Assembly (NCBI RefSeq): GCF_003201815.1
Contig: NZ_QJKB01000003.1
Coordinates: 1 to 64,000 of the forward strand
Direction of reading: 5' to 3'
DNA: 64,000 nucleotides
Origin: Undibacterium pigrum
GTDB taxonomy: Bacteria; Pseudomonadota; Gammaproteobacteria; Burkholderiales; Burkholderiaceae_D
The notes under the pieces: generated by a model
Seen by the model: only the letters and a program-made list of their open reading frames with translations
Told to the model about the DNA's origin: nothing
Database searches by the model: none
Part shown: positions 1 through 64,000 of the stretch, in pieces
How positions within the stretch are numbered: the stretch's first letter is position 1
Layout of the letters: each line of letters opens with the position of its first letter
Program-made: the position numbers and the translations under genes

Positions 1-201
1 GGCAGCATGAAGCCGCTGGGCGGCACGGATGCGTTGTTTGAAAAACTCAAGGTAGAAGCAGTCAAGGTCCCGCAACCGGAGTTGCATATCCGTGGTGACC
101 AGAATACCCGTTATGAGTTTGTCGGCAAGAGCATTCTGACAGCACAACGTGCTGGCATCGCCAAGGTCGGTTTCGTCATCGAGCCGCCACCGCGAAACTA
201 A
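1..201 (+). CDS. ExbD/TolR-family biopolymer transport protein, C-terminal part (5' end outside window)
   Basis: The reading frame is open from the first base, so only the last 66 residues of the gene are visible and the ATG at base 7 is internal. The visible part is the periplasmic domain of an ExbD/TolR protein: it has the pattern of peptide-like strands followed by a helix and the closing segment AGIAKVGFVIEPP typical of the family. ExbD works with ExbB as the proton-driven motor that energises TonB, or in TolR form with TolQ. A second, complete ExbD-like gene follows at 417. Two ExbD genes in a row is a common arrangement next to an exbB, which would lie to the left of the window. It fits the many TonB-dependent receptors further along. 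Confidence 0.85.
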   Translation, partial: GSMKPLGGTDALFEKLKVEAVKVPQPELHIRGDQNTRYEFVGKSILTAQRAGIAKVGFVIEPPPRN

Positions 202-242
202 GACAGTAGGGTGCGCCATGCGCACCGCAATGCAAGACCTCT

Positions 243-373
243 CAACACAGAGGCACGGAGACACAGAGGAGCACTGAGAACTTCAAGAAAAAGAGTAAAG
301 AGTATGCTAGTAACGCTATCTTTTCATACTTATTCTCTCTTGCCTTTCTCTGTGACTCGGAGTCTCTGTGGTG
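243..373. repeat. Imperfect palindromic intergenic repeat (long hairpin)
   Basis: The 26-base arm at 243-268 (core ACACAGAGGCACGGAGACAC) is matched in inverted orientation at 348-373 (core CTCTGTGACTCGGAGTCTCT) with only a few mismatches. Weaker pairing continues inward, where AGAGTATG near 299 faces CATACTTATTCTCT near 326. The element fills the gap between the two exbD genes. The sequence resembles the ACAGAGACACGGAG type of dispersed intergenic repeat seen in many proteobacterial genomes, which I recognise by pattern only. It may act as a transcript-stabilising hairpin or be a non-autonomous mobile element. Confidence 0.6.
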
Positions 374-416
374 AAGATCTTTGGTTTTGCAGTAAGTAAA
401 TCATGAGGGAAGCATT

Positions 417-845
417 ATGGGTATGCAATTAGGTTCCGGTGGTGGCTCAGCCGATCCGGAAGTAATGATAGAAATGAACATGACGCCGCTGATCGACGTC
501 ATGCTGGTGTTGATCATCATGTTGATTATCACGATTCCTATTCAGAATCACGCTGTGAATCTGAACTTGCCAACAGGGCCGTCGAACCCACCGATCCATG
601 AACCAGAGGTGGTGAATATCGATGTGGACTTTGATGGCACGGTGTCCTGGAATGGTGCAGCAGTCAACCCGGCTGAACTGGAGGCCAAGCTGGCAGCAGC
701 TGCAGCAAAGCCGGAGCAGCCTGAGATACATCTGCGTCCGGTGGCAGTTGTACCTTACAAATCAGTAGCGGCAGTGATGGCGGCAGCACAGCGTCTCAAT
801 GTCACCAAGATTGGTATGGTTGGCAATGAGCAGTTCTTGAAGTAA
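417..845 (+). CDS. exbD: ExbD/TolR-family biopolymer transport protein
   Basis: This is a complete 142-residue ExbD-like protein, the usual family length. A short cytoplasmic N-terminus ends in MNMTPLIDVMLVLIIMLIIT (about residues 21-40), the single membrane helix that carries the conserved aspartate (in LIDVMLVL) used for proton movement. A periplasmic domain with strands and a final helix (RLNVTKIGMVG) follows. It should form the ExbB-ExbD motor that couples the proton gradient to TonB-dependent receptors. An alternative ATG two codons downstream (423) is possible. The first exbD lies 215 bp upstream across a palindromic repeat, and a strong terminator follows directly. The symbol is by family; TolR is less likely because no tol genes are visible. 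Confidence 0.9.
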   Translation: MGMQLGSGGGSADPEVMIEMNMTPLIDVMLVLIIMLIITIPIQNHAVNLNLPTGPSNPPIHEPEVVNIDVDFDGTVSWNGAAVNPAELEAKLAAAAAKPEQPEIHLRPVAVVPYKSVAAVMAAAQRLNVTKIGMVGNEQFLK

Positions 846-857
846 GTAAGCGCATGT

Positions 858-893
858 AAAAAAAGCCGGGGAATGAACTCCCCGGCTTTTTTT
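858..893 (+). terminator. Rho-independent terminator after exbD
   Basis: GCCGGGG (865-871) pairs with CCCCGGC (880-886) and is followed by seven T residues. A-rich sequence precedes the stem, so it can also work for the converging VOC gene on the other strand. Confidence 0.9.
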
Positions 894-911
894 GTATCAT
901 GATCTGGCTAT

Positions 912-1304
912 CTATCGCGGCGATGCCTCATACAATTCCAGAGGCAAATCATCAGGATCAGCAAAAAAGACAAAGCGTCGCCCTGTCAATTCATCCATCC
1001 TGACATCCTCAACTGCCAACCCCTGGGCTTCCAGCATGGCTTTGCAGACAGACACATCATCAACTTCAAATGCCAGATGACGCAAACCCTGCGCTTCAGG
1101 CCGCGATACCCTGGGTGGCGCATCAGGAAATGAAAACAATTCTATTTGCGAGCCATCGGGCAAGGCCAGATCGAGCTTGTATGAAGCTCTTTCTGCCCTA
1201 TAGGTTTCAGCAATAATGCTTAGCCCCAGAATCCGGGTATAGAAATCCCTGGATACCTGATAATCAGAGCATATGATTGCTGCGTGATGTATGCGCTTGA
1301 GCAT
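912..1304 (-). CDS. VOC (glyoxalase I-like) family protein
   Basis: A 130-residue single-module vicinal-oxygen-chelate protein, similar in length and pattern to the YaeR/GloA2 type. It starts MLKRIHHAAIICSDY. Likely metal ligands are His7, Glu55 (in QIELF), His76 (in RHLAFEV) and Glu123 (in PLELYE), the four positions expected for the fold. VOC proteins of this type isomerise or cleave small oxygenated substrates, but the substrate cannot be told from sequence. The gene starts 21 bp downstream of the aminotransferase stop on the same strand, so the two are probably one transcript. It ends against the exbD terminator. Confidence 0.8.
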   Translation of the reverse strand: MLKRIHHAAIICSDYQVSRDFYTRILGLSIIAETYRAERASYKLDLALPDGSQIELFSFPDAPPRVSRPEAQGLRHLAFEVDDVSVCKAMLEAQGLAVEDVRMDELTGRRFVFFADPDDLPLELYEASPR

Positions 1305-1325
1305 GAATCCAGAAGCTTATGAAGC

Positions 1326-2162
1326 TCAGGTATTTTGCATGAATTGCAAATACAAATCACGGGCGCGGGTCGCCACTTGGCCTATAGGCAATTCACGGCT
1401 TTCGTATCTGGTACAAGGCGTTACCTTGGCAAAATTACCGGTATTGAAAATCTCTTTGGCAACCAGCAATTCTTCCGGTTTCACCGTGCGCTCAGACACT
1501 TGCTTGCCATCGTCCTTGAGCAAACCAATCACGCGAGCGCGGGTAATACCAGACAAGAAACTGCCGTTTGCCACAGGGGTGACGATTTCATCATCTGCCG
1601 TCACAAAAAAGAGATTGGCAGTGGCAAATTCAGCCACGTTGCCATGCATATCACAGACCACGCCATTGTCAAAACCACGCTCCCTGGCTTCGCGCAATGC
1701 TCTGGTGGAATTTGGATACAGGCAGGAAGCCTTGGCATCAGTCGGTGCCATGGAAGGATCAGGACGACGCAGGCTGGACAGGCAGGCAGAGAAGCCGGTA
1801 AATGCTGGCATGGCCGCATCAAACAAAGTCAGTGTAAAGCCGGTAGTTGATGGTTCAGGGATCAGCAAACCATCAGTGCCAAACACCAGCGGGCGTATAT
1901 ACAGTTCAGCATCAGCCGGGAACAGGGCAATGCCTTCGCGGCACAGGGCTTCCAGCTCATCGACATTGTAGGGGCATTGCAAACCCAGGCGCTGGGCTGA
2001 CTGTATGACGCGAGCCAGATGCAGGCGCAAATCCGGCGTCAGGCCGCGTATGGAACGTGCGCCATCAAACACTGAGGAACCTAGCCAGACTGCATTATCC
2101 ATGGCGCCAAACAGTGGCGTATTGCCTTCACTCCATTGTCCCTTGAAGTAGCTACGGTACAT
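1326..2162 (-). CDS. Class IV (branched-chain-type) aminotransferase
   Basis: A 278-residue PLP-dependent fold-type IV aminotransferase of the branched-chain amino acid transaminase group. The catalytic lysine is Lys144 in DAKASCLYPNS, and the PLP-ring partner Glu178 lies in the motif VAEFATANLFFV. The family moves the amino group of Leu, Ile or Val to 2-oxoglutarate; D-amino acid transaminases and aminodeoxychorismate lyase share the fold, so the substrate is inferred. I chose the ATG at 2162 because GAGG lies just upstream. A GTG four codons earlier (2174) overlaps that ribosome-binding site. It probably leads a two-gene unit with the VOC gene. Confidence 0.85.
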   Translation of the reverse strand: MYRSYFKGQWSEGNTPLFGAMDNAVWLGSSVFDGARSIRGLTPDLRLHLARVIQSAQRLGLQCPYNVDELEALCREGIALFPADAELYIRPLVFGTDGLLIPEPSTTGFTLTLFDAAMPAFTGFSACLSSLRRPDPSMAPTDAKASCLYPNSTRALREARERGFDNGVVCDMHGNVAEFATANLFFVTADDEIVTPVANGSFLSGITRARVIGLLKDDGKQVSERTVKPEELLVAKEIFNTGNFAKVTPCTRYESRELPIGQVATRARDLYLQFMQNT

Positions 2163-2255
2163 AATATTCCTCACTCATTGATAATAAATTGGCGATGCAT
2201 CGCAAATGATAATTTCAAATGTATCACATCCAGGATTCAAGCAAACACAGCCAGA

Positions 2256-3080
2256 TCAAGGCTGAGCCTGATTAACGCTATGCTTGCTGGTTTTGATGAC
2301 CACATATTGCTTGCGGAATTCCAGCCCGCGTTCAGGCCATTTTTCTGCATATAGTTTCAGGTGCTCAACTGCCGGTAAAAAATCTTCACCATTGACACGG
2401 CAATCAGCGGCCAGCTTGCCCTCATTATCACGTGAGGCAAACAGGCGTATGCCGATGAAATCACTGGTCTGCAACAGATCATGAAAAGCTGGCATGCTTT
2501 CTGTGAACAAACAGCATGGGCAAAATGGATGTTCTTCTTTTTTCTTTGGCGCAGGCAGGCTGGCCAGATGGGCGACCGGCCCCAGTATCACCTGACGGAA
2601 ACTCTTTTCCTCTGCCGTCTCTGCACTGGTATTCATTTCTATGACCGTACAATTCAGCGGCTGCTCACGAATAGCATCCTGCAAAACCAGTAAATCCATT
2701 TTTACCCAGGTACGCAAACCCTCCAGTACAGCCTCGGATTCCGTCGCTCCCATGGCATGCTGGTACTCACTCAAACCCTGTGGGAAGTAACTGGCATGAA
2801 TGGCATAAATACGTGTACAGGTGCGGAATTTATCTTCCGCAAGGGTGACTGTTTCCACGCGTTCAACTGCCAGCATCAAACCGTCTTCCAGGGCCAGGTA
2901 ATTGTCTTGCCATGTCAGCTTGATGGCCTCAGCCGTCAATACCTCGGACAAGGCCAGTGTCAATCCGGCATCGATATTCAAATTGGCAAACACAGGCATC
3001 GTCACAGGCAAGGCTGTGCTGGAGGCAAATTTAGCTTTGAAGCTTTTGAAAGCACTGCCTAGGGAGGTGGTAACGGACAT
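2256..3080 (-). CDS. Conserved hypothetical protein (DUF6348-like)
   Basis: A 274-residue soluble protein with no signal peptide. Recognisable segments are LTLALSEVLTAEAIKLTWQ, an acidic central part (MGATESEAVLEGLRTWVKMD) and a Cys-rich patch HPFCPCCLFTES near residue 200 that could bind a metal or be redox active. I recall this pattern from proteins labelled DUF6348 in oxalobacterial genomes, a family of unknown function; that match is from memory. The frame is open further upstream to 3218, but that would overlap the end of the LysR gene by 53 bp with a poor N-terminus, so I start at the Met at 3080. No clear ribosome-binding site is visible there. Confidence 0.55.
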   Translation of the reverse strand: MSVTTSLGSAFKSFKAKFASSTALPVTMPVFANLNIDAGLTLALSEVLTAEAIKLTWQDNYLALEDGLMLAVERVETVTLAEDKFRTCTRIYAIHASYFPQGLSEYQHAMGATESEAVLEGLRTWVKMDLLVLQDAIREQPLNCTVIEMNTSAETAEEKSFRQVILGPVAHLASLPAPKKKEEHPFCPCCLFTESMPAFHDLLQTSDFIGIRLFASRDNEGKLAADCRVNGEDFLPAVEHLKLYAEKWPERGLEFRKQYVVIKTSKHSVNQAQP

Positions 3081-3165
3081 GGAAACTGAATGTGAAGATG
3101 AAAACAGACCTGCATTGTAGCAAGAAGACAGAGAGGACACGCTATTTGCAGGCTGGGCGAAAAAA

Positions 3166-4059
3166 TCAGGCCTTGATGGCATTGATGAGTTCACGTGCAT
3201 AAGTTGGCAATTCATCATATTGCCGCACGCAGATCAGCAAGTTCCTGACTGCCCAGGTGTCTGTCAGATATAGCCTGTGTATTTTCATCAACTGCTCATA
3301 ACGCAAGGCGGCTGTCTCGGGGATGATGGCAATGCCAGCACCACTCTCCACCATGCGACAGATGCCATCAAAGCTGCGTAAACGCAGGCGGTAATGCAGG
3401 CGCTGCCCTAGCCGCAACGCATGCTCATTCAGGTATTGCTGCAGGGCGCTGTCACCAGCCAGGCCAACGAAGTCATAAGTCAGGGCATCGGCAAATGCCA
3501 GGCTGCCATTAAGTGCAGCCACGGTATGTAAAGGATGCTGGGCAGTTGTCACCAGCACCAGTTGATCCTGGCGAAAAGAAAAGGTTTGCAAGTCTGCACT
3601 GTCTACCGTATCGGCAATGATGCCTATGTCGGCCTGCTCGGCAATGATGGCTTGCACGATGTCATTGCTCAGCCTTTCTTCAACTTCAATATTGATGTGT
3701 GGATGCTCTTGCATGTATATGGCCAGAGCCTGTGGCAAGAACTCGGTCAGTGCCGAGGTGTTGCACAGCATGCGTATATGCCCCTTGAGACCTTTGGCAT
3801 AATCCCCCAGGTCACCGCGCATTCTCTCCATTTGCTGCATCAGCATGCGTGCATGATGCAACAGGGTGCGTCCCGCATCAGTCACTTCCACGCCACGCCT
3901 TTGCCGCAACAGCAAGGGCACACCAAGCAAATCTTCCATGCCGCGCAGGCGCGCACTGGCCGAGGCAAGCGCCAGATGGGACCGCTCAGCTCCGGCAGTA
4001 ATACTGCCCGCTTCCACTACGTGCACAAATAATTGAAGATCAACCAGATCAAAGCGCAT
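3166..4059 (-). CDS. LysR-family transcriptional regulator
   Basis: A 297-residue LysR-type regulator. The N-terminal winged helix-turn-helix covers residues 1-60 (FDLVDLQLFVHVVEAGSIT, then AERSHLALASASARLRGMED), followed by the linker helix and a periplasmic-binding-protein-like sensor domain (about 90-290). Such regulators usually control the gene transcribed away from them. Here the TSUP transporter starts 98 bp away on the other strand, so a shared regulatory region at 4060-4156 and control of an organic acid or sulfur-compound exporter are likely. The effector is unknown. Confidence 0.9.
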   Translation of the reverse strand: MRFDLVDLQLFVHVVEAGSITAGAERSHLALASASARLRGMEDLLGVPLLLRQRRGVEVTDAGRTLLHHARMLMQQMERMRGDLGDYAKGLKGHIRMLCNTSALTEFLPQALAIYMQEHPHINIEVEERLSNDIVQAIIAEQADIGIIADTVDSADLQTFSFRQDQLVLVTTAQHPLHTVAALNGSLAFADALTYDFVGLAGDSALQQYLNEHALRLGQRLHYRLRLRSFDGICRMVESGAGIAIIPETAALRYEQLMKIHRLYLTDTWAVRNLLICVRQYDELPTYARELINAIKA

Positions 4060-4156
4060 GAAAATGAGTCAGATAATTTAAGGCTACGTGAAATACGAAG
4101 CCTGACTGAGTATATTCCACATTTTCAGTTCATGCTGGCAATGGCAAACTGTCTAT

Positions 4157-4933
4157 ATGGAAACGCTGACCACCCTATTTACCCCGCATGGCAACAGCAC
4201 GCAGTGGCTGGCGATAGCGTTTATCTTTCTACTAGCGGGAATGGTAAAAGGTGTCATAGGCCTGGGCTTGCCTACCGTGGCGATTGCCTTGTTGAGTCTG
4301 TCCATGACGACGATGCAAGCCGCTGCCTTATTATTTTTACCTTCGCTTTTAACGAATATATGGCAACTTGGCAGCATCCCCGGGCTACTGCCCTTGTTGC
4401 GTCGCCTTAGCCCTATGCTAGTTGGCATTTGCCTCGGTACTTTTGTATCCGGGTTCTTGTTCAGCAAACTTGATACTGTGTGGTCAGGGGCAGGCCTGGG
4501 TATAGCCCTGCTGCTATATGGTGTCATGGGGCTGACATCGGTACATTGGCAGGTACCCAGCCGGGCGGAGCGCAAACTCGCCCCTGTCATAGGTATGGCA
4601 ACAGGCATGGTTACTGCAGCTACTGGCGTCTTTGTATTACCGTCGGTCCCCTATCTGCAGGCACTAAGTCTGGACAAGGATAAGCTCATACAAGCCATGG
4701 GTTTGTCCTTCACAGTATCAACACTGGCACTGGGTATCAATCTATATGGCAGCGGCACTTTGCAATGGAATATTGCCGGTGATTCCATGCTGGCCTTGCT
4801 GCCCGCGCTGGCTGGCATGCAACTGGGACAAGTTTTGCGCAATCAAATGCAGCCCTTGCTGTTCAGGCGCTGCTTCTTCATCGGCCTGCTTGCTTTGGGC
4901 GCCTACTACTTATGGGGGGCAGTGAAATCATGA
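4157..4933 (+). CDS. TSUP-family permease (TauE/SafE-like sulfite/anion exporter)
   Basis: A 258-residue membrane protein with about eight hydrophobic segments in two similar halves, the TSUP (DUF81) layout. The family signature GMVKGVIGLGLPTVAIALLS lies near residue 28, and the second half has a similar Gly-Pro-rich segment, ATGMVTAATGVFVLPSVPYL. Members export or import sulfite, taurine breakdown products or sulfoacetate; the substrate here is unknown. It diverges from a LysR gene, which probably regulates it. Its stop overlaps the start of the next gene by the sequence ATGA, so the two are translationally coupled. Confidence 0.85.
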   Translation: METLTTLFTPHGNSTQWLAIAFIFLLAGMVKGVIGLGLPTVAIALLSLSMTTMQAAALLFLPSLLTNIWQLGSIPGLLPLLRRLSPMLVGICLGTFVSGFLFSKLDTVWSGAGLGIALLLYGVMGLTSVHWQVPSRAERKLAPVIGMATGMVTAATGVFVLPSVPYLQALSLDKDKLIQAMGLSFTVSTLALGINLYGSGTLQWNIAGDSMLALLPALAGMQLGQVLRNQMQPLLFRRCFFIGLLALGAYYLWGAVKS

Positions 4934-5208
4934 CAGAGATCACTACTGGCGAAGCTGTGAAAGCGGCACTGCGCATCTGCAAGCAAGATGAGCAAACGAA
5001 TTGCAGGCATGTCCTGCTATCGGCATTTCTGGATAAACAGCACGTGGGTGCGCTCGATTGCAGCATACTCGCCGGGCAGGTCTGTGTTCATGTTCTGTAT
5101 GTCAAACCCAGCTATCGCGAACTTGGCATAGCCAAAGCCATGCTGGCGCAATTGCATGCTGAATACCCGGAACTGGAAGTTGTTTGCGACAAACAAGTTG
5201 CACATTAA
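4930..5208 (+). CDS. Small GNAT-like protein, possibly a truncated acetyltransferase
   Basis: 92 residues from the ATG at 4930, which overlaps the TSUP stop codon (ATGA). The part VHVLYVKPSYRELGIAKAML looks like strand 4, the acetyl-CoA pyrophosphate loop (normally RxxGxA) and helix 3 of a GNAT acetyltransferase. Only about half of a normal GNAT domain (about 150 residues) is present, with no room for the C-terminal strands. It may be a degenerate or minimal GNAT that modifies or partners the permease system. An in-frame upstream start at 4912 is possible but lies inside the permease gene. Confidence 0.5.
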   Translation: MTEITTGEAVKAALRICKQDEQTNCRHVLLSAFLDKQHVGALDCSILAGQVCVHVLYVKPSYRELGIAKAMLAQLHAEYPELEVVCDKQVAH

Positions 5209-5228
5209 AATGCCGATACGCATTTGCG

Positions 5229-6293
5229 TCAATGCAACAGGTGTTTTTCAAAAAAAACCGTAATTTTCTTGTCCACCTCGCCCATCTGCTTGCGGTCAAA
5301 ACCAGGCGGGTCATTCAGCATATCACCCACCAGGCCAGTCAGATGTGGCGGCAAGGGAGATAACAAGGCACCATGCCCGGCTTCCGGCATATGCGCTACC
5401 AGTTCGCAAGTCTGGCAGGCAGCCACCACCCTGTCACTATGAAAACGCGGCACCAGCCAGCGGTCTTGCCCGGCAGTCACCAGACCCAGCGGCACTTTCG
5501 GACTTTGCAAGGATGACATATCAAAGTCTGCGGCGGCAGGTACCCCAGCCACGACTGCCGCCACACGCGGATCATGGTGTTCGCGCATGGCGGCATCGCC
5601 GAAACGGCTACGGATGATCGTCAAAGCCAGCCATTTCTTCAGGCCATCAAAGAAACCGCCAGTGAGCCTGGTATTCAGGCCCACGCATGATTGAAAATCA
5701 TTGACCAGGTCTTCTTCACAATGCTGCTTGAAACCAGCTGGTGACCAGCGTCCACCCGCCATACTGAGTGCAGTGTGGCCACCTGCCGACATGCCGTACA
5801 TACCCACCTTGTCCAAGCTCAACAGAGGTGCAAAGCGCGGGTCACGGCCAACGGCATCTATCGCGCGCGATACTTCAGCAGGCCGCAAACTCCAGCTGTC
5901 AGGTCCTGGATGACTTTCGTCCCTGTAGTTATCGGCATGGTGTGCGGGCATGGCGACAATAAAGCCTGCTTCGACCAGGCTGCGCGCCAGGTCTGCATGC
6001 ACCCAGGGTGAACCACCTGAACCGTGGGAAATGATGATCAGATGGCCATTGCCACGGGCAGGCTCTGCGTGCTCAGCCAGATGGAATTGAAAAGGACCAC
6101 GACGTATTTGCTGCTCTGGCGCATTGCTGGGGTAATACAAGGTGACGGTGCCGTCCGTGGCGGTCGCGGCAATTTCTGTCAAACCTACTGATGCTTTTGC
6201 CATAGTTGTTGTAAAAAACAGCAGGCTCAACAAAATGGAAACGGACCAGTTCAGCAATCGTTTCAAATCAGCACTACATATAGCTTTCATCAT
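5229..6293 (-). CDS. Secreted alpha/beta hydrolase (PAF-acetylhydrolase / dienelactone hydrolase-like)
   Basis: A 354-residue protein with an N-terminal hydrophobic export signal (about 14-35, ending near MAKASVG), so it is probably periplasmic. The alpha/beta hydrolase core has the oxyanion region SHGSGGS (89-95), nucleophile Ser169 in GMSAGG, probable Asp277 in AGQDRW and His307 in EAGHGAL. The pattern fits the predicted dienelactone hydrolase/PAF-acetylhydrolase group, which cleaves esters. The substrate is unknown. A double Met at the start leaves 6290 as an alternative. It converges on the small GNAT-like gene and is separate from the sugar locus to its right. Confidence 0.8.
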   Translation of the reverse strand: MMKAICSADLKRLLNWSVSILLSLLFFTTTMAKASVGLTEIAATATDGTVTLYYPSNAPEQQIRRGPFQFHLAEHAEPARGNGHLIIISHGSGGSPWVHADLARSLVEAGFIVAMPAHHADNYRDESHPGPDSWSLRPAEVSRAIDAVGRDPRFAPLLSLDKVGMYGMSAGGHTALSMAGGRWSPAGFKQHCEEDLVNDFQSCVGLNTRLTGGFFDGLKKWLALTIIRSRFGDAAMREHHDPRVAAVVAGVPAAADFDMSSLQSPKVPLGLVTAGQDRWLVPRFHSDRVVAACQTCELVAHMPEAGHGALLSPLPPHLTGLVGDMLNDPPGFDRKQMGEVDKKITVFFEKHLLH

Positions 6294-6407
6294 TCAGACC
6301 CTCGTCAGTTAATGCGGAGGCAACGCTCCGGATAAAGCTGACTATGCGCAAAAAGTCGAATGATGTCTTGCCGCAGACTGTAAATTACAGATTCCGGCTA
6401 GCCGGTT

Positions 6408-7505
6408 TCAGGAATCGGCCATATTTTCTTTGCGGTATTCGGTAGGTGTCAGGCCGGTGGCGGCCTTGAAGGCGCGATTGAATGGTCCTATCGACTGAAA
6501 GCCGGAAGTCAGCGCAATGGTCAGGACCGGCAAATCACGCCGAGCCGGATCAGTCAGGGCAGTGCGTGCTTCATCCAGGCGAAAGGAGTTGATGTAGGCA
6601 TTGAAGTTGCGGTAGCCCATTTGCTGGTTGATGAGTTTGCGCAAACGGTATTCAGGTATTTGCATCTTCTCAGCCAGACTGGCCAGTGTCAGGTCTTCAC
6701 TGCGGTACAGATGTTCATCCTGCATGAGCGTTTGCAAGGCCGTCAGCAATTTTGCTTCTGCTGCATTTACCCCGGAAGCTGGCAAAGGTTCAGCTTGTGG
6801 AACTGGCTGTTTTGGGGGTGTAGCTACAGGAAGTGGAAACAAATCCTGATGCGCTAGCGTCAACATCCTGAACGTCACGATAACGATGATCAGCAACAAA
6901 ACCAGAACATCGGCCATGGCAGTAGCGCCTGCAAGTCTGCCCTGTGGCGAGCTTAAACGGGCAAGCAATAATAAAACGGTATAGATAATGCCGGCAATGA
7001 CAATGAAGGCACGCAAGCGGCGGCGTTGCTCAACCAGATCTGTACGCCAGTTCTTCGCAGCTGCCAGCGCAGCCAGAATGGCAAAAACCAGAGGTATGGC
7101 ACGTTGCATAGCCATCGTCACAGGAGCAAAGATCGAATCGCTGCCCGCCAGCACGGCGCAATTCAATGCACTCAGGGCAGCTACGGCAAACCAGGCCAGC
7201 ACCTGCCAGGTTTGCAAGACATAATCATCATCGAAAAGCGCCTGCACAAATACCCAGAACAGCACGGCATTCGCCACCGAGATGGCAACCAGCGGCGCTT
7301 GCCACAAACGCGGCACCATGGCTTCAAACCAGGGGGTAGCACTGATGACTTGTACCGCCAGACCCAGGCAAAGCGCAATGCCAGCACGCACCAACAGCAA
7401 TTGTGGGCGGTCACGGCCCAGTATGGCGGACAGCAGCAAGAGCAAAGCCAGCAGCGTGCCGCGCAAGCCTGCATCAAGCAAGATGAAGGAATCAACTGCC
7501 AACAT
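6408..7505 (-). CDS. Membrane-anchored AraC-family transcriptional regulator
   Basis: 365 residues. The first about 210 residues are six or seven hydrophobic helices (LLALLLLLSAILG, then others up to MADVLVLLLIIVIVTFRML). A linker rich in Pro leads to a C-terminal AraC-type double helix-turn-helix (about 260-360) with TLASLAEKMQIPEYRLRKLI and the closing signature GFQSIGPFNRAFKAATGLTP. This is the class of AraC regulators with a membrane sensor in place of a cupin domain; signals are mostly unknown. I use the ATG at 7505; a TTG ten codons earlier is possible. It lies just after the glucokinase-RpiR gene on the same strand, with an 18-bp palindrome between them. Confidence 0.85.
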   Translation of the reverse strand: MLAVDSFILLDAGLRGTLLALLLLLSAILGRDRPQLLLVRAGIALCLGLAVQVISATPWFEAMVPRLWQAPLVAISVANAVLFWVFVQALFDDDYVLQTWQVLAWFAVAALSALNCAVLAGSDSIFAPVTMAMQRAIPLVFAILAALAAAKNWRTDLVEQRRRLRAFIVIAGIIYTVLLLLARLSSPQGRLAGATAMADVLVLLLIIVIVTFRMLTLAHQDLFPLPVATPPKQPVPQAEPLPASGVNAAEAKLLTALQTLMQDEHLYRSEDLTLASLAEKMQIPEYRLRKLINQQMGYRNFNAYINSFRLDEARTALTDPARRDLPVLTIALTSGFQSIGPFNRAFKAATGLTPTEYRKENMADS

Positions 7506-7538
7506 GCCGGTCCATAAAGATGAAAGACAAAACAATAA

Positions 7539-7556
7539 CTGAGCAGGACTGCTCAG
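7539..7556. promoter_or_regulatory. Palindrome upstream of the AraC-type gene
   Basis: CTGAGCAG and CTGCTCAG are perfect inverted arms around GA. It lies 34 bp upstream of the AraC-type start and 31 bp past the glucokinase-RpiR stop. It could be an operator or a processing hairpin. There is no T-run, so it is not a classic terminator. Confidence 0.4.
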
Positions 7557-7586
7557 GCAAGCAGTGCTGAGGCAATTAAGACGTAA

Positions 7587-9473
7587 TCAGCTATCCAGGT
7601 GAGAAATCAGCAAATTACTGAAACGCGACAATTCCTTGCGTTTGATATCATCACCCTGCCCCACATCCTCAGGCGCATCAACTGACAAGCCTACCGCAAT
7701 GATATCGATGAGCAATAATTGCAGTATGCGAGAAATCATGGACAGGAAGGTTGCATTGTCTTCGGTATGATTGACTGCCAGGCAAACCGTGGCCTTCTTC
7801 GCCAATGGTGACTGGTTGGGCGTAATCGCAATCACATCTGCTCCAGCCAGACGCGCTGCATCCACCGCCTTCAACAATTCTGGCAGCTTGCCGGAATTGG
7901 AGACGACGATAACCACATCACCAGGGTTCAGCAATTCTGCTGCCATGGAAAACAAATGCGCATCACCATAAGATGCGGTAGGAATACGGAAGCGGAAAAA
8001 CTTATGCTGGCCATCCAGCGCCACGGCACGCGAATTGCCCATGGCATAAAACTCAACCTTGTTCGCCTTGCGTAACAGTGCGATTGCCTGGTCGAGCGAA
8101 CGTACATCCAGCTGGTCACGGAAATTCAGGATCGCCGACACAGTATTGTCGATCACCTTGGCACTCAGGTCATGCGTGCTGTCACTCATGCGCACCTGGC
8201 TATGTCGTACAGGGATAGTGCCGGTCAGGCTGCTGGCAAACTTGAGTTTGAAGTCAGCCAAACCAAGGAAGCCCAGAGAACGGCAAAAACGAATGACAGT
8301 AGGCTGGCTGACATCAGCCAGGCGGGCGATCTCAGCAATGGCTTCATTCAATACTGTGCGCGGGTTTTCCAGCACCAGAGTAGCAACGCGGCGCTCTGCC
8401 GGTGTCAGCTCAGCCTGGATTTGTTGTATGCGGTCCATCAATGAACTGTCGCCGCTACGGCCACGCAAGTGCTCAGACAAAATTGCCGACACACCATAAA
8501 ACGCCGGGTTGGGCGTCGTAATCACAAAGGTAGGGATTTGCGCCAGATAACTGGTGAAACGCCCCTTGGCTTCAAAGCGTGTGCGGAAGGCTGAAGTGGC
8601 GAAATAATCGCCCATCAACGGAACGATGCCACCGCCTATATAGATACCGCCAAAAGCACCCAGCGTCACTGCCAGGTTGGCACTGAAACTACCCAGCATG
8701 CCGCAAAAGCATTCCAGGGTTTCAAGACACAGCGCGTCAGCCTCAGCTTCAGTTTTCAGCGCGCCACGCATGATGTCTTGCGCTGGCAGAGCTTTGACTT
8801 TCTTGTTATTTCTATCCGCCAGGGCTCGGTAAATCAACTCCATACCAGGGCCGGAAATCAGGCGCTCCGTAGAGACATGTGGCCATTCTTTCCAGGCGAA
8901 TTGCAGGATGGCATATTCACGTTCATCCACAGGCGCAAAATTGACGTGACCACCTTCACTGCCAAGAGTGACAAAGCCATCAGAGGTTGGAATAAGACCT
9001 GACACGCCCAGACCCGTACCCGGTCCCAATACACCGATAACGGATTTAGGCACTGGTGTACCACCACCCACCTGCATCAGGTCTTTGGCCTGCAAACCCG
9101 GCAAGGACATGGCCAGGGCAGTAAAGTCATTGACGATGAGCAGCGTGTAGAGACCAAATTCACGACGTACATCTTCGATGGAAAATGCCCAGTCGCGATT
9201 GGTCATCCTGACCCGATCACCGTCGATAGGATTGGCAAGTGCAAACGCCGCATGATGGACTTTGCTGGCAGGCACAGTAGACAGATAAGCGCGCAGCAGG
9301 GCGATGATGTCAGTGTATTCATCACACTTCAAGACCTTGACGGATTCAAACACACCCGGTGAAGACTCAAGTGTAAAACGCGCATGGGTTGCGCCTATAT
9401 CCGCCAACAAGCGCGGGCCGCTGGAAAAGCCTGCCGCGTTACCATGTTCTACCAGTGCGTGTTCTGTCGTCAT
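7587..9473 (-). CDS. glk: Bifunctional glucokinase / RpiR-family regulator
   Basis: A 628-residue fusion. Residues 20-335 are a bacterial glucokinase: phosphate-binding loop LADIGATHARF (23-33), catalytic base Asp116 in VNDFTALA, GVLGPGTGLGVSGL (147-160) and LGSEGGHVNF (170-179). Residues 342-420 are an RpiR-type helix-turn-helix (helix pair EIARLADVSQPTVIRFCRSL, 381-400), and 470-600 are a SIS sugar-phosphate-binding domain with SNSG at 525-528. The enzyme makes glucose 6-phosphate; the other half probably senses a hexose phosphate and binds DNA, as HexR does. It is the last gene of the leftward alpha-glucan operon, after a 300-bp gap holding a repeat. The fusion is known from Burkholderiales. 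It is the only dedicated regulator candidate for the locus apart from the AraC-type gene. Confidence 0.95.
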   Translation of the reverse strand: MTTEHALVEHGNAAGFSSGPRLLADIGATHARFTLESSPGVFESVKVLKCDEYTDIIALLRAYLSTVPASKVHHAAFALANPIDGDRVRMTNRDWAFSIEDVRREFGLYTLLIVNDFTALAMSLPGLQAKDLMQVGGGTPVPKSVIGVLGPGTGLGVSGLIPTSDGFVTLGSEGGHVNFAPVDEREYAILQFAWKEWPHVSTERLISGPGMELIYRALADRNNKKVKALPAQDIMRGALKTEAEADALCLETLECFCGMLGSFSANLAVTLGAFGGIYIGGGIVPLMGDYFATSAFRTRFEAKGRFTSYLAQIPTFVITTPNPAFYGVSAILSEHLRGRSGDSSLMDRIQQIQAELTPAERRVATLVLENPRTVLNEAIAEIARLADVSQPTVIRFCRSLGFLGLADFKLKFASSLTGTIPVRHSQVRMSDSTHDLSAKVIDNTVSAILNFRDQLDVRSLDQAIALLRKANKVEFYAMGNSRAVALDGQHKFFRFRIPTASYGDAHLFSMAAELLNPGDVVIVVSNSGKLPELLKAVDAARLAGADVIAITPNQSPLAKKATVCLAVNHTEDNATFLSMISRILQLLLIDIIAVGLSVDAPEDVGQGDDIKRKELSRFSNLLISHLDS

Positions 9474-9510
9474 GCTGTCTTCATTTATACGGTTTGCTGC
9501 CTATTTTCTT

Positions 9511-9676
9511 AGAACCTGCTTACGATCTTACTGCGCGGGCGCAATAGTAATTAATGCGGGGCTCATGTGCTGCTCAAAATGCTCATGTACTTAAGTACAT
9601 TCCGCTTTTTGCGCTGCGTTTTTGTTACCCTCGACCCCGCTGACACCCGCTCGCTACAGATCGTAAACAGGTTCCT
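9511..9676. repeat. MITE-like palindromic repeat between GH31 and glucokinase genes
   Basis: The terminal inverted repeats are AGAACCTGCTTACGATCT (9511-9528) and AGATCGTAAACAGGTTC (9658-9674), which differ by one base over 17. Inside is a second palindrome centred on ATGTACTTAAGTACAT, flanked by GCGGGGC and GACCCCGC. Length is about 166 bp with no coding capacity. The structure is that of a non-autonomous mobile element or large REP unit. I recognise the ATGTACTTAAGTACAT plus GCTTTTTGCGC motif as a dispersed repeat style of beta- and gammaproteobacteria. It splits the operon and may tune glucokinase expression. Confidence 0.7.
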
Positions 9677-9798
9677 ACAGAGAATTCAATCCCGCAATTT
9701 ACCACAAACAGCTTTGTATTCATGCCCCAAATCAGGGGCTGTCGTGGCAAAGCCTTGGGCCAGTATGTTGCGGGTATTCTCCAAAGCACAAGACAATA

Positions 9799-12207
9799 TC
9801 ATTTACCTAACTTTATTGATAGCTCTGCCTTGCTGTTTTTCAGCCAGTGCACATCAATATGCAGCTGCTTTTTGGCCTCATCCCAGTTAAAAGCGATTGC
9901 TTTCCCCTGCAGGCTTACTGATACTGGCTTGCTGGCAATATGATGAATATGCAGCGCGACATCCCTGTCCACCGTCTCAGCACTCTTGCCGGTTTCTGTT
10001 CGCAAACTGATTTTCAATGCAGTGGCATTTGTCTGGCTATTGAAATGCATGAGGGTATAAGCCCCCTTCTCATAGGCATTCGCAGTCTCGCCATCATCGT
10101 CATACAGCTTGCCCGCTGACTTCCTAACAGCAGCATCATGGTAGTAATGCAGTTCCAGTTTTTTTGCTGAATAGTCGCGGGTATTCTGGACCAGCGGGCT
10201 CGTGGGGACAAAAGCGCCTGCACGCACAAACACCGGGATATGGTCTTGCTCCACGTTTACTGTGTCAGTCGCACCACCCTGATGTTGCTGACCTGTATAA
10301 AAATCAAACCATGTACTGCCTGCCGGGAAGTATACGCTGGCTTCTTTTTCTCCTGCTTTCATGACGGGGTGAACCAGGAAGCTGTCACCCCACAGATAAG
10401 TGTCAGCCACCGTTTGCAGTTTCTGGTTCTGCGGTTCTGCATAAAACAGCGGGCGCATGAAAGGCAGGCCATGCTGGTTATTCTCAAACGCCAGGGTATA
10501 GTTATACGGCAGCATGCGGTAACGCAGTTCTATCGCTGCCTTGGCCAGAGCTTTGGTCTTGGCTTCACGCAAGACCGGCTCAGAAGCCACTTCCTCCTGC
10601 GCGTGCGGGCGGAACACTGGCTGGAACACCCCATACTGCAACCAGCGCGTGTATAACTCATCGTCAAGATTAGCACCGGCAAAACCACCGAGGTCAGAAT
10701 GCATATAGGCCATGCCCTGCATGCCCATCTGCAAGGCGATCTCAGGTTGCGAGCGCAATCCGCCCCAGGTGCGATTGACATCACCCGACCACGGTATCAT
10801 GCCCAGGCTTTGCGAACCTGAATAACCAGAGCGCATGAGGATGAAAGGTCGCTGATTGGGATAATCCTTCTTGTAGCCATCAGCAATCAGCCTGGCCCAC
10901 TGATGTCCATAGACATTATGCAATTCATTGGCACTACCGGTCTTGTGTTGCAAGGCAGGTGGATGGACCTCCGGCTCCCCCAGATCACCCCACCAGCCAG
11001 CAACGCCCATATTCTTCAAGTCTTTATAAATAGCCCAGAACCAGTCTTGTGCAGGTGGGTTGAAGATATCGATGAGACCGGTATTACCAAAATAAAAATC
11101 ATAGGTAAATGGCTTACCCTGCTTGTCAGTTGCCAGAATATTTTTATCAACAGCCTCTTGCCATTTTTTTGAAGTCGTCAAAATAAAAGGCTCGGTAATC
11201 AACACAGTCTTGATACCTTGCTGCGCAAAGTCAGCAATCATGCCCTTGGGATTGGGGAAGCTGTCTTTATCAAATTCCAGATTCCCCATGGTGCCCTTGA
11301 TATCCTTGCCAAACCAGTAGAGGTCAAAGATGATGGCATCGACAGGAATTTTTTCAGCGCGGAATTTATTGAGTATGCTGCGTGCCTCTGCTTCATTGTG
11401 ATAACCAAAGCGGCTGGCGAAATTACCGAAAGTCCAGCGCGGTGGCAAAGGCTGACGTCCGGTCAGGCTGGTGTAATTGCTGACGATGTCGGCCCAGCTG
11501 TCACCTGCGATGACCTGATAAGTCTTGCGCCCGCTAATGGTTTCATAGGCCAGCACATTGTGTCTCTTGCTGTCGAGATCAAGCTGGCCTATCGCGGCAT
11601 TATCAAAATGCAGACCATACATCTTGGATGAAAATACCAGTGGCATGGCAAAGTTCATTTGCTCTGAACGCTCTTCATAGCCATAGTGAGCCTTGTTATA
11701 CAAAGGCAGGCGATTGCCACGACGGTTCATACCCAGCGCGCGCGCACCACCACCATATAAAGCTTCATCGGCATCCAGATTAAAGTCCAGCACGTCTGCA
11801 TCCCTGGTTTTGCTATAGCCATTTTTCTCTGACAGCAAAGGCTTGCCCTTGTAGGCATAGGCAATTTGAAACGGTGATTTGCTGATGTTGACACTGATGT
11901 CACCGGCAAGGTATTGAATATTGCTAGCCGTCTCTTTGAAACTGGTCTTGACGCGCGCAGGTGACAAGACGACAGCATGCGAAGCCGGGTTGAATTTTTC
12001 AGTCGCAGGAATAAAACTGGTTTCCATGATCTTGTCGCTATATGGCTTCAAGATATAGTGTCCATCATTGGTCTTGATTTCCAGATGATCGGCCTGCTTG
12101 CTGACTGACACGATAGTGCGCGCAGAATTTTGCGCCTGCACGGTAGTCGCCAGCGACAAGACTGCAGCAGCAAAGATATTCAGTTTGACTATGGATGTTT
12201 TTTTCAT
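9799..12207 (-). CDS. GH31 alpha-glucosidase / alpha-glucosyltransferase, exported
   Basis: 802 residues with a signal peptide (1-25, ending VQAQ). It is a glycoside hydrolase family 31 protein: N-terminal beta-sandwich (30-250), (beta/alpha)8 barrel (260-600) and C-terminal sandwich domains. The catalytic nucleophile is Asp408 in WWGDLGEPE and the acid/base is Asp476 in WSGDVNRTW. From memory these nearly coincide with Asp412 and Asp480 of Cellvibrio japonicus Agd31B, a 4-alpha-glucosyltransferase, so disproportionation of maltodextrins is as likely as plain hydrolysis. It probably acts in the periplasm or on the outer membrane on the products of the GH13 enzyme, whose gene ends 26 bp upstream in the same operon. 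Confidence 0.93.
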   Translation of the reverse strand: MKKTSIVKLNIFAAAVLSLATTVQAQNSARTIVSVSKQADHLEIKTNDGHYILKPYSDKIMETSFIPATEKFNPASHAVVLSPARVKTSFKETASNIQYLAGDISVNISKSPFQIAYAYKGKPLLSEKNGYSKTRDADVLDFNLDADEALYGGGARALGMNRRGNRLPLYNKAHYGYEERSEQMNFAMPLVFSSKMYGLHFDNAAIGQLDLDSKRHNVLAYETISGRKTYQVIAGDSWADIVSNYTSLTGRQPLPPRWTFGNFASRFGYHNEAEARSILNKFRAEKIPVDAIIFDLYWFGKDIKGTMGNLEFDKDSFPNPKGMIADFAQQGIKTVLITEPFILTTSKKWQEAVDKNILATDKQGKPFTYDFYFGNTGLIDIFNPPAQDWFWAIYKDLKNMGVAGWWGDLGEPEVHPPALQHKTGSANELHNVYGHQWARLIADGYKKDYPNQRPFILMRSGYSGSQSLGMIPWSGDVNRTWGGLRSQPEIALQMGMQGMAYMHSDLGGFAGANLDDELYTRWLQYGVFQPVFRPHAQEEVASEPVLREAKTKALAKAAIELRYRMLPYNYTLAFENNQHGLPFMRPLFYAEPQNQKLQTVADTYLWGDSFLVHPVMKAGEKEASVYFPAGSTWFDFYTGQQHQGGATDTVNVEQDHIPVFVRAGAFVPTSPLVQNTRDYSAKKLELHYYHDAAVRKSAGKLYDDDGETANAYEKGAYTLMHFNSQTNATALKISLRTETGKSAETVDRDVALHIHHIASKPVSVSLQGKAIAFNWDEAKKQLHIDVHWLKNSKAELSIKLGK

Positions 12208-12233
12208 GTGTCTCTAATTATTTTTTGAGCGTA

Positions 12234-13910
12234 CTAAGGCGCAATCAATATCGTGCTCAAGCCGCTATTGAATTGCACCTTGCCATTGACAACTGTGGCA
12301 GTCTTTCCAGAATAATAGTCACGCAGTTTTTGTCCGTCAGCAAATACGTCTGCGACGCTGATGGCAGGATTGCTGTTAGCCGGAATATCCAGTGCAATCA
12401 CTACTTTATCGCTGATACCGTTCTTGTCATAAGTGCGTTTGAAGGTGTAGGGTTGATCCGCCAGTTTTTCATGCACACCTGCACCTATGGCAGGATGGGC
12501 GTGCCGGAACAAACCAAGACGACTCCAGTGCTGGCGAACTTCAGCAATGCGGTAGCCATCACGGCTGATATTTTTTGCGAGTTCATCCCAGTTCATGAAC
12601 GAACGCAAGGTCGCATCGCCTTGTGCACCTGCTACATTCAGTGAGCGTGCAGTTTCATCGCCATAATAAATTTGCGCCGCACCAGGGCTCAGCAAAAGTT
12701 TATTGGCAGATTCAAACGGCTTCTGACGCAAGAGATCAAATGGCCCACCATCATCATGTGAGCTGATGTAATTGAGTACGGAGTAACCTGCCAAAGATCC
12801 ATGCAAACGCGTGGCGTAATCACTGAACAAGGCTTCATAAGTCTTATTGGCGTCTGACTTGAAACCAAAATTGATGAGGCTGTCAAAACCATTCTGGTAA
12901 AAATTGACAGCCTGGCCGCCACCCATATCAAAGTCCTGACCATGGCCAATCGCATAGTTATACACTTCACCCGTCATGAAAAAAGCCTGATTGCCGAGCT
13001 TTTTTTTAGGGTTGGCCTGCTTCCAGTCTTCATAAGCTGCGCTGGCGAGACCATGCAATTCTTTCCAGATTTCGGGTTCAGTATGTTTGGCAGTATCAGC
13101 GCGGAAGCCATCGACACCGTATTTTTTTACCCAGTCTACATGCCATTTCATGAGGTAGTAACGTGGTGCGCGTGGCAGGCCTGTGCGTTGGAAAAAATCA
13201 TCCAGCTCTTTGACTTCTTTGTCGTAACGCCCTTCTGTCTTCCACTTCTCTACCAGCACTGGCGGCAAGCTGACTGTGGTTTTGCTGTCTGTGCGTATGT
13301 CCGGCAGATTTTTGACCAGGGTACAACTAACCGTGGTTGCAGTATCTTTATATGTGCAGGTCGGCGAAGTTCTGACCCATTCATCGGGCCAGACAGCGTC
13401 TTGCTCTGTCACTGGCCCCAGATGGTTCATGACCACGTCGAGCAAGACACGCATGCCATGTGCATGGGCGGTATCGACAAACTCGCGCATGTCGGCTTCT
13501 GTACCCAGATTGGCATCGACACGTGTGAAGTCCCTGGCCCAGTATCCATGAAAGCCATAGGACATGCCTGTACCTTCGTCCGTACCCGCATGAATTTGCT
13601 CGACTGGCGGCGTCAGCCAGATGACATCGACACCAAGGTCTTTGAAATAACCAGACTTGATCTTCGCCGTAATACCAGCGAGGTCACCACCGGCATAACC
13701 GCGCAAAGGGGCCGCATCATTTTTACGGCCATAGGCCAGGTCGTTTTTAAGGTTGGTGTTATGAAAGCGGTCTGTCAGTAAAAAATAGACAGTGGCGTTT
13801 CCCCATAAAAACGGCTGGGTTGCTTTTAACTTGGGTGCAGCAAGTGACATGGAACTACAAGACGCGGCCAGCAGTACTGCCAGCCCCAGTCTGATTGCTT
13901 TTGCTTGCAT
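12234..13910 (-). CDS. GH13 alpha-amylase family enzyme, exported
   Basis: 558 residues from the ATG at 13910, which has GGAG ten bases upstream; a longer frame to 14018 overlaps the transporter gene. The signal peptide (1-25) ends SLAAP; a Cys at 18 gives only a poor lipoprotein motif. GH13 motifs are clear: DVVMNH (158-163), GFRADTAKH with nucleophile Asp272, acid/base Glu315 in TGEVYN, and HDD with Asp386. These place it among alpha-amylases acting on starch or maltodextrin. It is the middle gene of the MFS-GH13-GH31 operon (37 bp after the transporter stop, 26 bp before GH31). It should cut maltodextrins in the periplasm. Confidence 0.92.
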   Translation of the reverse strand: MQAKAIRLGLAVLLAASCSSMSLAAPKLKATQPFLWGNATVYFLLTDRFHNTNLKNDLAYGRKNDAAPLRGYAGGDLAGITAKIKSGYFKDLGVDVIWLTPPVEQIHAGTDEGTGMSYGFHGYWARDFTRVDANLGTEADMREFVDTAHAHGMRVLLDVVMNHLGPVTEQDAVWPDEWVRTSPTCTYKDTATTVSCTLVKNLPDIRTDSKTTVSLPPVLVEKWKTEGRYDKEVKELDDFFQRTGLPRAPRYYLMKWHVDWVKKYGVDGFRADTAKHTEPEIWKELHGLASAAYEDWKQANPKKKLGNQAFFMTGEVYNYAIGHGQDFDMGGGQAVNFYQNGFDSLINFGFKSDANKTYEALFSDYATRLHGSLAGYSVLNYISSHDDGGPFDLLRQKPFESANKLLLSPGAAQIYYGDETARSLNVAGAQGDATLRSFMNWDELAKNISRDGYRIAEVRQHWSRLGLFRHAHPAIGAGVHEKLADQPYTFKRTYDKNGISDKVVIALDIPANSNPAISVADVFADGQKLRDYYSGKTATVVNGKVQFNSGLSTILIAP

Positions 13911-13947
13911 GTGAAAACTCCGTCGAAATCGAGGATTAATTCGAGGA

Positions 13948-15321
13948 CTAAACTGCGGCAGCATTTGCGGCGGTCTTGTCCATGCTTGATGTGGCCGATG
14001 CCTCCTCTGCGGCTTCATCCTTGACCAGCAAGGTCAACAAGCCAGCCAGTATCATGCAAGCCCCACCCAGCATCAACACCTTGACTGACTGGTTATCAAA
14101 GAAATGCTTCAGGATCGCACCGAGCACGACACCGGCAATGATCTGCGGTATCACCACGAAGAAGTTGAACAGGCCCATGTAATAACCCATGCGGTTCGCG
14201 GGCAATGCACCTGCCAGAATTGCATATGGCATGGTCAGCACACTGGCCCATGCTATGCCCACACCCACCATGGGTAAGAGCAGCATTTGCTTCGATGAGA
14301 TCAGGAAGATACTCATGAGGCTGACACCACCTATCACCAGGCACAGCATGTGCACAAATTTGCGGCTGGTCATCTTCGCCAGCACGGGCAGCAAGAAAGC
14401 AGCAAGTGCCGACACTCCACCATACACGGCGAACATGATGCCCACCCAGTTACCACCTTCCTGGAAAGCAGCTGACTGCGCATCACTACTATGAAAAACA
14501 GTTTGCGCTATCGAGGGCGTGGTGTACACCCACATGGCAAACAAGGCGACCCAGGTAAAGAACTGCACCAGCGCCAGTTGCACCATGGTCTTGGGCATCC
14601 TGAGAAAGCCACCGAGGATTTCGCCGACAGCCTTGCCTATGCCCTGATTATTTTTGCGTTCCTGTTGGAATTTTTCCAGGTCTGCTGGAGGAATCTCCTT
14701 GCTGGTAAACACTGTCCACATGACAGACAAGGCAAATATCGCACCGCCAAAATAAAAGGAGTAGCGCACCGTGTCAGGGATCGCACCATTCACAGGCACA
14801 TTGCTGACACCGAGGTAATCGGTAAAGATTGTTGGCAACAAAGAGGCAATCACACCACCACAACCGATGAAGAAGGTCTGCATGGCAAAGCCCGCGGTTT
14901 GTTGCGAGACATCGAGTTTGTCGCCGACAAAAGCGCGAAAAGGCTCCATGGAAATATTGATGGCGCTGTCCATCATCCACAATACCGCTATCGCCATCCA
15001 CAAGACGCTGGAATTAGGCATAAGGAACATGGCAATCGATGCCAGCACCGCACCGATGAAAAAGAAAGGACGGCGACGTCCCCAGAAAGGGTGCCAGGTA
15101 TTGTCGCTCAGGTAGCCAATGACGGGTTGCACCAGCAAACCCGTGATGGGTGCCGCCAGCCAGAACAGGGCCAGCTCATCAGGGTTAGCACCCAGGGTAG
15201 AAAAGATGCGGCTGGTATTGGTGTTTTGCAACGCAAAGCCAAACTGTATGCCAAAGAAACCGAAACTCATATTCCACAACTGCCAGAACGACAGACGCGG
15301 TTTGTATGCAGATACTTGCAT
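13948..15321 (-). CDS. MFS sugar transporter (GPH-like, probably maltose/maltodextrin)
   Basis: 457 residues with 12 hydrophobic helices. The loop WGRRRPFFFIGA after helix 2-3 is the MFS signature in the form seen in sugar:cation symporters related to sucrose transporters and to MalY-type maltose carriers. It starts MQVSAYKPRLSFWQLWNMSFGFFGIQFG, a typical N-terminus of that group. Next to GH13, GH31 and glucokinase genes it most likely takes maltose or glucose across the inner membrane. It is the first gene of the operon. The 365 bp upstream contain several GTAGT/ACTAC motifs, including two 15-bp palindromes listed separately. Confidence 0.88.
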   Translation of the reverse strand: MQVSAYKPRLSFWQLWNMSFGFFGIQFGFALQNTNTSRIFSTLGANPDELALFWLAAPITGLLVQPVIGYLSDNTWHPFWGRRRPFFFIGAVLASIAMFLMPNSSVLWMAIAVLWMMDSAINISMEPFRAFVGDKLDVSQQTAGFAMQTFFIGCGGVIASLLPTIFTDYLGVSNVPVNGAIPDTVRYSFYFGGAIFALSVMWTVFTSKEIPPADLEKFQQERKNNQGIGKAVGEILGGFLRMPKTMVQLALVQFFTWVALFAMWVYTTPSIAQTVFHSSDAQSAAFQEGGNWVGIMFAVYGGVSALAAFLLPVLAKMTSRKFVHMLCLVIGGVSLMSIFLISSKQMLLLPMVGVGIAWASVLTMPYAILAGALPANRMGYYMGLFNFFVVIPQIIAGVVLGAILKHFFDNQSVKVLMLGGACMILAGLLTLLVKDEAAEEASATSSMDKTAANAAAV

Positions 15322-15445
15322 GGTGTTTTGTCCCCAAATTTATTATGAACTACTTGTTGCGGTACTACTTATCGGTAGAAAACGACTTCCCAACGAAGTC
15401 ACCATACTAAGAATGTCCGCATTTTGAAATACTACCACAGCAAAA

Positions 15446-15460
15446 TGTAATCAAACTACA
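15446..15460. promoter_or_regulatory. HexR-like palindrome upstream of the sugar MFS operon
   Basis: TGTAATCAAACTACA fits the dyad pattern TGTARTNNNAYTACA, close to the HexR (RpiR-family) sites known from Shewanella. It sits about 125 bp before the transporter start. The same pattern occurs twice upstream of the TonB receptor at 21.6 kb. The likely binder is the RpiR half of the glucokinase fusion; a different maltose regulator cannot be excluded. Confidence 0.5.
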
Positions 15461-15546
15461 TAAATTTTTTATGGCGACTACAGAAATTTAAAATCAAATT
15501 TTGAAATGAAATTTAAGAGAGGAAATCTACTTAAACAATAAATAAC

Positions 15547-15561
15547 TGTAGCAATACTACC
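15547..15561. promoter_or_regulatory. Second, weaker TGTAGC-N3-ACTACC palindrome
   Basis: TGTAGCAATACTACC departs from the HexR-like pattern at the outer and sixth positions but keeps the GTAG/CTAC core. The rest of the 15322-15686 gap is AT-rich, with further GTAGT copies near 15354, 15366 and 15431. Confidence 0.35.
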
Positions 15562-15623
15562 CTTGATTTCATAGGAATTTTAGCAATTATCCAGACCTTT
15601 TCACGCATACAAACCAAAAACAA

Positions 15624-15657
15624 AATGCCCGCCACTTTCCACAAAGTAGCGGGCATT
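15624..15657 (-). terminator. Terminator of the antiporter gene
   Basis: AATGCCCGC and GCGGGCATT arms, with inner ACTTT/AAAGT pairing around CCAC, form a strong hairpin. On the minus strand it is followed by a T-rich run (TTTTGTTTTTGG). Confidence 0.8.
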
Positions 15658-15686
15658 CCAACCTTTAGACGCCAACACAAAAAATC

Positions 15687-16898
15687 TTATTTACTCCTGA
15701 AGATCAACTCCTTCATTTTTTGCAATTTCGGATACACCACAGGTACAGTCAGCATAGTGCTGGCAACGGCCATCAGCAACATCGCTGTAAAGGTTTCACT
15801 GGTGATGATGCTTTTATCCAGCAGGATATTGACGAAGATAATCATGATCAGGGCCTTGGTCTGCAATAGCCAGCCTATGATGGATGCCTCGCCTTTTTCC
15901 CATTTCAATATCTTGCCTGCCACTTGTATGCCTATGAGTTTGCCGGTCACGGAAGCAAACAACAGTATGGCAGCGACGACAAAGACTGCGACACCACCCA
16001 TGGCCCAGTTGGTACGCAAACCCGTGCTCAGGAAAAACACGGGCATGATGGCCAGCAGAACATGATGGCGCATGAGATCCATTTTTTCCTGGTTGAACCA
16101 GTGTGCATCCATGACAGCGCCTGCCAGGAAAGCCCCTACCATATAATGCAGGCCCGCCCAGTCAGCCGCAAAAGCACAGGCTGCCAGCCAGATCAGGCTG
16201 ACGTACCAGCGGTCGCGCTCTTCCAGCCAGACCATGAGTTTGCGGAATAACCAGGTCGTAACAGCAAACAGTAGCAGGAAACCAACTTGCCGCCCCACCC
16301 TGGTCCAGTCCAGCAAGATCACCGCCAGCACGCCCCAGATGGCAATATCGTCAAGACTGGCATAACGTAATATGCGCTGGCCTATGGGCTGACGCAGAAT
16401 ATCGAGTTTTTCCATCAACAGGATCAGGATGGGCAAGGCAGTGACGGCGCACGCCATGCCCACACCAAGCACAAATTGCCAGCTCAGAGCCTTGGCTCCC
16501 ATCCAGCCATCCATACTGAGCAGACCCATACCAGCTACACAGCCAAACAGCAAAGGCATGCCTAAAGCCAGGCCAGCGGTGATGGTACTTTCGCGGCGAT
16601 ATTCCCAGGCCTTCTTCAAGTCCAGTTCTATTCCGGCAATCATGACAAAAATCATGACGGCCCACCAGGCTATGCCGTTCAACGACTGTATCACCTGGGG
16701 ATTAAAGACAAACTTATAGTAGTCAGGATAAATCGCACCAAGAACACCAGGCCCCAGCAAAATGCCAGTGATAATTTGCACTACTACCAGTGGTGCATAA
16801 TAGTCAGTTTTACCTACCCGCCAGATCAGGTAAGGCAGCGTAAAAATCACAAACATCGCGATCAGGAAAATCTCGGTAGTGCTCATACCAGTATGCAT
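15687..16898 (-). CDS. Cation:proton antiporter (CPA2/Kef-type membrane domain)
   Basis: 403 residues, about 11-13 hydrophobic helices. Family features are ITGILLGPGVLGAIYPDYYKF in the first third and the conserved aspartate pair region RYASLDDIAIWGVLAVILLD near residue 188. It lacks the C-terminal TrkA-N nucleotide-binding domain of full-length Kef proteins, so it is a bare exchanger of Na+ or K+ against protons. The start could be the Met at residue 5 (16886). It lies in the alpha-glucan locus on the same strand but has its own terminator. A link to sugar use, perhaps ion recycling for a symporter, is only inferred. Confidence 0.85.
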   Translation of the reverse strand: MHTGMSTTEIFLIAMFVIFTLPYLIWRVGKTDYYAPLVVVQIITGILLGPGVLGAIYPDYYKFVFNPQVIQSLNGIAWWAVMIFVMIAGIELDLKKAWEYRRESTITAGLALGMPLLFGCVAGMGLLSMDGWMGAKALSWQFVLGVGMACAVTALPILILLMEKLDILRQPIGQRILRYASLDDIAIWGVLAVILLDWTRVGRQVGFLLLFAVTTWLFRKLMVWLEERDRWYVSLIWLAACAFAADWAGLHYMVGAFLAGAVMDAHWFNQEKMDLMRHHVLLAIMPVFFLSTGLRTNWAMGGVAVFVVAAILLFASVTGKLIGIQVAGKILKWEKGEASIIGWLLQTKALIMIIFVNILLDKSIITSETFTAMLLMAVASTMLTVPVVYPKLQKMKELIFRSK

Positions 16899-16982
16899 AA
16901 TTTATATTTTTTTGAGTTTATTTTTTATGCGCCACTAATAGCTAAATCTAACAGTGGCACCTCTCCCCAACTCAGTATTGAC

Positions 16983-18491
16983 TCAGCTTCTGGCCTTGCA
17001 ATGCTGGGCAATGTAGGCAGCATGTCCTGGCATGATGGCCACGCATTTCTGCACTACCTCACGCACACTATCGAGATATTCCATGGTGTCCGCTCCGGTC
17101 TGCAAATTTACCAGAGGATGAAGACGTTCAGGAATTAAATTTTGCCCCTCAAAAACCTGCAACCAGGCCACCTCGGTAAACAATTCATTGTCGACGCGCA
17201 GCAAGCGGCCACTGGCGCGGAACAGGTCGATTTTATGTTGCAGGCTGTCTGGCACTGGCATGGCTGCACAGGCTTTCCAGAATTCAGAATCATCGCGCTG
17301 ATTGAGCTTGTAATGCAGTATCACAAAGTCGCGAATGCGCTCATATTCAAAGCGTGACTGACGATTGTATTCTGCGATATCGACAGCATTGAAACTCTGG
17401 TCAGGGAAGAAATCAATCAGCCGTGCAATGGCCGATTGTATGAGGTGGATGCTGGTTGATTCCAGTGGCTCGAGAAAGCCGCTGGACAAGCCTATCGCCA
17501 CCACATTCTTGTTCCATGTTTTATTCCGCATGCCAGTCTTGAACTTGATGACTCGTGGATCAGCCAGCGGCTTGCCATCGAGATTCGATAACAATACCGA
17601 CGCCGCCTCATCATCACTGACATACTGGCTGCAATACACATGGCCATTACCTATGCGGTGTTGCAGAGGGATGCGCCATTGCCAGCCAGCGCGGTGGGCA
17701 GTGGCGCGAGTATAGGGCAGCAGTTCAGGCGCAGATTCACAAGGCACGGCTTGCGCCCGGTCGCAAGGCAGCCAGTGCGACCAGTCTTCATAACCGGTGT
17801 GCAAGGTCTGCTCTATCAGCAAACCACGAAAGCCCGAGCAATCAATGAATAGATCACCAGCGATGCGCTCACCATTTTCCAGAACGATGGCATCGACAAA
17901 ACCATCTGCCTCACGCTGGCTGACTGAGACTATCTTGCCTTCGGTACGCATGGCACCGCGCGACTCTGCTATCTTGCGCAGGTAACGCGCATACAGGCTG
18001 GCATCAAAATGATAGGCGTGAGCAATTTGGTGCAAGGGTGAATTAGACATATCCTGCCGCGCTGGCATGAATTTATTGGCCTTGCCCATCATGCGGGTGA
18101 TGGAATAGGCCGCCAGATTGTCAGCCTTGCCCAGCTTGCGCATGTGCTGCCAGTACTGGTCAAAGCGCAGGCTGCCAAAATCCTGGCCTATTGTGCCAAA
18201 GCCATGCATGTAGCGGTCACCCTGTCTGCCCCAGTTGACGAATTCTATCGCCAGCTTGAACGTCCCCTGGGTCTCGCGCAGGAATTCATTTTCATCGATA
18301 CCGACGACCTGATTGAATCTTTGTATCATCGGTATCGTGGCCTCACCTACACCGACAATACCAATTTCATCTGACTCCACCACCCGTATCTGATACTGCC
18401 CTTCCAATACGGTAGCCAGTGCGGTTGCGGTCATCCAGCCTGCCGTACCACCACCGACGATGACGATGTTTTTTATAGTTGTATTCTGCAT
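16983..18491 (-). CDS. Flavin-dependent tryptophan halogenase-like protein (sugar-locus type)
   Basis: 502 residues of the PrnA/RebH superfamily. The FAD-binding motif GGGTAGW is at 13-19, the lysine equivalent to the catalytic Lys79 of PrnA is Lys77 in GTFKLAIEF, the halogenase motif WxWxIP is present as W268-Q-W270-R-I-P273, and the glutamate of EPLES is Glu342. All active-site landmarks are therefore kept. Yet the gene sits next to a TonB receptor in a maltodextrin locus rather than in a natural-product cluster. The true substrate is unknown. A GGAGGGG ribosome-binding site precedes the ATG. A strong hairpin separates it from the receptor gene upstream, suggesting reduced read-through or its own mRNA level. 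Confidence 0.9.
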   Translation of the reverse strand: MQNTTIKNIVIVGGGTAGWMTATALATVLEGQYQIRVVESDEIGIVGVGEATIPMIQRFNQVVGIDENEFLRETQGTFKLAIEFVNWGRQGDRYMHGFGTIGQDFGSLRFDQYWQHMRKLGKADNLAAYSITRMMGKANKFMPARQDMSNSPLHQIAHAYHFDASLYARYLRKIAESRGAMRTEGKIVSVSQREADGFVDAIVLENGERIAGDLFIDCSGFRGLLIEQTLHTGYEDWSHWLPCDRAQAVPCESAPELLPYTRATAHRAGWQWRIPLQHRIGNGHVYCSQYVSDDEAASVLLSNLDGKPLADPRVIKFKTGMRNKTWNKNVVAIGLSSGFLEPLESTSIHLIQSAIARLIDFFPDQSFNAVDIAEYNRQSRFEYERIRDFVILHYKLNQRDDSEFWKACAAMPVPDSLQHKIDLFRASGRLLRVDNELFTEVAWLQVFEGQNLIPERLHPLVNLQTGADTMEYLDSVREVVQKCVAIMPGHAAYIAQHCKARS

Positions 18492-18505
18492 TTTGTCCCC
18501 TCCAT

Positions 18506-18545
18506 AAAAAACCCCCTGCAGTTCAAAGAACGACAGGGGGTTTTT
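18506..18545 (-). terminator. Terminator/attenuator between TonB receptor and halogenase-like gene
   Basis: CCCCCTG (18512-18518) pairs with CAGGGGG (18534-18540), flanked by A and T runs on both sides. It would end or attenuate transcripts from the receptor gene into the halogenase-like gene. Confidence 0.85.
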
Positions 18546-18568
18546 ATGTTCTTACGTAAAACCTGTTT

Positions 18569-21367
18569 TTAGAACTTGTAGTTCACGCCGAACAGATAAG
18601 TCCTGCCATAAACGATCTTATCAGTAACGACGCTAGGATCGGTGTTGTATTGCTGGAATGGCGCATTATTCCAGTTATTCGCTTGCGCCAGTATCGATAA
18701 ACCTTTCAGGTAACCCGTCTGGAATTCATACGACAATTGCAAATCAACGATGGTTTCACCCTTGATGAAAGTCAGTTGCTGATTGTCCTGGAAGTCGCTG
18801 ATCTGACCAAGGAAGTCAGAACGCTTGCGACCTGCAATCGCCACCTGGAAGCCATTTTTCTCATAGTACAAACGCAGATTGCTGACGCGCTTGGACAAAC
18901 CTGGCAAAGGTATGGTCTCTGCACTGACATTGGAAGTACCAAAGCCAAATGCAGGCAGGGTAATCTGGCTCGATGTATCCGAGTGATTGACCATGACACC
19001 AAAACCATCCAGCACAGGCGTGATCAGTGAGAATGGGATATTCAGGGCAACTTCAAAACCGTGGATATTGCCTCCATTACCATTTTGTGGCGTGGTCAGC
19101 AGGCCGACCGTAGAGCCTTTATATGGACCACTCAAAGGCAAGGGTGTATTCGCACTGACGAAAGGTTTAAAGTCGAAAGTGCGTGGTGCACGGTAGATGT
19201 AGGTATCGAGTTGCTTATAGAAACCGGCAACACTGAAATAGCCTTTCTTGCCGAAATATTTTTCATACGACAGATCAAATGCCTTGGCGCTGAAAGGTTT
19301 CAGTTCCGGGTTACCGCCGCTACCACCAAGGATAGGGAAAGGACCTGTGGTTTTGACACCAAATTCCTGGCTGGCACGCAGATCATCCATATTCGCACGT
19401 GACAAGACTTTTGCCATGCCAACGCGCAAGAACTGTTCTTTACCCAGATCAAAAGAGACATTCAGGCTAGGCAGGAAATCAGAATAAGACTTGCCGCCAT
19501 TCGCCGTAGTAAATGGGCAGGTTTCTACGGTAATGCCCGTGCACTTGGCCAGGTCAACCTGGTTACCCGAAGAACGCTGGTTGGTATGGATGAACTGGCC
19601 GCCAAAGTTACCGCGATAATTCAAACCCATAAGCTGGCCATCAAGGTCACCCATGGCATAGGCAGTCGTGACTTTCTCACTGACAGTCCAGTCTTTGGCC
19701 AGCACGGAGGCATCTACCCAGCGCGCCAGCTCATAAATCGTTCCCAAAGAACCATCGGGGTCGAACGAAGCAACTGGCAAGCCTACTGTACCAGCAATTG
19801 CCGTGGCACTGCCAGGCATGGCTGCTGAGGCATAACCGCCGCCACCTTTGACCACCAGACGGCCTTCCTGGCCGGTACGTGCTTTGTCGCGGTCTGTATA
19901 GTTAAAGCCAAATTGCGCGGCGACTATAGGGCCAAAATTCACATCACGTTTGGCGCTCAGGCGTATGCTGCTGACTTTATCATTGATATCTGGCAAAGCC
20001 ACATAACCTGCCTGTGGAGAATTAGGACCACCACCCCAGCCATCGACGTCAGTCAATCTGGCAACTGCGCGGTCAGCATAATTCAGACTGGTGGTGTATT
20101 TAACGTCAGAGAAATTACCGCCATTAAAACCGGTATAGGAAATGGAACCCAGCGAAGCTGCATCGCCAGGCTGGCCAGCCGTGGTTTCATAACGCTTGCT
20201 ATGCTTGACGGCTTTCGAATAAGACAGGTCGGCAACCGCTGTCCACTCATCAAGTTTCAATTCATTATTCCAGCCCAGGGACGTCAGTTTGTCATCAGCA
20301 CTTTCTTTATGATTACGTACTACGCCCTTGTAATTGCTGAAAGTACCGGATGTCGCCACACCATTGACGATGGTGGCGTTGGTCAGCACACCATTAGGAT
20401 CATAGCCACCGGCAGAACCGGCAACTGCGCCTTCGAGACCGGTTTTCTTGAGACTGGTAGAACCGGCAGAATAGAATATATCAAGAGCCGATTTGAAATT
20501 TTTATTTGGCTTGTATTGCAAGGTCAGCGATGCGCCATCGCGGTTGTTTTTACTGGTTTCAGTATCCGCCTTGAAGCCACCTGGTGCTTTCACCGTAGTG
20601 CCGTTGTAGTCTACATCTGGCACCCAGCCGCCCCAGGAATCAAATTTTTGCTGACCGCCGCCGTCTTCCTTGAACTTGGTCAAGCCCAGGGAGATACCGA
20701 TAGTGCGGTTGGCAAACTGATCTACATAAGAGAAAGACGCGCGGTCGCCTGTGCCCTCTTCGGAGCCTGATTGTACGCCTGTGCGTTGTTTGCGATAGCT
20801 GGCTGCCAGCACACGTTTGCCAAAGTCCAGCGGCTTGAGCGTATTCAAATCGATAGTCGCTGCCAGCCCCTGGCCGACCAGTGCTGCATCTGGTGTTTTA
20901 TAGATCAGCACAGAACCCATGAGCTCAGCCGGGAAGAGATCAAACTCGGGGCTGCGGGCATTGCCAGTCGAAGCCTGTTCGCGACCATTCAGCAATGAAC
21001 CATTGAAGCTGGGAGACAAACCACGCACGCTGACATCTGCAGCCTTGCCAGAAGAGCGGCTACGTTGCGCCGTCACGCCAGGCAAGCGGGCGATAGATTC
21101 TGCCACGCTGGCATCAGGCAATTTGCCTATGTCTTCTGCAGAAATAGCTTCGACGATGGAATTGGAATTTTTCTTGATCGAGATGGCTTCTTCTATGCCC
21201 TTGCGGATGCCTGTCACGACCACGGTATTGTTAGCAGCCTCTTGTGCAGTAGCGATGTCGGTCATGCCAAATATCAGCACAGCACAACCAGCCGCAACCG
21301 GGCTCAACTTAAAAGAAAAACGGTGCAGAGCTTCGCCCTGCCGACGCTTTTGCGTAGCTTGTTTCAT
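18569..21367 (-). CDS. TonB-dependent receptor (TIGR01782 type), probably maltodextrin
   Basis: 932 residues from the ATG at 21367, preceded by GAGGGG; the 22 residues upstream in frame are not signal-like. The signal peptide runs to about residue 43 (SPVAAGCAVLIFGMTDIATAQ). The plug domain follows at once (NTVVVTGIRKGIEEAISIKK, AESIARLPGVTAQRS), without an N-terminal signalling domain, then a 22-strand barrel ending in GRTYLFGVNYKF. The pattern is that of the large Xanthomonas-Caulobacter sugar receptor group that includes MalA. With GH13, GH31 and a sugar transporter close by, maltodextrin import across the outer membrane is the best guess. Regulatory palindromes lie upstream. Confidence 0.9.
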   Translation of the reverse strand: MKQATQKRRQGEALHRFSFKLSPVAAGCAVLIFGMTDIATAQEAANNTVVVTGIRKGIEEAISIKKNSNSIVEAISAEDIGKLPDASVAESIARLPGVTAQRSRSSGKAADVSVRGLSPSFNGSLLNGREQASTGNARSPEFDLFPAELMGSVLIYKTPDAALVGQGLAATIDLNTLKPLDFGKRVLAASYRKQRTGVQSGSEEGTGDRASFSYVDQFANRTIGISLGLTKFKEDGGGQQKFDSWGGWVPDVDYNGTTVKAPGGFKADTETSKNNRDGASLTLQYKPNKNFKSALDIFYSAGSTSLKKTGLEGAVAGSAGGYDPNGVLTNATIVNGVATSGTFSNYKGVVRNHKESADDKLTSLGWNNELKLDEWTAVADLSYSKAVKHSKRYETTAGQPGDAASLGSISYTGFNGGNFSDVKYTTSLNYADRAVARLTDVDGWGGGPNSPQAGYVALPDINDKVSSIRLSAKRDVNFGPIVAAQFGFNYTDRDKARTGQEGRLVVKGGGGYASAAMPGSATAIAGTVGLPVASFDPDGSLGTIYELARWVDASVLAKDWTVSEKVTTAYAMGDLDGQLMGLNYRGNFGGQFIHTNQRSSGNQVDLAKCTGITVETCPFTTANGGKSYSDFLPSLNVSFDLGKEQFLRVGMAKVLSRANMDDLRASQEFGVKTTGPFPILGGSGGNPELKPFSAKAFDLSYEKYFGKKGYFSVAGFYKQLDTYIYRAPRTFDFKPFVSANTPLPLSGPYKGSTVGLLTTPQNGNGGNIHGFEVALNIPFSLITPVLDGFGVMVNHSDTSSQITLPAFGFGTSNVSAETIPLPGLSKRVSNLRLYYEKNGFQVAIAGRKRSDFLGQISDFQDNQQLTFIKGETIVDLQLSYEFQTGYLKGLSILAQANNWNNAPFQQYNTDPSVVTDKIVYGRTYLFGVNYKF

Positions 21368-21470
21368 GTAATGTCCCCTCACACTATTATTTGACCTGCA
21401 CTTTTCGCGCTGCCAGACCATGCTCTCCAACACCAGCCTGACAATCAGAACCCAACGTTCCGAAATGAAT

Positions 21471-21498
21471 TTTGTACTAAAACTAGATTCAATGTCAA
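21471..21498 (-). promoter_or_regulatory. Putative sigma-70 promoter of the TonB receptor
   Basis: On the minus strand TTGACA (21498-21493) is followed after 16 bp by TACAAA (21476-21471), about 100 bp before the start codon. Two direct GTAGT copies lie just upstream of the -35 box. Confidence 0.45.
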
Positions 21499-21615
21499 AC
21501 AGAGACTACAAAAAACTACAAAGAAAATACATGCACCATATAAGACCACTATAGGGCTCTCACGAGAGCGCACCAAAATGTGTTGCGAATGCCCCACAAG
21601 AGAACAATGAATTAA

Positions 21616-21648
21616 TGTAGTTAGACTACTTTGTGTAATTGAACTACT
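21616..21648. promoter_or_regulatory. Tandem pair of HexR-like palindromes upstream of the TonB receptor
   Basis: TGTAGTTAGACTACT (21616-21630) and TGTAATTGAACTACT (21634-21648) both match TGTARTNNNAYTAC and are spaced 18 bp centre to centre, nearly two helical turns. The same pattern lies before the sugar MFS operon, pointing to one shared regulator. They are 120-150 bp upstream of the predicted promoter, which suits activation or looping. Confidence 0.55.
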
Positions 21649-21986
21649 TACAAAATGACGAGACAATATGATGAAAATAGCGCGCGAATATGCCCCACAC
21701 CATGATTTTGCGAAGACTAACTGTCTGGCACAGGGAAATATTGGCAAGCTGCACATGCAAGAAAATCCCGTCAACGCAGTCTGGAAAATGTTCTCTCCGT
21801 CGGCCCATCGTCAGCGATCAAAGCAGAGTCAACAATTTAAAATATAGATTTGGATCTGATGGGGCTTGAAGGGCTTGGCAAGTATGCATTGCACATGAGA
21901 ACGAGAGTGCAGCACCATACTCTGCAAAGCTGGAGCTCGCCCATGCATGAAGATCATGCTTGCAATGCCAAAAGAACACTCATTGA

Positions 21987-22853
21987 TTAAACGTAAAGCT
22001 CGCCCTTGGCAACCATGCAAACCTGGCCTTGCACGAGTACGGTCTCATCATCCGCACTCAGGTACACATGCAATTCGCTGGGGCGATGTACGTAGGCACC
22101 CTGGGCAAAAATCTGGGTATCGCCAGCCTGAGCACGCTTATGCCTGACCAGATAGGCGGCTGCCGGGCCAACGGCACTGCCAGTGGCGATATCCTCGACT
22201 TTGCCTTCATTGTCCCAGGTGCGTCCTTCGCGGCGGTTGACGTCAAGTACGTAGACAAATTTTGCACCCACGCCTGCCAGCAAGGCTTCAAATTTTTCAT
22301 GGGAGATACGCGCTTTGTCCAGGTGTTGCTGGACTGGCACGATCAGATAAGGCAAGCCGGTCGACACTACTTGCAAAGGCAGGTCCGCGACCTGATCATG
22401 CGCATGCAAATTCAAGGCTTTCAGGAAAACTTCAGCGCTGGCACTGGACAAGGGCTCGTTGAAACTGGCCTTGCCCTGATTCATTTCGGCAAAAAAATTG
22501 CCATGCTCTTGCCTGCTGCGGGCAATGACACTACGTTCGTTCAAAACAAATTCAAACTCGGCTTTCTCAGCTTCGGGATGGAAGCGTTGGTGCAGGCAAG
22601 CTGCGGCACCGATGATGGGATGACCGGCAAAGCCCAGCTCTTCTTCCATGGTGAAGATGTGCGTGCGCCATTTATCCTGAGTTTCCAGTTTTTGCAAAAA
22701 AATGCTTTCGAACTGGCGCATTTCCCTGGTCAGGGCCTGCATCATATAGCTAGACAGGGTTTGTTCGAGCACAAAAATACTCAGGCCATTGCCTGCCAGT
22801 GTTTGTTTGGCAAAGACATCCACCATGGAAAACGGGAAAATTTGTTTTTTCAC
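21987..22853 (-). CDS. PhzF-family isomerase-like protein
   Basis: 288 residues of the PhzF/diaminopimelate-epimerase fold. It begins KKQIFPFSMVDVFAKQTLAG with the AGN motif at 20-22; the family's catalytic glutamate is Glu49 in REMRQFES; and the second-motif segment EELGFAGHPIIGAA is at 71-84. Members isomerise small acids or act in phenazine synthesis, but most have no known substrate; no phenazine genes are nearby. I use the GTG at 22853 because AGGGAG is placed well upstream; an ATG at 22826 would cut the first strand. A small membrane protein gene precedes it by 64 bp on the same strand. Confidence 0.85.
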   Translation of the reverse strand: MKKQIFPFSMVDVFAKQTLAGNGLSIFVLEQTLSSYMMQALTREMRQFESIFLQKLETQDKWRTHIFTMEEELGFAGHPIIGAAACLHQRFHPEAEKAEFEFVLNERSVIARSRQEHGNFFAEMNQGKASFNEPLSSASAEVFLKALNLHAHDQVADLPLQVVSTGLPYLIVPVQQHLDKARISHEKFEALLAGVGAKFVYVLDVNRREGRTWDNEGKVEDIATGSAVGPAAAYLVRHKRAQAGDTQIFAQGAYVHRPSELHVYLSADDETVLVQGQVCMVAKGELYV

Positions 22854-22917
22854 TTGTTACTCCCTGTTTGACTGGTGTCATCAGTATAGGCAAGAAAATC
22901 GAGGATAAAGCGAAATC

Positions 22918-23313
22918 TCACTCTGGCTTTTTCTGCTGGCGACGCCAGTGCCTGCCATAGACATGCAAACCAGCCATGGGCAGCAAGAACCAGAATACGG
23001 CATTGGCGATCACGCTGGTGCGGGTAAAACTGAATTGATAGTGATAATTCGTAGCGTCAATATACACAGCCATGTAGGGGAAACCAGCAAACCAGCCCTC
23101 ACCAGCAATATTGGGATAAGGCAGGAGCATCCAGAATGTGCCCAGCCAGGAAGCCAGGCCCAGCACCAGCCCGGCCAATAAACTCCATACAAGGAGCTTG
23201 TTCCAGTTTTTGGGGCGTTTATCAGAAGGAGAGAAAAACAGGCTATGGACAAGACTGTACATTCCCGCCAACATTAATAAACTCGCTGCCACAACGATGG
23301 TGATAAGCATCAT
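22918..23313 (-). CDS. Small integral membrane protein, unknown function
   Basis: 131 residues with four hydrophobic segments: 2-24, 42-66, a weaker one around 70-90, and 104-122. The C-terminus is basic (GRHWRRQQKKPE), so it should face the cytoplasm. I do not recognise the family. The start is MM at 23313/23310. It is followed by the PhzF-like gene and may share its transcript. Confidence 0.6.
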   Translation of the reverse strand: MMLITIVVAASLLMLAGMYSLVHSLFFSPSDKRPKNWNKLLVWSLLAGLVLGLASWLGTFWMLLPYPNIAGEGWFAGFPYMAVYIDATNYHYQFSFTRTSVIANAVFWFLLPMAGLHVYGRHWRRQQKKPE

Positions 23314-23376
23314 TTCTCAAGCCATGAAAAAAAGACAAATGTGAATAGGGATGATAGCACTGACGATTTTCTTTTC

Positions 23377-23401
23377 AACGACATTTTACAGTCGTTGTAA
23401 A
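23377..23401. promoter_or_regulatory. Overlapping inverted repeats upstream of the TonB receptor at 23521
   Basis: CAACGAC (23377-23383) and GTCGTTG (23391-23397) form one perfect dyad, and TTTACA (23385-23390) with TGTAAA (23396-23401) forms another that overlaps it. The two cannot pair at once. They lie about 120-145 bp before the receptor start and may be an operator. They do not look like a Fur box. Confidence 0.4.
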
Positions 23402-23520
23402 TCCGTTTTGTTTCTGCAATTCCGCAGTGTCTTGCTTGATAGTCTGGCACGGCTGGATTAAGCTGAACACAGAATATGTATGCTCTTTTTGATAGAGCTT
23501 AACAAATATAAAAGCAATCC

Positions 23521-25626
23521 ATGTCATTCCCTTTTCGTCTCTTGTTGATCCTGAGTTCTGCATTGTCCTTGCTAGGTAACACGGCCCTTGCTGCAGATGC
23601 CAATGAGGAAGATGAGCTGGCGCTGGTCTATGGCGATAAATCCATGATCAGTATTGCCACTGGCAAAACACAAAGCCTGCGCCGGGCACCGGCGGTAGCA
23701 TCGGTGATTACTGCAGAAGACATACGGGCCCAGGGATTTACCGATATCGATCAGGTGCTGGAAACCATACCTGGCATGCACGTGAGCCATGCCGCCATAC
23801 TATATTTTCCAGCTTATGTCATGCGCGGCATAGGTGGCGGAGGGGTGAGCAATCCTCACTTGCTGGTATTACAAAATGGCATACCCATGACCACGTCTTA
23901 TACGGGTGACAAGGGTCAGATGCTGTGGCGTGGCATCTCAGTGGAAAATATATCCCGCATTGAAGTGATACGCGGGCCCGGTTCTGCTCTGTATGGGGCA
24001 GATGCTTTTTCCGGCGTGATCAATATCATCACGAAAACTGCGGATGAAATTCCTGGCACTTTTCTTGGTGCAGGCCTGGGCTCCTTCCGTACCGGTGATG
24101 CCTGGGTATTGCATGGCGGGCACTGGGGCCCATTCAAGCTTGCCGCATATTTACGGACTGGTACCACTGACGGCCAGAAAGAAGTGCTGACTGCCGATGC
24201 ACAATCGAGGAACGACAAGCTGTTTGGCACCCATGCCAGCCTGGCACCAGGCAGCGTGCATACGGGTTTTGATACGGTAGATGGCAATCTGGACTTAAGC
24301 ACGGGCAACTGGCGCTGGCGCTCAAGTCTGCTGAGGCGATCTGAAGTACAGACTGGTGCTGGAGTATCCTCTGCACTCGATTTTGGTGGTGGTGCCACGA
24401 CAGAAAGAGTGACCAGTGACCTGTCCTGGATAGACACGACTTTTGCCAAAGACTGGATACTGGGAAGCACACTGAACTTCTTGCACTATACTGAAAAAAG
24501 CAGCCTGCAACTCTTGCCACCTGGGACCAGGCTGCCTACCGGTATTTTCCCGGACGGGATGATAGGTGGCCCTTCGCGCTGGGAAAGACAATTCCGCCTG
24601 TCGGCCTTTGCCAGCTACTCAGGCTGGACAGATCATCAATGGCGTGTGGGATTAGGGCATGACGATGTCAATCTCTACCGCACCCAGACCATCAAGAATT
24701 TCTTGCTCAGCCCTGCTGGTGTACCTATACCAACTGGCCCCGTCATGGACTATAGCCAGATACAGCCGCATATCTTGCCTACTCGCAGAAAAAATAATTA
24801 TCTATACCTGCAGGATGAATGGAATCTGGCGAAAGACTGGACCATAACGGCAGGCATACGCCACGACCATTATTCTGATTTTAGCGGCACCACTAATCCT
24901 CGCCTGGCCCTGGTGTGGGATGCGCGGCATGATCTGACTGCCAAATTTTTATATGGCCGCGCCTTCCGTGCCCCGGCATTCAATGAATCCTATGGCCTCA
25001 ACCCAGTTGCCAATGGCAATCCCAAACTGAAACCTGAGCGTATTGCCACTACCGAACTGGCCCTGTCATGGCAAGCAAGCCAGGATATCTTGCTGAACCT
25101 GAATGCATTCCGCTACAACATGCAAGATATTATTCGTGCAGTTGCCAACTCCATGCCGGGAACAGGCGCCACCTACTTCAATACGGGCAATCAAAATGGT
25201 CGCGGACTTGAGGCAGAGTTGCAATGGAGTGTCAGAAAAGATTTGAGAGTCCTCGCCAATTATTCCTACCAGCGTTCTGTTGATGAAAGCACACAGGCAG
25301 ATGCTGGCTATGCACCTCACCATCATTTGTTTGCACGGGTGGACTGGCAAATCAATCCGGGCTGGTCTCTGAGCCCACAAGTAAACCGTGTGGCAGACCG
25401 TCGCCGCGCTGCCGGTGATACGCGCCCGGCTATCGCCGATTACACCAGCGTTGATGTGAGCCTGCGCTCGCAACGTGAACGCGGTAGATGGGAATGGACT
25501 GCAACGGTCAGGAATCTCTTCAACGCTGACATCCGCGAACCCAGTATCGCACCCGGTCTGGCCATCCCGAATGATTTGCCTATGGCTCCCAGGGCCATCT
25601 ACCTGCAAGTCATGTATAAAATGTAA
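23521..25626 (+). CDS. TonB-dependent receptor, paralogue 1
   Basis: 701 residues with a signal peptide (1-24, ending ALAA). The mature N-terminus is acidic (NEEDELALVYGDKSMISIATG), which may serve as the TonB-box region. The plug covers about 45-170 (PAVASVITAEDIRAQGFTDI, IEVIRGPGSALYGADAFSGV) and the barrel ends in a terminal MYKM-type strand. The layout is that of the CirA/FepA-like group for iron complexes, but no siderophore gene is near and the ligand is unknown. The next gene is a clear tandem paralogue, sharing the YGDK segment and the INIITKT, YGRAFRAP/YGQAFRAP and DAGYAPHHH blocks. The ribosome-binding site is weak. Confidence 0.9.
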   Translation: MSFPFRLLLILSSALSLLGNTALAADANEEDELALVYGDKSMISIATGKTQSLRRAPAVASVITAEDIRAQGFTDIDQVLETIPGMHVSHAAILYFPAYVMRGIGGGGVSNPHLLVLQNGIPMTTSYTGDKGQMLWRGISVENISRIEVIRGPGSALYGADAFSGVINIITKTADEIPGTFLGAGLGSFRTGDAWVLHGGHWGPFKLAAYLRTGTTDGQKEVLTADAQSRNDKLFGTHASLAPGSVHTGFDTVDGNLDLSTGNWRWRSSLLRRSEVQTGAGVSSALDFGGGATTERVTSDLSWIDTTFAKDWILGSTLNFLHYTEKSSLQLLPPGTRLPTGIFPDGMIGGPSRWERQFRLSAFASYSGWTDHQWRVGLGHDDVNLYRTQTIKNFLLSPAGVPIPTGPVMDYSQIQPHILPTRRKNNYLYLQDEWNLAKDWTITAGIRHDHYSDFSGTTNPRLALVWDARHDLTAKFLYGRAFRAPAFNESYGLNPVANGNPKLKPERIATTELALSWQASQDILLNLNAFRYNMQDIIRAVANSMPGTGATYFNTGNQNGRGLEAELQWSVRKDLRVLANYSYQRSVDESTQADAGYAPHHHLFARVDWQINPGWSLSPQVNRVADRRRAAGDTRPAIADYTSVDVSLRSQRERGRWEWTATVRNLFNADIREPSIAPGLAIPNDLPMAPRAIYLQVMYKM

Positions 25627-25740
25627 TTTCACAAAAACCCGCGGAAAAAATGCGACATTCCCGCCACATTGCATGGCAGGGATTTGTTAAGCATGGCTAC
25701 TTTCGCCATTAAGGCACAGAAACAAGTGACAGTGGCTCAA

Positions 25741-25778
25741 GGCAGATTTATGATGGCTGTGTTAAAGCCATGTCTGCC
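25741..25778 (+). promoter_or_regulatory. RNA hairpin in the leader of the second receptor gene
   Basis: GGCAGA (25741-25746) pairs with TCTGCC (25773-25778), and inside it ATGGCT (25753-25758) pairs with AGCCAT (25766-25771). The hairpin ends two bases before GGGAG, the ribosome-binding site of the ATG at 25791. It may terminate the upstream transcript or influence translation. Confidence 0.45.
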
Positions 25779-25790
25779 CCGGGAGTAAAG

Positions 25791-27887
25791 ATGTATTTGC
25801 CGCCACACACAGCCATGCTGACTGCCATACTTTTGTCTTTGTCACTTACAGCGCATGCTGCCGCAGACATCGAAGAAGACGATGACCTGAAAGCCATCTA
25901 TGGCGACAAACTGACTGTCAGCATTGCCACTGGCAGCCAGAAATCATTGCGGCTGGCACCAGCCGTCACCAGCGTCATCACAGCTGCAGACATCCGCGCC
26001 ATGGGTGCAACTGACCTTGACCAGGTAATGGAAACCGTGGCTGGCATGCATGCAGAAAAAATTGGCGCCAACAATTTTGCGGCCTATGTATTGCGCGGCA
26101 TTATCAATGAACTCAATTCGCAAATTCTGGTATTGCAAAACGGCGTGCCTATGACGGTGCTGCTGACCGGAAACAGGTCGCGCCTGTGGGGGAGCTACCC
26201 CTTGCAGCACATCTCCCGCATAGAAATCATACGCGGACCAGGCTCGGCTTTATATGGTGCAGATGCCTATAGTGGCGTCATCAATATCATCACCAAAACA
26301 TCGGCAGAGATACGGGGCACAGAATTTGGTATCAGCGCAGGTTCGTTTTCAACGCGCGATGCCTGGATACAGCATGGTGGCAAGCTAGGCAGCGTGGATG
26401 TTGCTGCTTATTTCCGTGCTGGCAAAACCGCGGGCCATGCAGAGATCATCACTGCTGACGCACAGACCGGGCTGGACCGTGTCTTTGGCACACATGCCAG
26501 CCTGGCACCTGGCCCTGCGAATAATGGCCATGACGCTGTTGATGCCTTCCTTGATCTCAGTTATGAGAAATGGCGCTGGCGCAGCAATTTTATCCTGCGC
26601 GATAACATAGGTACCGGGACAGGTACTTCTTCGGCACTTGACCCCAGCGGTAAACTAAAAAGCCAGCGCCTCACATCAGATTTGTCCTGGAGCGATAATC
26701 ATATCGGCCAAGACTGGTGTCTGGGTTTCAATATGAGTTATTCGCAATACCTGCAACGCTTGCCCTCACCTCTGGTTTTGTATCCTGCGGGGGTTACTTT
26801 CCCAACTGGTAATTTCCCGGATGGGATCATAGGCGCGCCCAATACTTCAGAGCGGCAATTACGGGCTTCTGCCTATGCCGTATATACAGGCTGGCGTGAC
26901 CACCAGCTACGTGTCGGTATCGGGCATGATGACCTCAACATGTACGACACCTATGAATTCAAGAATTTTCTGATCACTCCGGCAGGCTTGCCACAACCAG
27001 CGGGTGCGGTACAAACTTACACGGGTGCGTTGGCATTTCTGGAGCCGCACCGCCGTAAGGTAGATTATGTGTATGCTCAGGATGAATGGCAATTCGCGCC
27101 CGACTGGAATCTGACTGCTGGTATCCGGCATGATAATTTTTCTGATGTCGGCAGCACCACCAACCCGCGTATAGCGCTGGTGTGGGAAGCGGCGTATAAC
27201 CTGACTGCCAAGCTCCTGTATGGCCAGGCTTTCCGTGCGCCGTCTTTTAACGAGCTTTACAGTATCAATAATCCTGCACAACGCGGCAACCCGTCCATAC
27301 AACCCGAAAGCATCAAGACCCTGGAAGCCGCCCTGATCTGGCAAGCACGCCATGACCTGCAGGCAAAATTCAATATTTTTCAGTTCAGGATGAAAAACCT
27401 GATACGTACCGTGCCCAATGCGATCAAAGGCACAGGCAGCTCCTATGCCAATACCAATAGCCAGGAAGGGCATGGCATGGAAACTGAATTGAACTGGCAG
27501 GCCAGCCGCCAGTTACGCCTGAGTGGCAACTACAGCTATCAGGTCAATACTGACCAGGTCACCAATCAGGATGCTGGATATGCGCCGCATCACCATGTAT
27601 TTGCCCGCGCTGACTGGCAATTTGCGCAAGACTGGTTATTGAGCCCGCAATTCAACTGGGTGGCAGGACGCAAACGCACCTTCGGTGACCTGCGTCCACC
27701 AGTGGCAGATTACAAATTGATTGATCTCAGCCTGCGCACCAATGCCGGTGCCTGGGAAGTATCCGGCAGTATCCGCAACCTGATGAATGTCGACGCGCGT
27801 GAACCCAGCTTTGCGCCTGGCAGCATTACCAATGACATACCGCTGCCAAAACGCAATTTCTATATCCAGCTACTGTATAAAATGTAA
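25791..27887 (+). CDS. TonB-dependent receptor, paralogue 2
   Basis: 698 residues from the ATG at 25791, which has GGGAG six bases upstream; an ATG at 25770 lies inside a hairpin and has no such site. The signal peptide ends near LTAHAA. The mature N-terminus is again acidic (ADIEEDDDLKAIYGDK), followed by a plug (SLRLAPAVTSVITAADIRAM, IEIIRGPGSALYGADAYSGV) and a barrel ending QLLYKM. It shares long blocks with the receptor just upstream, so the two arose by tandem duplication and have diverged in the barrel loops, presumably to take different forms of a ligand. The ligand is unknown. Confidence 0.9.
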   Translation: MYLPPHTAMLTAILLSLSLTAHAAADIEEDDDLKAIYGDKLTVSIATGSQKSLRLAPAVTSVITAADIRAMGATDLDQVMETVAGMHAEKIGANNFAAYVLRGIINELNSQILVLQNGVPMTVLLTGNRSRLWGSYPLQHISRIEIIRGPGSALYGADAYSGVINIITKTSAEIRGTEFGISAGSFSTRDAWIQHGGKLGSVDVAAYFRAGKTAGHAEIITADAQTGLDRVFGTHASLAPGPANNGHDAVDAFLDLSYEKWRWRSNFILRDNIGTGTGTSSALDPSGKLKSQRLTSDLSWSDNHIGQDWCLGFNMSYSQYLQRLPSPLVLYPAGVTFPTGNFPDGIIGAPNTSERQLRASAYAVYTGWRDHQLRVGIGHDDLNMYDTYEFKNFLITPAGLPQPAGAVQTYTGALAFLEPHRRKVDYVYAQDEWQFAPDWNLTAGIRHDNFSDVGSTTNPRIALVWEAAYNLTAKLLYGQAFRAPSFNELYSINNPAQRGNPSIQPESIKTLEAALIWQARHDLQAKFNIFQFRMKNLIRTVPNAIKGTGSSYANTNSQEGHGMETELNWQASRQLRLSGNYSYQVNTDQVTNQDAGYAPHHHVFARADWQFAQDWLLSPQFNWVAGRKRTFGDLRPPVADYKLIDLSLRTNAGAWEVSGSIRNLMNVDAREPSFAPGSITNDIPLPKRNFYIQLLYKM

Positions 27888-27906
27888 ATACTGTAGATGG
27901 GTTTGG

Positions 27907-27935
27907 TGCTGGCTGATGATATTTTTCAGCCAGCA
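27907..27935 (+). terminator. Hairpin after the tandem receptor genes
   Basis: TGCTGGCTGA (27907-27916) pairs perfectly with TCAGCCAGCA (27926-27935) around a 9-base loop. No T-run follows, so it may protect the mRNA end or act with Rho. Confidence 0.55.
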
Positions 27936-27990
27936 TTGGGTACAATAGTGCCGGGACGTTCGCCACTATCTAGTCAACACCAGCCCTATT

Positions 27991-28848
27991 TTGCAGACAC
28001 CAATCAATTATCAGGTTTTCCCCTCTCATCCCAGGTTATCCCCATTGCTCATGTATGTCATGACAGTAGAGCTGGATGATTGCGAGGTATTTTTGCCTGC
28101 CACTTTATGCCCCTCCATCATGCTGTTCGCCAAAGGCGGTGCTACGGTGATACATGCTGACCAAAGCGAAATGGTCGCAGAGCGTTTCTTTTTACGCGGG
28201 CCTATGATGGAACCAGCGCATGTGCGTTACCAACCCGGCACACTTTCAGTCTCTGTCTGCTTTCGTCCTGGCATGTTGCAACAAGCCACAGGCATCAATG
28301 TTGCAGAGATTGCTGGCAATGCCTTGCCCTTTGACAAACTGGCCAGTGCTGAACGGCTACAGCAGTTTTTGCATGCTTTAGATGGACTGCATGACACGAC
28401 AGCCATCGTCACCCTGTTCCAGGAATTTTTGCTGGATGTGCTCGATACCCGCCCCAGAAGCAGCATAGGTGCGGCGTTTCTGGCTGCGCACAAGAAAATT
28501 TTCTTCCCTTTGCTGCAATTGTCCGAGCACTTTGGCATAGGGCAAAGACAACTGGAGCGTCGTGTAAGGGAAAATTTTGGCGTCACCCTGCGCGATGTCA
28601 GGCGCATCGTCAGGTTTGGTTTTTCCCTGCCTGCCATCATCAATCCAGATGTCAGTTGGGGAGACCTGACCCAGATTGCTCAGGATACCGGTTACTACGA
28701 CCAGGCGCATATGCACCGCGAATATGTAGAGCTGGCTGGTATTCCGCCTGCACATCTGCGGCAAAAAATCAGTGGCCGTGACCCGGCTTACTGGATTTAT
28801 CTGATGCCGGAAGAAGATTTCAATAAACTTTTTTTATTGATAGATTGA
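27991..28848 (+). CDS. AraC-family transcriptional regulator
   Basis: 285 residues from a TTG at 27991. The N-terminal about 110 residues (INYQVFPSHPRLSPLL onward) look like the cupin-like sensor domain called DUF6597 in AraC proteins. The C-terminal part (about 165-265) is the DNA-binding domain: LSEHFGIGQRQLERRVRENFG and then LTQIAQDTGYYDQAHMHREYVE. The TTG start keeps the family-typical N-terminus; the first ATG (28051) would remove 20 residues of it, and no good ribosome-binding site supports either. It lies between the tandem receptors and a hydrolase gene, all rightward, and may control one of them. Confidence 0.75.
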   Translation: MQTPINYQVFPSHPRLSPLLMYVMTVELDDCEVFLPATLCPSIMLFAKGGATVIHADQSEMVAERFFLRGPMMEPAHVRYQPGTLSVSVCFRPGMLQQATGINVAEIAGNALPFDKLASAERLQQFLHALDGLHDTTAIVTLFQEFLLDVLDTRPRSSIGAAFLAAHKKIFFPLLQLSEHFGIGQRQLERRVRENFGVTLRDVRRIVRFGFSLPAIINPDVSWGDLTQIAQDTGYYDQAHMHREYVELAGIPPAHLRQKISGRDPAYWIYLMPEEDFNKLFLLID

Positions 28849-28923
28849 CGGGTCGGTACAAATTCGACGGCTTGATACAAGCAATATCCTGGTGCGATAA
28901 GTAGACTGTTTTCCATCACCACA

Positions 28924-29790
28924 ATGGGAAATGCGATGACTACACCAGAAGAAAATGCCAGCCTGCGCCAGCCAATTACGGTACGCCAGTTAAAGATTGA
29001 TTTGTCCAAAGGATTTTCACGTCACTGGCTGGGCGGTGATGCCTTTCGCACGCAATTATTCAATGCACAGTCTTTCAGCTTTCCTCTGGGTGAACAATAT
29101 TTTATTGATAGTGTCAAGGCAGCCCTGCCTCTGCTCCATGATGAACAACTGAAACAAGACATCAAGGGTTTCATAGGCCAGGAGGCCAGTCACCGGCATA
29201 TTCATGCACAATACAATCAGCATCTGAACACCCAGGGCCTGAGCTATTTTATTGAACCCTTTGTCAAATGGCGCATACGCAGTGCCGCCGGTCTGGGGAT
29301 TAAAAGCAATCTCGCCATCACCATGGCGTATGAGCATATTACGGCGATTTTTTCCGATGGTGCCCTGAATGAACCTTGCTGGATAGGCGATGCAGAAGAG
29401 CCTCTGAAAACTTTATGGACCTGGCACTCCATAGAAGAGACCGAGCATAAATCCGTGGTCTACGACACCTATCATGCAATAGGTGGCGGCTATCTGCAAC
29501 GCATTGCCTGGTTTGTGTATGTAATCATGCTATTCAATATCGACACGACGATACAAACCATGCATTGCCTGTATCGCGATGGCGAACTATTCAGACCCAG
29601 GACCTGGTGGCTGGCACTGAAATATTGTTTTCGCCCGCGCGGCCTGGTGTGGTTTTCATTGCCGCATTTGCTTGCGTATTTCAAACCCGGCTTTCAACCC
29701 TGGCAACGCGACAATCGCCATTTGACTGAGCAATGGCTCAATGAAAAAAACAGCAGTTACCGCGAAATTGGCAAACAGCTAGGAACTTGA
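28924..29790 (+). CDS. Predicted metal-dependent hydrolase (PF10118/COG3687-like)
   Basis: 288 residues. The region QDIKGFIGQEASHRHIHAQY (about 78-97) and the later HSIEETEHKSVVYDTYHAIG (about 162-181) supply Glu and His residues spaced as in the predicted metal-dependent hydrolase family, which has a helical ferritin-like look. A hydrophobic stretch near 195-215 suggests membrane contact. No enzyme activity of the family is firmly known to me. Three possible starts lie close together (28924, 28930 and 28936). It follows the AraC gene by 75 bp and ends before a shared bidirectional terminator. Confidence 0.75.
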   Translation: MGNAMTTPEENASLRQPITVRQLKIDLSKGFSRHWLGGDAFRTQLFNAQSFSFPLGEQYFIDSVKAALPLLHDEQLKQDIKGFIGQEASHRHIHAQYNQHLNTQGLSYFIEPFVKWRIRSAAGLGIKSNLAITMAYEHITAIFSDGALNEPCWIGDAEEPLKTLWTWHSIEETEHKSVVYDTYHAIGGGYLQRIAWFVYVIMLFNIDTTIQTMHCLYRDGELFRPRTWWLALKYCFRPRGLVWFSLPHLLAYFKPGFQPWQRDNRHLTEQWLNEKNSSYREIGKQLGT

Positions 29791-29872
29791 ATACCTAATT
29801 CATATAAATAATTTATTCAGTTTATTTTTGCATGCCAAATATTTTTGGTATCAACTGCAGTCCCCCAAAAAC

Positions 29873-29897
29873 AAAAACTCGCCTTTAGCGAGTTTTT
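29873..29897. terminator. Bidirectional terminator between hydrolase and tolC genes
   Basis: AAAAACTCGC and GCGAGTTTTT pair around CTTTA, followed by T-rich sequence on the plus strand and preceded by A-rich sequence. It can serve both converging genes. Confidence 0.85.
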
Positions 29898-29932
29898 TGT
29901 TTTTGTTTTACATCTGAATACCAGTGAACAAC

Positions 29933-31258
29933 TTAGTGCTGCAACAAGGCATTCACTTCTGCCAGATCTTCTTCCTTCAGTGTGCCCGCGGCTGATTTCA
30001 AACGCAGACCATTGAGGATAGTGTCATAACGCGCTTTCGCCAGTGTCTGACGCGTTGTGTATAACTGTTGTTGCGCATTCAGTACGTCAATATTGATACG
30101 TACACCAACCTGATAACCAAGCTTGTTGGATTCCAGAGCTGACTGGCTGGAGATTTCAGCCGCTTCATAGGCCTTGACCTGGGCCAGACCGGAAGTTACT
30201 CCAACAAAGGCCTGGCGCGCACCTTGAGCTGCTGCACGGCGGGTAGTTTCAAAATCATTGCGCGCTTTTTCTTGCAAGGCTATCGCTTCTTTCACACGGC
30301 TGTCGACAGCAAAACCTGAGAAAATAGGGATATTCCATTGCACGCCAATTTGCGTAGTCTTGTTAACACCAGGCGCGCTAGGATTTGTCGCACCTGCATT
30401 GGAAGTGCGTCCAGTACTGGCAACCAGATCAACAGTAGGGTAATGACCAGCGCGGTTTCTTTCAATTTCACGCTTGGCAACCTCGACATTGACCTGCGAA
30501 GCCACGACATTGAAATTTTGCTTTTCAGCAGAATTGACCCATTCATCCACTACTGCGGGTTGCGGAGCATTGAGTTTAACGCCAGCCCTTAGCTGTGCCA
30601 GTTCACCCGCTTCCTTGGCGATGATTTGCTGCAAAGCTGCGCGCTTGACCTGCAAATCACTTTGACCGGCATACTCCTGCGCAGTCACCAGATCGTAACG
30701 AGCCTGCGCTTCATGGGTATCGGTAATCGTCGATGTACCAACTTCAAAATTACGCTTGGCGGAAGCCAGTTGTTCAGAAATCGCGCTCTTTTGTGCGCGC
30801 AGGGTTTCCAGCGTATCTTGCGCAGCCAGTACATCAAAATATGCCTGTCCAACACGGATGATCAGATCCTGTTTAGCCTGCTCAAATTGCGCCTGGCTGA
30901 TCAACAAAGATAATTTACTTTGTTCATAAACCTGCCAGTTGCCCCAGTTGAACAGGGGTTGCGACAATCCCAACGTCCAGGTATTCGTGACACCGGTAAA
31001 GGTACGGCTGCCACTGACTACATCATTCTCGGCTTCTGTACGCGCCTTGCCATCACTGCCTTTCAGAGCGATACCTGGTAACAGACCGGCGCGGCCTTGC
31101 ACAGGTTTTTCCTGACCAGCAGTCAGGGCGGCGCGGGCACTTGCATACTGCGCATCATTTGCCAAAGCATCCTTGTATATTTGCAGCAAATCAGTCGCAT
31201 TTGCATTCATCGTCAAGAAGGCTGAGGCCAGCAGTGTGGCAAGAATAGGATTACGCAT
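29933..31258 (-). CDS. tolC: TolC-family outer membrane efflux protein
   Basis: 441 residues from the ATG at 31258 (GGAG 8 bases upstream), with a signal peptide ending near NANAT. It is a TolC/OEP protein with two repeats of the coiled-coil tunnel (for example DLIIRVGQAYFDVLAAQDTL and GARQAFVGVTSGLAQVKAYE) and beta strands for the outer-membrane barrel. It gives RND pumps or type I secretion systems a channel through the outer membrane. It ends the leftward run tetR-adaptor-RND-pcm-rhodanese-tolC and is the natural outer component for that pump. Confidence 0.92.
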   Translation of the reverse strand: MRNPILATLLASAFLTMNANATDLLQIYKDALANDAQYASARAALTAGQEKPVQGRAGLLPGIALKGSDGKARTEAENDVVSGSRTFTGVTNTWTLGLSQPLFNWGNWQVYEQSKLSLLISQAQFEQAKQDLIIRVGQAYFDVLAAQDTLETLRAQKSAISEQLASAKRNFEVGTSTITDTHEAQARYDLVTAQEYAGQSDLQVKRAALQQIIAKEAGELAQLRAGVKLNAPQPAVVDEWVNSAEKQNFNVVASQVNVEVAKREIERNRAGHYPTVDLVASTGRTSNAGATNPSAPGVNKTTQIGVQWNIPIFSGFAVDSRVKEAIALQEKARNDFETTRRAAAQGARQAFVGVTSGLAQVKAYEAAEISSQSALESNKLGYQVGVRINIDVLNAQQQLYTTRQTLAKARYDTILNGLRLKSAAGTLKEEDLAEVNALLQH

Positions 31259-31281
31259 GTAAGGCTCCGAAAAAAAGTAAA

Positions 31282-31605
31282 TTAATAAGTGGGCATACCC
31301 GTATCGACTTGTTGTGCCCATGCATGCACACCACCAGTCAGATTAATTGTTTGGGTATAGCCCTGACGCTCTAAAAAATTTGCTACCTGCATACTGCGCC
31401 CGCCGTGATGGCAAATACAGACAATCACGTCATCCGGTTCCAGTTCATGAAAGCGAACTGGCACTGTCTGCATGGGCATCAATTGCACACCGGGGATATG
31501 ACAAGTTTCATACTCCCAAGGTTCCCGCACATCGAGTAAAACCGGGGCTTTTTTACTACTATCGTTTAACCATTGTGCCAATTCAGTTGCAGTAATATTT
31601 TCCAT
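31282..31605 (-). CDS. Rhodanese-like single-domain sulfurtransferase
   Basis: 107 residues, a single rhodanese domain. The active-site loop is C65-H-H-G-G-R70, with Asp25 and Arg27 in LLDVREPWE as the family's second motif. Such proteins carry sulfane sulfur as a persulfide on the cysteine; the partner is unknown. A GAGGAC site precedes the ATG. It lies between pcm and tolC, a linkage I recall as usual in Burkholderiales. Confidence 0.9.
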   Translation of the reverse strand: MENITATELAQWLNDSSKKAPVLLDVREPWEYETCHIPGVQLMPMQTVPVRFHELEPDDVIVCICHHGGRSMQVANFLERQGYTQTINLTGGVHAWAQQVDTGMPTY

Positions 31606-31632
31606 GCCATGTCCTCTGTTTTCTTTTCAGGA

Positions 31633-32283
31633 TTACAGGCTGAAATGTGAAACTGGTTTGGCACCTGCGGCAGCTTCCACCACGGTTTCAAACAAGTTTT
31701 GTTTACTTACTGCAGTTGCAGAAGTGCGCGTGAATAACTGTGCTGTCATCGCAGGTAACTGACCAACGAATGCCAGCAAACGGCCACCGACATTCAATTG
31801 CTGTTGCAGATGTTCAGGCAATTGTTCCAGCCCACCAGCGATGACGATGGCATCGTAGGCACCCGTGTTTTTATCGCTGAAAGCATCTGCCAGAACAACA
31901 TCAACATTACTGACATGATTGCGGTGCAAATTATTGGTCGCCAGTTCATGCAAGACCTTGGAAGATTCCAGCACGGTTACGTGACGGCCACGGTAAGCCA
32001 GCAATGCCGCCAGATAACCTGTGCCTGCACCGATCAGCAAGACATTTTCCTGTTTCTTCAACACCAGTTCTTGCAGGATGCGTGCTTCCAGCTTCGGCGT
32101 CATGGCCTTGCTGCCATCAGGCAAAGGCAATTCTGTATCAAAGAAAGCCAGGCTTTTTTGTTCTGCCGGGAAATAATCTTCGCGTTTAACCACAATCAGC
32201 ATATCCAGCACTTCCTGGTTCAGCACATTCCAGGGGCGGATTTGTTGCTCTATCATGTTGAAGCGTGCTTTTTCGATATTCAT
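31633..32283 (-). CDS. pcm: Protein-L-isoaspartate O-methyltransferase
   Basis: 216 residues from the Met at 32283, giving the family's usual start MNIEKARFNMIEQQIRPW; a start 12 codons upstream is not homologous-looking. The SAM-binding motif I is LLIGAGTGYLAALLA. The enzyme methylates isoaspartyl residues of damaged proteins so that they can revert to aspartate. It is close to the shorter subtype found in betaproteobacteria next to rhodanese and tolC genes, in which true repair activity is less certain. It starts about 40 bp after the RND pump gene. Confidence 0.88.
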   Translation of the reverse strand: MNIEKARFNMIEQQIRPWNVLNQEVLDMLIVVKREDYFPAEQKSLAFFDTELPLPDGSKAMTPKLEARILQELVLKKQENVLLIGAGTGYLAALLAYRGRHVTVLESSKVLHELATNNLHRNHVSNVDVVLADAFSDKNTGAYDAIVIAGGLEQLPEHLQQQLNVGGRLLAFVGQLPAMTAQLFTRTSATAVSKQNLFETVVEAAAGAKPVSHFSL

Positions 32284-32323
32284 TTCTATACTCGATTGCA
32301 AAATTGATGGAAACGGCATTTTA

Positions 32324-35300
32324 TCAAAGCGCTTGGACAGTTTGACGATTACCGCGCCATTTTTGCGTAATCCACAGCCCTAAATCATCCAGATAGGTAT
32401 AAATCACAGGAACTACGACCAAAGTCAGCAATGACGAAGTGATAATCCCGCCTATCACAGCCTGCCCCATGGGTGCGCGCTGCTCAGAACCTTCAGACAG
32501 GGCAAATGCCAGTGGCACCATGCCAAACACCATCGCCAGCGTCGTCATCAGGATGGGGCGCAAGCGCACATGAGCAGCTTCCAGCAGGGCTTCCATGCGG
32601 TTCATGCCTTCTTTTCTTGCCTGATTAGCAAAATCTACCAGCAAAATAGCATTCTTGGTAACTAATCCCATCAACATGATGAAACCGATGATGGAAAACA
32701 TGTTCAGCGTAGAGCGGAAGAACATCAAAGCCAGGAAAACACCAATCAAAGTCATGGGCAGGGCCGACATGATGGCTATCGGTTGCAGGAAGCTGGCGAA
32801 TTGTGATGCCAAAATCATATAAATGAAAATCACTGCCAGGGCCAGGGCTGACAAGGCATACCCAAAAGACTCAGTCATGTTCTTGGTGGCACCACCCATC
32901 TTGTAGCGATAGCCCGGTTGCCATTGCATGCCATCCAGCACTTTTTTGACTTCGGCACTGACTTCACCGGCAGAACGGCCCACCACATTGGCAGACAGCT
33001 CCACTTCGCGGTTCAGGTCACGACGGTTGATCTGGTTGGCACCTGTCGATGGCTTGATGTCTGCTACCTGGCGCAAAGGCACCATTTTTGGTGAACCGTC
33101 TGCGTTGGTTTGCGTGCTGCTGAGCATCAGGCGCGACAAATCCTCAGGGTTATTTCTGTCATTTGGCGACAGGCGCACGGTGACATCATAGTTTTCATCA
33201 TCCGGTGCACGCCAGGTCGTGGCAATTTCACCTGCCAGCAAAGGCCGCAAGGCACCACCTATCTGGGCCACTCCTACCCCCAGGTCAGCAGCGATATCAC
33301 GGCGCGGTTGCACCGAGATGGTCGGCTTTTGTGCCTTGAGGCTGGAATCCAGATCGACCAGTCCAGGAATAGCGCGCAATTTGTCCTGCACCTGCTCGGA
33401 CAATTTCGCCAGTTCACCGAGATCACTGCCCTGTAGACTGAAACGCAGGTTCTTGTTATCGCCACCAACGCCATCCAGTGCACCGATATGCGTGACCGTG
33501 ATACCAGCTATCTGGCTCAGGCGGGTGCGCAGTGGTACTGACATCTGGCTGGTAGTCCTGGCCCTGTCCTTGCGAGGAACAAGACGGATAAAGGTGGTCA
33601 CATAATTCTTACCCTGTGCCGAACCGGTATTGACCGTGCTATAGGTATCCAGCACTTCAGGGAATTCCTTCACGACCGCCTCTACCTGATGCACCTTGGT
33701 CTCAGTCAGCTCCAGCGATGAACCCACTGGCGTATAGTAATTGACACCTGTTTCAGAATAATCAGCCTGCGGTACAAATTCTGAACCTATCAAGCCTGTA
33801 CCCGGAATTGCCAGTCCGAGGAAAAAAGTCAGTGCGGCAATCAGCAAGGTCTTGATGCGGTGCTTGAGCGACCAGCGCAACATCACCTGATAGCCGCGCG
33901 AAAACCATTGCACGCCACGCTCAAACTGCTCCAGCACTCGGCCTATGCTATTCGCATACCAGCCTTTGCGAATGGACTTGCCCTTTTCATCGACGGTCGG
34001 ATGACCGTGAGCATCCGGGTCTGGCCAGATGGATGACAGCATAGGATCCAGCGTAAAAGACACAAACATGGAAATCAACACAGCGGCGGTAACGGTAATA
34101 CCAAACTGATGGAAGAAGCGACCGATAATGCCGCCCATGAAACCCACGGGCAAGAACACCGCGACGATAGAAAAGGTCGTCGCTAAAACTGCCAAACCTA
34201 TCTCCGCCGTACCCTCCAGCGCTGCCGTATGGTGATCCTTGAACTTGCCATTCACCTTCATGCCCGCATGACGGACGATGTTTTCACGCACGACGATGGC
34301 ATCATCAATCAGCAAACCCACGCACAGCGACAAGGCCATCAGGGTGATCATATTGATGGTAAAGCCAAACATGTCCATGAACAGGAAGGTACCTATCAAG
34401 GCCACCGGCAAAGTCAGGCCAGTGATGACCGTTGAGCGCCACGAATTCAGGAACAGGAAGACGATCAGGATGGTCAGTGCTGCACCTTCGATAAGGGTGC
34501 GACGCACATTCTCTACACCTACGCGTATCTGGCGCGAACCATCCTTGATGACTTGTACTTTGACACCGGGATATTGCGCCTGCAATTGCGGTTCCAGCGC
34601 CTTCAATGCATCGGTCAGGCCATTCGCAACCTCAATCGTGTTCTGCCCCTGCGCCTTCAAAATATCCAGTGCCACGGTGCGCTGGCCGTTGTACAGAGCC
34701 AGGCTCTCTTGTTCTTCCTGTCCATCCACCACAGTGGCGACTTGCGACAGCATGACAGGCTGGCCGCCACGACGAGCAACGATGATGCGGGCAAAGTCTT
34801 GCGGGTTCTTGATACGGCCCTGTATCTGCACGACTTTTTCATTATCGAGTGCACGGATGGCACCGGTAGGCAATTCCTGGTTTTCATTACGCAAGGCATT
34901 GATGACCTGATCGACACCCAGACCCAGCGATTCCATTTCACCAGGCTTGAGATAAATCTTGATCTCACGTTTGACACCACCAACCAGGGTAACTGAACCC
35001 ACACCACGTACATTTTCCAGACGCTTTTTCACCAACTGGTCACCGATAGTGGTCAGTTCACGGAAGTCACGCTTCTTGATCTTGTCGTCATTCGTGACCG
35101 AGACCGAGAAAATAGGCTTATCAGAAGGGTCATAACGCGTCACCCTTGGCTCTTTGACTTCCTTGCGAAAGCCTGCCTTGATCAGGGCGACTTTTTCACG
35201 CACGTCCTGCGCTGCCTGCGCAGGGTCGACCGTCAGGTCAAACTCCATGATGACGACAGAAGTACCTTCGTAAGAGCGCGAAGTCAAAGCACTGATACCG

Positions 35301-35524
35301 TTGATGGTATTGACAGTTTCTTCAACCTTGCGGGTAATGTCTGACTCTATGGTCTCAGGTGCGGCACCTGGATAATCAGTCTGGATCACCACGACCGGGA
35401 AAGTAATATCGGGGAACTGGTCAACCCGCAAACGCTTGTAAGAGAACAAACCCAACACCACAAAGGCCACCATCATCATGGTCGCCAGCACTGGATTGCC
35501 TATGCTGATACGTGTGAACCACAT
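32324..35524 (-). CDS. RND efflux pump, inner-membrane permease
   Basis: 1066 residues, the usual RND size, with 12 membrane helices and two large periplasmic loops. It starts [20 protein letters not shown]. The proton-relay aspartate pair lies in helix 4 ([16 protein letters not shown]), and the porter and docking motifs are of the HAE1 type (for example [20 protein letters not shown]). It should export drugs or other lipophilic compounds with the adaptor encoded 2 bp upstream and the TolC protein downstream. The closest assignment is multidrug (AcrB/MdtB-like) rather than heavy-metal (CzcA); the substrate range is unknown. Confidence 0.94.
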
Positions 35525-35526
35525 GA

Positions 35527-36699
35527 TTACACCTTGCCTGTCGTGGTTGTCGTCGTTGTCGTGATAATCAGCTTCACGGCCACGCCTGCACGCAGGCGAC
35601 CCAGATTGGCTTTGACTACCCTGGCTTGTGGTGCCAGGCCAGACAGCACCTCAACTACCGGCTTGCCCTGGCTTTCGCCACGCAGACCCAGCTTGACCGG
35701 TTTTTGTTGCAAGACATTATTTTCTATCGCATACACAAAAGCTTGTTCGCCTTCATACTGTATGGCTGTTTCTGGCACGCTCAGTACTTCTGATTTTTTA
35801 TCGACCACCAGTTGCGCCTCGCCAAACATACCTGCACGCAAAATGGTATCGGGATTGGCGACCTGGACATAGGTCATGATGGAGCGTGAACCTGCCGTTG
35901 TGGCCGGATTGATGCGCACTACCTTGCCATCAACTGTCGCTGGCACGCCTTCTATTTTCAATTGTACAGTCTGGCCAATTTTGATGCTGGCAATATCCTG
36001 CGTTGGTACTGGCGCTTCCATTTCCAGCATGCGCAAATCGACTACATCGAGCAAGCGGTTATCCGGGGAAATTTTTTCGCCCGGTTGCACCATGCGGTTG
36101 CTTATCATGCCTGAGATGGGGGCACGTATGACGGTATCTGCCAGCGCTTTTTGCGCCACGGCCAGTGCGCCTTTGGCGCTGTCTACGTTGGCCAGGGCAA
36201 TGGCATATTGATTATTGGTATTGTCATAGGCATTCTTGGAAATGAAGCTTTTCTCCAGCAAGGCCTTGTTATTATCGCGTGCGAGACGGGCTATTTCCAT
36301 TTGCCCCTGGGCAGCGGCCAAAGCACCTTTGGCCTGCTCTTGCCGCGCCAGGTAATCACTGCTGTCCATCTTGATCAGTACCTGACCAGCCTGAACGGCT
36401 TCGCCTTCACGCACCAGCACTTCAGTAATATCGCCTGCCACTTTGGCTTTGACAGCAGCCTGGTTAACGGCACGCAAGGCACCGGACAAGGCCAGCAGTT
36501 TTCTGACTTCAGAATTGCCAACTTCGACGATATCAGCAGGCAAAAATTCCAGCACAGCCGGTGATGCTTGCGTGCTCACGGCAGCAACACTTGCCGAAGC
36601 GGGCACGACATTACCCTGAGATTTTTTCTTCATCAGCACCATGCCCGCCGCTACTAGCAGCACAACGGCAATGATCCAGAAAGTCTTGCGTTTTAACAT
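35527..36699 (-). CDS. RND efflux periplasmic adaptor (membrane fusion protein)
   Basis: 390 residues. An N-terminal hydrophobic anchor (TFWIIAVVLLVAAGMVL) is followed by a lipoyl-like half (VKAKVAGDITEVLVREGEAV), a helical hairpin (about 115-175), the second half (VIRAPISGMISNRMV) and a beta-barrel domain. It links the RND pump to TolC. The C-terminus ends in eight threonines from a short ACG/ACC codon run (35534-35563 region), a small slippage-prone tract. The stop lies 2 bp from the permease start, so both are surely co-transcribed. Confidence 0.93.
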   Translation of the reverse strand: MLKRKTFWIIAVVLLVAAGMVLMKKKSQGNVVPASASVAAVSTQASPAVLEFLPADIVEVGNSEVRKLLALSGALRAVNQAAVKAKVAGDITEVLVREGEAVQAGQVLIKMDSSDYLARQEQAKGALAAAQGQMEIARLARDNNKALLEKSFISKNAYDNTNNQYAIALANVDSAKGALAVAQKALADTVIRAPISGMISNRMVQPGEKISPDNRLLDVVDLRMLEMEAPVPTQDIASIKIGQTVQLKIEGVPATVDGKVVRINPATTAGSRSIMTYVQVANPDTILRAGMFGEAQLVVDKKSEVLSVPETAIQYEGEQAFVYAIENNVLQQKPVKLGLRGESQGKPVVEVLSGLAPQARVVKANLGRLRAGVAVKLIITTTTTTTTGKV

Positions 36700-36844
36700 G
36701 CTTGTTTTCCAAAAAGTAAAGGTTTCATGGCCTGGGCTAAGATGGTAAATAAACTATCCAGGTCGTAAAAAACCCTGACTTTAAAGCCTGACACTATGTG
36801 AGGGTCAAGCAACGCATGTAATTCAGTTGGTAAAACTCATTTCA

Positions 36845-37480
36845 TCAACTATTTTTTAACAACAAACTATGTAAAGCCATGTCTATATAGTGCTCAATAT
36901 AGGTGTCGAGTTTATCCGGCTCTATATTGCACACTCCTTGTGAATGCTTCCAGATCATCATCATGATCATGGGGGCTATCAATAACCTGGCATCTATCTC
37001 CACGTCCACATTGCGTATTTCGCCGCGTGCCAAGCCACGTTTGAGCATGGTCATGACCAGGTTTTCACCGCGGTTAATGACCTCTTCCTGGTAAAATCTC
37101 GCAAGCTCAGGGAAATTCCCCGCTTCTGCCATCATCAGCTTGGGTAAGCCTGACAATTTGGTATTACCTATGCTGTTCCACCAGGTACTCATGACCAGAC
37201 GGAACAGTTCTTCACTGCTGCCTTCAAACTGGTCAATCACACCTTCCGCTTCGCCCAGCAAGGGGACGATGCTTTCCCTTACCACTGCCTTGAACAACTC
37301 TTCCTTACTGGAAAAGTACAGGTACAAGGTGCCTTTGGAGACGCCGGCAGCCCGTGCCACATCATCCAGACGTGTAGCGGCAAAGCCGCGCTCAACAAAC
37401 AAATCGAGGGCAGCAGCGAGTAATTCTTGTGGACGAGCATCCTTGCGGCGCTCCCACTTGGGCTTCAAATGGCATAACAT
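36845..37480 (-). CDS. TetR/AcrR-family regulator of the RND operon
   Basis: 211 residues. The N-terminal TetR domain (about 14-60) has LLAAALDLFVERGFAATRLD and VSKGTLYLYFSSKEELFK. The C-terminal ligand domain has the pattern of regulators that sit next to efflux genes. It is the first gene of the leftward efflux block, 145 bp before the adaptor, so it probably represses the pump genes and itself. A likely operator (TTACT-N8-AGTAA) lies 21 bp upstream of its start. Confidence 0.9.
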   Translation of the reverse strand: MLCHLKPKWERRKDARPQELLAAALDLFVERGFAATRLDDVARAAGVSKGTLYLYFSSKEELFKAVVRESIVPLLGEAEGVIDQFEGSSEELFRLVMSTWWNSIGNTKLSGLPKLMMAEAGNFPELARFYQEEVINRGENLVMTMLKRGLARGEIRNVDVEIDARLLIAPMIMMMIWKHSQGVCNIEPDKLDTYIEHYIDMALHSLLLKNS

Positions 37481-37501
37481 AATAATAACAACTCAATTAA
37501 C

Positions 37502-37519
37502 TTACTTTTGAGTCAGTAA
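37502..37519. promoter_or_regulatory. Candidate operator of the TetR regulator
   Basis: TTACT (37502-37506) and AGTAA (37515-37519) form an inverted repeat enclosing TTTGAGTC, 21 bp upstream of the tetR start. The spacing suits autorepression. Confidence 0.45.
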
Positions 37520-38289
37520 TATAGTCCGCGCCCAGTTCAGCGTCAAGATAAACACTCTTGCCAGGTTCTAATAAACCCTTGAACGGATCAATAAAGTCTC
37601 GAACAGTCACCAGACCTCTCATGGAAGCAATAAGAGATGCATATTAAGCAAGTACAAATTGTACGCAATGGCAACTATCACGCACATTGAGCTAGCTTAG
37701 AAATAATTGCGATACCTAAGTTTCGAACTGATCTTCGGTTACTTTGCCAAGCAACTTCGGTTTGTGCAATTGCTATGCGACAGGATGCAAAATTTAGTAG
37801 ATCAAACATAAGAATTACGGAACAGGCTGCAGATATATAACAGCCACTCTTTAGAAAATGCAAAGAAAGCCCTTCAATTTGCGTGAAATTTGACTAGCCA
37901 AGATTTCTTGAAGCAGTCAATTATTTCGAGAACTTATTTTGCATTAGCAGGCAGGACTATCCATATTTCGGATTTTCTTCCATGATTGGTCGCTTTATTA
38001 AATTCCTCTATAAGCTTGTCGCCATCGTTGATTTTTGCCTCAACTTCGACAGCTAATGCGGTACGTCATCAGAAGGACTCCGTAGAAATTAAATTACATA
38101 TTCAAATTTACATCCGCCTGGTTTTGCAAGCAGACAGTTAAATTCTTTATAGTTCGGATACGCCCATTGCTGTGGTTTTTACGAAATTTTTAGGGCTACA
38201 CTGATACGCTTGCTCTCTGAAAAAATGAAGGCCGAGTCAGCACAATGATATTGACCGAGCCAGACGTAATTTTGAATGAGTAAGCAACC
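37520..38289. other. Gene-poor region
   Basis: About 770 bp, AT-richer than its surroundings. I see no convincing gene, RNA or repeat. Short frames here lack ribosome-binding sites and coding bias. Confidence 0.5.
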
Positions 38290-38547
38290 ATGAAACTTCA
38301 ACACATCATTTGCCACATGTCTGCGATGGTGATTGCGTATGGCATCGTACTTGTACTGCCTATGTTATTTGATTATGCGTTTGATACTTGCACAGAGCTT
38401 GCAGTTATTGTCTGGCTCAATATAGGATTGCTTGTCATGCGGGTGAGAAAGATCCCCTTCCCCTCCCCAGACCTGCGCCATATCGACGTTAAAGGAGGTT
38501 TGAAGGTGCTATGGTGGGCTGTCTTTTGGCCAAACTACATGCGCTAG
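38290..38547 (+). CDS. Possible small membrane protein, unknown
   Basis: 85 residues with two hydrophobic segments: about 8-27 (MSAMVIAYGIVLVLPMLFDY) and 37-49 (LAVIVWLNIGLLV), then a basic loop (VRKIPFPSPDLRH) and a short Trp-rich end (WWAVFWPNYMR). The ribosome-binding site is weak. I do not recognise it. It is isolated between the efflux block and a PtsN-like gene, and could be a real orphan or a chance frame. Confidence 0.4.
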   Translation: MKLQHIICHMSAMVIAYGIVLVLPMLFDYAFDTCTELAVIVWLNIGLLVMRVRKIPFPSPDLRHIDVKGGLKVLWWAVFWPNYMR

Positions 38548-38749
38548 AGCAGCGGTGATATTGCTCCCAGAAAAGGAGCCAGAACGGCGTCGGACCTTGA
38601 CTGACGCATGCTGATTCCATGTTATCGCAAGCAAATAAGCAACTTAAAAACTGGGAAGATCATCCCTGAGCAAAAAATGCAGTCAGCTGCGGCAAGCAAC
38701 AAACACAGCAGTACAAAATCTCTGCTACGCATGGAAAAGATCACCGCAA

Positions 38750-39220
38750 TCAGGTCGATACTGGCGCAATACTCCAGGATGCAAAATTCTCCAAAACAGA
38801 TTCGATATCCTTGGCTGCGCAGAGCCGTTTTCTGGATGGTAAATCGCAGACAAAACCGGCAACATCGGCAAGTAATTGCAAATGTTCGTCCATCCTTTCT
38901 TTCGGAAAAAGCAGGACAAATAATTCTGTCACAAGTAATCCGTCAGGGCTGTCGAAATCAATGGGTGTGGCAAGGCTAGCATAGACCATCATTGGGTGAT
39001 GCAGTGCGCTGATTTGGGCATGTGGTAGCGCGACGCCTTTGCCCAGTGCCGTCGATCCTAATTTTTCACGCGCACAAAGACTTCCCCAAATTAGCCCACG
39101 GTCAATTTGATGCTGCTTTTCCAATAGTGCTGCAATATGCACCAGCGCCTGAGTCTTGTCTTCCACGCACAAATTCAACAGGATGTTTTCAGGGTAGAGA
39201 TATTTCGAAAATGAATTCAT
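38750..39220 (-). CDS. PtsN-like PTS EIIA protein (nitrogen-PTS type)
   Basis: 156 residues from the ATG at 39220; the longer frame upstream is not protein-like. It has the fold of EIIA of the fructose/nitrogen PTS: NILLNLCVEDKTQALVHIAA, then REKLGSTALGKGVALPHAQI with the phosphorylated His67, then FVLLFPKERMDEHLQLLADV. EIIA-Ntr proteins are regulators that respond to the PTS phosphate state and control potassium uptake and other targets. This copy is not next to rpoN, hpf or hprK, where the main ptsN of betaproteobacteria normally lies, so it is probably a second paralogue. Confidence 0.8.
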   Translation of the reverse strand: MNSFSKYLYPENILLNLCVEDKTQALVHIAALLEKQHQIDRGLIWGSLCAREKLGSTALGKGVALPHAQISALHHPMMVYASLATPIDFDSPDGLLVTELFVLLFPKERMDEHLQLLADVAGFVCDLPSRKRLCAAKDIESVLENFASWSIAPVST

Positions 39221-39583
39221 GTGCAAACAAAATCGACAGATAACAGACTGGGAATATCGGCAACGCCCCCAGCTCCACAACTCCCCCGAGTCAACTGGCA
39301 TGCTGTATGCAAGTTTCTGCGGAGTCGAATTGTGGTGACGATACGCCATTTCACGTAAAAATTTCGTAAAAATTTTCTTTTTTTTGGGCGAAATTTCCGA
39401 GTTTTTGTCAATCTTTCAGTAACGTATTCAAGCGGGAAATTTCATCCGAAAAAAGGGATAAATAATTACTTGTTGTTGACGTGTACCACCAGGAAATTGA
39501 CAGTTTTTTTGCTGGACCCGGTAGCATTGATCTTAACGAATTGTGCTTTCCCCGAGGTTATTCTTTAATAAACGTGATGCAAA
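39221..39583. other. Non-coding gap
   Basis: About 360 bp, AT-rich with T and A runs near 39370-39400. I see no gene. It may hold the promoter of the PtsN-like gene on the minus strand. Confidence 0.5.
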
Positions 39584-40987
39584 TTAGTTTATTTGGAAGT
39601 AGAGATAAGTTACTTCCATAAGTAGCAGTATCAAAAGACTGATTCCAAACACTGGCATGGCCACTCCCAAAGCCAGTGTGATCACCCACATCCACCAGGA
39701 AATAACACGCATATGCTTACTCTCCAGTTTCGGCGCAGAAAGCGACCCAGCTTTGCGGCGTTGCAACCACATGACATAGCCTGACACAACAGAAAAAATC
39801 ACGTTTAAACCCACCAACACCAGTAGTGCCTGATTCCACAAGCCAAATTCACCACGATGAAATGGAATGCCAACAGCAGTAGCGCGGGACAGGACTGGCA
39901 TCTGCTCCCAGCCAGACTGGAACAAGGTATTGCCGCTGTAAGCATCCAAAATCAACTGAAAGCGTTTGCCAGGCTGGCTGCGATCATAATTGTCTATCTT
40001 CCATACACCGCTTTCAGACTTTGGCGGTGTCAATTGCATCTGTACATCAGATGCCTGATTTTTTGCTTGTTGATATACCGCTTGTATGCTCAGTGCCGAG
40101 TTACCATTGATAGCAACAACGGACTTTAAGTCTTTCGGTGCTCTCGGTGTATTTTGTGCAGCCGCATTCTGCACTATGCGGAAGTTTTCCCCTGCATATT
40201 TAGCCCAGGTCAGGCCGGTTAGCAAAATAATCAGAGTGACTAAGCCCAAGACGATACTTAACATGCTATGCAGGTAGCGCCAGGTAACCCGGCGATTATT
40301 GCCACTGTATTGCAACACGCTGCGCCAGCTAGCTTTTCCACGTGGCCACCACAGATATATACCAGTGATCATCATCATGAGCATCCAGCTGGCTCCCAGT
40401 TCTATGATCCAGCGCCAGCCATCCCCTTGCAGCATATTGGAGTGCAGTTTGCGTGCCCAATTACGGAAGCGTCCTGATTCCAGAATACTTCCCTGTATTC
40501 TGGCAGTACCAGGATCCACATAAACAATCAGGTTTTCCGAACCGGCGCTATGCTCAATACCCTCGACCTTGGCAGCTTTTGAAGCTTCAGGCATCTGATG
40601 TCCCTGGTGTTCTTCATACCCATTCGGCTTACTATTCTCTGTATTGGCAGTTTTTTTTTCGCGCTGTCTTTGTTCGCCAAAGATCACTTGTGTGGTTTCG
40701 CCTTCAACATAAGCGGGGACGATGGATTTGATTTGCTTGCCCGGAAAGGCTGTCATTGCCGCATCAACTTGCTGATCAAGTGGCAAAGCAGCCCTGATTT
40801 GCGCAACTTTATCCAGCTCGGCATGTTTCCATGCTTCGATCTGCGGTGTAAAAATGTACAGGATGCCAGTCAGCGCCGCAAACAAGACGATAGGTGCAGT
40901 CAGCAAGCCGGACCAAAAGTGCAAGCGCCAAAAGACTCTGTGTAATAAAGCGCTTTTGTTGGCATGCTGGATATCCAGGTTACTCAT
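39584..40987 (-). CDS. PepSY-associated membrane protein (siderophore or metal-reductase-like)
   Basis: 467 residues with four main helices: about 22-45 (WSGLLTAPIVLFAALTGILY), 195-215, 250-270 and 385-410, plus a hydrophobic end. Two periplasmic PepSY-type regions lie between. A loop near 105-135 is rich in His, Glu and Met (GYEEHQGHQMPE), which could bind metal. The family (PiuB-like) is usually paired with TonB receptors and thought to reduce iron or copper bound to siderophores or to act on the import complex. It lies 69 bp after a TonB receptor gene on the same strand. Confidence 0.85.
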   Translation of the reverse strand: MSNLDIQHANKSALLHRVFWRLHFWSGLLTAPIVLFAALTGILYIFTPQIEAWKHAELDKVAQIRAALPLDQQVDAAMTAFPGKQIKSIVPAYVEGETTQVIFGEQRQREKKTANTENSKPNGYEEHQGHQMPEASKAAKVEGIEHSAGSENLIVYVDPGTARIQGSILESGRFRNWARKLHSNMLQGDGWRWIIELGASWMLMMMITGIYLWWPRGKASWRSVLQYSGNNRRVTWRYLHSMLSIVLGLVTLIILLTGLTWAKYAGENFRIVQNAAAQNTPRAPKDLKSVVAINGNSALSIQAVYQQAKNQASDVQMQLTPPKSESGVWKIDNYDRSQPGKRFQLILDAYSGNTLFQSGWEQMPVLSRATAVGIPFHRGEFGLWNQALLVLVGLNVIFSVVSGYVMWLQRRKAGSLSAPKLESKHMRVISWWMWVITLALGVAMPVFGISLLILLLMEVTYLYFQIN

Positions 40988-41056
40988 TTTGTCACTCCAG
41001 AATTCTTAAGAAGAAGTAGGCGGACGCAACTGTTCCGCCTATCTGTTGATTGCTAT

Positions 41057-43381
41057 TTAGTATTGGTAACGCACTTCTGCAAACAGATTACGTCCAGGCA
41101 AAGGGTGAGATTGATACGCCCGGTAATCCATTACATTGTCTATTCCTCCCGCCAACTCCAGACCTTTGACTGGCTTGAACAAGACACGCAGATCGAGCTG
41201 CTTGACACGCGACAAGCCTCCGTAGGTGTCTGGATTGGTATCCAGATTCAGCATGTCATTGTATTGACGCCCGGCATAACGGTAGCTACCCGCCACACTC
41301 CAGCTACTGCTTGGCGCGTAACTCAGTGTGACTGAACCACGGATACGAGGTATGCGTACCCAGGTCTTGCCCACTGAAGCCATGAAATTATCGTTCTCGA
41401 TGATTTTAGAATCATTCAAGGCCAGATTTCCATCCAGATTCAGGCCGTTAATGAGCAGGTTGTCAATGTCGCCAGCCAGTTCAATACCACGTGTACGTAC
41501 CAGCCCTACGTTTTGTACATTGGTGATGCTAGGGAAAACAGCCGTATTGGTCTGACTCCAGATGGTATCGCGTATGCTGTCCTGAAAAAGGGATACCCGC
41601 AGACTGGCATTGCGGTAGCGTTTTTCCAGCATCAATTCAATGGCATCGGATTTTTCTGGGCGCAAATCAGGATCATTCAACACAATGCTGCTGCCGGATT
41701 GCGTGCCCTGGAATAACTCGGCAACCGTGGCAAAGCGCGTACCTCGTCCAGCAGAAAGGCGGGCAGTAATATCATCTGCCGCTTCCCAGGTGACAGCCAG
41801 TTTGGGGGACAGTGCTGTGATACTGCGCTCCGGGTAAGCTTGAGATGCGCCCGGAATAAAACGCTGATTACCGTTGTAGGCCTTCCAAGATTCCCAGCGT
41901 GTACCTATGGTTGCCTTCCAGTCTTGAGCAAAGCGCCAAGCATCTTGCGCATATAAAGCAAACAGGCGCGTATCGCCACCTACAAACTGGTTTTCATCAC
42001 CAGCGCCGCGACGCCAATCTGTTGTCAGAGCCCGTGTGCTTTGTGCCAGATGATAGTCATTGGCATGCAAGCCAAAAGTCAAGTAGTGTGCGCCACCAGT
42101 CCAGTCACCTTGTACTGGGCTATAGGTAGATTGCAGCTCGAAAGTCCGAAATCCGGTACCGTCACGTAAGGTAGACGTACCAGCGCCACCATTAGCGGCA
42201 ACAGGGTCTGGATTATTTGCAGTGCGCTGCACGTCTTCAATAATGCGGTATTGACTCGCAACTACGGACATATTCCAGCCTGACTGATGACGTGTCTTGA
42301 CAGTCAGTCCTGCCTGCACATGGCTCTCCTGACGATTGAAAGGGGCGAAGGCCGAGGCTGGTATATCAAAAGCATTGCCGTTATTGCTGACCCGACCCGA
42401 CCAGATGGTTTGACCGTTAGCATCGCGCAAGAAACTATTATTGCGATTGTCGCTATCATTTTTCCACCAGGCAAGCATGCCCTCTGCACTCAGTGTGGGT
42501 GAGAAGTCATAGCCAAATGCGGCTTTTCCTGTGGTTTGTATGGTGTGATCAATAGCACCAGCGTTTGCCCCAAATATGGCCCGTTTTTGCCCTGTAGGGG
42601 CGATGTCATATTGAATCCCACTCACAATCGTCGTCGGCCTGGCTCCTGTTGGTGCTGTGAATATGCCTGCATTATTTGCATTCACCGTGTAGTACTGCAT
42701 GGGATGACCAGTAGAATCCTGACGATTGAGCATAAGGCGATACCATGCTCCATTCGCGAGTTTGGCACCAATCTGGGCAGACGCCTGTGCGTTGGTGTAC
42801 GTTTCACTCAAACCGTAGGCATCAAATTTTTCAGACTGCATCGCCAGGCGCGCAGCCCCCTCAAACTGTTTTGGCTTTCTGGTGCTGACAACCACAGTTG
42901 TTCCTATGGAGTTGCCCGGATAAATTGCCGAGTAAGGACCATACAACAAATCAACCCGTTCGATTTCTTCCGGTGCAATCATATTCCAGCGTGGTGCATC
43001 GAATCTTCCAAGGAAGTTTGAAATCAGATAGCCATCCATCAGCACCAAGCCACGTGGTGCCTGGGTGGTACCGAAGCTACGGCCACCAATGAGGGCATTG
43101 CGATCACCGCTGTAACGCTTGCGTATCGTGGTATTCGGCATATTGCGCAACACATCTTCCGGATTGAATATATTTTGCTGCTCGCGGAGTTCCGCCGCAG
43201 TCAGGCTGGCAGTTGTCGATGGCAAATTTGCTGCCAGTGGCAAACGGGTGCCGTCTACGGCAACCGTTTGCAATTGTTGTTCGGTAGCGACTCCCTGAGC
43301 AAAAACAACAGTAGAAAACGTACTGGCGATCAGTACGGACAGTGGTTTCAACAAGGGTGAAATGCGAAGGTTCGAAGTCAT
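41057..43381 (-). CDS. TonB-dependent receptor, metal or siderophore type
   Basis: 774 residues from the Met at 43381, giving a good signal peptide (PLSVLIASTFSTVVFAQ). The plug includes TASLTAAELREQQNIFNPED and IERVDLLYGPYSAIYPGNSI, and the barrel ends NLFAEVRYQY. The YGPYSAIYPGNSIGTT block replaces the usual GxxSxLYG and is seen in a subset of receptors found with PepSY proteins. Flanked by a DUF2946-type gene upstream and a PepSY gene downstream, it is probably a receptor for a metal complex; iron or copper cannot be told apart here. Confidence 0.88.
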   Translation of the reverse strand: MTSNLRISPLLKPLSVLIASTFSTVVFAQGVATEQQLQTVAVDGTRLPLAANLPSTTASLTAAELREQQNIFNPEDVLRNMPNTTIRKRYSGDRNALIGGRSFGTTQAPRGLVLMDGYLISNFLGRFDAPRWNMIAPEEIERVDLLYGPYSAIYPGNSIGTTVVVSTRKPKQFEGAARLAMQSEKFDAYGLSETYTNAQASAQIGAKLANGAWYRLMLNRQDSTGHPMQYYTVNANNAGIFTAPTGARPTTIVSGIQYDIAPTGQKRAIFGANAGAIDHTIQTTGKAAFGYDFSPTLSAEGMLAWWKNDSDNRNNSFLRDANGQTIWSGRVSNNGNAFDIPASAFAPFNRQESHVQAGLTVKTRHQSGWNMSVVASQYRIIEDVQRTANNPDPVAANGGAGTSTLRDGTGFRTFELQSTYSPVQGDWTGGAHYLTFGLHANDYHLAQSTRALTTDWRRGAGDENQFVGGDTRLFALYAQDAWRFAQDWKATIGTRWESWKAYNGNQRFIPGASQAYPERSITALSPKLAVTWEAADDITARLSAGRGTRFATVAELFQGTQSGSSIVLNDPDLRPEKSDAIELMLEKRYRNASLRVSLFQDSIRDTIWSQTNTAVFPSITNVQNVGLVRTRGIELAGDIDNLLINGLNLDGNLALNDSKIIENDNFMASVGKTWVRIPRIRGSVTLSYAPSSSWSVAGSYRYAGRQYNDMLNLDTNPDTYGGLSRVKQLDLRVLFKPVKGLELAGGIDNVMDYRAYQSHPLPGRNLFAEVRYQY

Positions 43382-43613
43382 TTGAAATGAAATTACATCT
43401 TGAGATTTTTTGACTGCCAGGCTGATGTCTCCAAGAAATCCGGAATAAGTTGCTTTGACGTACACGGTCCTTTGACATGACATGATGACAAACGTCAATC
43501 GCTACACAATTGAATGTGACAGAAGCTTAAAACCGGACTAAGTGGAATTTCCCTGAGTGCAATCAGACATACCCAGAACCACATTGCGATGTGTTCAGGG
43601 GACTAGTTGATGA

Positions 43614-44018
43614 TCAGGATTGCGCTGGCGGAGCTCGCGGCTGTGCGCTTGCCCATGAGAATAGTGTTTGTGGAGAGTGATAAAACAGCGAAGGGAAAGC
43701 TTCACTCAACGCCATGTCGGGAGAATCTGAAGCATGTGTTGGCAACAGAAACGGCTGATCTGCATGCGGCAGGCAATTGGCACAATGCGCTTTGGCATAT
43801 TTTGACTGTTGTGGATCAGCATCTGGGCTGTCTTTGACAAACTTGCCTGTAGCGGTGTCGAATAATTTATTGCCGTCAACACTGCAAATTTCGATAAAGC
43901 CTGCTTTGACTTTCGTCGGTGCCATTGCGTTTGCTATAGACGGCACGATGCCATTGAACAGCAATGCAAAGCATGCCAGCCAAATGGTGAGGTGTCTGAG
44001 TCTAAGGGAAATACGCAT
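43614..44018 (-). CDS. DUF2946-type small exported protein
   Basis: 134 residues from the ATG at 44018, with a signal peptide (LTIWLACFALLFNGIVPSIANA). The mature part has Cys in FIEICSVDG and the paired motif AHCANCLPHAD, the Cys/His set of DUF2946. Proteins of this family are often encoded with TonB-dependent copper or other metal receptors, and I infer a periplasmic metal-binding role. It lies 232 bp before the receptor on the same strand, and the gap between them has no other gene. A palindromic repeat lies just upstream. Confidence 0.7.
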   Translation of the reverse strand: MRISLRLRHLTIWLACFALLFNGIVPSIANAMAPTKVKAGFIEICSVDGNKLFDTATGKFVKDSPDADPQQSKYAKAHCANCLPHADQPFLLPTHASDSPDMALSEAFPSLFYHSPQTLFSWASAQPRAPPAQS

Positions 44019-44070
44019 GGAGCGGATTATAACCAAACTGACCGCTAATGAAAAACTTGTTTTGAAATTA

Positions 44071-44175
44071 GGCAGTCTCTGATTAAGGAACCTGATACGA
44101 AATTCGGTTCGCTTTTCGCAAGTTATTGATTTTCCGAGCATTAATTTTAAGGAATTGCCCTAAATCAGAGATGCC
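44071..44175. repeat. Short palindromic intergenic element
   Basis: GGCAGTCTCTGATTAAGG (44071-44088) is inverted as CCCTAAATCAGAGATGCC (44158-44175) with two small differences. The 105-bp unit has no coding capacity and looks like a small MITE or REP unit between the DUF2946-type and phospholipase genes. Confidence 0.5.
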
Positions 44176-44304
44176 TTATGTTCGCTACCGAACATACGAC
44201 TTGATGAAGCCCGCATATCCTTGCCCAAAGAAAACAAACACATCGAATGGTCAGCTTAACCACGCGATGTGCTACCTACCCGCATCTTGACAGTTAAAGT
44301 ACTT

Positions 44305-45357
44305 ATGTCCTCCAACCTCAAAAAAATAATATTACCTCTTTTCATAATTTCGCCTGCGTTATTTACCCAGGCAAAGGCTAGCGAGATGGAGCAACAGATG
44401 TTGCGTTGCTCCGTGCTTGGCGATGCGAGCGTCCGTCTCAGTTGCTTTGATGCCCTGGCCAAAGCATCTACCCCAGTGGAGGCTGACAAACCAATTGCCA
44501 AGGCAGAAGCTCTGCAAGACAAGAAAGAGACTGTGGCACCTGAAAAGCCACCAGAAACTGCCCCCGAAATGTCGCGCATGGTGCAACGCTGGGAACTCGA
44601 TGAGGCATCCAAGCGCGGCAAATTCGTGTTTCGGCCTCATCATGATAATTATCTGCTGGTGGCAAATTACAGCAATGCATCAAACGACGAGCCGTTCAAG
44701 AAATTCACGCCTGCCGGCGTCAAATCCAAGCATGTGGAATTGACTTATCAACTGAGCATGAAAATGAAACTGGCTGAAGAAGTGGGTAACTCGCCTGTTG
44801 ATGTGTGGGTGGCCTACACCCAGCAAAGTTTTTGGCAGGCGTATAACCGCAGTGCATCCAGCCCTTTCCGCGAGACCAATTACCAGCCAGAAGTCATGGC
44901 AATGATCCCCATCAATAAAAGCCTGGGTGACTTCAATATCCGCTACCTTAATTTTGGTCTGGTACATCAGTCTAATGGTCAGACCTCGACTTTGTCACGC
45001 AGCTGGAACCGCGTCTATGCTGAGCTGGGTGTTGAACACGGCAATTTCTCATTCGGCACCAGAGTCTGGCGTCGTCTGGATAACGCCAGGTCAGATAACG
45101 ACAATATCGACATCATTGATTACATGGGACATGGCGATATACATGTCAACTATCGCGAAAAAGGCGGGCGCGAATTTTCCCTGACCGCACGCCGCAATTT
45201 CAATACCGGCCATGGTGCATTGCAAGCCAGCCTGGCCATGCCTATTACGACCAATCTAAAGGCTTATTTCCAAATGTTCTCGGGATATGGTCAAAGCCTG
45301 ATTGATTATAATTATTCGCAAAAATCAATCGGTGCGGGATTCATGGTTGATTTCTGA
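44305..45357 (+). CDS. pldA: Outer membrane phospholipase A
   Basis: 350 residues from the Met at 44305; the upstream in-frame start is poorer. A signal peptide ends near AKAS. The catalytic set of OMPLA is present: His221 and Ser223 in GLVHQSNGQ, and Asn235 in SRSWNRVYAE. The spacing (S to N of 12) is the same as in the E. coli enzyme (His142, Ser144, Asn156). The enzyme is a calcium-dependent barrel that removes phospholipids from the outer leaflet when membrane asymmetry is lost. The N-terminal extension (CSVLGDASVRLSCFDALAKA) before the barrel is absent from the E. coli enzyme but, as I recall, common in betaproteobacteria. Confidence 0.92.
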   Translation: MSSNLKKIILPLFIISPALFTQAKASEMEQQMLRCSVLGDASVRLSCFDALAKASTPVEADKPIAKAEALQDKKETVAPEKPPETAPEMSRMVQRWELDEASKRGKFVFRPHHDNYLLVANYSNASNDEPFKKFTPAGVKSKHVELTYQLSMKMKLAEEVGNSPVDVWVAYTQQSFWQAYNRSASSPFRETNYQPEVMAMIPINKSLGDFNIRYLNFGLVHQSNGQTSTLSRSWNRVYAELGVEHGNFSFGTRVWRRLDNARSDNDNIDIIDYMGHGDIHVNYREKGGREFSLTARRNFNTGHGALQASLAMPITTNLKAYFQMFSGYGQSLIDYNYSQKSIGAGFMVDF

Positions 45358-45376
45358 TTGCTGCGTGTTATCTCTA

Positions 45377-45453
45377 CATGGCTGTGCATGATTTACAGAT
45401 GAACAGCCATGCAGACATATCTTTTGCATGTTTTGCAGCCGTAAAGATATGTC
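45377..45453. terminator. Two tandem hairpins between converging pldA and lacI-type genes
   Basis: CATGGCTGT (45377-45385) pairs with ACAGCCATG (45403-45411), and GACATATCTTT (45414-45424) pairs with AAAGATATGTC (45443-45453). Both are perfect. They sit between converging stops and probably end transcription from each side, though T-runs are weak. Confidence 0.6.
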
Positions 45454-45466
45454 CAGCGCGCCGTCC

Positions 45467-46489
45467 TTAACGCATCCGTCTGGTGGTTTCCCTGGCAATA
45501 AGTTCCAAGCCAGGCAAAGTCGTATCGACTTCATTACCCGCTATCAGACCCAGCAAGGTCTTGGTAGCGAGCAGCCCCATGTCGTACAGCGGCTGGTGTA
45601 TGGTAGTCAGTGGTGGCGTTGTATACAGTGAGCTGGGCAAGTCATCGAAACCTATCAGGGAGATATCTTCCGGCACACGTATCCCCTTACGGTATAGTCC
45701 CAGTCTCACACCATAAGCAGAAAGATCGTTGGCGGCAAACACAGCACTGAATTGTTGCTGGGTTTCCAGCAAGCGGTTAATTGCCAGCAAGCCACTTGCC
45801 TCATGAAAATTACCCTCAGCCACCAGATTTTTTTCAAAGGGGATATTGGCTTCACGCAGGGCATTTTGATAGCCCTCTTGCCGCTCTGCAGCATCTGTAT
45901 TATTGGCCGGCCCAGTGACAAAGGCGATGCGCCGGTGCCCCAACTCGATCAAATGCCGGGCTGCCAGATATGCGCCATGGACATTGTCGAGCTTGAAGCC
46001 GACCGCAGTCTTGCTATTGAGGCTGCGACCAGTCGCGACGATGGGTTTATCGAGGGCAAATTCCAGCACTTTCTTATCAGCGATACGGCCAGACAGCAAG
46101 ATAATGCCGTCCACCTTGCGCGCCAGCAAAAGCTTGATGCGGGAAGCTTCTTCATCCGCATTCCAGTGTCCGCTGACGATTACCGATGCATAGCCTGTGC
46201 CCTTCAAGCCATCATCGACCCCATGCAGGGTTTCATCAAAAAAGGGGCTGGAAATATCCTGTACGACGATGCCTATGGTCATGGATCGACCACTCTTTAG
46301 CCCCTGCGCCAGCTGGTTGGGCTCGAACTTCATTTCTGCAATGGCAGTTTCGACAGCCTTGCGCTTGTCATCAGAGACCTTGGCGGTGCCATTCAGGATG
46401 CGAGATACCGTGCTGGGTGATACCCCAGCCTCACGCGCAACATCCAACAAGGTCACCGGTTCATTTTTACTTTTTATTCTGTCAACCAC
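45467..46489 (-). CDS. LacI-family regulator of the beta-glucoside locus
   Basis: 340 residues from a GTG at 46489 that has GGGAAGG six bases upstream; a TTG five codons earlier is possible. The N-terminal helix-turn-helix and hinge are classic (VTLLDVAREAGVSPSTVSRI, then LNGTAKVSD), followed by a periplasmic-binding-like sugar domain (about 60-335). It lies beside genes for a TonB receptor, GH1 enzyme and MFS transporter whose upstream regions share a TGAAAACGTTTTCA-like palindrome. A related palindrome, GTGAAAAGCTTTTCAC, lies 62 bp before its own start. It is therefore most likely the autoregulated local repressor, released by a beta-glucoside or its product. Confidence 0.92.
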   Translation of the reverse strand: MVDRIKSKNEPVTLLDVAREAGVSPSTVSRILNGTAKVSDDKRKAVETAIAEMKFEPNQLAQGLKSGRSMTIGIVVQDISSPFFDETLHGVDDGLKGTGYASVIVSGHWNADEEASRIKLLLARKVDGIILLSGRIADKKVLEFALDKPIVATGRSLNSKTAVGFKLDNVHGAYLAARHLIELGHRRIAFVTGPANNTDAAERQEGYQNALREANIPFEKNLVAEGNFHEASGLLAINRLLETQQQFSAVFAANDLSAYGVRLGLYRKGIRVPEDISLIGFDDLPSSLYTTPPLTTIHQPLYDMGLLATKTLLGLIAGNEVDTTLPGLELIARETTRRMR

Positions 46490-46551
46490 GCAATGCCTTC
46501 CCAAGCTGGGTAATTATTTATTTAGTATTTACAACACGTATTCACAATTCA

Positions 46552-46567
46552 GTGAAAAGCTTTTCAC
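46552..46567. promoter_or_regulatory. LacI-type operator upstream of the regulator gene
   Basis: GTGAAAAGCTTTTCAC is a perfect 16-bp palindrome, the local variant (central GC) of the operator found at the other genes of the locus. It suggests autoregulation. Confidence 0.75.
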
Positions 46568-46678
46568 AATTAGCATAACATGGATTTTTGCGCGTGCGCA
46601 GTGGCTCTACCTGCTAAGTATCAGCTCTGTACTCAAACATACACAATCGCGATATTTTTGCGTTCGTTTGGCTCACTT

Positions 46679-48259
46679 TCAAGCCTGTCTTGCCAGCGCT
46701 GAAGGAAGCGGAGACGCCGCCCTGCACAAGTGCTCAACCAGTTTTCTATGGTCAGGCAAATCAGCCAGGGCGCGTTGCGCCATCTGGGCTATCATCTGAA
46801 ATTCCTGTGTAGCCTCCTGATCTTGCGGATAGACAAATTTATTATTCGCCATATCGGTCTGGAACTCCATCCCATACAAAACAAACTGCCAGCTTGATGG
46901 CGGATACATTTCCAGGTCTGCGATAAAGTCCATGCGGTGCGGTGGTCGGCAACTCCACATCTTCAGCTTTTCCTGCAAACTCTCTGGTATGGAAGCCACA
47001 TCCCTGTTATCACGCCAGAATGCAGAGTCTGTTCTTTGGCTCAGGCTGAAATGCATTTTGACAAAATCAACGACGCGCTCGTAGCGCGCTTTCATATGTT
47101 GATTGAATTGCGTCGCGACAGCATCAAACTCACCATTGAACGGGAACAGATAAGTCAGCAAATACGCTGCCGTTTCTATCAAGCCTATGCCAGAAGACTC
47201 CAGCGGTTCGATAAAACCACCCGACAAGCCTATGGCTACACAGTTCTTTATCCATTGGGTTTCGCGATAACCGACGTTGAGCTTCAACAACCTGGGTGTC
47301 ATGCCATCTGCCGCAGGTCCTATATAGTTACGCAAGACCTGCTCTGCCCTTGCCTCGTCGGTATGGCGACTGGAAAACACATAACCTGTGCCGCGCCTTT
47401 CCTGCAAACCGATATCCCAAATCCAGCCTGCTTCCTGCGCACTGGAGATAGTATAAGAAGGTATAGGCGCGTCCGGCTTTGCATATGGCACTTGCAAAGC
47501 CAGGGCGCGGTCAACAAACAGCACATCATTCAAAGACTTGAATGGTGACCCCAGCGTCTTGCCTATCAGGCCTGCACTAAAACCTGTACAGTCAATGAAC
47601 AAATCTGCCGCCAGCACCTGGCCATCTTGCGTGTGCACGGCTGCAATTGCACCTTGATCATCCAGTTGGACATGCTCTACTGTTCCCAATATCCGGTTCA
47701 CTCCCAGTGATTGCCCGTGCTCAGACAATAATGCTGCCAGACGGCCAGCGTCGAAATGATAGGCATAATTCATTGGCCCCAGGAAATCTTTGTCGGCAAA
47801 TCTCTTGGGCCCTCGTGAAGCATCTGCTATGCATTTTTGCATGGTCACTGCATCAGCAAAGGCTGGCTGTTGACCATCGCGCGCAGCCAGGCCTTTCAGC
47901 CAGTACGGCAATAATTCCGGCCCACGCTGGCTGGGATGACTGAAGGGATGAAAATAGTGATCAGCACCGGGGCTGCCTGCAGGCCTGACCCAATGATCGA
48001 AACGTATGCCCTGTTTGAAGGTGCCATGACATTCCTTGATAAAGCGTGCCTCGTCTACACCTATCGCTGCCAGGGTGCCACGTATCGAAGGAAAACTACC
48101 CTCCCCGACCCCGATGATGCCTATGTCTTTTGACTCAACCAGGCGTATCTGTATGCCCTCACGCTCTCTCGTTGACGACAGGTGTTTGGCCATAAAACAT
48201 GCAGTCAGCCAGCCGGCTGTACCGCCACCTACGATCAATACATTTTTCACGGCTTTCAT
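46679..48259 (-). CDS. Flavin-dependent tryptophan halogenase-like protein (second sugar-locus copy)
   Basis: 526 residues of the PrnA/RebH superfamily. GGGTAGW is at 11-17, the catalytic lysine is Lys82 in GTFKQGIRF, the halogenase motif appears as W279-I-W281-D-I with a Gly where Pro is usual, and Glu354 lies in EPLES. The Pro-to-Gly change and different substrate loop set it apart from the copy at 17 kb, so the two are old paralogues. It lies head-to-head with a TonB receptor gene across a 413-bp region with three LacI-type operators, so both are probably induced by the same sugar. GAGGAG precedes the ATG. Substrate unknown. Confidence 0.9.
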   Translation of the reverse strand: MKAVKNVLIVGGGTAGWLTACFMAKHLSSTREREGIQIRLVESKDIGIIGVGEGSFPSIRGTLAAIGVDEARFIKECHGTFKQGIRFDHWVRPAGSPGADHYFHPFSHPSQRGPELLPYWLKGLAARDGQQPAFADAVTMQKCIADASRGPKRFADKDFLGPMNYAYHFDAGRLAALLSEHGQSLGVNRILGTVEHVQLDDQGAIAAVHTQDGQVLAADLFIDCTGFSAGLIGKTLGSPFKSLNDVLFVDRALALQVPYAKPDAPIPSYTISSAQEAGWIWDIGLQERRGTGYVFSSRHTDEARAEQVLRNYIGPAADGMTPRLLKLNVGYRETQWIKNCVAIGLSGGFIEPLESSGIGLIETAAYLLTYLFPFNGEFDAVATQFNQHMKARYERVVDFVKMHFSLSQRTDSAFWRDNRDVASIPESLQEKLKMWSCRPPHRMDFIADLEMYPPSSWQFVLYGMEFQTDMANNKFVYPQDQEATQEFQMIAQMAQRALADLPDHRKLVEHLCRAASPLPSALARQA

Positions 48260-48274
48260 TTGAGCAAGCTCCTC

Positions 48275-48306
48275 AGGTTCAGCGAAGGTTCAGCGAAGGT
48301 TCAGCG
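48275..48306. repeat. Tandem 11-bp repeat in the halogenase leader
   Basis: AGGTTCAGCGA occurs three times head to tail (the last copy ends in T). It lies directly upstream of the ribosome-binding site of the halogenase-like gene, within its probable 5' leader. Confidence 0.7.
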
Positions 48307-48511
48307 TAAATAGCATGGTGTGCAATCGTATTTCAGTAGCAATTTCCGGTACGCATTATTCAGGCAATAGCAGTGGCGATGCCAGGTAAAACGCAATGAA
48401 AACATGCTGGTCAGTCAGTGATAATGTCTGGCCTATTGCCGACAAATCCAGGCAAGGGACGACCAACTGCGCTGCAGTTTTCACTTCAATCCGACTTATA
48501 TTACAACATTT

Positions 48512-48525
48512 TGAAAACGTTATCA
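48512..48525. promoter_or_regulatory. LacI-type operator 1 of the TonB receptor promoter
   Basis: TGAAAACGTTATCA differs from the palindrome TGAAAACGTTTTCA at one base. It lies just upstream of the -35 box and could also serve the divergent gene. Confidence 0.7.
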
Positions 48526-48533
48526 TTTTATGT

Positions 48534-48563
48534 TTGACACAGAATTCAAGTTTTATGTATTAT
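48534..48563 (+). promoter_or_regulatory. Sigma-70 promoter of the TonB receptor gene
   Basis: TTGACA (48534-48539) and TATTAT (48558-48563) are separated by 18 bp. The first in-frame ATG (48562) falls inside the -10 box, which shows that the true start is the later ATG at 48673. Confidence 0.75.
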
Positions 48564-48576
48564 GAAAACGGTTTCA
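48563..48576. promoter_or_regulatory. LacI-type operator 2, over the transcription start
   Basis: TGAAAACGGTTTCA overlaps the end of the -10 box and the expected +1, the classic position for repression. Confidence 0.75.
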
Positions 48577-48601
48577 AAAGTAAATACAAGAAACACTAAT
48601 A

Positions 48602-48615
48602 AGAAAACGTTTTCA
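48602..48615. promoter_or_regulatory. LacI-type operator 3, in the leader
   Basis: AGAAAACGTTTTCA matches the palindrome in all but the first base. It lies 39 bp from operator 2 (centre to centre), allowing cooperative binding. Confidence 0.75.
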
Positions 48616-48672
48616 AAAACGTCATGGTTTAATCAAATTAAAAAAACCAATCCAACCTGTAACAGGAGACAT

Positions 48673-51108
48673 ATGAAAATCCGTAATCTTGCGACCCGGA
48701 AGGTCGCTATCACACCTATACAACTGGCGATCTTTACCCTGATCACCAGTGTCGGCACAGCCCAGGCGCAAACCCAGACGCCAGCCTCAGCCCCCGCTAC
48801 TTCGACCGCCAGCCAAACCAAAACTGACAAAGAAAGTTCGACCATCTCTGAAGTAATCGTCACGGGCACCAAACGTGCCACTTCATTGCAAAAAACACCA
48901 GTGGCGATCACAGCCATCAATGCAGCGGCACTCGAAGATGCGCATGTACAAAATGTGCAGGACGTCGTCAATCTGGTGCCAGGCTTTCAAGCGACTGGCC
49001 AGGGCGACCATGGAGTCATCACCATGACCATGCGCGGCATTGGTAACGACAGTGCAAAAACAGAATATGCAGATCCTGAAGTGGCGATCTTCATCGATGG
49101 CATCTATGCACCCCGCCCTGAGGGCGCAACTTCCCTGTTGTTTGACCTGGAAGGCATAGAAGTATTGCGCGGCCCGCAAGGTACTTTGTGGGGGCGTAAT
49201 GCCACCGTTGGCGCAGTCAATATGCAGACTGCCAAACCAAAAATCGGCGAAAGCTCTGGCTCTGTAGAAGGCGGCCTGGGCAGTTATAAACGTTTTGGCA
49301 GTCGTGGTGCTTTCAATATTCCAGTCAGCAGTGAATTGGCTCTTCGCTTCGCATTCGCCCATGAAAAACATGATGGCTATGTGGACTATCAGGCCCCCAG
49401 CATGCTGTCACTGGATAGCCAGAAAGCAGCATTTGCCACTTACCTCAAAAATGGTGGAACGGTAGTTCCTTTCCAGCCGATCAACTATGCCTTGTTTGTA
49501 CAGGATGGCCCAAAATACAGTGCGCAAGACCAGACTGCTGCACGTATCAGCATGCTGTGGAAACCAAACGCCGCTACCAAGATCGACCTGTCCTATGAGA
49601 AATTCATAGACCGTGGCACTCCATCGATGAACTTGTTGCAAACGCCACGTGCCGGACAAAATCACTGGTCAGCCCTGATCGATACAGCCCCCTACACAGA
49701 ACGCGACAGCGATGCCATTCGTGGCCGCATAGAATATGCCATCAACAAGGATATGCAACTGACTTACATCGGCGGCTATTCCAAGTTCAGTGGTTCTTCG
49801 CGCTTTGATCAGGATGGCGGCGCCAATGCACCAACCAGCTTTACCTCTGGCGGCAGCATGCAGGCAAACAATACGGTTTCCTCGAACTATAAAAACTTCA
49901 GTCATGAGGTAGAACTGCAGTCCATGGGTACACGTGATATAGACTGGCAACTGGGCTTGTACTATGGCTCTGAAACCAATGATATCCGTTTTGATATTCC
50001 CATCCTGAATGGCACTTACCAGGGTACAGTGGGCTGGCAGGGTTCTTTTATCCAGCCCAAAGAAACTGTAGAAACCGCTGCTGCTTTTGGCCAGGCAACC
50101 TGGAATGCCAGCAATGATACGCATATCACCGGTGGCCTGCGTTACACCCAGGACAAGCGTACGAATGTCGATGGTCGCGGCTATGGCTTTTCCGGCAAGC
50201 CTGAGCTTAGCCAGGCGGCGATTACACCGAATGTCAATCCGGCTTTTGCCAACTCCAACTTTGCACCCTACTCTTTCAATGATGGCAGTTACAGTGGCAA
50301 CAAGGTGACAGGCTTGTTACGCATCTCGCATGACCTCGACAAAGACAATATGGTGTACGGCAGCATCTCCACTGGCTATAAATCGGGTGGCTTGCAAGAT
50401 GGCGGCAAAACCTATGGACCGGAGACCCTGACCAACTTTGAACTTGGTTCCAAGAGCACGCTGCTGGGTGGCGCTGTCCGATGGAATAATGCGCTTTACT
50501 ATGGCAAGTTCAAGGACTTCCAGTTCAGTGCACCGGTCACCGCACCAGATGGCACCCGTGGTCTGCAGACATCGAATGCTGATGGCGCAACGGTATATGG
50601 TTTTGAATCGGAACTGGCAGCGAAACTCAGCAAGGATGACAAGTTGCAAGTCACCATTGCCATCGCCAAGGCCACCCTGGGCAACCTGGTAGGCGGCTCG
50701 AATGATTATGCCCTGCCTGCCTGTAAAATACCCGGCATCAGTAATTGCCTGGATGTGTCAGGCAACACCATGCCACATACGCCAAAATTTTCTGCCCAGG
50801 TCTTGTATCAGCACACTTTCCATTTGAATGAAGGCACACTGACACCACGCATCAGCCTGCACTACGAGACAGAAACCTGGTTGAGTGTCTTTAACTATGG
50901 TGAAGGTGACAAGCAGGAAGCCTATGCCCGTGCTGACCTGGGTCTGCGTTATCAATCCACAGGCAAATCCAGCTGGTATGCTGACTTCTTTGTGCGCAAT
51001 GTCGGTGACAATAAAGTCAAAACCAGTGCCATGAATGCCAATGGCCCATGGCAGGCGCAGTATCTGCCACCACGCACTTTTGGTGTCAATGTTGGCATTG
51101 ACTTCTAA
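48673..51108 (+). CDS. TonB-dependent receptor, probably for beta-glucosides
   Basis: 811 residues from the ATG at 48673, preceded by AGGAG. A signal peptide ends near GTAQAQ, followed by a Thr/Ala/Ser-rich linker and the plug (SEVIVTGTKRATSLQKTPVA, IEVLRGPQGTLWGRNATVGA). The plug style (VTGTKR, GRNATVGA) is that of the TonB receptors of oligotrophic Proteobacteria that take up plant or algal compounds. The barrel ends RTFGVNVGIDF. Regulation by three LacI-type operators and a shared palindrome with the GH1 and MFS genes make a beta-glucoside or cellodextrin the likely ligand; this is inferred from context only. Confidence 0.9.
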   Translation: MKIRNLATRKVAITPIQLAIFTLITSVGTAQAQTQTPASAPATSTASQTKTDKESSTISEVIVTGTKRATSLQKTPVAITAINAAALEDAHVQNVQDVVNLVPGFQATGQGDHGVITMTMRGIGNDSAKTEYADPEVAIFIDGIYAPRPEGATSLLFDLEGIEVLRGPQGTLWGRNATVGAVNMQTAKPKIGESSGSVEGGLGSYKRFGSRGAFNIPVSSELALRFAFAHEKHDGYVDYQAPSMLSLDSQKAAFATYLKNGGTVVPFQPINYALFVQDGPKYSAQDQTAARISMLWKPNAATKIDLSYEKFIDRGTPSMNLLQTPRAGQNHWSALIDTAPYTERDSDAIRGRIEYAINKDMQLTYIGGYSKFSGSSRFDQDGGANAPTSFTSGGSMQANNTVSSNYKNFSHEVELQSMGTRDIDWQLGLYYGSETNDIRFDIPILNGTYQGTVGWQGSFIQPKETVETAAAFGQATWNASNDTHITGGLRYTQDKRTNVDGRGYGFSGKPELSQAAITPNVNPAFANSNFAPYSFNDGSYSGNKVTGLLRISHDLDKDNMVYGSISTGYKSGGLQDGGKTYGPETLTNFELGSKSTLLGGAVRWNNALYYGKFKDFQFSAPVTAPDGTRGLQTSNADGATVYGFESELAAKLSKDDKLQVTIAIAKATLGNLVGGSNDYALPACKIPGISNCLDVSGNTMPHTPKFSAQVLYQHTFHLNEGTLTPRISLHYETETWLSVFNYGEGDKQEAYARADLGLRYQSTGKSSWYADFFVRNVGDNKVKTSAMNANGPWQAQYLPPRTFGVNVGIDF

Positions 51109-51159
51109 ATACCAATACTGGCCATAAGCAGTAAGAAGTAAGCGCCAGCATGTAAATCG

Positions 51160-51190
51160 CCCCGGTCCACGCAAGTGGCCGGGGGTTTTC
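51160..51190 (+). terminator. Terminator after the TonB receptor gene
   Basis: CCCCGGTCCAC and GTGGCCGGGG pair around GCAA and are followed by GTTTTCTTT. Confidence 0.85.
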
Positions 51191-51341
51191 TTTATCCATC
51201 TTGAAAACAGACGTTTTAGCATTGTTTAACACAAGTGCAAATTACAAACATTGCATTATGTAAATTCACCATTAGAATGAATACTAGCCTGACGATAACA
51301 GCGCTTCCACGTTTGCACAATTTCAATGACAGGAGATCAAG

Positions 51342-51818
51342 ATGCGAAGATTATTCATCAAAGCTACACTTGCCACGCTGGGTTTCTCACTGATGACAGC
51401 CAGTCTGCCCACTGTCGCTTCAGAAAAAGGAAGTGCTGATGAAGCCGTTGCCCTGGTGAAAAGAGCCGCTGCCTACCTGAAAGAAAACGGCAAGGAAAAA
51501 GCCTATGCCGAATTCAACAATACCAGCGGGCAATTCGTTGTTAAAGATTTATATGTGTTTGTGTACAACACAAATGGCGATGGCATTAACCGCGCCCACG
51601 GTGCCAATCCCAAGATGGTGGGCAAAAACCTGCTGGACTTAAAAGATGTCGATGGCACGCCCATCGTGACGAAATTCCTCAATGTTGCCAATGGCAAAAC
51701 TGGTCAGGGTTGGGTTGAGTACAAATGGCCCAATCCCACCACCAAGGTACTGGAACCAAAATCCACTTATATAGAACGTGTAGGAGATGTGTTGATAGGT
51801 TGTGGTATCTACAAGTAA
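51342..51818 (+). CDS. Exported single-cache-domain protein
   Basis: 158 residues with a signal peptide (about 1-26, ending TVASE) and AGGAG before the ATG. The rest is one cache (sCache_2-like) domain: ALVKRAAAYLKENGKEKAYA, KDLYVFVYNTNGDGINRAHG, then PKMVGKNLLDLKDVDG. Such domains bind small ligands and usually form the sensor part of chemoreceptors or kinases; a stand-alone periplasmic copy may pass the ligand to a membrane partner. It lies between the receptor and the DUF6882-type gene and has no evident operon partner. Confidence 0.8.
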   Translation: MRRLFIKATLATLGFSLMTASLPTVASEKGSADEAVALVKRAAAYLKENGKEKAYAEFNNTSGQFVVKDLYVFVYNTNGDGINRAHGANPKMVGKNLLDLKDVDGTPIVTKFLNVANGKTGQGWVEYKWPNPTTKVLEPKSTYIERVGDVLIGCGIYK

Positions 51819-51838
51819 GAGAATAAATGCAAGATATT

Positions 51839-51874
51839 CAGGCTGAGGCGCAAACTTGATTGTGCCTCAGCCTG
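51839..51874. terminator. Hairpin between converging genes
   Basis: CAGGCTGAGGCGCAA (51839-51853) pairs with TTGTGCCTCAGCCTG (51860-51874), with one G-T wobble. There is no T-run; it may act as a bidirectional stop or mRNA end. Confidence 0.55.
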
Positions 51875-51890
51875 ATGTGCGTCAGGCACT

Positions 51891-52640
51891 TCAAGCCTTG
51901 CAGATTTCGCGTATCAATAGAAAGCTTGCTCCATTTCTATCCGGACTGCGATATACCCCCTTTGCATTGAGTACATGGGCTGCTGCTGCTGCCATGTCCC
52001 AACCATCTCCTTCTTCTGCTTCCCATTTCGCTGTAATCAGGCAAGGGTAATCGTGCGACTCACCAAAATCGCGGACGGCAATGATGCGAGTGCGTATATT
52101 TTCCAGCAAGTGAAAATTGGCCCAGGCCCATAGCCAGGTATCTGACCTCGATGAATATGAACCAATGAAATCTATCTTTGCAATGACAGCAGGCACACCG
52201 CCATTGGAAAACACCAATTCGGCTTTTTCCTGATCCCAGTCATAGCGTTGATGAGAACCCAGGTCAAACTCCTGGTTCAATTGGTCATTCTTGGTTTTAA
52301 GCTCTTCAAAACAGGTATCAAGGAAAGCATCCCAGGCATCGAAGACCGGGCCAGCCATACGCGCAAGGCTGGCCGAGCGAGCGCCTTCATAACAGACATG
52401 ACACATCAATTTGATAGGCACCAGGTCTTCATTACGCTCATTCCATTCACCGCCTTGCGCCAGATAATGCACATTGCAAGCCGCACACCAGGCGTCAGGC
52501 CAGTGGTTTTCAGCATCAGGATAGTCTGAATGCCATTTTTGTACAGGATGGCTTATCAAGTGTTCACATACATAAGTGACATGCGCCTTGCCATGCTGTG
52601 CGCACTCCAGCGCATCTGATTCTTCCAGTTCTTCATCCAT
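51891..52640 (-). CDS. DUF6882-type protein with N-terminal Cys/His motif
   Basis: 249 residues, soluble. The N-terminal part carries metal-binding candidates: CAQHGKAHVTYVCEH, WCAACNVH and MCHVC, spaced like a zinc ribbon. The C-terminal part (about 110-245) has the pattern I know as DUF6882: VIAKIDFIGSYSSRSDTWLW, AWANFHLLENIRTRI, then AAAAHVLNAKGVYRSP. The family has no assigned function; some members are encoded with immunity or toxin-associated genes, but nothing of that kind is visible here. It lies within the beta-glucoside locus and has no operator of its own that I can find. Confidence 0.65.
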   Translation of the reverse strand: MDEELEESDALECAQHGKAHVTYVCEHLISHPVQKWHSDYPDAENHWPDAWCAACNVHYLAQGGEWNERNEDLVPIKLMCHVCYEGARSASLARMAGPVFDAWDAFLDTCFEELKTKNDQLNQEFDLGSHQRYDWDQEKAELVFSNGGVPAVIAKIDFIGSYSSRSDTWLWAWANFHLLENIRTRIIAVRDFGESHDYPCLITAKWEAEEGDGWDMAAAAAHVLNAKGVYRSPDRNGASFLLIREICKA

Positions 52641-52733
52641 ATGAAATTCAGGTTTTCTTTTTTTAAAAACCTGAAAATAGCAGGAAAAACCTGATCTGGC
52701 TATTTACTTTTCACAGTAAAAATACCCAAGATT

Positions 52734-54071
52734 TCATTTGCCCTGCAACTGAGCACTGACAAAATCGCGGTACCAATATGCGCTGTCTTTCAAAGTACGC
52801 TGCTGCGTTGCGTAATCCAGATACACCAGTCCAAAACGCCTGGCATAGCCGGAATTCCACTCAAAATTATCCAGCAGGCTCCAGTAAAAATAGGCTTGCA
52901 CATCAACGCCAGCAGCTATTGCATCATGCATGGCCTGGAAGTGCAATTGCAGGTACTGGATGCGCTGCTCATCATGCACTTTGCCATCTTCCAGTTTGTC
53001 AGCAACTGCCATGCCATTTTCAGTGATGTAAATTGGTGGCAAGGCTGGATACTCGGCACGTAGTTTCAGCAATAAATCTGTCATGCCTGAAGGGTAAACT
53101 TCCCAGCCCATGTCGCTGAAACCATGCTTTCCCTCAGGCTGCCTGGGCGGTGTCTCGGTACTGACAAAAGCGCGGAAATAATAATTCACCCCGAGAAAAT
53201 CCAGAGGCTGGCGAATGATCGCCATGTCTTCAGCTTGCACATGAAACTTGCTCATATCCATGCGGTCCAGCGCCTTTTGTGGATAAGTTCCTTTGAAGAT
53301 GGGGTCCATGAACCATTGCACAGAGCGTGCATATTCCCATTCTGCCTGGGCTATATCAGCAGCTGAGTCGGTAGCCGGCGTCGCTGGCCATTGGTTCAGC
53401 ACTATGCCCAGTTTGGCCGGGCAATTGATGGCACGCATGGCTTGCAAGGCCAGGCCATGCGACAGTAAAAGATGATGCGACACTTGAATTGCCAGCGCAG
53501 TATCTGCCACACCGGGAGCGAACTGGGCATTGCCATAACCAAGATTGGCTGTGCACCAGGGTTCATTATGGGTAGCGATGCTGGCGAGACGATGACCAAA
53601 GCGGCGCGCTATTTCTGCCGCATATTCGGCAAAGCGCAAACAGGTATCGCGATTGAGCCAGCCGCCCAGATCTTGCAAGCCCTGTGGCAAATCCCAGTGA
53701 TACAAAGTCAGGTGGGCTTCGATACCATGTTCTTCCAGTTTGTCCAGCAAGTTGGAATAAAATTCAAAGCCTTTTTCATTCCAGTCACCATAACCCAGGG
53801 GCTGCACACGCGACCACGACACCGAGAATCGGTAAGCCTTGAGCCCAAGCCCTGCAATGATGCCAACATCCTCAGCATAGCGATGATAATGATCACAAGC
53901 CACATCACCGGTGCTGCCATCAATAATGGTACCAGCTGTATGGGTGAAGGTATCCCAGATGGAAGGACCGCGGCCATCAGTAGCTGCGGCCCCTTCTATT
54001 TGATAAGCACTGGTGGCAACGCCCCAGGTAAAAGCAGGGGAAAACTCGGGCATCGTTGATGAATTAGTCAT
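52734..54071 (-). CDS. GH1 beta-glucosidase (cytoplasmic)
   Basis: 445 residues, usual GH1 length, no signal peptide. The N-terminal GH1 signature is FTWGVATSAYQIEGA. The acid/base is Glu170 in THNEP and the nucleophile is Glu351 in ITENG; the WSLLDNFEW aglycone-site block is present. It should split cellobiose and other beta-glucosides inside the cell. Two LacI-type operators lie 190-320 bp upstream, in the 900-bp gap shared with the MFS gene, so it is most likely repressed by the LacI-type regulator encoded at 45.5 kb. Confidence 0.95.
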   Translation of the reverse strand: MTNSSTMPEFSPAFTWGVATSAYQIEGAAATDGRGPSIWDTFTHTAGTIIDGSTGDVACDHYHRYAEDVGIIAGLGLKAYRFSVSWSRVQPLGYGDWNEKGFEFYSNLLDKLEEHGIEAHLTLYHWDLPQGLQDLGGWLNRDTCLRFAEYAAEIARRFGHRLASIATHNEPWCTANLGYGNAQFAPGVADTALAIQVSHHLLLSHGLALQAMRAINCPAKLGIVLNQWPATPATDSAADIAQAEWEYARSVQWFMDPIFKGTYPQKALDRMDMSKFHVQAEDMAIIRQPLDFLGVNYYFRAFVSTETPPRQPEGKHGFSDMGWEVYPSGMTDLLLKLRAEYPALPPIYITENGMAVADKLEDGKVHDEQRIQYLQLHFQAMHDAIAAGVDVQAYFYWSLLDNFEWNSGYARRFGLVYLDYATQQRTLKDSAYWYRDFVSAQLQGK

Positions 54072-54263
54072 GGTCTTTTTTTGGATAGATTCGCATTCTG
54101 CATGTAATGGCGTACGTAATTAAGCACGCCATTAAGCACACAATTAAGCATACATACTGTTTTTATAAATTCTCATACTGCATTCCCTAAGAATTGGCTA
54201 AGTCCCCCCCCTTTTATAGCTGGCAGAACTAAAACCATGCATAGCTGCAATACGCACAAAAAT

Positions 54264-54277
54264 TGAAATCGTTTTCA
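54264..54277. promoter_or_regulatory. LacI-type operator, GH1 side (proximal)
   Basis: TGAAATCGTTTTCA differs at one base from the perfect palindrome. Confidence 0.7.
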
Positions 54278-54380
54278 TATTTTGACGAATAATGATTTGC
54301 CGACATTTAATCAGAGGCCAGATCAATATCTCTGTTCAAACATCAAAATAATCGACAGCAAGATTAATTGCATCGCCAAA

Positions 54381-54394
54381 TGAAAACGTTTTCA
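54381..54394. promoter_or_regulatory. LacI-type operator, GH1 side (distal), perfect palindrome
   Basis: TGAAAACGTTTTCA is a perfect 14-bp dyad and the best copy in the window. It is 117 bp from the proximal copy, which would allow DNA looping. Confidence 0.8.
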
Positions 54395-54747
54395 CAAACT
54401 GGAATTTATCACCGGATATCTGAGCTGTCAACGACTCACTTTTTAAAACTACACTCTCTCTATGGGAAAATAATGTGTGCACTTTAAAAAACAAAATTCC
54501 CTGCGCAATATTCTGAATATTTTCAATATGAAATTTGAAATCAATTTCAATGAAACCGGCGCGTTCTCTGCTAACAATACAACATGATATCAATTCAAAG
54601 ACCTGCGCCATCTTTCATTCGCTGAAGCCCCATGTGTGATTGCCTTAGAGCCAGCAAACACTTAAATCCGGGGTATTTTGTGCGCCTGCTTATAATTTTT
54701 TTGCGTATGCATTGCTCATCTTTAAAAAATCCATGCTATCCTGCGCT

Positions 54748-54761
54748 TGAAAAGGTTTTCA
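54748..54761. promoter_or_regulatory. LacI-type operator upstream of the MFS gene
   Basis: TGAAAAGGTTTTCA has a changed centre but both arms intact. It lies 209 bp before the MFS start. Confidence 0.7.
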
Positions 54762-54969
54762 TAACAATGATGACTGATTCCAATTAAAACTATTAACGAG
54801 ACAGCCTGTCAGCTCTTTTGTCATTCATGACTGGTCATATCCTCAAAAAAGAGGGTTCTGTACCAGCAGATACATAAGTGAACACCATTTGAAGCATCGC
54901 TCTATGAAGGGCTATGCAAGAATGAAAGCCAGCAGGCATGCCGCCCACTTGTAAAGAAGCGTGCAGCCC

Positions 54970-56289
54970 ATGATTACTGAGACAGAAGTCAATATCCCGC
55001 CAGCAAGCCCGGCCAGGAAATCACCCTTGTTCTGGGTGCCGACCACTTACTTTACGATGGCGCTGGCCTATATGATGCTGACCAACGTCAGCGCCATCAT
55101 GTTCAAGAACATGGGCATGGACAATGGCAAGGCCGCTGAATATGCCAGTTATCTCATTCTCGCCTATACCATCAAGCCACTGTTCGCCTCTTTTGTGGAA
55201 ATGTACAAAACCAAGAAATTTTTTGTCATTTGCACGCAGTTGATCATTGCCGTTGGTTTTGTCGGTGTTGCACTGGTCATGTCCTTGCCAAACTATATGC
55301 TGATACTGATGGGTCTGTTCTGCGTCATTTCATTCCTTGGTGCGACGATGGACATCGCTGCTGATGGCGTTTATGTGACCTCGCTCGATAGCAAGGCACA
55401 GTCCCTATATTGCGGCATTCAAAGCCTGAGCTGGAACATCGGCCCCATCGTGGCGGCAGGTGGCCTGGTCTATTTGAGTGGCAAACTGCATACCGATTTT
55501 TTCCATCATGACCCCAAGGTATTTGGTGCGGACTGGATGGATGCCTGGCGCGTGATTTTCCTGATAGTGGCAGGTATCATCGCCCTCATGACGGCCTGGC
55601 ATTTACGCACCATGCCTGAAGGCGCGAAAGCGGAAAATACTCCTGCAAATGTCAAAGATGCCTTATTCATCTTGCGCGATTCTTTCATTACTTTCTTCCA
55701 GAAACATGATGTCTGGCTGATGATCGCTTTTGCCTTCCTGTTCCGTCTCAGCATAGGTTTCCTGGAAAAAATCGGTCCCTTCTTCATGGTTGACCCTGTC
55801 AGCAAAGGTGGCCTGGGTCTATCCAATGAAATGCTGGGCCTGACCTACGGCACGTATGGCCTGATTGCAGTTTTGCTCGGCTCTTTGCTAGGTGGCTGGT
55901 TCGTCGCCAAACGTGGCCTGCAACCGACGCTATTCATACTATGCTGTGCAGTGAATATCCCGAATGCCAGCTTTCTGGTGATGAGCATATTCCAGCCAGA
56001 AAGCCTGTGGCTGATCACCGCTGGCGTTGCCATCGAAAAATTCTTCTTTGGCTTTGGCTCCGTCGGCTTCATGATTTACCTGATGCAGCAACTCGCACCC
56101 GGCAAATACACAACGACACACTACGCCTTCGGCACCGGCCTCATGGGCCTGTGTATGATGGTCACCGGTGTCATCAGTGGCCACTTGCAGCAATTGCTGG
56201 GTTATACAAATTATTTCATCTTCGTCATGCTGGCTACTATCCCTTCATTTGCAGTATGCTGGTTTGCGCCCTTCCACCAAAAGGAGTGA
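54970..56289 (+). CDS. MFS transporter, probably beta-glucoside or glucose uptake
   Basis: 439 residues with 12 helices. The sequence (SAIMFKNMGMDNGKAAEYAS, SFLGATMDIAADGVYVTSLD) resembles AmpG-like MFS permeases, which bring in disaccharide-containing compounds, rather than the maltose-type carrier at 14 kb. With a LacI-type operator upstream and GH1 opposite, uptake of cellobiose or a similar beta-glucoside is the likely task. I use the ATG at 54970; a GTG three codons earlier is equally possible. A clear terminator follows. Confidence 0.82.
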   Translation: MITETEVNIPPASPARKSPLFWVPTTYFTMALAYMMLTNVSAIMFKNMGMDNGKAAEYASYLILAYTIKPLFASFVEMYKTKKFFVICTQLIIAVGFVGVALVMSLPNYMLILMGLFCVISFLGATMDIAADGVYVTSLDSKAQSLYCGIQSLSWNIGPIVAAGGLVYLSGKLHTDFFHHDPKVFGADWMDAWRVIFLIVAGIIALMTAWHLRTMPEGAKAENTPANVKDALFILRDSFITFFQKHDVWLMIAFAFLFRLSIGFLEKIGPFFMVDPVSKGGLGLSNEMLGLTYGTYGLIAVLLGSLLGGWFVAKRGLQPTLFILCCAVNIPNASFLVMSIFQPESLWLITAGVAIEKFFFGFGSVGFMIYLMQQLAPGKYTTTHYAFGTGLMGLCMMVTGVISGHLQQLLGYTNYFIFVMLATIPSFAVCWFAPFHQKE

Positions 56290-56380
56290 GTAGCCTGAAT
56301 ACCTGAATACCTGAATATAATAAAATAAAAGCGGCTCGTCCCAACCGTTCACGCTTTAACGTAACAAGTCCCCCACTTTT

Positions 56381-56401
56381 AATGCCGCCTCGTGCGGCAT
56401 T
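56381..56401. terminator. Terminator after the MFS gene
   Basis: AATGCCGC and GCGGCATT pair around CTCGT, followed by TGTATTTTT. A-rich sequence on the other side lets it also stop the converging E1-nitroreductase transcript. Confidence 0.85.
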
Positions 56402-56420
56402 TGTATTTTTCAGATTGTCA

Positions 56421-58448
56421 CTACCTTGACCCGCGCTTGCTACTATCATCCAACCGACACAATTGACTGATATTCAATCGCAAGGAGCGTGCTTTCGCCG
56501 GGCTGCCGTGACCAATCCGCCCCATGAAACAAGCCAGCGCCAATATGTCATCTCCTAGCATCGCTTGCAAATCCCCATGCAGCTTCTGTAGCAGTATTGC
56601 GATGTCTGGATTGCTGCTGGGATTCTGTGCTGCCTGCACATACCAGTTGAATATCAAGGGTGTCATTTCCGGCTGCATTTGTATGCCCAGGCTACTGGCA
56701 GTCAGCCACAAGCGCTGTAAAGCACGACCTGCGGCGACATAGTCTTCCAGTGTGCGCGGGGCCTTTCTGGCTACCAGAATGAAATGTGCTGCGCAGGCGA
56801 TACCAGGCAAAAAATCCAGTTGCAGACGTGGTAACCACGTGCCTGCAAGGTAACGATTCATCCAGCTGATCCGCGCCCAGCTATGCATTGCCCAGCGCAT
56901 CAGTTTGAGTCCCAGCTTATCCATGCCTATGGCCTGATCAGGTATGCGATCGTGACTGAAACGTGCATTCCACTGGATGACATTTTTGTGTACTTGAAAA
57001 GCCTCTGGCATGGTCAGGCGTATTTTTGCGTTGCGCCATAACAGGCTGGCCATGCGCAGGCGACTACCCCAGCCCTCCTGCCATTGCAGACTGAAGTCCT
57101 TGCCGACTGCTGAATTCAGCGCCTGCTTTTCTGCTTTCGTCAAAGGCCGCGTGGATAAGGGTCGCCGTTGAACAGTACGTCGCTCGATCCAGGTCGCTAG
57201 TCCATCTGGTGTATGGCACAGGTCTGCCAGCAACTCCACTTCATAGACGGGGAAACGTACATTTGGTAAATCATGTTCATCATCCATGCGCTTGAAGACA
57301 GCGTGCAATTTTTGTTCACTGGCTGCGATATATATGGTTTCCAGCAATGCCCCCAGGGCAATCTGACTGGGTCGCCCCTCAAAATCATAAACCACAGTCT
57401 CGCGGGTGTCATAAGCATAAATATGGAAGCGACGACTATCCTGGATTTCAAAACGCCAGTTTTGTACATTATCTCCACTCGGTGCCCAGCGCGCTTTTTC
57501 CAGCACTTTTTCGACTGCGGACAAATCCCTGGTCTCAGTCTGGCTACTGGCAGCCAGGCTGGCGCCCAGTATTTTTCTGGCGATGCTTAATTTTAGCTTT
57601 TGCAAGGGATTGCGATTTCCGCCAGGCAGCCAGGTTTTTTTCAATGCCTGTCTGTAAGCGTCATAATGCACGCCATGCGGCGCAGGTCTTACCTGACCAC
57701 GCTTGAGCAAAATCTTGAGTGCTTCGGTCGCGGCAACACCTGCACATAACTGACAAGCCATGACGGTGGACGGGCCCTTCTTCAAATCCAGCCGTATCCT
57801 GCCGGGATCCACCAGGTAAGCCATATGCAGGCGAGCTGGTGCAAGCCCAAGCAAAAAGCGCAAGCCTTGCTCGAATTCATCCTGCCCTTGCATCTGGAAA
57901 TAGTCTTCAAAACTCATCCTGCCCGGCAGAAAAGTCAGCACTGCCGTTCCCATGCCCAGAGGTGCGGCAGTCACCGCCGGTATGCCTTTGCGGTAACAGG
58001 CAGCAAACACCTGACGTCGTATATCGAAGGCAAAAAAATCCAGGCTATCGATATAGATATCCACACCATCAAGAAAGGCATCCATATTGCCCAGGTCTAC
58101 CCCATCCGGAAAAGCCTGTATCTCCAGTTCAGGATTAATATCCGCCGCCATGACCTGCATGACGCTGACCTTGGGTAAGCCCATGCTGGATTGAGTCGCC
58201 CCCGCCTGACGGTTGGTATTGGCGGTATCAAAATGATCGAAGTCGGCAATATGAAAACTGCCTATGCCAAGTCTGGCCAGGGTCAGCAGATGTGCGCCGC
58301 CAACCCCACCCATGCCTGCGATTGCCACACGTTTGTGGCGCAACTGTTCTTGCTCAAGTTCGCTCAACCAGCCCAGATTGCGGGAAAAAGCCTCTTCATA
58401 ATCAAAGTTCCTGACCTGGCTTGCTGCCTCGGGGCAAACTGAATTCAT
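56421..58448 (-). CDS. E1-like (ThiF) adenylyltransferase fused to a nitroreductase-like domain
   Basis: 675 residues. Residues 20-275 are an E1/ThiF adenylating domain: nucleotide loop AGMGGVGGAHL (44-54), the Asp and Arg set in ADFDHFDTANTNRQ (68-81) and a single CQLC pair (232-235) in place of the usual two zinc CxxC pairs. Residues 310-640 look like a nitroreductase: ARWAPSGDNVQNWRF (319-333) matches the FMN-site pattern, with QIALGALLETIYIAA further on. E1 proteins activate a carboxylate with ATP, and nitroreductase relatives can oxidise azoline rings or reduce flavin substrates. No ubiquitin-like or ThiS-like partner is near. Its ATG overlaps the stop of the FeeM-like gene (ATGA), so both products are made together. 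Function unknown; small-molecule or peptide modification is inferred. Confidence 0.85.
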   Translation of the reverse strand: MNSVCPEAASQVRNFDYEEAFSRNLGWLSELEQEQLRHKRVAIAGMGGVGGAHLLTLARLGIGSFHIADFDHFDTANTNRQAGATQSSMGLPKVSVMQVMAADINPELEIQAFPDGVDLGNMDAFLDGVDIYIDSLDFFAFDIRRQVFAACYRKGIPAVTAAPLGMGTAVLTFLPGRMSFEDYFQMQGQDEFEQGLRFLLGLAPARLHMAYLVDPGRIRLDLKKGPSTVMACQLCAGVAATEALKILLKRGQVRPAPHGVHYDAYRQALKKTWLPGGNRNPLQKLKLSIARKILGASLAASSQTETRDLSAVEKVLEKARWAPSGDNVQNWRFEIQDSRRFHIYAYDTRETVVYDFEGRPSQIALGALLETIYIAASEQKLHAVFKRMDDEHDLPNVRFPVYEVELLADLCHTPDGLATWIERRTVQRRPLSTRPLTKAEKQALNSAVGKDFSLQWQEGWGSRLRMASLLWRNAKIRLTMPEAFQVHKNVIQWNARFSHDRIPDQAIGMDKLGLKLMRWAMHSWARISWMNRYLAGTWLPRLQLDFLPGIACAAHFILVARKAPRTLEDYVAAGRALQRLWLTASSLGIQMQPEMTPLIFNWYVQAAQNPSSNPDIAILLQKLHGDLQAMLGDDILALACFMGRIGHGSPAKARSLRLNISQLCRLDDSSKRGSR

Positions 58449-59227
58449 GCTGCCCCCTTCTTGTTACGCTGTATTCCTATCAGGCGCCGGAGCAGGATAT
58501 CCTCATCTTCTTGAGAAAAGAAATACGGGTAAAAGGAGCGCTCGGTGCTTGCCAGATGTGGCTGACCACCAAACTTATGGACCAGGCTCACACAGTAGTC
58601 CAACTCTATGCTCATCAATACCGAAGGGGCCTTGATCTGCTCATTCTCGCGTACTCCGCTCATACGACAAAAGTTCAAGGCCTGCTGATAGAAGCGCACA
58701 TGCCTTGGATTGACTTCTATGCAGATGTCCGTGCAGGAATGAACGCGTGCGGCATTGATCACGGCGACGTGGAACAGGCCTCCCAATACCCGTTTGGATT
58801 TGATATCGCTGTCAACGGCCAATCTGGTGAACTCACAAATGCGACGTCCTTCCTTGCGCATGTGATCAATTTCTTTCTTGAATAGCTGATCCAGTTTCAA
58901 TCCCTTGGGTGAATCAAGATTAACGCTGATGGTACCCACAGTCTCTTCTCCAATGGCAGCCTGCAGGGTCAGCATATTGGAATCTTCTTCCATCTGTGGG
59001 GCGCCGTAGCCACGCCAGGAGTAACGGTCATTGATCAGCACACTGACTGATTCCTTGTGCTGGCAGCTATCCAGCAAACGTATCTTGCATTCGTTGTTGA
59101 TCGCAGATGTTGCGCTCGCTGATACCGCGATATTGCTCCCGGCTGCTGCACTCTCTTCGGCATGCGCCACTATATCCAGCGGCATGCTGATGACAGTGTT
59201 GGAACCGAGCGTGGTTGAGGTTTCCAT
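58445..59227 (-). CDS. FeeM-like N-acyl amino acid synthase (GNAT fold)
   Basis: 260 residues from the ATG at 59227, which has AGGAAG seven bases upstream; a longer frame adds 20 unlike residues. After a variable first 45 residues the acyltransferase core follows: RYSWRGYGAPQ, IGEETVGTISVNLDS, then RRICEFTRLAVD (128-139) and NPRHVRFYQQALNF (173-186). This is the FeeM / acyl-homoserine-lactone-synthase-like GNAT pattern, whose members join a long-chain fatty acid from acyl-ACP to an amino acid. The product could be a signal, surfactant or antibiotic. It is coupled to the E1-nitroreductase gene, so an acyl amino acid may be the substrate of that enzyme. Confidence 0.82.
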   Translation of the reverse strand: METSTTLGSNTVISMPLDIVAHAEESAAAGSNIAVSASATSAINNECKIRLLDSCQHKESVSVLINDRYSWRGYGAPQMEEDSNMLTLQAAIGEETVGTISVNLDSPKGLKLDQLFKKEIDHMRKEGRRICEFTRLAVDSDIKSKRVLGGLFHVAVINAARVHSCTDICIEVNPRHVRFYQQALNFCRMSGVRENEQIKAPSVLMSIELDYCVSLVHKFGGQPHLASTERSFYPYFFSQEDEDILLRRLIGIQRNKKGAA

Positions 59228-59276
59228 ATTTACTTCCTTTAATGAAAGTACCTTGTGAAAGTACTGAGTCAAACTC

Positions 59277-59336
59277 CTACGCTGCAATATCGACAGAAAC
59301 AGCGGGGCCTGCCAGGACAGGCATACTGGTTTTCAT
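59277..59336 (-). other. Possible 19-residue leader or precursor peptide upstream of the FeeM-like gene
   Basis: ATG at 59336 opens a 19-codon frame encoding MKTSMPVLAGPAVSVDIAA, ending TAG at 59277, 50 bp before the FeeM-like start and on the same strand. It is noted because E1-nitroreductase enzymes sometimes act on small peptides. There is no good ribosome-binding site, so it may be chance. Confidence 0.15.
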
Positions 59337-59450
59337 CGCAAATTGGCTTACAGCAGACGTGGTCAAGCCTGGCTGAATTACGCCTGCATTTATCGAAGCA
59401 GTTTGGGTTGTGGTTGGTAGAGCCAGGCCTGGCCAGCCCTTAAGCGACTC

Positions 59451-60038
59451 TTAGTTGAACTGTGTCGACATCATGATCTGGCATCGTCGTTTCAGTGTGG
59501 AGAGCCAGTCGCCAGGGCCGGTATCGAGCGAACTCAAACCCTCTATGAGCGTTACGAGATAGAGAGAGAAAAGGCATTGCGCCATGACGGCAGATTCTTC
59601 TTCATTAAGCTTCATATTGTCATACTCCGTGCGCCCTGCCAGTTCTCCTATAAAAGCCTGTTGTAGTGGCCGGAAAAAAGCAGGGTTATCAAACATCGTA
59701 TCCTTCAGCAGTTCCATACTGAGCGAACGCTGATTCCCGTAATAGGCGTACATGGCTTCGGCATAATGCAGTAAAGCCGCCACCACTCCCGCCCGCTCCG
59801 GCATGCTTATTGATGTTGTGTGCAGAATATTCGTAATATCGTCCAGCAAAATTTCTCTCAGCAATTGCCGTTTGTCTGGAAAATGAACAAACACACTACC
59901 TATGCTGACGCCTGCCGATTCTGCAATCATGCGAGTGGTCGTCCCCTCGTAACCATGTTCCAGAAACAGTTTTTTTGAAGTCGCCAACAAGCTTATGCGT
60001 GTCTGGTCCTTCTGTAATTGTCGAGAATTCTTATTCAT
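59451..60038 (-). CDS. TetR/AcrR-family regulator of the FeeM/E1 cluster
   Basis: 195 residues with a TetR DNA-binding domain at about 14-62 (SKKLFLEHGYEGTTTRMIAE, AGVSIGSVFVHFPDKRQLLR) and a divergent ligand domain. It is the first gene of the leftward cluster, followed after 223 bp by the FeeM-like and E1-nitroreductase genes. A perfect 21-bp palindrome lies 79 bp before its start. It probably represses its own gene and perhaps the cluster, with release by a lipid or amino acid ligand. Confidence 0.88.
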   Translation of the reverse strand: MNKNSRQLQKDQTRISLLATSKKLFLEHGYEGTTTRMIAESAGVSIGSVFVHFPDKRQLLREILLDDITNILHTTSISMPERAGVVAALLHYAEAMYAYYGNQRSLSMELLKDTMFDNPAFFRPLQQAFIGELAGRTEYDNMKLNEEESAVMAQCLFSLYLVTLIEGLSSLDTGPGDWLSTLKRRCQIMMSTQFN

Positions 60039-60116
60039 CCCTACACTTTACCCTGTGGCAAGACAAAATGAAGCAATTCTGATATTCACAGCAAGGATTA
60101 CTTATTATTTTCAATA

Positions 60117-60137
60117 ATCATGCTCAATGAGCATGAT
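60117..60137. promoter_or_regulatory. Perfect 21-bp palindrome, likely operator of the TetR regulator
   Basis: Arms ATCATGCTCA and TGAGCATGAT are perfect reverse complements around a single A. The length and distance (79 bp from the tetR start) suit a TetR-dimer operator. I do not find a second copy in front of the FeeM-like gene. Confidence 0.65.
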
Positions 60138-60789
60138 CAATTTAATTAAAAAGTTGGAATACGTCAATATTTTTTGCGATGCTGCAAAGGTGGAAGGATC
60201 GATTTCAGGTTTTAATCCAGAAAAGCCGCGATGAGAAATCGCCATAAAAAGGCAATAATAATCGTATCAAGAAGATAAATTATGATCCGGAAAAATTCTC
60301 AGATGATGGATCACCTTGCTTTTCTAAAAGACCAGAAACAACTTCTTCTTACTTTAGTGCAACTTTTGCGAATTACGCTTAAATTCCCCATTCCAGGCCA
60401 GCGATGCACTTACGACAAGAATATATCCAAGTTAAAACCTGATACTAGAAATCTCATTACAAATGCTTACACAATTTGCAATCACCATGTCGCAGCAGAA
60501 AAACTATAGCTAGCTTGTTTTTTGCTTATTTTTTTGTTTATTTATTAGCCACATAAGCAAATTACTTTATTCCAGGCCTATACTTAAATCCAGTGCCCTG
60601 CCAGCTATTTGGCTTGATTTAGCGATCCAGGGTGCATGGTTTGCAAGCTCACCTATGTTTATTTTTTGCATATCCATAGATGAAAAAATTACTTCCGGCT
60701 TATCCGCCGGTATCGCTAGCATGGCTGCCTCTTTAACAAAGGATGGACAAGCCATGTATTCATCATATGCAGGCTTGGAGAAAAAAATA
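60138..60789. other. AT-rich intergenic region upstream of the cysteine-metabolism genes
   Basis: About 650 bp. It contains a doubtful 75-codon rightward frame (60282-60509) without family resemblance and otherwise nothing that I can name. It should contain the promoter of the cystathionine beta-synthase gene. Confidence 0.5.
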
Positions 60790-62175
60790 ATGACAAAACA
60801 AACTGATCCCGCAGTACTTGCGTTGATTGGCAATACCCCTATGGTCAAAGTCACCCGCTTTGATACGGGGCTGTGTGAATTATTCCTCAAACTGGAATCA
60901 CAAAACCCTGGCGGCTCCATCAAGGACCGCATAGGCAGGTCGATGATAGAAACTGCAGAACGCGAAGGTCGCCTGCAGGCAGGCGGCACCGTAATCGAAG
61001 CCACGGCTGGTAATACAGGTCTGGGTCTGGCACTGGTAGCGCGTGCCAAGGGTTACCGCGTAGTACTGGTGGTACCGGACAAGATGTCCACAGAAAAAAT
61101 CCTGCACCTGAAAGCCATGGGTGCAGAAGTCCACATCACGCGCTCTGATGTGGGCAAGGGGCACCCTGAGTATTATCAGGACTATGCAGCACGCCTGGCC
61201 AAAGAGATACCTGGCTCCTATTTTGCCGACCAGTTCAATAACACGACCAACCCGCTCGCACATGAAACCACGACGGGACCAGAAATCTGGGCGCAGACTG
61301 ACCACAGAATCGACGCCATCGTCGTCGGCGTAGGTTCGGGCGGCACGCTGACTGGCCTGACACGTTATTTCAACAAGGTCCAGCCCGCGCTGGAATTTGT
61401 ACTGGCTGATCCCAAAGGTTCGATACTGACTGAGTATGTAGAGACAGGCAATATCAATGAAGTCAGCGGTTCCTGGGCGGTAGAAGGCATAGGTGAAGAT
61501 TTCATTCCTGGCATTGCCGACCTCAGCTCTGTCAAACATGCCTATACGATTGACGATGCCGAGAGCTTTGGCACCGCACGTGAACTGCTGCGCGCAGAAG
61601 GCATACTAGCCGGTTCTTCTACCGGCACCCTGCTGGCCGCAGCTCTGCGCTATTGCCGCGCCCAGACTACACCCAAGCGTGTTGTCACCTTTGTCTGTGA
61701 CACTGGCACACGCTATCTGTCCAAGGTGTATAACGATAACTGGATGACAGACCAGGGCTTGCTCAAGCGTAAAAACTATAACGATCTGCGCGATATCATC
61801 AGCCGCCGTTACGATGAAGGCGGCGTCATCAGCGTCAATGCCAGCGACACCCTGATGGTGGCGTTCAACCGCATGCGCAGTGCCGATATCTCACAACTGC
61901 CTGTCATACGTGATGGCGCGATTATCGGTATCATTGATGAATCAGACCTGCTGTTAAAAGTATCAGCCGATGCCAGCCTGTTCCGCAGTGCCGTAGAAGA
62001 CACCATGACCAGCCAGATAGAAACCCTGGCACCGGATGCGAGCATCGCTGCTTTACGCGCAACACTGGACCGCGGCCTGGTTGCCATCATTGCAGCCGAA
62101 CAGCCGGAAAAACAGTTTTATGGCCTGATTACCCGCTTTGACCTCCTTAACCATATGCGCAGGACACTTTCATGA
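60790..62175 (+). CDS. cbs: Cystathionine beta-synthase (PLP domain plus CBS pair)
   Basis: 461 residues from the ATG at 60790, with GGAG 10 bases upstream; the frame upstream is not protein-like. The fold-type II PLP domain (1-320) has the catalytic Lys45 in GGSIKDR and the phosphate-binding TAGNTG (72-77). Two C-terminal CBS domains (about 335-455) follow, as in animal cystathionine beta-synthases but without the heme domain. It condenses serine and homocysteine to cystathionine; cysteine synthase is less likely because of the CBS pair and the partner gene. The next gene overlaps by ATGA, giving an operon for reverse transsulfuration. Confidence 0.9.
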   Translation: MTKQTDPAVLALIGNTPMVKVTRFDTGLCELFLKLESQNPGGSIKDRIGRSMIETAEREGRLQAGGTVIEATAGNTGLGLALVARAKGYRVVLVVPDKMSTEKILHLKAMGAEVHITRSDVGKGHPEYYQDYAARLAKEIPGSYFADQFNNTTNPLAHETTTGPEIWAQTDHRIDAIVVGVGSGGTLTGLTRYFNKVQPALEFVLADPKGSILTEYVETGNINEVSGSWAVEGIGEDFIPGIADLSSVKHAYTIDDAESFGTARELLRAEGILAGSSTGTLLAAALRYCRAQTTPKRVVTFVCDTGTRYLSKVYNDNWMTDQGLLKRKNYNDLRDIISRRYDEGGVISVNASDTLMVAFNRMRSADISQLPVIRDGAIIGIIDESDLLLKVSADASLFRSAVEDTMTSQIETLAPDASIAALRATLDRGLVAIIAAEQPEKQFYGLITRFDLLNHMRRTLS

Positions 62176-63365
62176 GCTATCCCGAATACAAGAAGCCTAC
62201 CCATCCGCAAGCCTTTGGCACGCGTGTCATCCACGCCGGGCAGTTCCCTGACCCGGTCACGGGTGCCATCATGCCGCCTATCTATGCAACCTCCACCTTC
62301 GTGCAGGACAGCCCAGGTGTCCACAAGGGCCTGGACTATGGCCGCTCGCACAATCCTACCCGCTGGGCGCTGGAACGCGCCGTAGCTGACCTCGAAGGCG
62401 GCGCGCAGGCATTTGCCTTTGCCTCTGGTCTGGCAGCGATAGCCACTGTGCTGGAAATCGTCGACAGTGGCGCTCATATCATCGCCGGTGATGATATGTA
62501 TGGCGGCAGCTACCGTCTGTTTGAACGCGTGCGCAAACGCAGTGCTGGCCTGCAGTTCACTTATGTGGACATGACCAAGCCAGAAGAAGTGCTGGCCGCG
62601 ATACGCCCTGACACCAAAATGCTGTGGGTAGAAACACCGACCAACCCCATGCTGAAACTGGCTGATCTGCGCGCCATTGCCAAGATTTGCCGCGAGCACA
62701 ATATCATCGCCGTGGCTGACAATACCTTTGCCAGCCCCAAGGTACAACGTCCACTGGAACTGGGTTTCGATATCGTCGTCCATTCCATGACCAAATACCT
62801 GAATGGTCACTCGGATATCATCGGCGGTGTTGCCATCGTTGGTGGCGAAGCACATCAGGCTGACTGGCGTGAGCGTCTGGGCTTTTTGCAAAATTCCGTT
62901 GGTGCGATCGCCAGCCCTTTCGACAGCTTCCTCGCCTTGCGCGGTATCAAAACGCTCAATATCCGCGTTGAACGCCATAACTCAAATGGCCTGGACCTCG
63001 CACGCTGGCTGGAAAAACAGCCCAAGGTCAAGAAGGTCTATTACCCGGGTCTGGCAAGCCACCCGCAACATGAGCTGGCCAAACAGCAGATGGATGGCTT
63101 TGGCGGCATCATTTCCATAGAACTCGATACCGACCTGGCAGGCGCACGCCGCTTCCTGGAACGTTGCGAAGTATTCGCCCTGGCCGAGAGCCTGGGTGGC
63201 GTAGAAAGCCTGATAGAACATCCGGCCATCATGACGCATGCAACGATTCCTGCAGAGCAAAGAGCCAGGCTGGGTATCACAGATTCATTCATACGCCTGT
63301 CAGTAGGTATAGAAGATGTGGAAGACTTGAGGCAGGATTTGCAGTCTGCTCTCGATGCTGTTTGA
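62172..63365 (+). CDS. Cystathionine gamma-lyase / gamma-synthase family PLP enzyme
   Basis: 397 residues of the Cys/Met metabolism PLP family (fold type I). Catalytic Lys208 lies in HSMTKYLNGHSD, the substrate and PLP contacts in YGRSHNPTRWALERAV and DNTFASP. The residues alone do not separate gamma-lyase from gamma-synthase, but the cystathionine beta-synthase gene overlapping it by 4 bp makes lyase (cystathionine to cysteine, 2-oxobutyrate and ammonia) more likely. A hairpin terminator follows. Confidence 0.9.
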   Translation: MSYPEYKKPTHPQAFGTRVIHAGQFPDPVTGAIMPPIYATSTFVQDSPGVHKGLDYGRSHNPTRWALERAVADLEGGAQAFAFASGLAAIATVLEIVDSGAHIIAGDDMYGGSYRLFERVRKRSAGLQFTYVDMTKPEEVLAAIRPDTKMLWVETPTNPMLKLADLRAIAKICREHNIIAVADNTFASPKVQRPLELGFDIVVHSMTKYLNGHSDIIGGVAIVGGEAHQADWRERLGFLQNSVGAIASPFDSFLALRGIKTLNIRVERHNSNGLDLARWLEKQPKVKKVYYPGLASHPQHELAKQQMDGFGGIISIELDTDLAGARRFLERCEVFALAESLGGVESLIEHPAIMTHATIPAEQRARLGITDSFIRLSVGIEDVEDLRQDLQSALDAV

Positions 63366-63391
63366 TCAAACTTTGATTAAGCTATAATTGA

Positions 63392-63418
63392 CAAGCCCGG
63401 CATAGACAACCGGGCTTG
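63392..63418. terminator. Hairpin between converging genes
   Basis: CAAGCCCGG and CCGGGCTTG pair around a 9-base loop. The T-run is short, but the position between converging stops supports a terminator. Confidence 0.75.
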
Positions 63419-63425
63419 CCATGTT

Positions 63426-64000
63426 TTACTCGCGATACCAGTCAGGTAAAAAACTTCTACTACCGCTGACTCGCTGATATTTTCCTTTGGCTTCATCATA
63501 GTGAAATACCATGGTGGAACGAGGGGCACTAGGGATGACCTCATAGCTCGTGAAGTATTCGCCATTGGCATCGGGTAAGTCGTGACGTTCTATTTCGCGA
63601 TACTCAAACATCTTTGCATTTGCACTCAATACGATTTCCCCGGGCAAGTCTTTGCCTGGCTTAAGCTCCAGCTTGACCTGTATGTCCAGGCAATTACCAT
63701 CCCTCCCCTCCCTATCATTCAAACGCACACGTTCAGGCTTGCCTGGTGCTTTCTTCATACGCCTGGTGCAATCGGCATGATTGAATTCTTTCATGAGCAA
63801 CATGAAATCCTGGTTTTCAGGCAAGAGAGTTGTGATCTGATGCTGTCTCAGCATATACAGTCTGGCGAGTACATCAGTTTCACCTCTTTGAGATTGACTA
63901 TATTCAATCAATAATCCCTGCCTGGCTGGTGCCAGTTCGATGATTTTTACTGCTTTGATTTCCTGCACAGACCGCAAGCTGTCGATGTCATCCTGCCTGG
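63426..64000 (-). CDS. Hypothetical protein, 5' end outside the window
   Basis: The frame is open to the window edge; about 190 C-terminal residues are visible, and the TTG at 63977 is internal. The part LARLYMLRQHQITTLLPENQ, then LMKEFNHADCTRRMKKAPG and VKLELKPGKDLPGEIVLSAN, is mixed alpha/beta with many charged residues. I see no signal peptide or known motif in the visible part and do not recognise the family. The end YQRVSGSRSFLPDWYRE faces the terminator of the converging cystathionine gene. Confidence 0.6.
   Translation of the reverse strand, partial: RQDDIDSLRSVQEIKAVKIIELAPARQGLLIEYSQSQRGETDVLARLYMLRQHQITTLLPENQDFMLLMKEFNHADCTRRMKKAPGKPERVRLNDREGRDGNCLDIQVKLELKPGKDLPGEIVLSANAKMFEYREIERHDLPDANGEYFTSYEVIPSAPRSTMVFHYDEAKGKYQRVSGSRSFLPDWYRE

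Follow-up and report, generated by a model that had tools for sequence, protein, structure and literature searches.

Gene sets of the OxzAB, TyzACB and TrzAS types, which share a homologous architecture, adenylate, cyclise and desaturate an N-acyl amino acid; the product, as described in passages of PMC10404671 and PMC12856293, is an acyl-oxazolone formed by intramolecular cyclisation and O2-dependent desaturation. TrzAS uses tryptophan and short acyl chains, and what acyl-oxazolones do for the bacteria that make them is named as a major unresolved question (passages of PMC12856293). For the producers of kyonggic acid, thalassotalic acid and stieleriacine, which have comparable gene sets, the relevant passages of PMC12479983 report that no oxazolones were observed.

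Here, we describe a locus of Undibacterium pigrum that very probably represents a TetR-switched acyl-oxazolone biosynthesis operon, whose chemistry has probably been described before, leaving the switch as the sole new element. It lies in a window of 64,000 nucleotides (the whole stretch of DNA analysed), in which tetR, a FeeM-type acyltransferase gene and a gene for a 675-residue ThiF–nitroreductase fusion follow one another in line on the minus strand (56421–60038). The features are as follows:

56421..58448, minus strand: ThiF (E1-like cyclase)–nitroreductase (flavin-dependent oxidase) fusion, predicted OxzB/TrzS-type oxazolone synthetase (675 aa; Pfam, NCBIfam, conservation, model and Foldseek)
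58445..59227, minus strand: predicted N-acyl amino acid synthase of the FeeM type, with the role of OxzA/TyzA/TrzA (260 aa; PF21926; FeeM 2G0B, E = 2.1e-9)
59451..60038, minus strand: TetR-family regulator, probable local repressor (195 aa; TetR_N)
60117..60137, no strand assigned: perfect 21-bp palindrome, candidate TetR operator (unique in the genome; also a terminator-like score on the plus strand)
60139..60167, minus strand: putative sigma-70-like promoter TTGACG-17-TAAATT (consensus match)
56411..60660, no strand assigned: cassette segment that six relatives lack (comparison with relatives)

Comparison with the described systems revealed that (i) the locus shares with OxzA–OxzB of Pseudoalteromonas rubra (de Rond et al. 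2021, via passages of PMC10404671 and PMC12856293) an acyltransferase gene beside a ThiF–nitroreductase fusion, and differs from its published description in its FeeM Pfam acyltransferase and its leading TetR gene; (ii) TrzA–TrzS (Rv1356c–Rv1355c type of Mycobacterium and Rhodococcus; passages of PMC12856293) has the same two-gene layout, a ThiF–FDO fusion and the same two PDB structures, whereas the fusion here falls below the cut-off of the Rv1355c family; (iii) TyzA–TyzC–TyzB (passages of PMC10404671) has the same three activities, but divides ThiF and oxidase between two proteins, like a second copy in U. pigrum (described below); and (iv) the kyonggic acid cluster of Massilia kyonggiensis likewise comprises NAS, ThiF and nitroreductase genes, but these are separate and oxazolones were not observed, according to passages of PMC12479983.

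The first-pass annotation, made from the DNA letters, had pointed to a nucleotide-binding loop (AGMGGVGG) and a flavin motif (ARWAPSGDNVQNWRF) in one protein, an ATGA in which the stop of the FeeM-like gene overlaps the start of the fusion gene, and an upstream TetR gene with a perfect palindrome. All of these are present: the two motifs lie in the fusion, the ATGA at 58448–58445 gives a 4-nt overlap, and the TetR gene and palindrome occupy the positions listed above.

The ThiF–nitroreductase fusion

The fusion matched the Pfam domains ThiF (E = 3.2e-42, residues 22–270) and Nitroreductase (E = 7.1e-09, residues 311–336 only). Among the NCBIfam models, it exceeded the curated cut-off of PRK08223 (446 versus 266 bits), and remained below those of the ThiF-NTR model PRK14851 (424 versus 1170 bits) and of the Rv1355c/TrzS family model NF005901 (181 versus 476 bits). 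In PRK14852, a model of 989 positions, the N-terminal part matched the FeeM protein (E = 2.1e-12) and a later part matched the fusion, both far below the cut-off. This model suggests a single protein that joins the three domains, an idea that was rejected, with 0 of 398 genomes of the phylum reaching the cut-off.

Residue conservation was counted in a sample of loci selected by strong matches to the fusion. The 122 sources were the window, L010, 40 places from earlier matches (L050–L089) and the best 80 matches of a further search (L090–L169). Both halves were long enough for the tree and the conservation counts in 113 rows, of which 108 are distinct and five repeat another row. The nine dropped rows comprise two short pieces (L067 and L068), a row with only a weak oxidase match of 24% identity (L069), a ThiF gene in two ORFs (L073), and five rows whose locus has a ThiF gene but lacks any recognised oxidase gene (L080, L081, L082, L084 and L085). 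Four of these five have FeeM genes near; thus, one locus does not always hold the whole gene set, a point against the acyl-oxazolone reading.

The ATP-site residues tested are kept in 109–113 of the 113 loci: D137, D134, K93, Q81, R80, N79, D71 and the loop glycines are invariant, and D69 is D in 109 rows and E in 4. D137 is the aligned counterpart of MoeB D130, and both are of the same kind as D217, the ThiF aspartate mutated in TrzS (passages of PMC12856293). In the flavin half, P323, S324, G325, D326, N327 and Q329 of the motif are invariant in 113/113 rows, as are R477 and Q592, candidate counterparts of TrzS R540 and Q651 by spacing only.

The AlphaFold model of the fusion, built from 65 sequences, has a pLDDT of 92.3 and replaced a poor 10-sequence model (pLDDT 68). 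Foldseek matched it to Escherichia coli ThiF (1ZFN; TM 0.84 by target) and to a mycobacterial Acg homologue (2YMV; TM 0.76 by target), the latter also a profile match (E = 4.3e-8); these are the two structures named for TrzS in passages of PMC12856293. The modelling of both domains that the first-pass annotation had proposed gave a confident model whose folds match ThiF and Acg. By residues and fold, the adenylation site of the ThiF domain appears intact and is predicted to use ATP, and the Acg-like flavin-dependent oxidase domain is predicted to bind FMN. The top Foldseek match was AclA, a name that none of the eight papers listed by a literature search contains.

The FeeM-type acyltransferase and the proposed pathway

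The product of the gene that adjoins the fusion scored 153 bits against FeeM family PF21926 (E = 7.3e-45), above the curated cut-off of 27 bits. Its ORF opens at TTG 59287 (59287→58445, minus strand), and ATG 59227, picked by inspection, is the likelier start. An adjacent N-acyltransferase gene is a trait of the Oxz, Tyz and Trz systems. The protein belongs to the same acyltransferase family as FeeM of the fee cluster (PDB 2G0B). That cluster includes a carrier-protein gene, whereas the cassette here has three genes only, with neither a carrier-protein gene nor any other fee-type gene.

From the homologous systems, we infer that this copy performs the same chemistry. The FeeM-type enzyme would take a fatty acyl group from acyl-CoA (or acyl-ACP) and attach it to the amino nitrogen of a probably aromatic amino acid, and the ThiF domain would adenylate this N-acyl amino acid at its carboxylate. 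The amide oxygen may then attack the adenylated carboxylate to close a 5(4H)-oxazolone ring, and the FMN-bearing nitroreductase-type domain would desaturate it with O2 to a conjugated acyl-oxazolone of the tyrazolone, phenazolone or tryptazolone type. The first-pass annotation had envisaged an acyl amino acid that is adenylated and then condensed or redox-modified to an unknown lipid signal, antibiotic or surfactant. Carboxylate activation by the E1 domain and a flavin redox step probably stand; the product does not belong to an unknown class, as passages of PMC10404671 and PMC12856293 describe acyl-oxazolones for the same architecture.

Alternative functions of the cassette

MoeB and ThiF are among the closest PDB relatives of the E1 domain by sequence, which would suit a sulfur-carrier or ubiquitin-like E1 of the MoeB/ThiF type that became fused to a nitroreductase by chance. 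We regard this as extremely improbable. The scores are far below the curated cut-offs (ThiF, 85 versus 275 bits; MoeB, 69 versus 377 bits). A paired CxxC, forming a zinc site, marks the ThiF/MoeB sulfur-carrier E1 family; the E1 half here has CQLC as its single CxxC, and two such motifs occur in 0 of the 113 E1 domains. The 64-kb window has no GG-ended ORF of 50–130 aa (ThiS/MoaD-like tail), and two other E1-like genes are located elsewhere in the genome. A role of the E1 domain in tagging proteins or transferring sulfur was rejected on the missed ThiF/MoeB cut-offs, the single CxxC and the absence of a GG-ended ORF, in agreement with the first-pass annotation, which had considered tagging unlikely.

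A linear N-acyl-2,3-dehydro amino acid of the kyonggic or thalassotalic type would result if a transient oxazolone were opened by water or if the flavin domain acted alone. M. kyonggiensis, with its NAS, ThiF and nitroreductase genes in operon-like order and no oxazolone observed (passages of PMC12479983), is consistent with such an end product, and acid work-up easily hydrolyses oxazolones; however, gentle quenching with homologous enzymes recovers the ring (both from passages of PMC12856293). Moreover, the conserved ThiF ATP site would be pointless without adenylation, and we consider a linear end product quite unlikely. Within the acyl-oxazolone explanation, the system could act on tryptophan (tryptazolone, TrzAS-like) instead of tyrosine or phenylalanine (OxzAB-like), since TrzS is likewise a ThiF–flavin oxidase fusion with an adjoining acyltransferase gene (passages of PMC12856293). 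The shortfall against the Rv1355c (TrzS) model and the score well over the PRK08223 cut-off count against this sub-case, which we consider unlikely; neither model reads the substrate.

The TetR gene and its candidate operator

The regulator of the proposed acyl-oxazolone operon contains a TetR_N domain (E = 2.6e-16; 59.6 bits versus a cut-off of 24). The palindrome before tetR, ATCATGCTCAATGAGCATGAT, has perfect 10-nt arms and begins directly after the second hexamer of the putative promoter, which is a consensus match only, in a region with 8 promoter-like sites versus 5.4 expected. At up to 3 mismatches, 0.03 chance matches to the palindrome are expected in the window, a value that speaks for uniqueness and not function because the palindrome was chosen after being seen, and none was found elsewhere in the 6.4-Mb genome. 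The palindrome additionally scored as terminator-like on the plus strand, a point against the proposed control by TetR. An Rfam scan of 54000–64000 found no RNA element at gathering scores.

Position and palindrome suggest that TetR controls the operon: bound to the promoter-side palindrome, it would repress tetR-feeM-thiF/ntr until a ligand releases it. A look-up of TetR as a whole word gave no match in PMC12479983 or PMC10404671, and a look-up in PMC12856293 likewise gave none. The best NCBIfam match of the regulator is the ScbR/gamma-butyrolactone-receptor model (E = 8.8e-11; 42 bits versus a cut-off of 150). This likeness was rejected as a clue to the ligand because it covers only residues 11–70, the DNA-binding part, and thus carries no ligand information; the same applies to the PDB matches to such receptors.

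Gamma-butyrolactones act through TetR-type receptors. By analogy, the ligand of the cassette's TetR might be the acyl-oxazolone, or else the N-acyl amino acid from which it is made, so that the compound induces its own synthesis, with the cassette moving as one piece between bacteria; we hold this reading to be unlikely. Among the marks of mobile elements sought, no flanking repeats stood out and a transposase was absent among the three genes; a plasmid search at E ≤ 1e-20 gave four distant records. Once found, the TetR ligand would tell what triggers synthesis of the compound.

Distribution of the cassette and its components

The fusion and TetR were found in only 1 of 43 genomes of the genus, that of U. 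pigrum. Among nine relatives searched, six keep both flanking genes close together, and the cassette is absent between them in 6/6; at the right edge, the tightest match in two relatives is at 60661/60662, and the others resume at 60712. The single occurrence, the six empty sites and the unique palindrome mark the cassette as self-contained and probably locally switched.

The ThiF–nitroreductase pair is spread mostly across Beta- and Gammaproteobacteria and is thus not confined to near relatives; such confinement is what the first-pass annotation had named as grounds for abandoning its reading. As counted with FeeM and exosortase-type profiles derived from the loci under study, 75 of the 113 rows have an acyltransferase gene no more than 300 bp away; in the others, none was recognised in the DNA examined (21), it was only farther off (13) or the locus was near a contig edge (4). 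No acyltransferase was found in six Janthinobacterium loci, where the one upstream gene scanned encodes a chemoreceptor, and seven gammaproteobacterial loci scanned have a GNAT of the PEP-CTERM/exosortase-associated kind.

Conservation of TetR with the pathway was rejected after an iterated profile search of the window and 121 loci. The window contains two TetR genes (59451–60038 and 36845–37480), and the only two elsewhere are in Rheinheimera; these belong to another subfamily with a TetR_C_30 C-terminal domain, and the one scanned adjoins an acyl-CoA dehydrogenase gene. The regulator, whose recurrence the first-pass annotation had left to be checked, is therefore not shared with the pair.

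The second copy in the U. pigrum genome, at C4:191588–194181, is split, keeps the same three enzymes and lies beside an AraC-type gene. A TetR cassette with a unique palindrome and this second copy in one genome provide a handle on the role of acyl-oxazolones. Apart from regulation, the genes, whose best NCBIfam models are still named "hypothetical protein", gain a well-supported annotation. Two other Massilia species were among the search matches.

Cassette layout and family assignment

Open reading frames and Pfam matches identify three genes that run in one direction: tetR, a FeeM-type acyltransferase gene and a ThiF-nitroreductase fusion gene, the last two overlapping in ATGA. An MFS transporter gene flanks them on one side and a PLP-dependent enzyme gene on the other. 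The first-pass annotation had described this row accurately, with all three genes in their correct places.

54961-56289, + strand, MFS transporter gene, flank of the cassette
58448-56421, - strand, ThiF-nitroreductase fusion gene, 675 residues
59227 (ATG) to 58445, - strand, FeeM-type acyltransferase gene
60038-59451, - strand, tetR
60137-60117, palindrome, directly after the promoter-like site
60167-60139, - strand, promoter-like site
60790-62175, + strand, gene for a CBS-domain-containing PLP-dependent enzyme of the cysteine or cystathionine synthase type, other flank

A DUF6882 protein of unknown function is encoded at 51891-52640.

The E1 half of the fusion scores above the NCBIfam cut-off of PRK08223, whereas matches of the whole protein to PRK14851, PRK14852 and the Rv1355c family model stay below the respective cut-offs; the subgroup placement is based on these NCBIfam cut-offs. 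PRK14852 unites all three domains, because its N-terminal part is matched by the acyltransferase and its later part by the fusion. Its cut-off was reached in 0 of the 398 genomes of a phylum sample, 16 of which had matches to it at E ≤ 1e-40.

An acyl-oxazolone is the most likely product predicted for the operon. The first case, according to PMC10404671 and PMC12856293, was OxzA-OxzB of Pseudoalteromonas rubra (de Rond et al. 2021), in which an acyltransferase and a ThiF-nitroreductase fusion yield acyl-tyrazolones and phenazolones. C12-tyrazolone is the product of TyzACB (PMC10404671), and tryptazolones are those of TrzA-TrzS (Rv1356c-Rv1355c; PMC12856293). In TrzS the ring is first closed in an ATP-dependent step and desaturation, which depends on O2, follows; the variants D217A and R540A affect these two steps (PMC12856293). 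The tryptazolone paper (PMC12856293) describes the role of bacterial acyl-oxazolones as unresolved.

Active sites and predicted fold of the fusion

Conservation was counted over 113 homologous loci (108 distinct) in which both halves were long enough. In the E1 half, every locus keeps the four nucleotide-loop glycines that were tested, as well as D71, N79, R80, Q81, K93, D134 and D137 (aligned with MoeB D130); position 69 is D in 109 loci and E in 4. One CxxC motif occurs in 100 of the 113 E1 halves, two in none. The flavin half is invariant at P323-N327, Q329, R424, R428, R477, R526, Q578, Q592 and R644, with R477 and Q592 tentatively matched to TrzS R540 and Q651 by spacing; it varies elsewhere (for example, R320 is kept in 100/113, R429 in 103/113 and Q505 in 80/113).

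The structure predicted for the fusion from 65 relatives had a mean pLDDT of 92.3 and a pTM of 0.79. Its best Foldseek match was AclA of Tenacibaculum discolor (9EGB); E. coli ThiF (1ZFN, TM 0.84 by target) and, at rank 24, an Acg homologue (2YMV, TM 0.76 by target) were also matched, and these two are the structures used by the TrzS authors (PMC12856293). 2YMV also came first by sequence in a search with a profile of 14 flavin halves (E=4.3e-8).

Origin of the cassette

Among 43 genus genomes searched, including the window's own (35 of them at least 90% complete), the fused copy and the TetR (E ≤ 1e-15) were each found in the window's genome only. Comparison with nine relatives revealed that (i) both flanking genes lie close together in six, with 85-98% protein identity, and in the other three, at the thresholds used, a close MFS match was missing in one and the other flanking gene in two; (ii) in the six, homology to the window ends at 56402-56410 on the left and restarts at 60661-60790 on the right, preceded in two of them by a 29-nt matching piece at 60712; and (iii) the intervening DNA of the six, about 0.1-0.9 kb, does not match the window. 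Because homology breaks at these edges, the segment that differs comprises tetR, feeM, the fusion gene and the promoter region. The difference reflects either gain in the window's genome or loss in the six relatives.

The same genome carries separate feeM, thiF and ntr genes on another contig (C4, 191588-194181), adjoined by a divergent AraC-type regulator gene (HTH_18 E=7.4e-24). Four relatives also have this regulator gene next to their split cluster, at 73-85% identity. Trees built from one half, the other half or both group the window copy with four split copies (support 0.96, 0.99 and 0.997); in this five-member clade the midpoint-rooted topology places the window copy as sister of the four. 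The window copy is thus an old paralogue or an arrival from a near relative. The ThiF gene of a fifth split copy (L073:7211-8136, relative G020) reads as two overlapping ORFs, which points to a possible break or sequencing error.

Candidate regulation by TetR

With up to 3 mismatches allowed, the palindrome has no second occurrence in the 6.4-Mb genome. Among the other 398 genomes of the order, the TetR was partially matched once (residues 5-137, 40%; E ≤ 1e-12, up to 8 candidates scored per genome). From its sequence, the promoter-palindrome-tetR arrangement would look like that of a dedicated, self-regulating local repressor, with the palindrome as putative operator. The TetR is a possible route for induction of synthesis; in the boldest reading, its ligand could be the oxazolone itself. 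In two Rheinheimera loci (L158 and L159, 1476-7956), the acyltransferase and ThiF-nitroreductase genes are preceded on the same strand by a TetR gene (TetR_C_30) and two additional genes; in L159 these additional genes encode an acyl-CoA dehydrogenase and a GNAT.

Distribution and acyltransferase partners

The fusion or one half was matched at E ≤ 1e-80 in 60 of 399 genomes of the order, including the window's own. A separate search of named genomes confirmed 545 candidates, and the best 80 of these include Sulfuricella, Nitrosospira, Janthinobacterium, Herbaspirillum, Massilia, Rheinheimera, Alteromonas and Colwellia. The two halves are fused in 69 of the 113 loci and split in 44. In 75 loci an acyltransferase gene sits no more than 300 bp away (40 FeeM-type, 35 exosortase-type), and in 13 it is more distant; 4 loci end near a contig edge, and no acyltransferase was found in 21. 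Seven of ten neighbour proteins scanned were GNAT acyltransferases, and the four of these run against NCBIfam all exceeded the cut-off of TIGR03694 (PEP-CTERM/exosortase-associated family); the remaining three were a FeeM fusion (L098), an epimerase (one Colwellia locus) and a chemoreceptor (one Janthinobacterium locus). L098, although scored as having no acyltransferase, does have a FeeM domain in one protein with a cyclic-nucleotide-binding domain. Five loci dropped from the 113-locus set (L080, L081, L082, L084 and L085) have a ThiF gene of this family, but no oxidase gene was recognised there; FeeM genes lie near ThiF in four of the five, and L081 has three.

In L098 (4737-6014, a Chromatiaceae MAG), the cyclic-nucleotide-binding domain is C-terminal, which suggests cyclic-nucleotide control of the acyltransferase, and the gene overlaps the start of the fused ThiF-nitroreductase ORF. 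The Janthinobacterium locus L113 (4349-5929) has a split ThiF-nitroreductase pair behind the chemoreceptor gene, with no recognised acyltransferase nearby, and five other Janthinobacterium loci have upstream ORFs of similar size to that gene. Upstream of its acyltransferase and fusion genes, L120 (3103-7962) has one gene for a bacterial sugar transferase and one for a low-molecular-weight tyrosine phosphatase, a set reminiscent of exopolysaccharide clusters.
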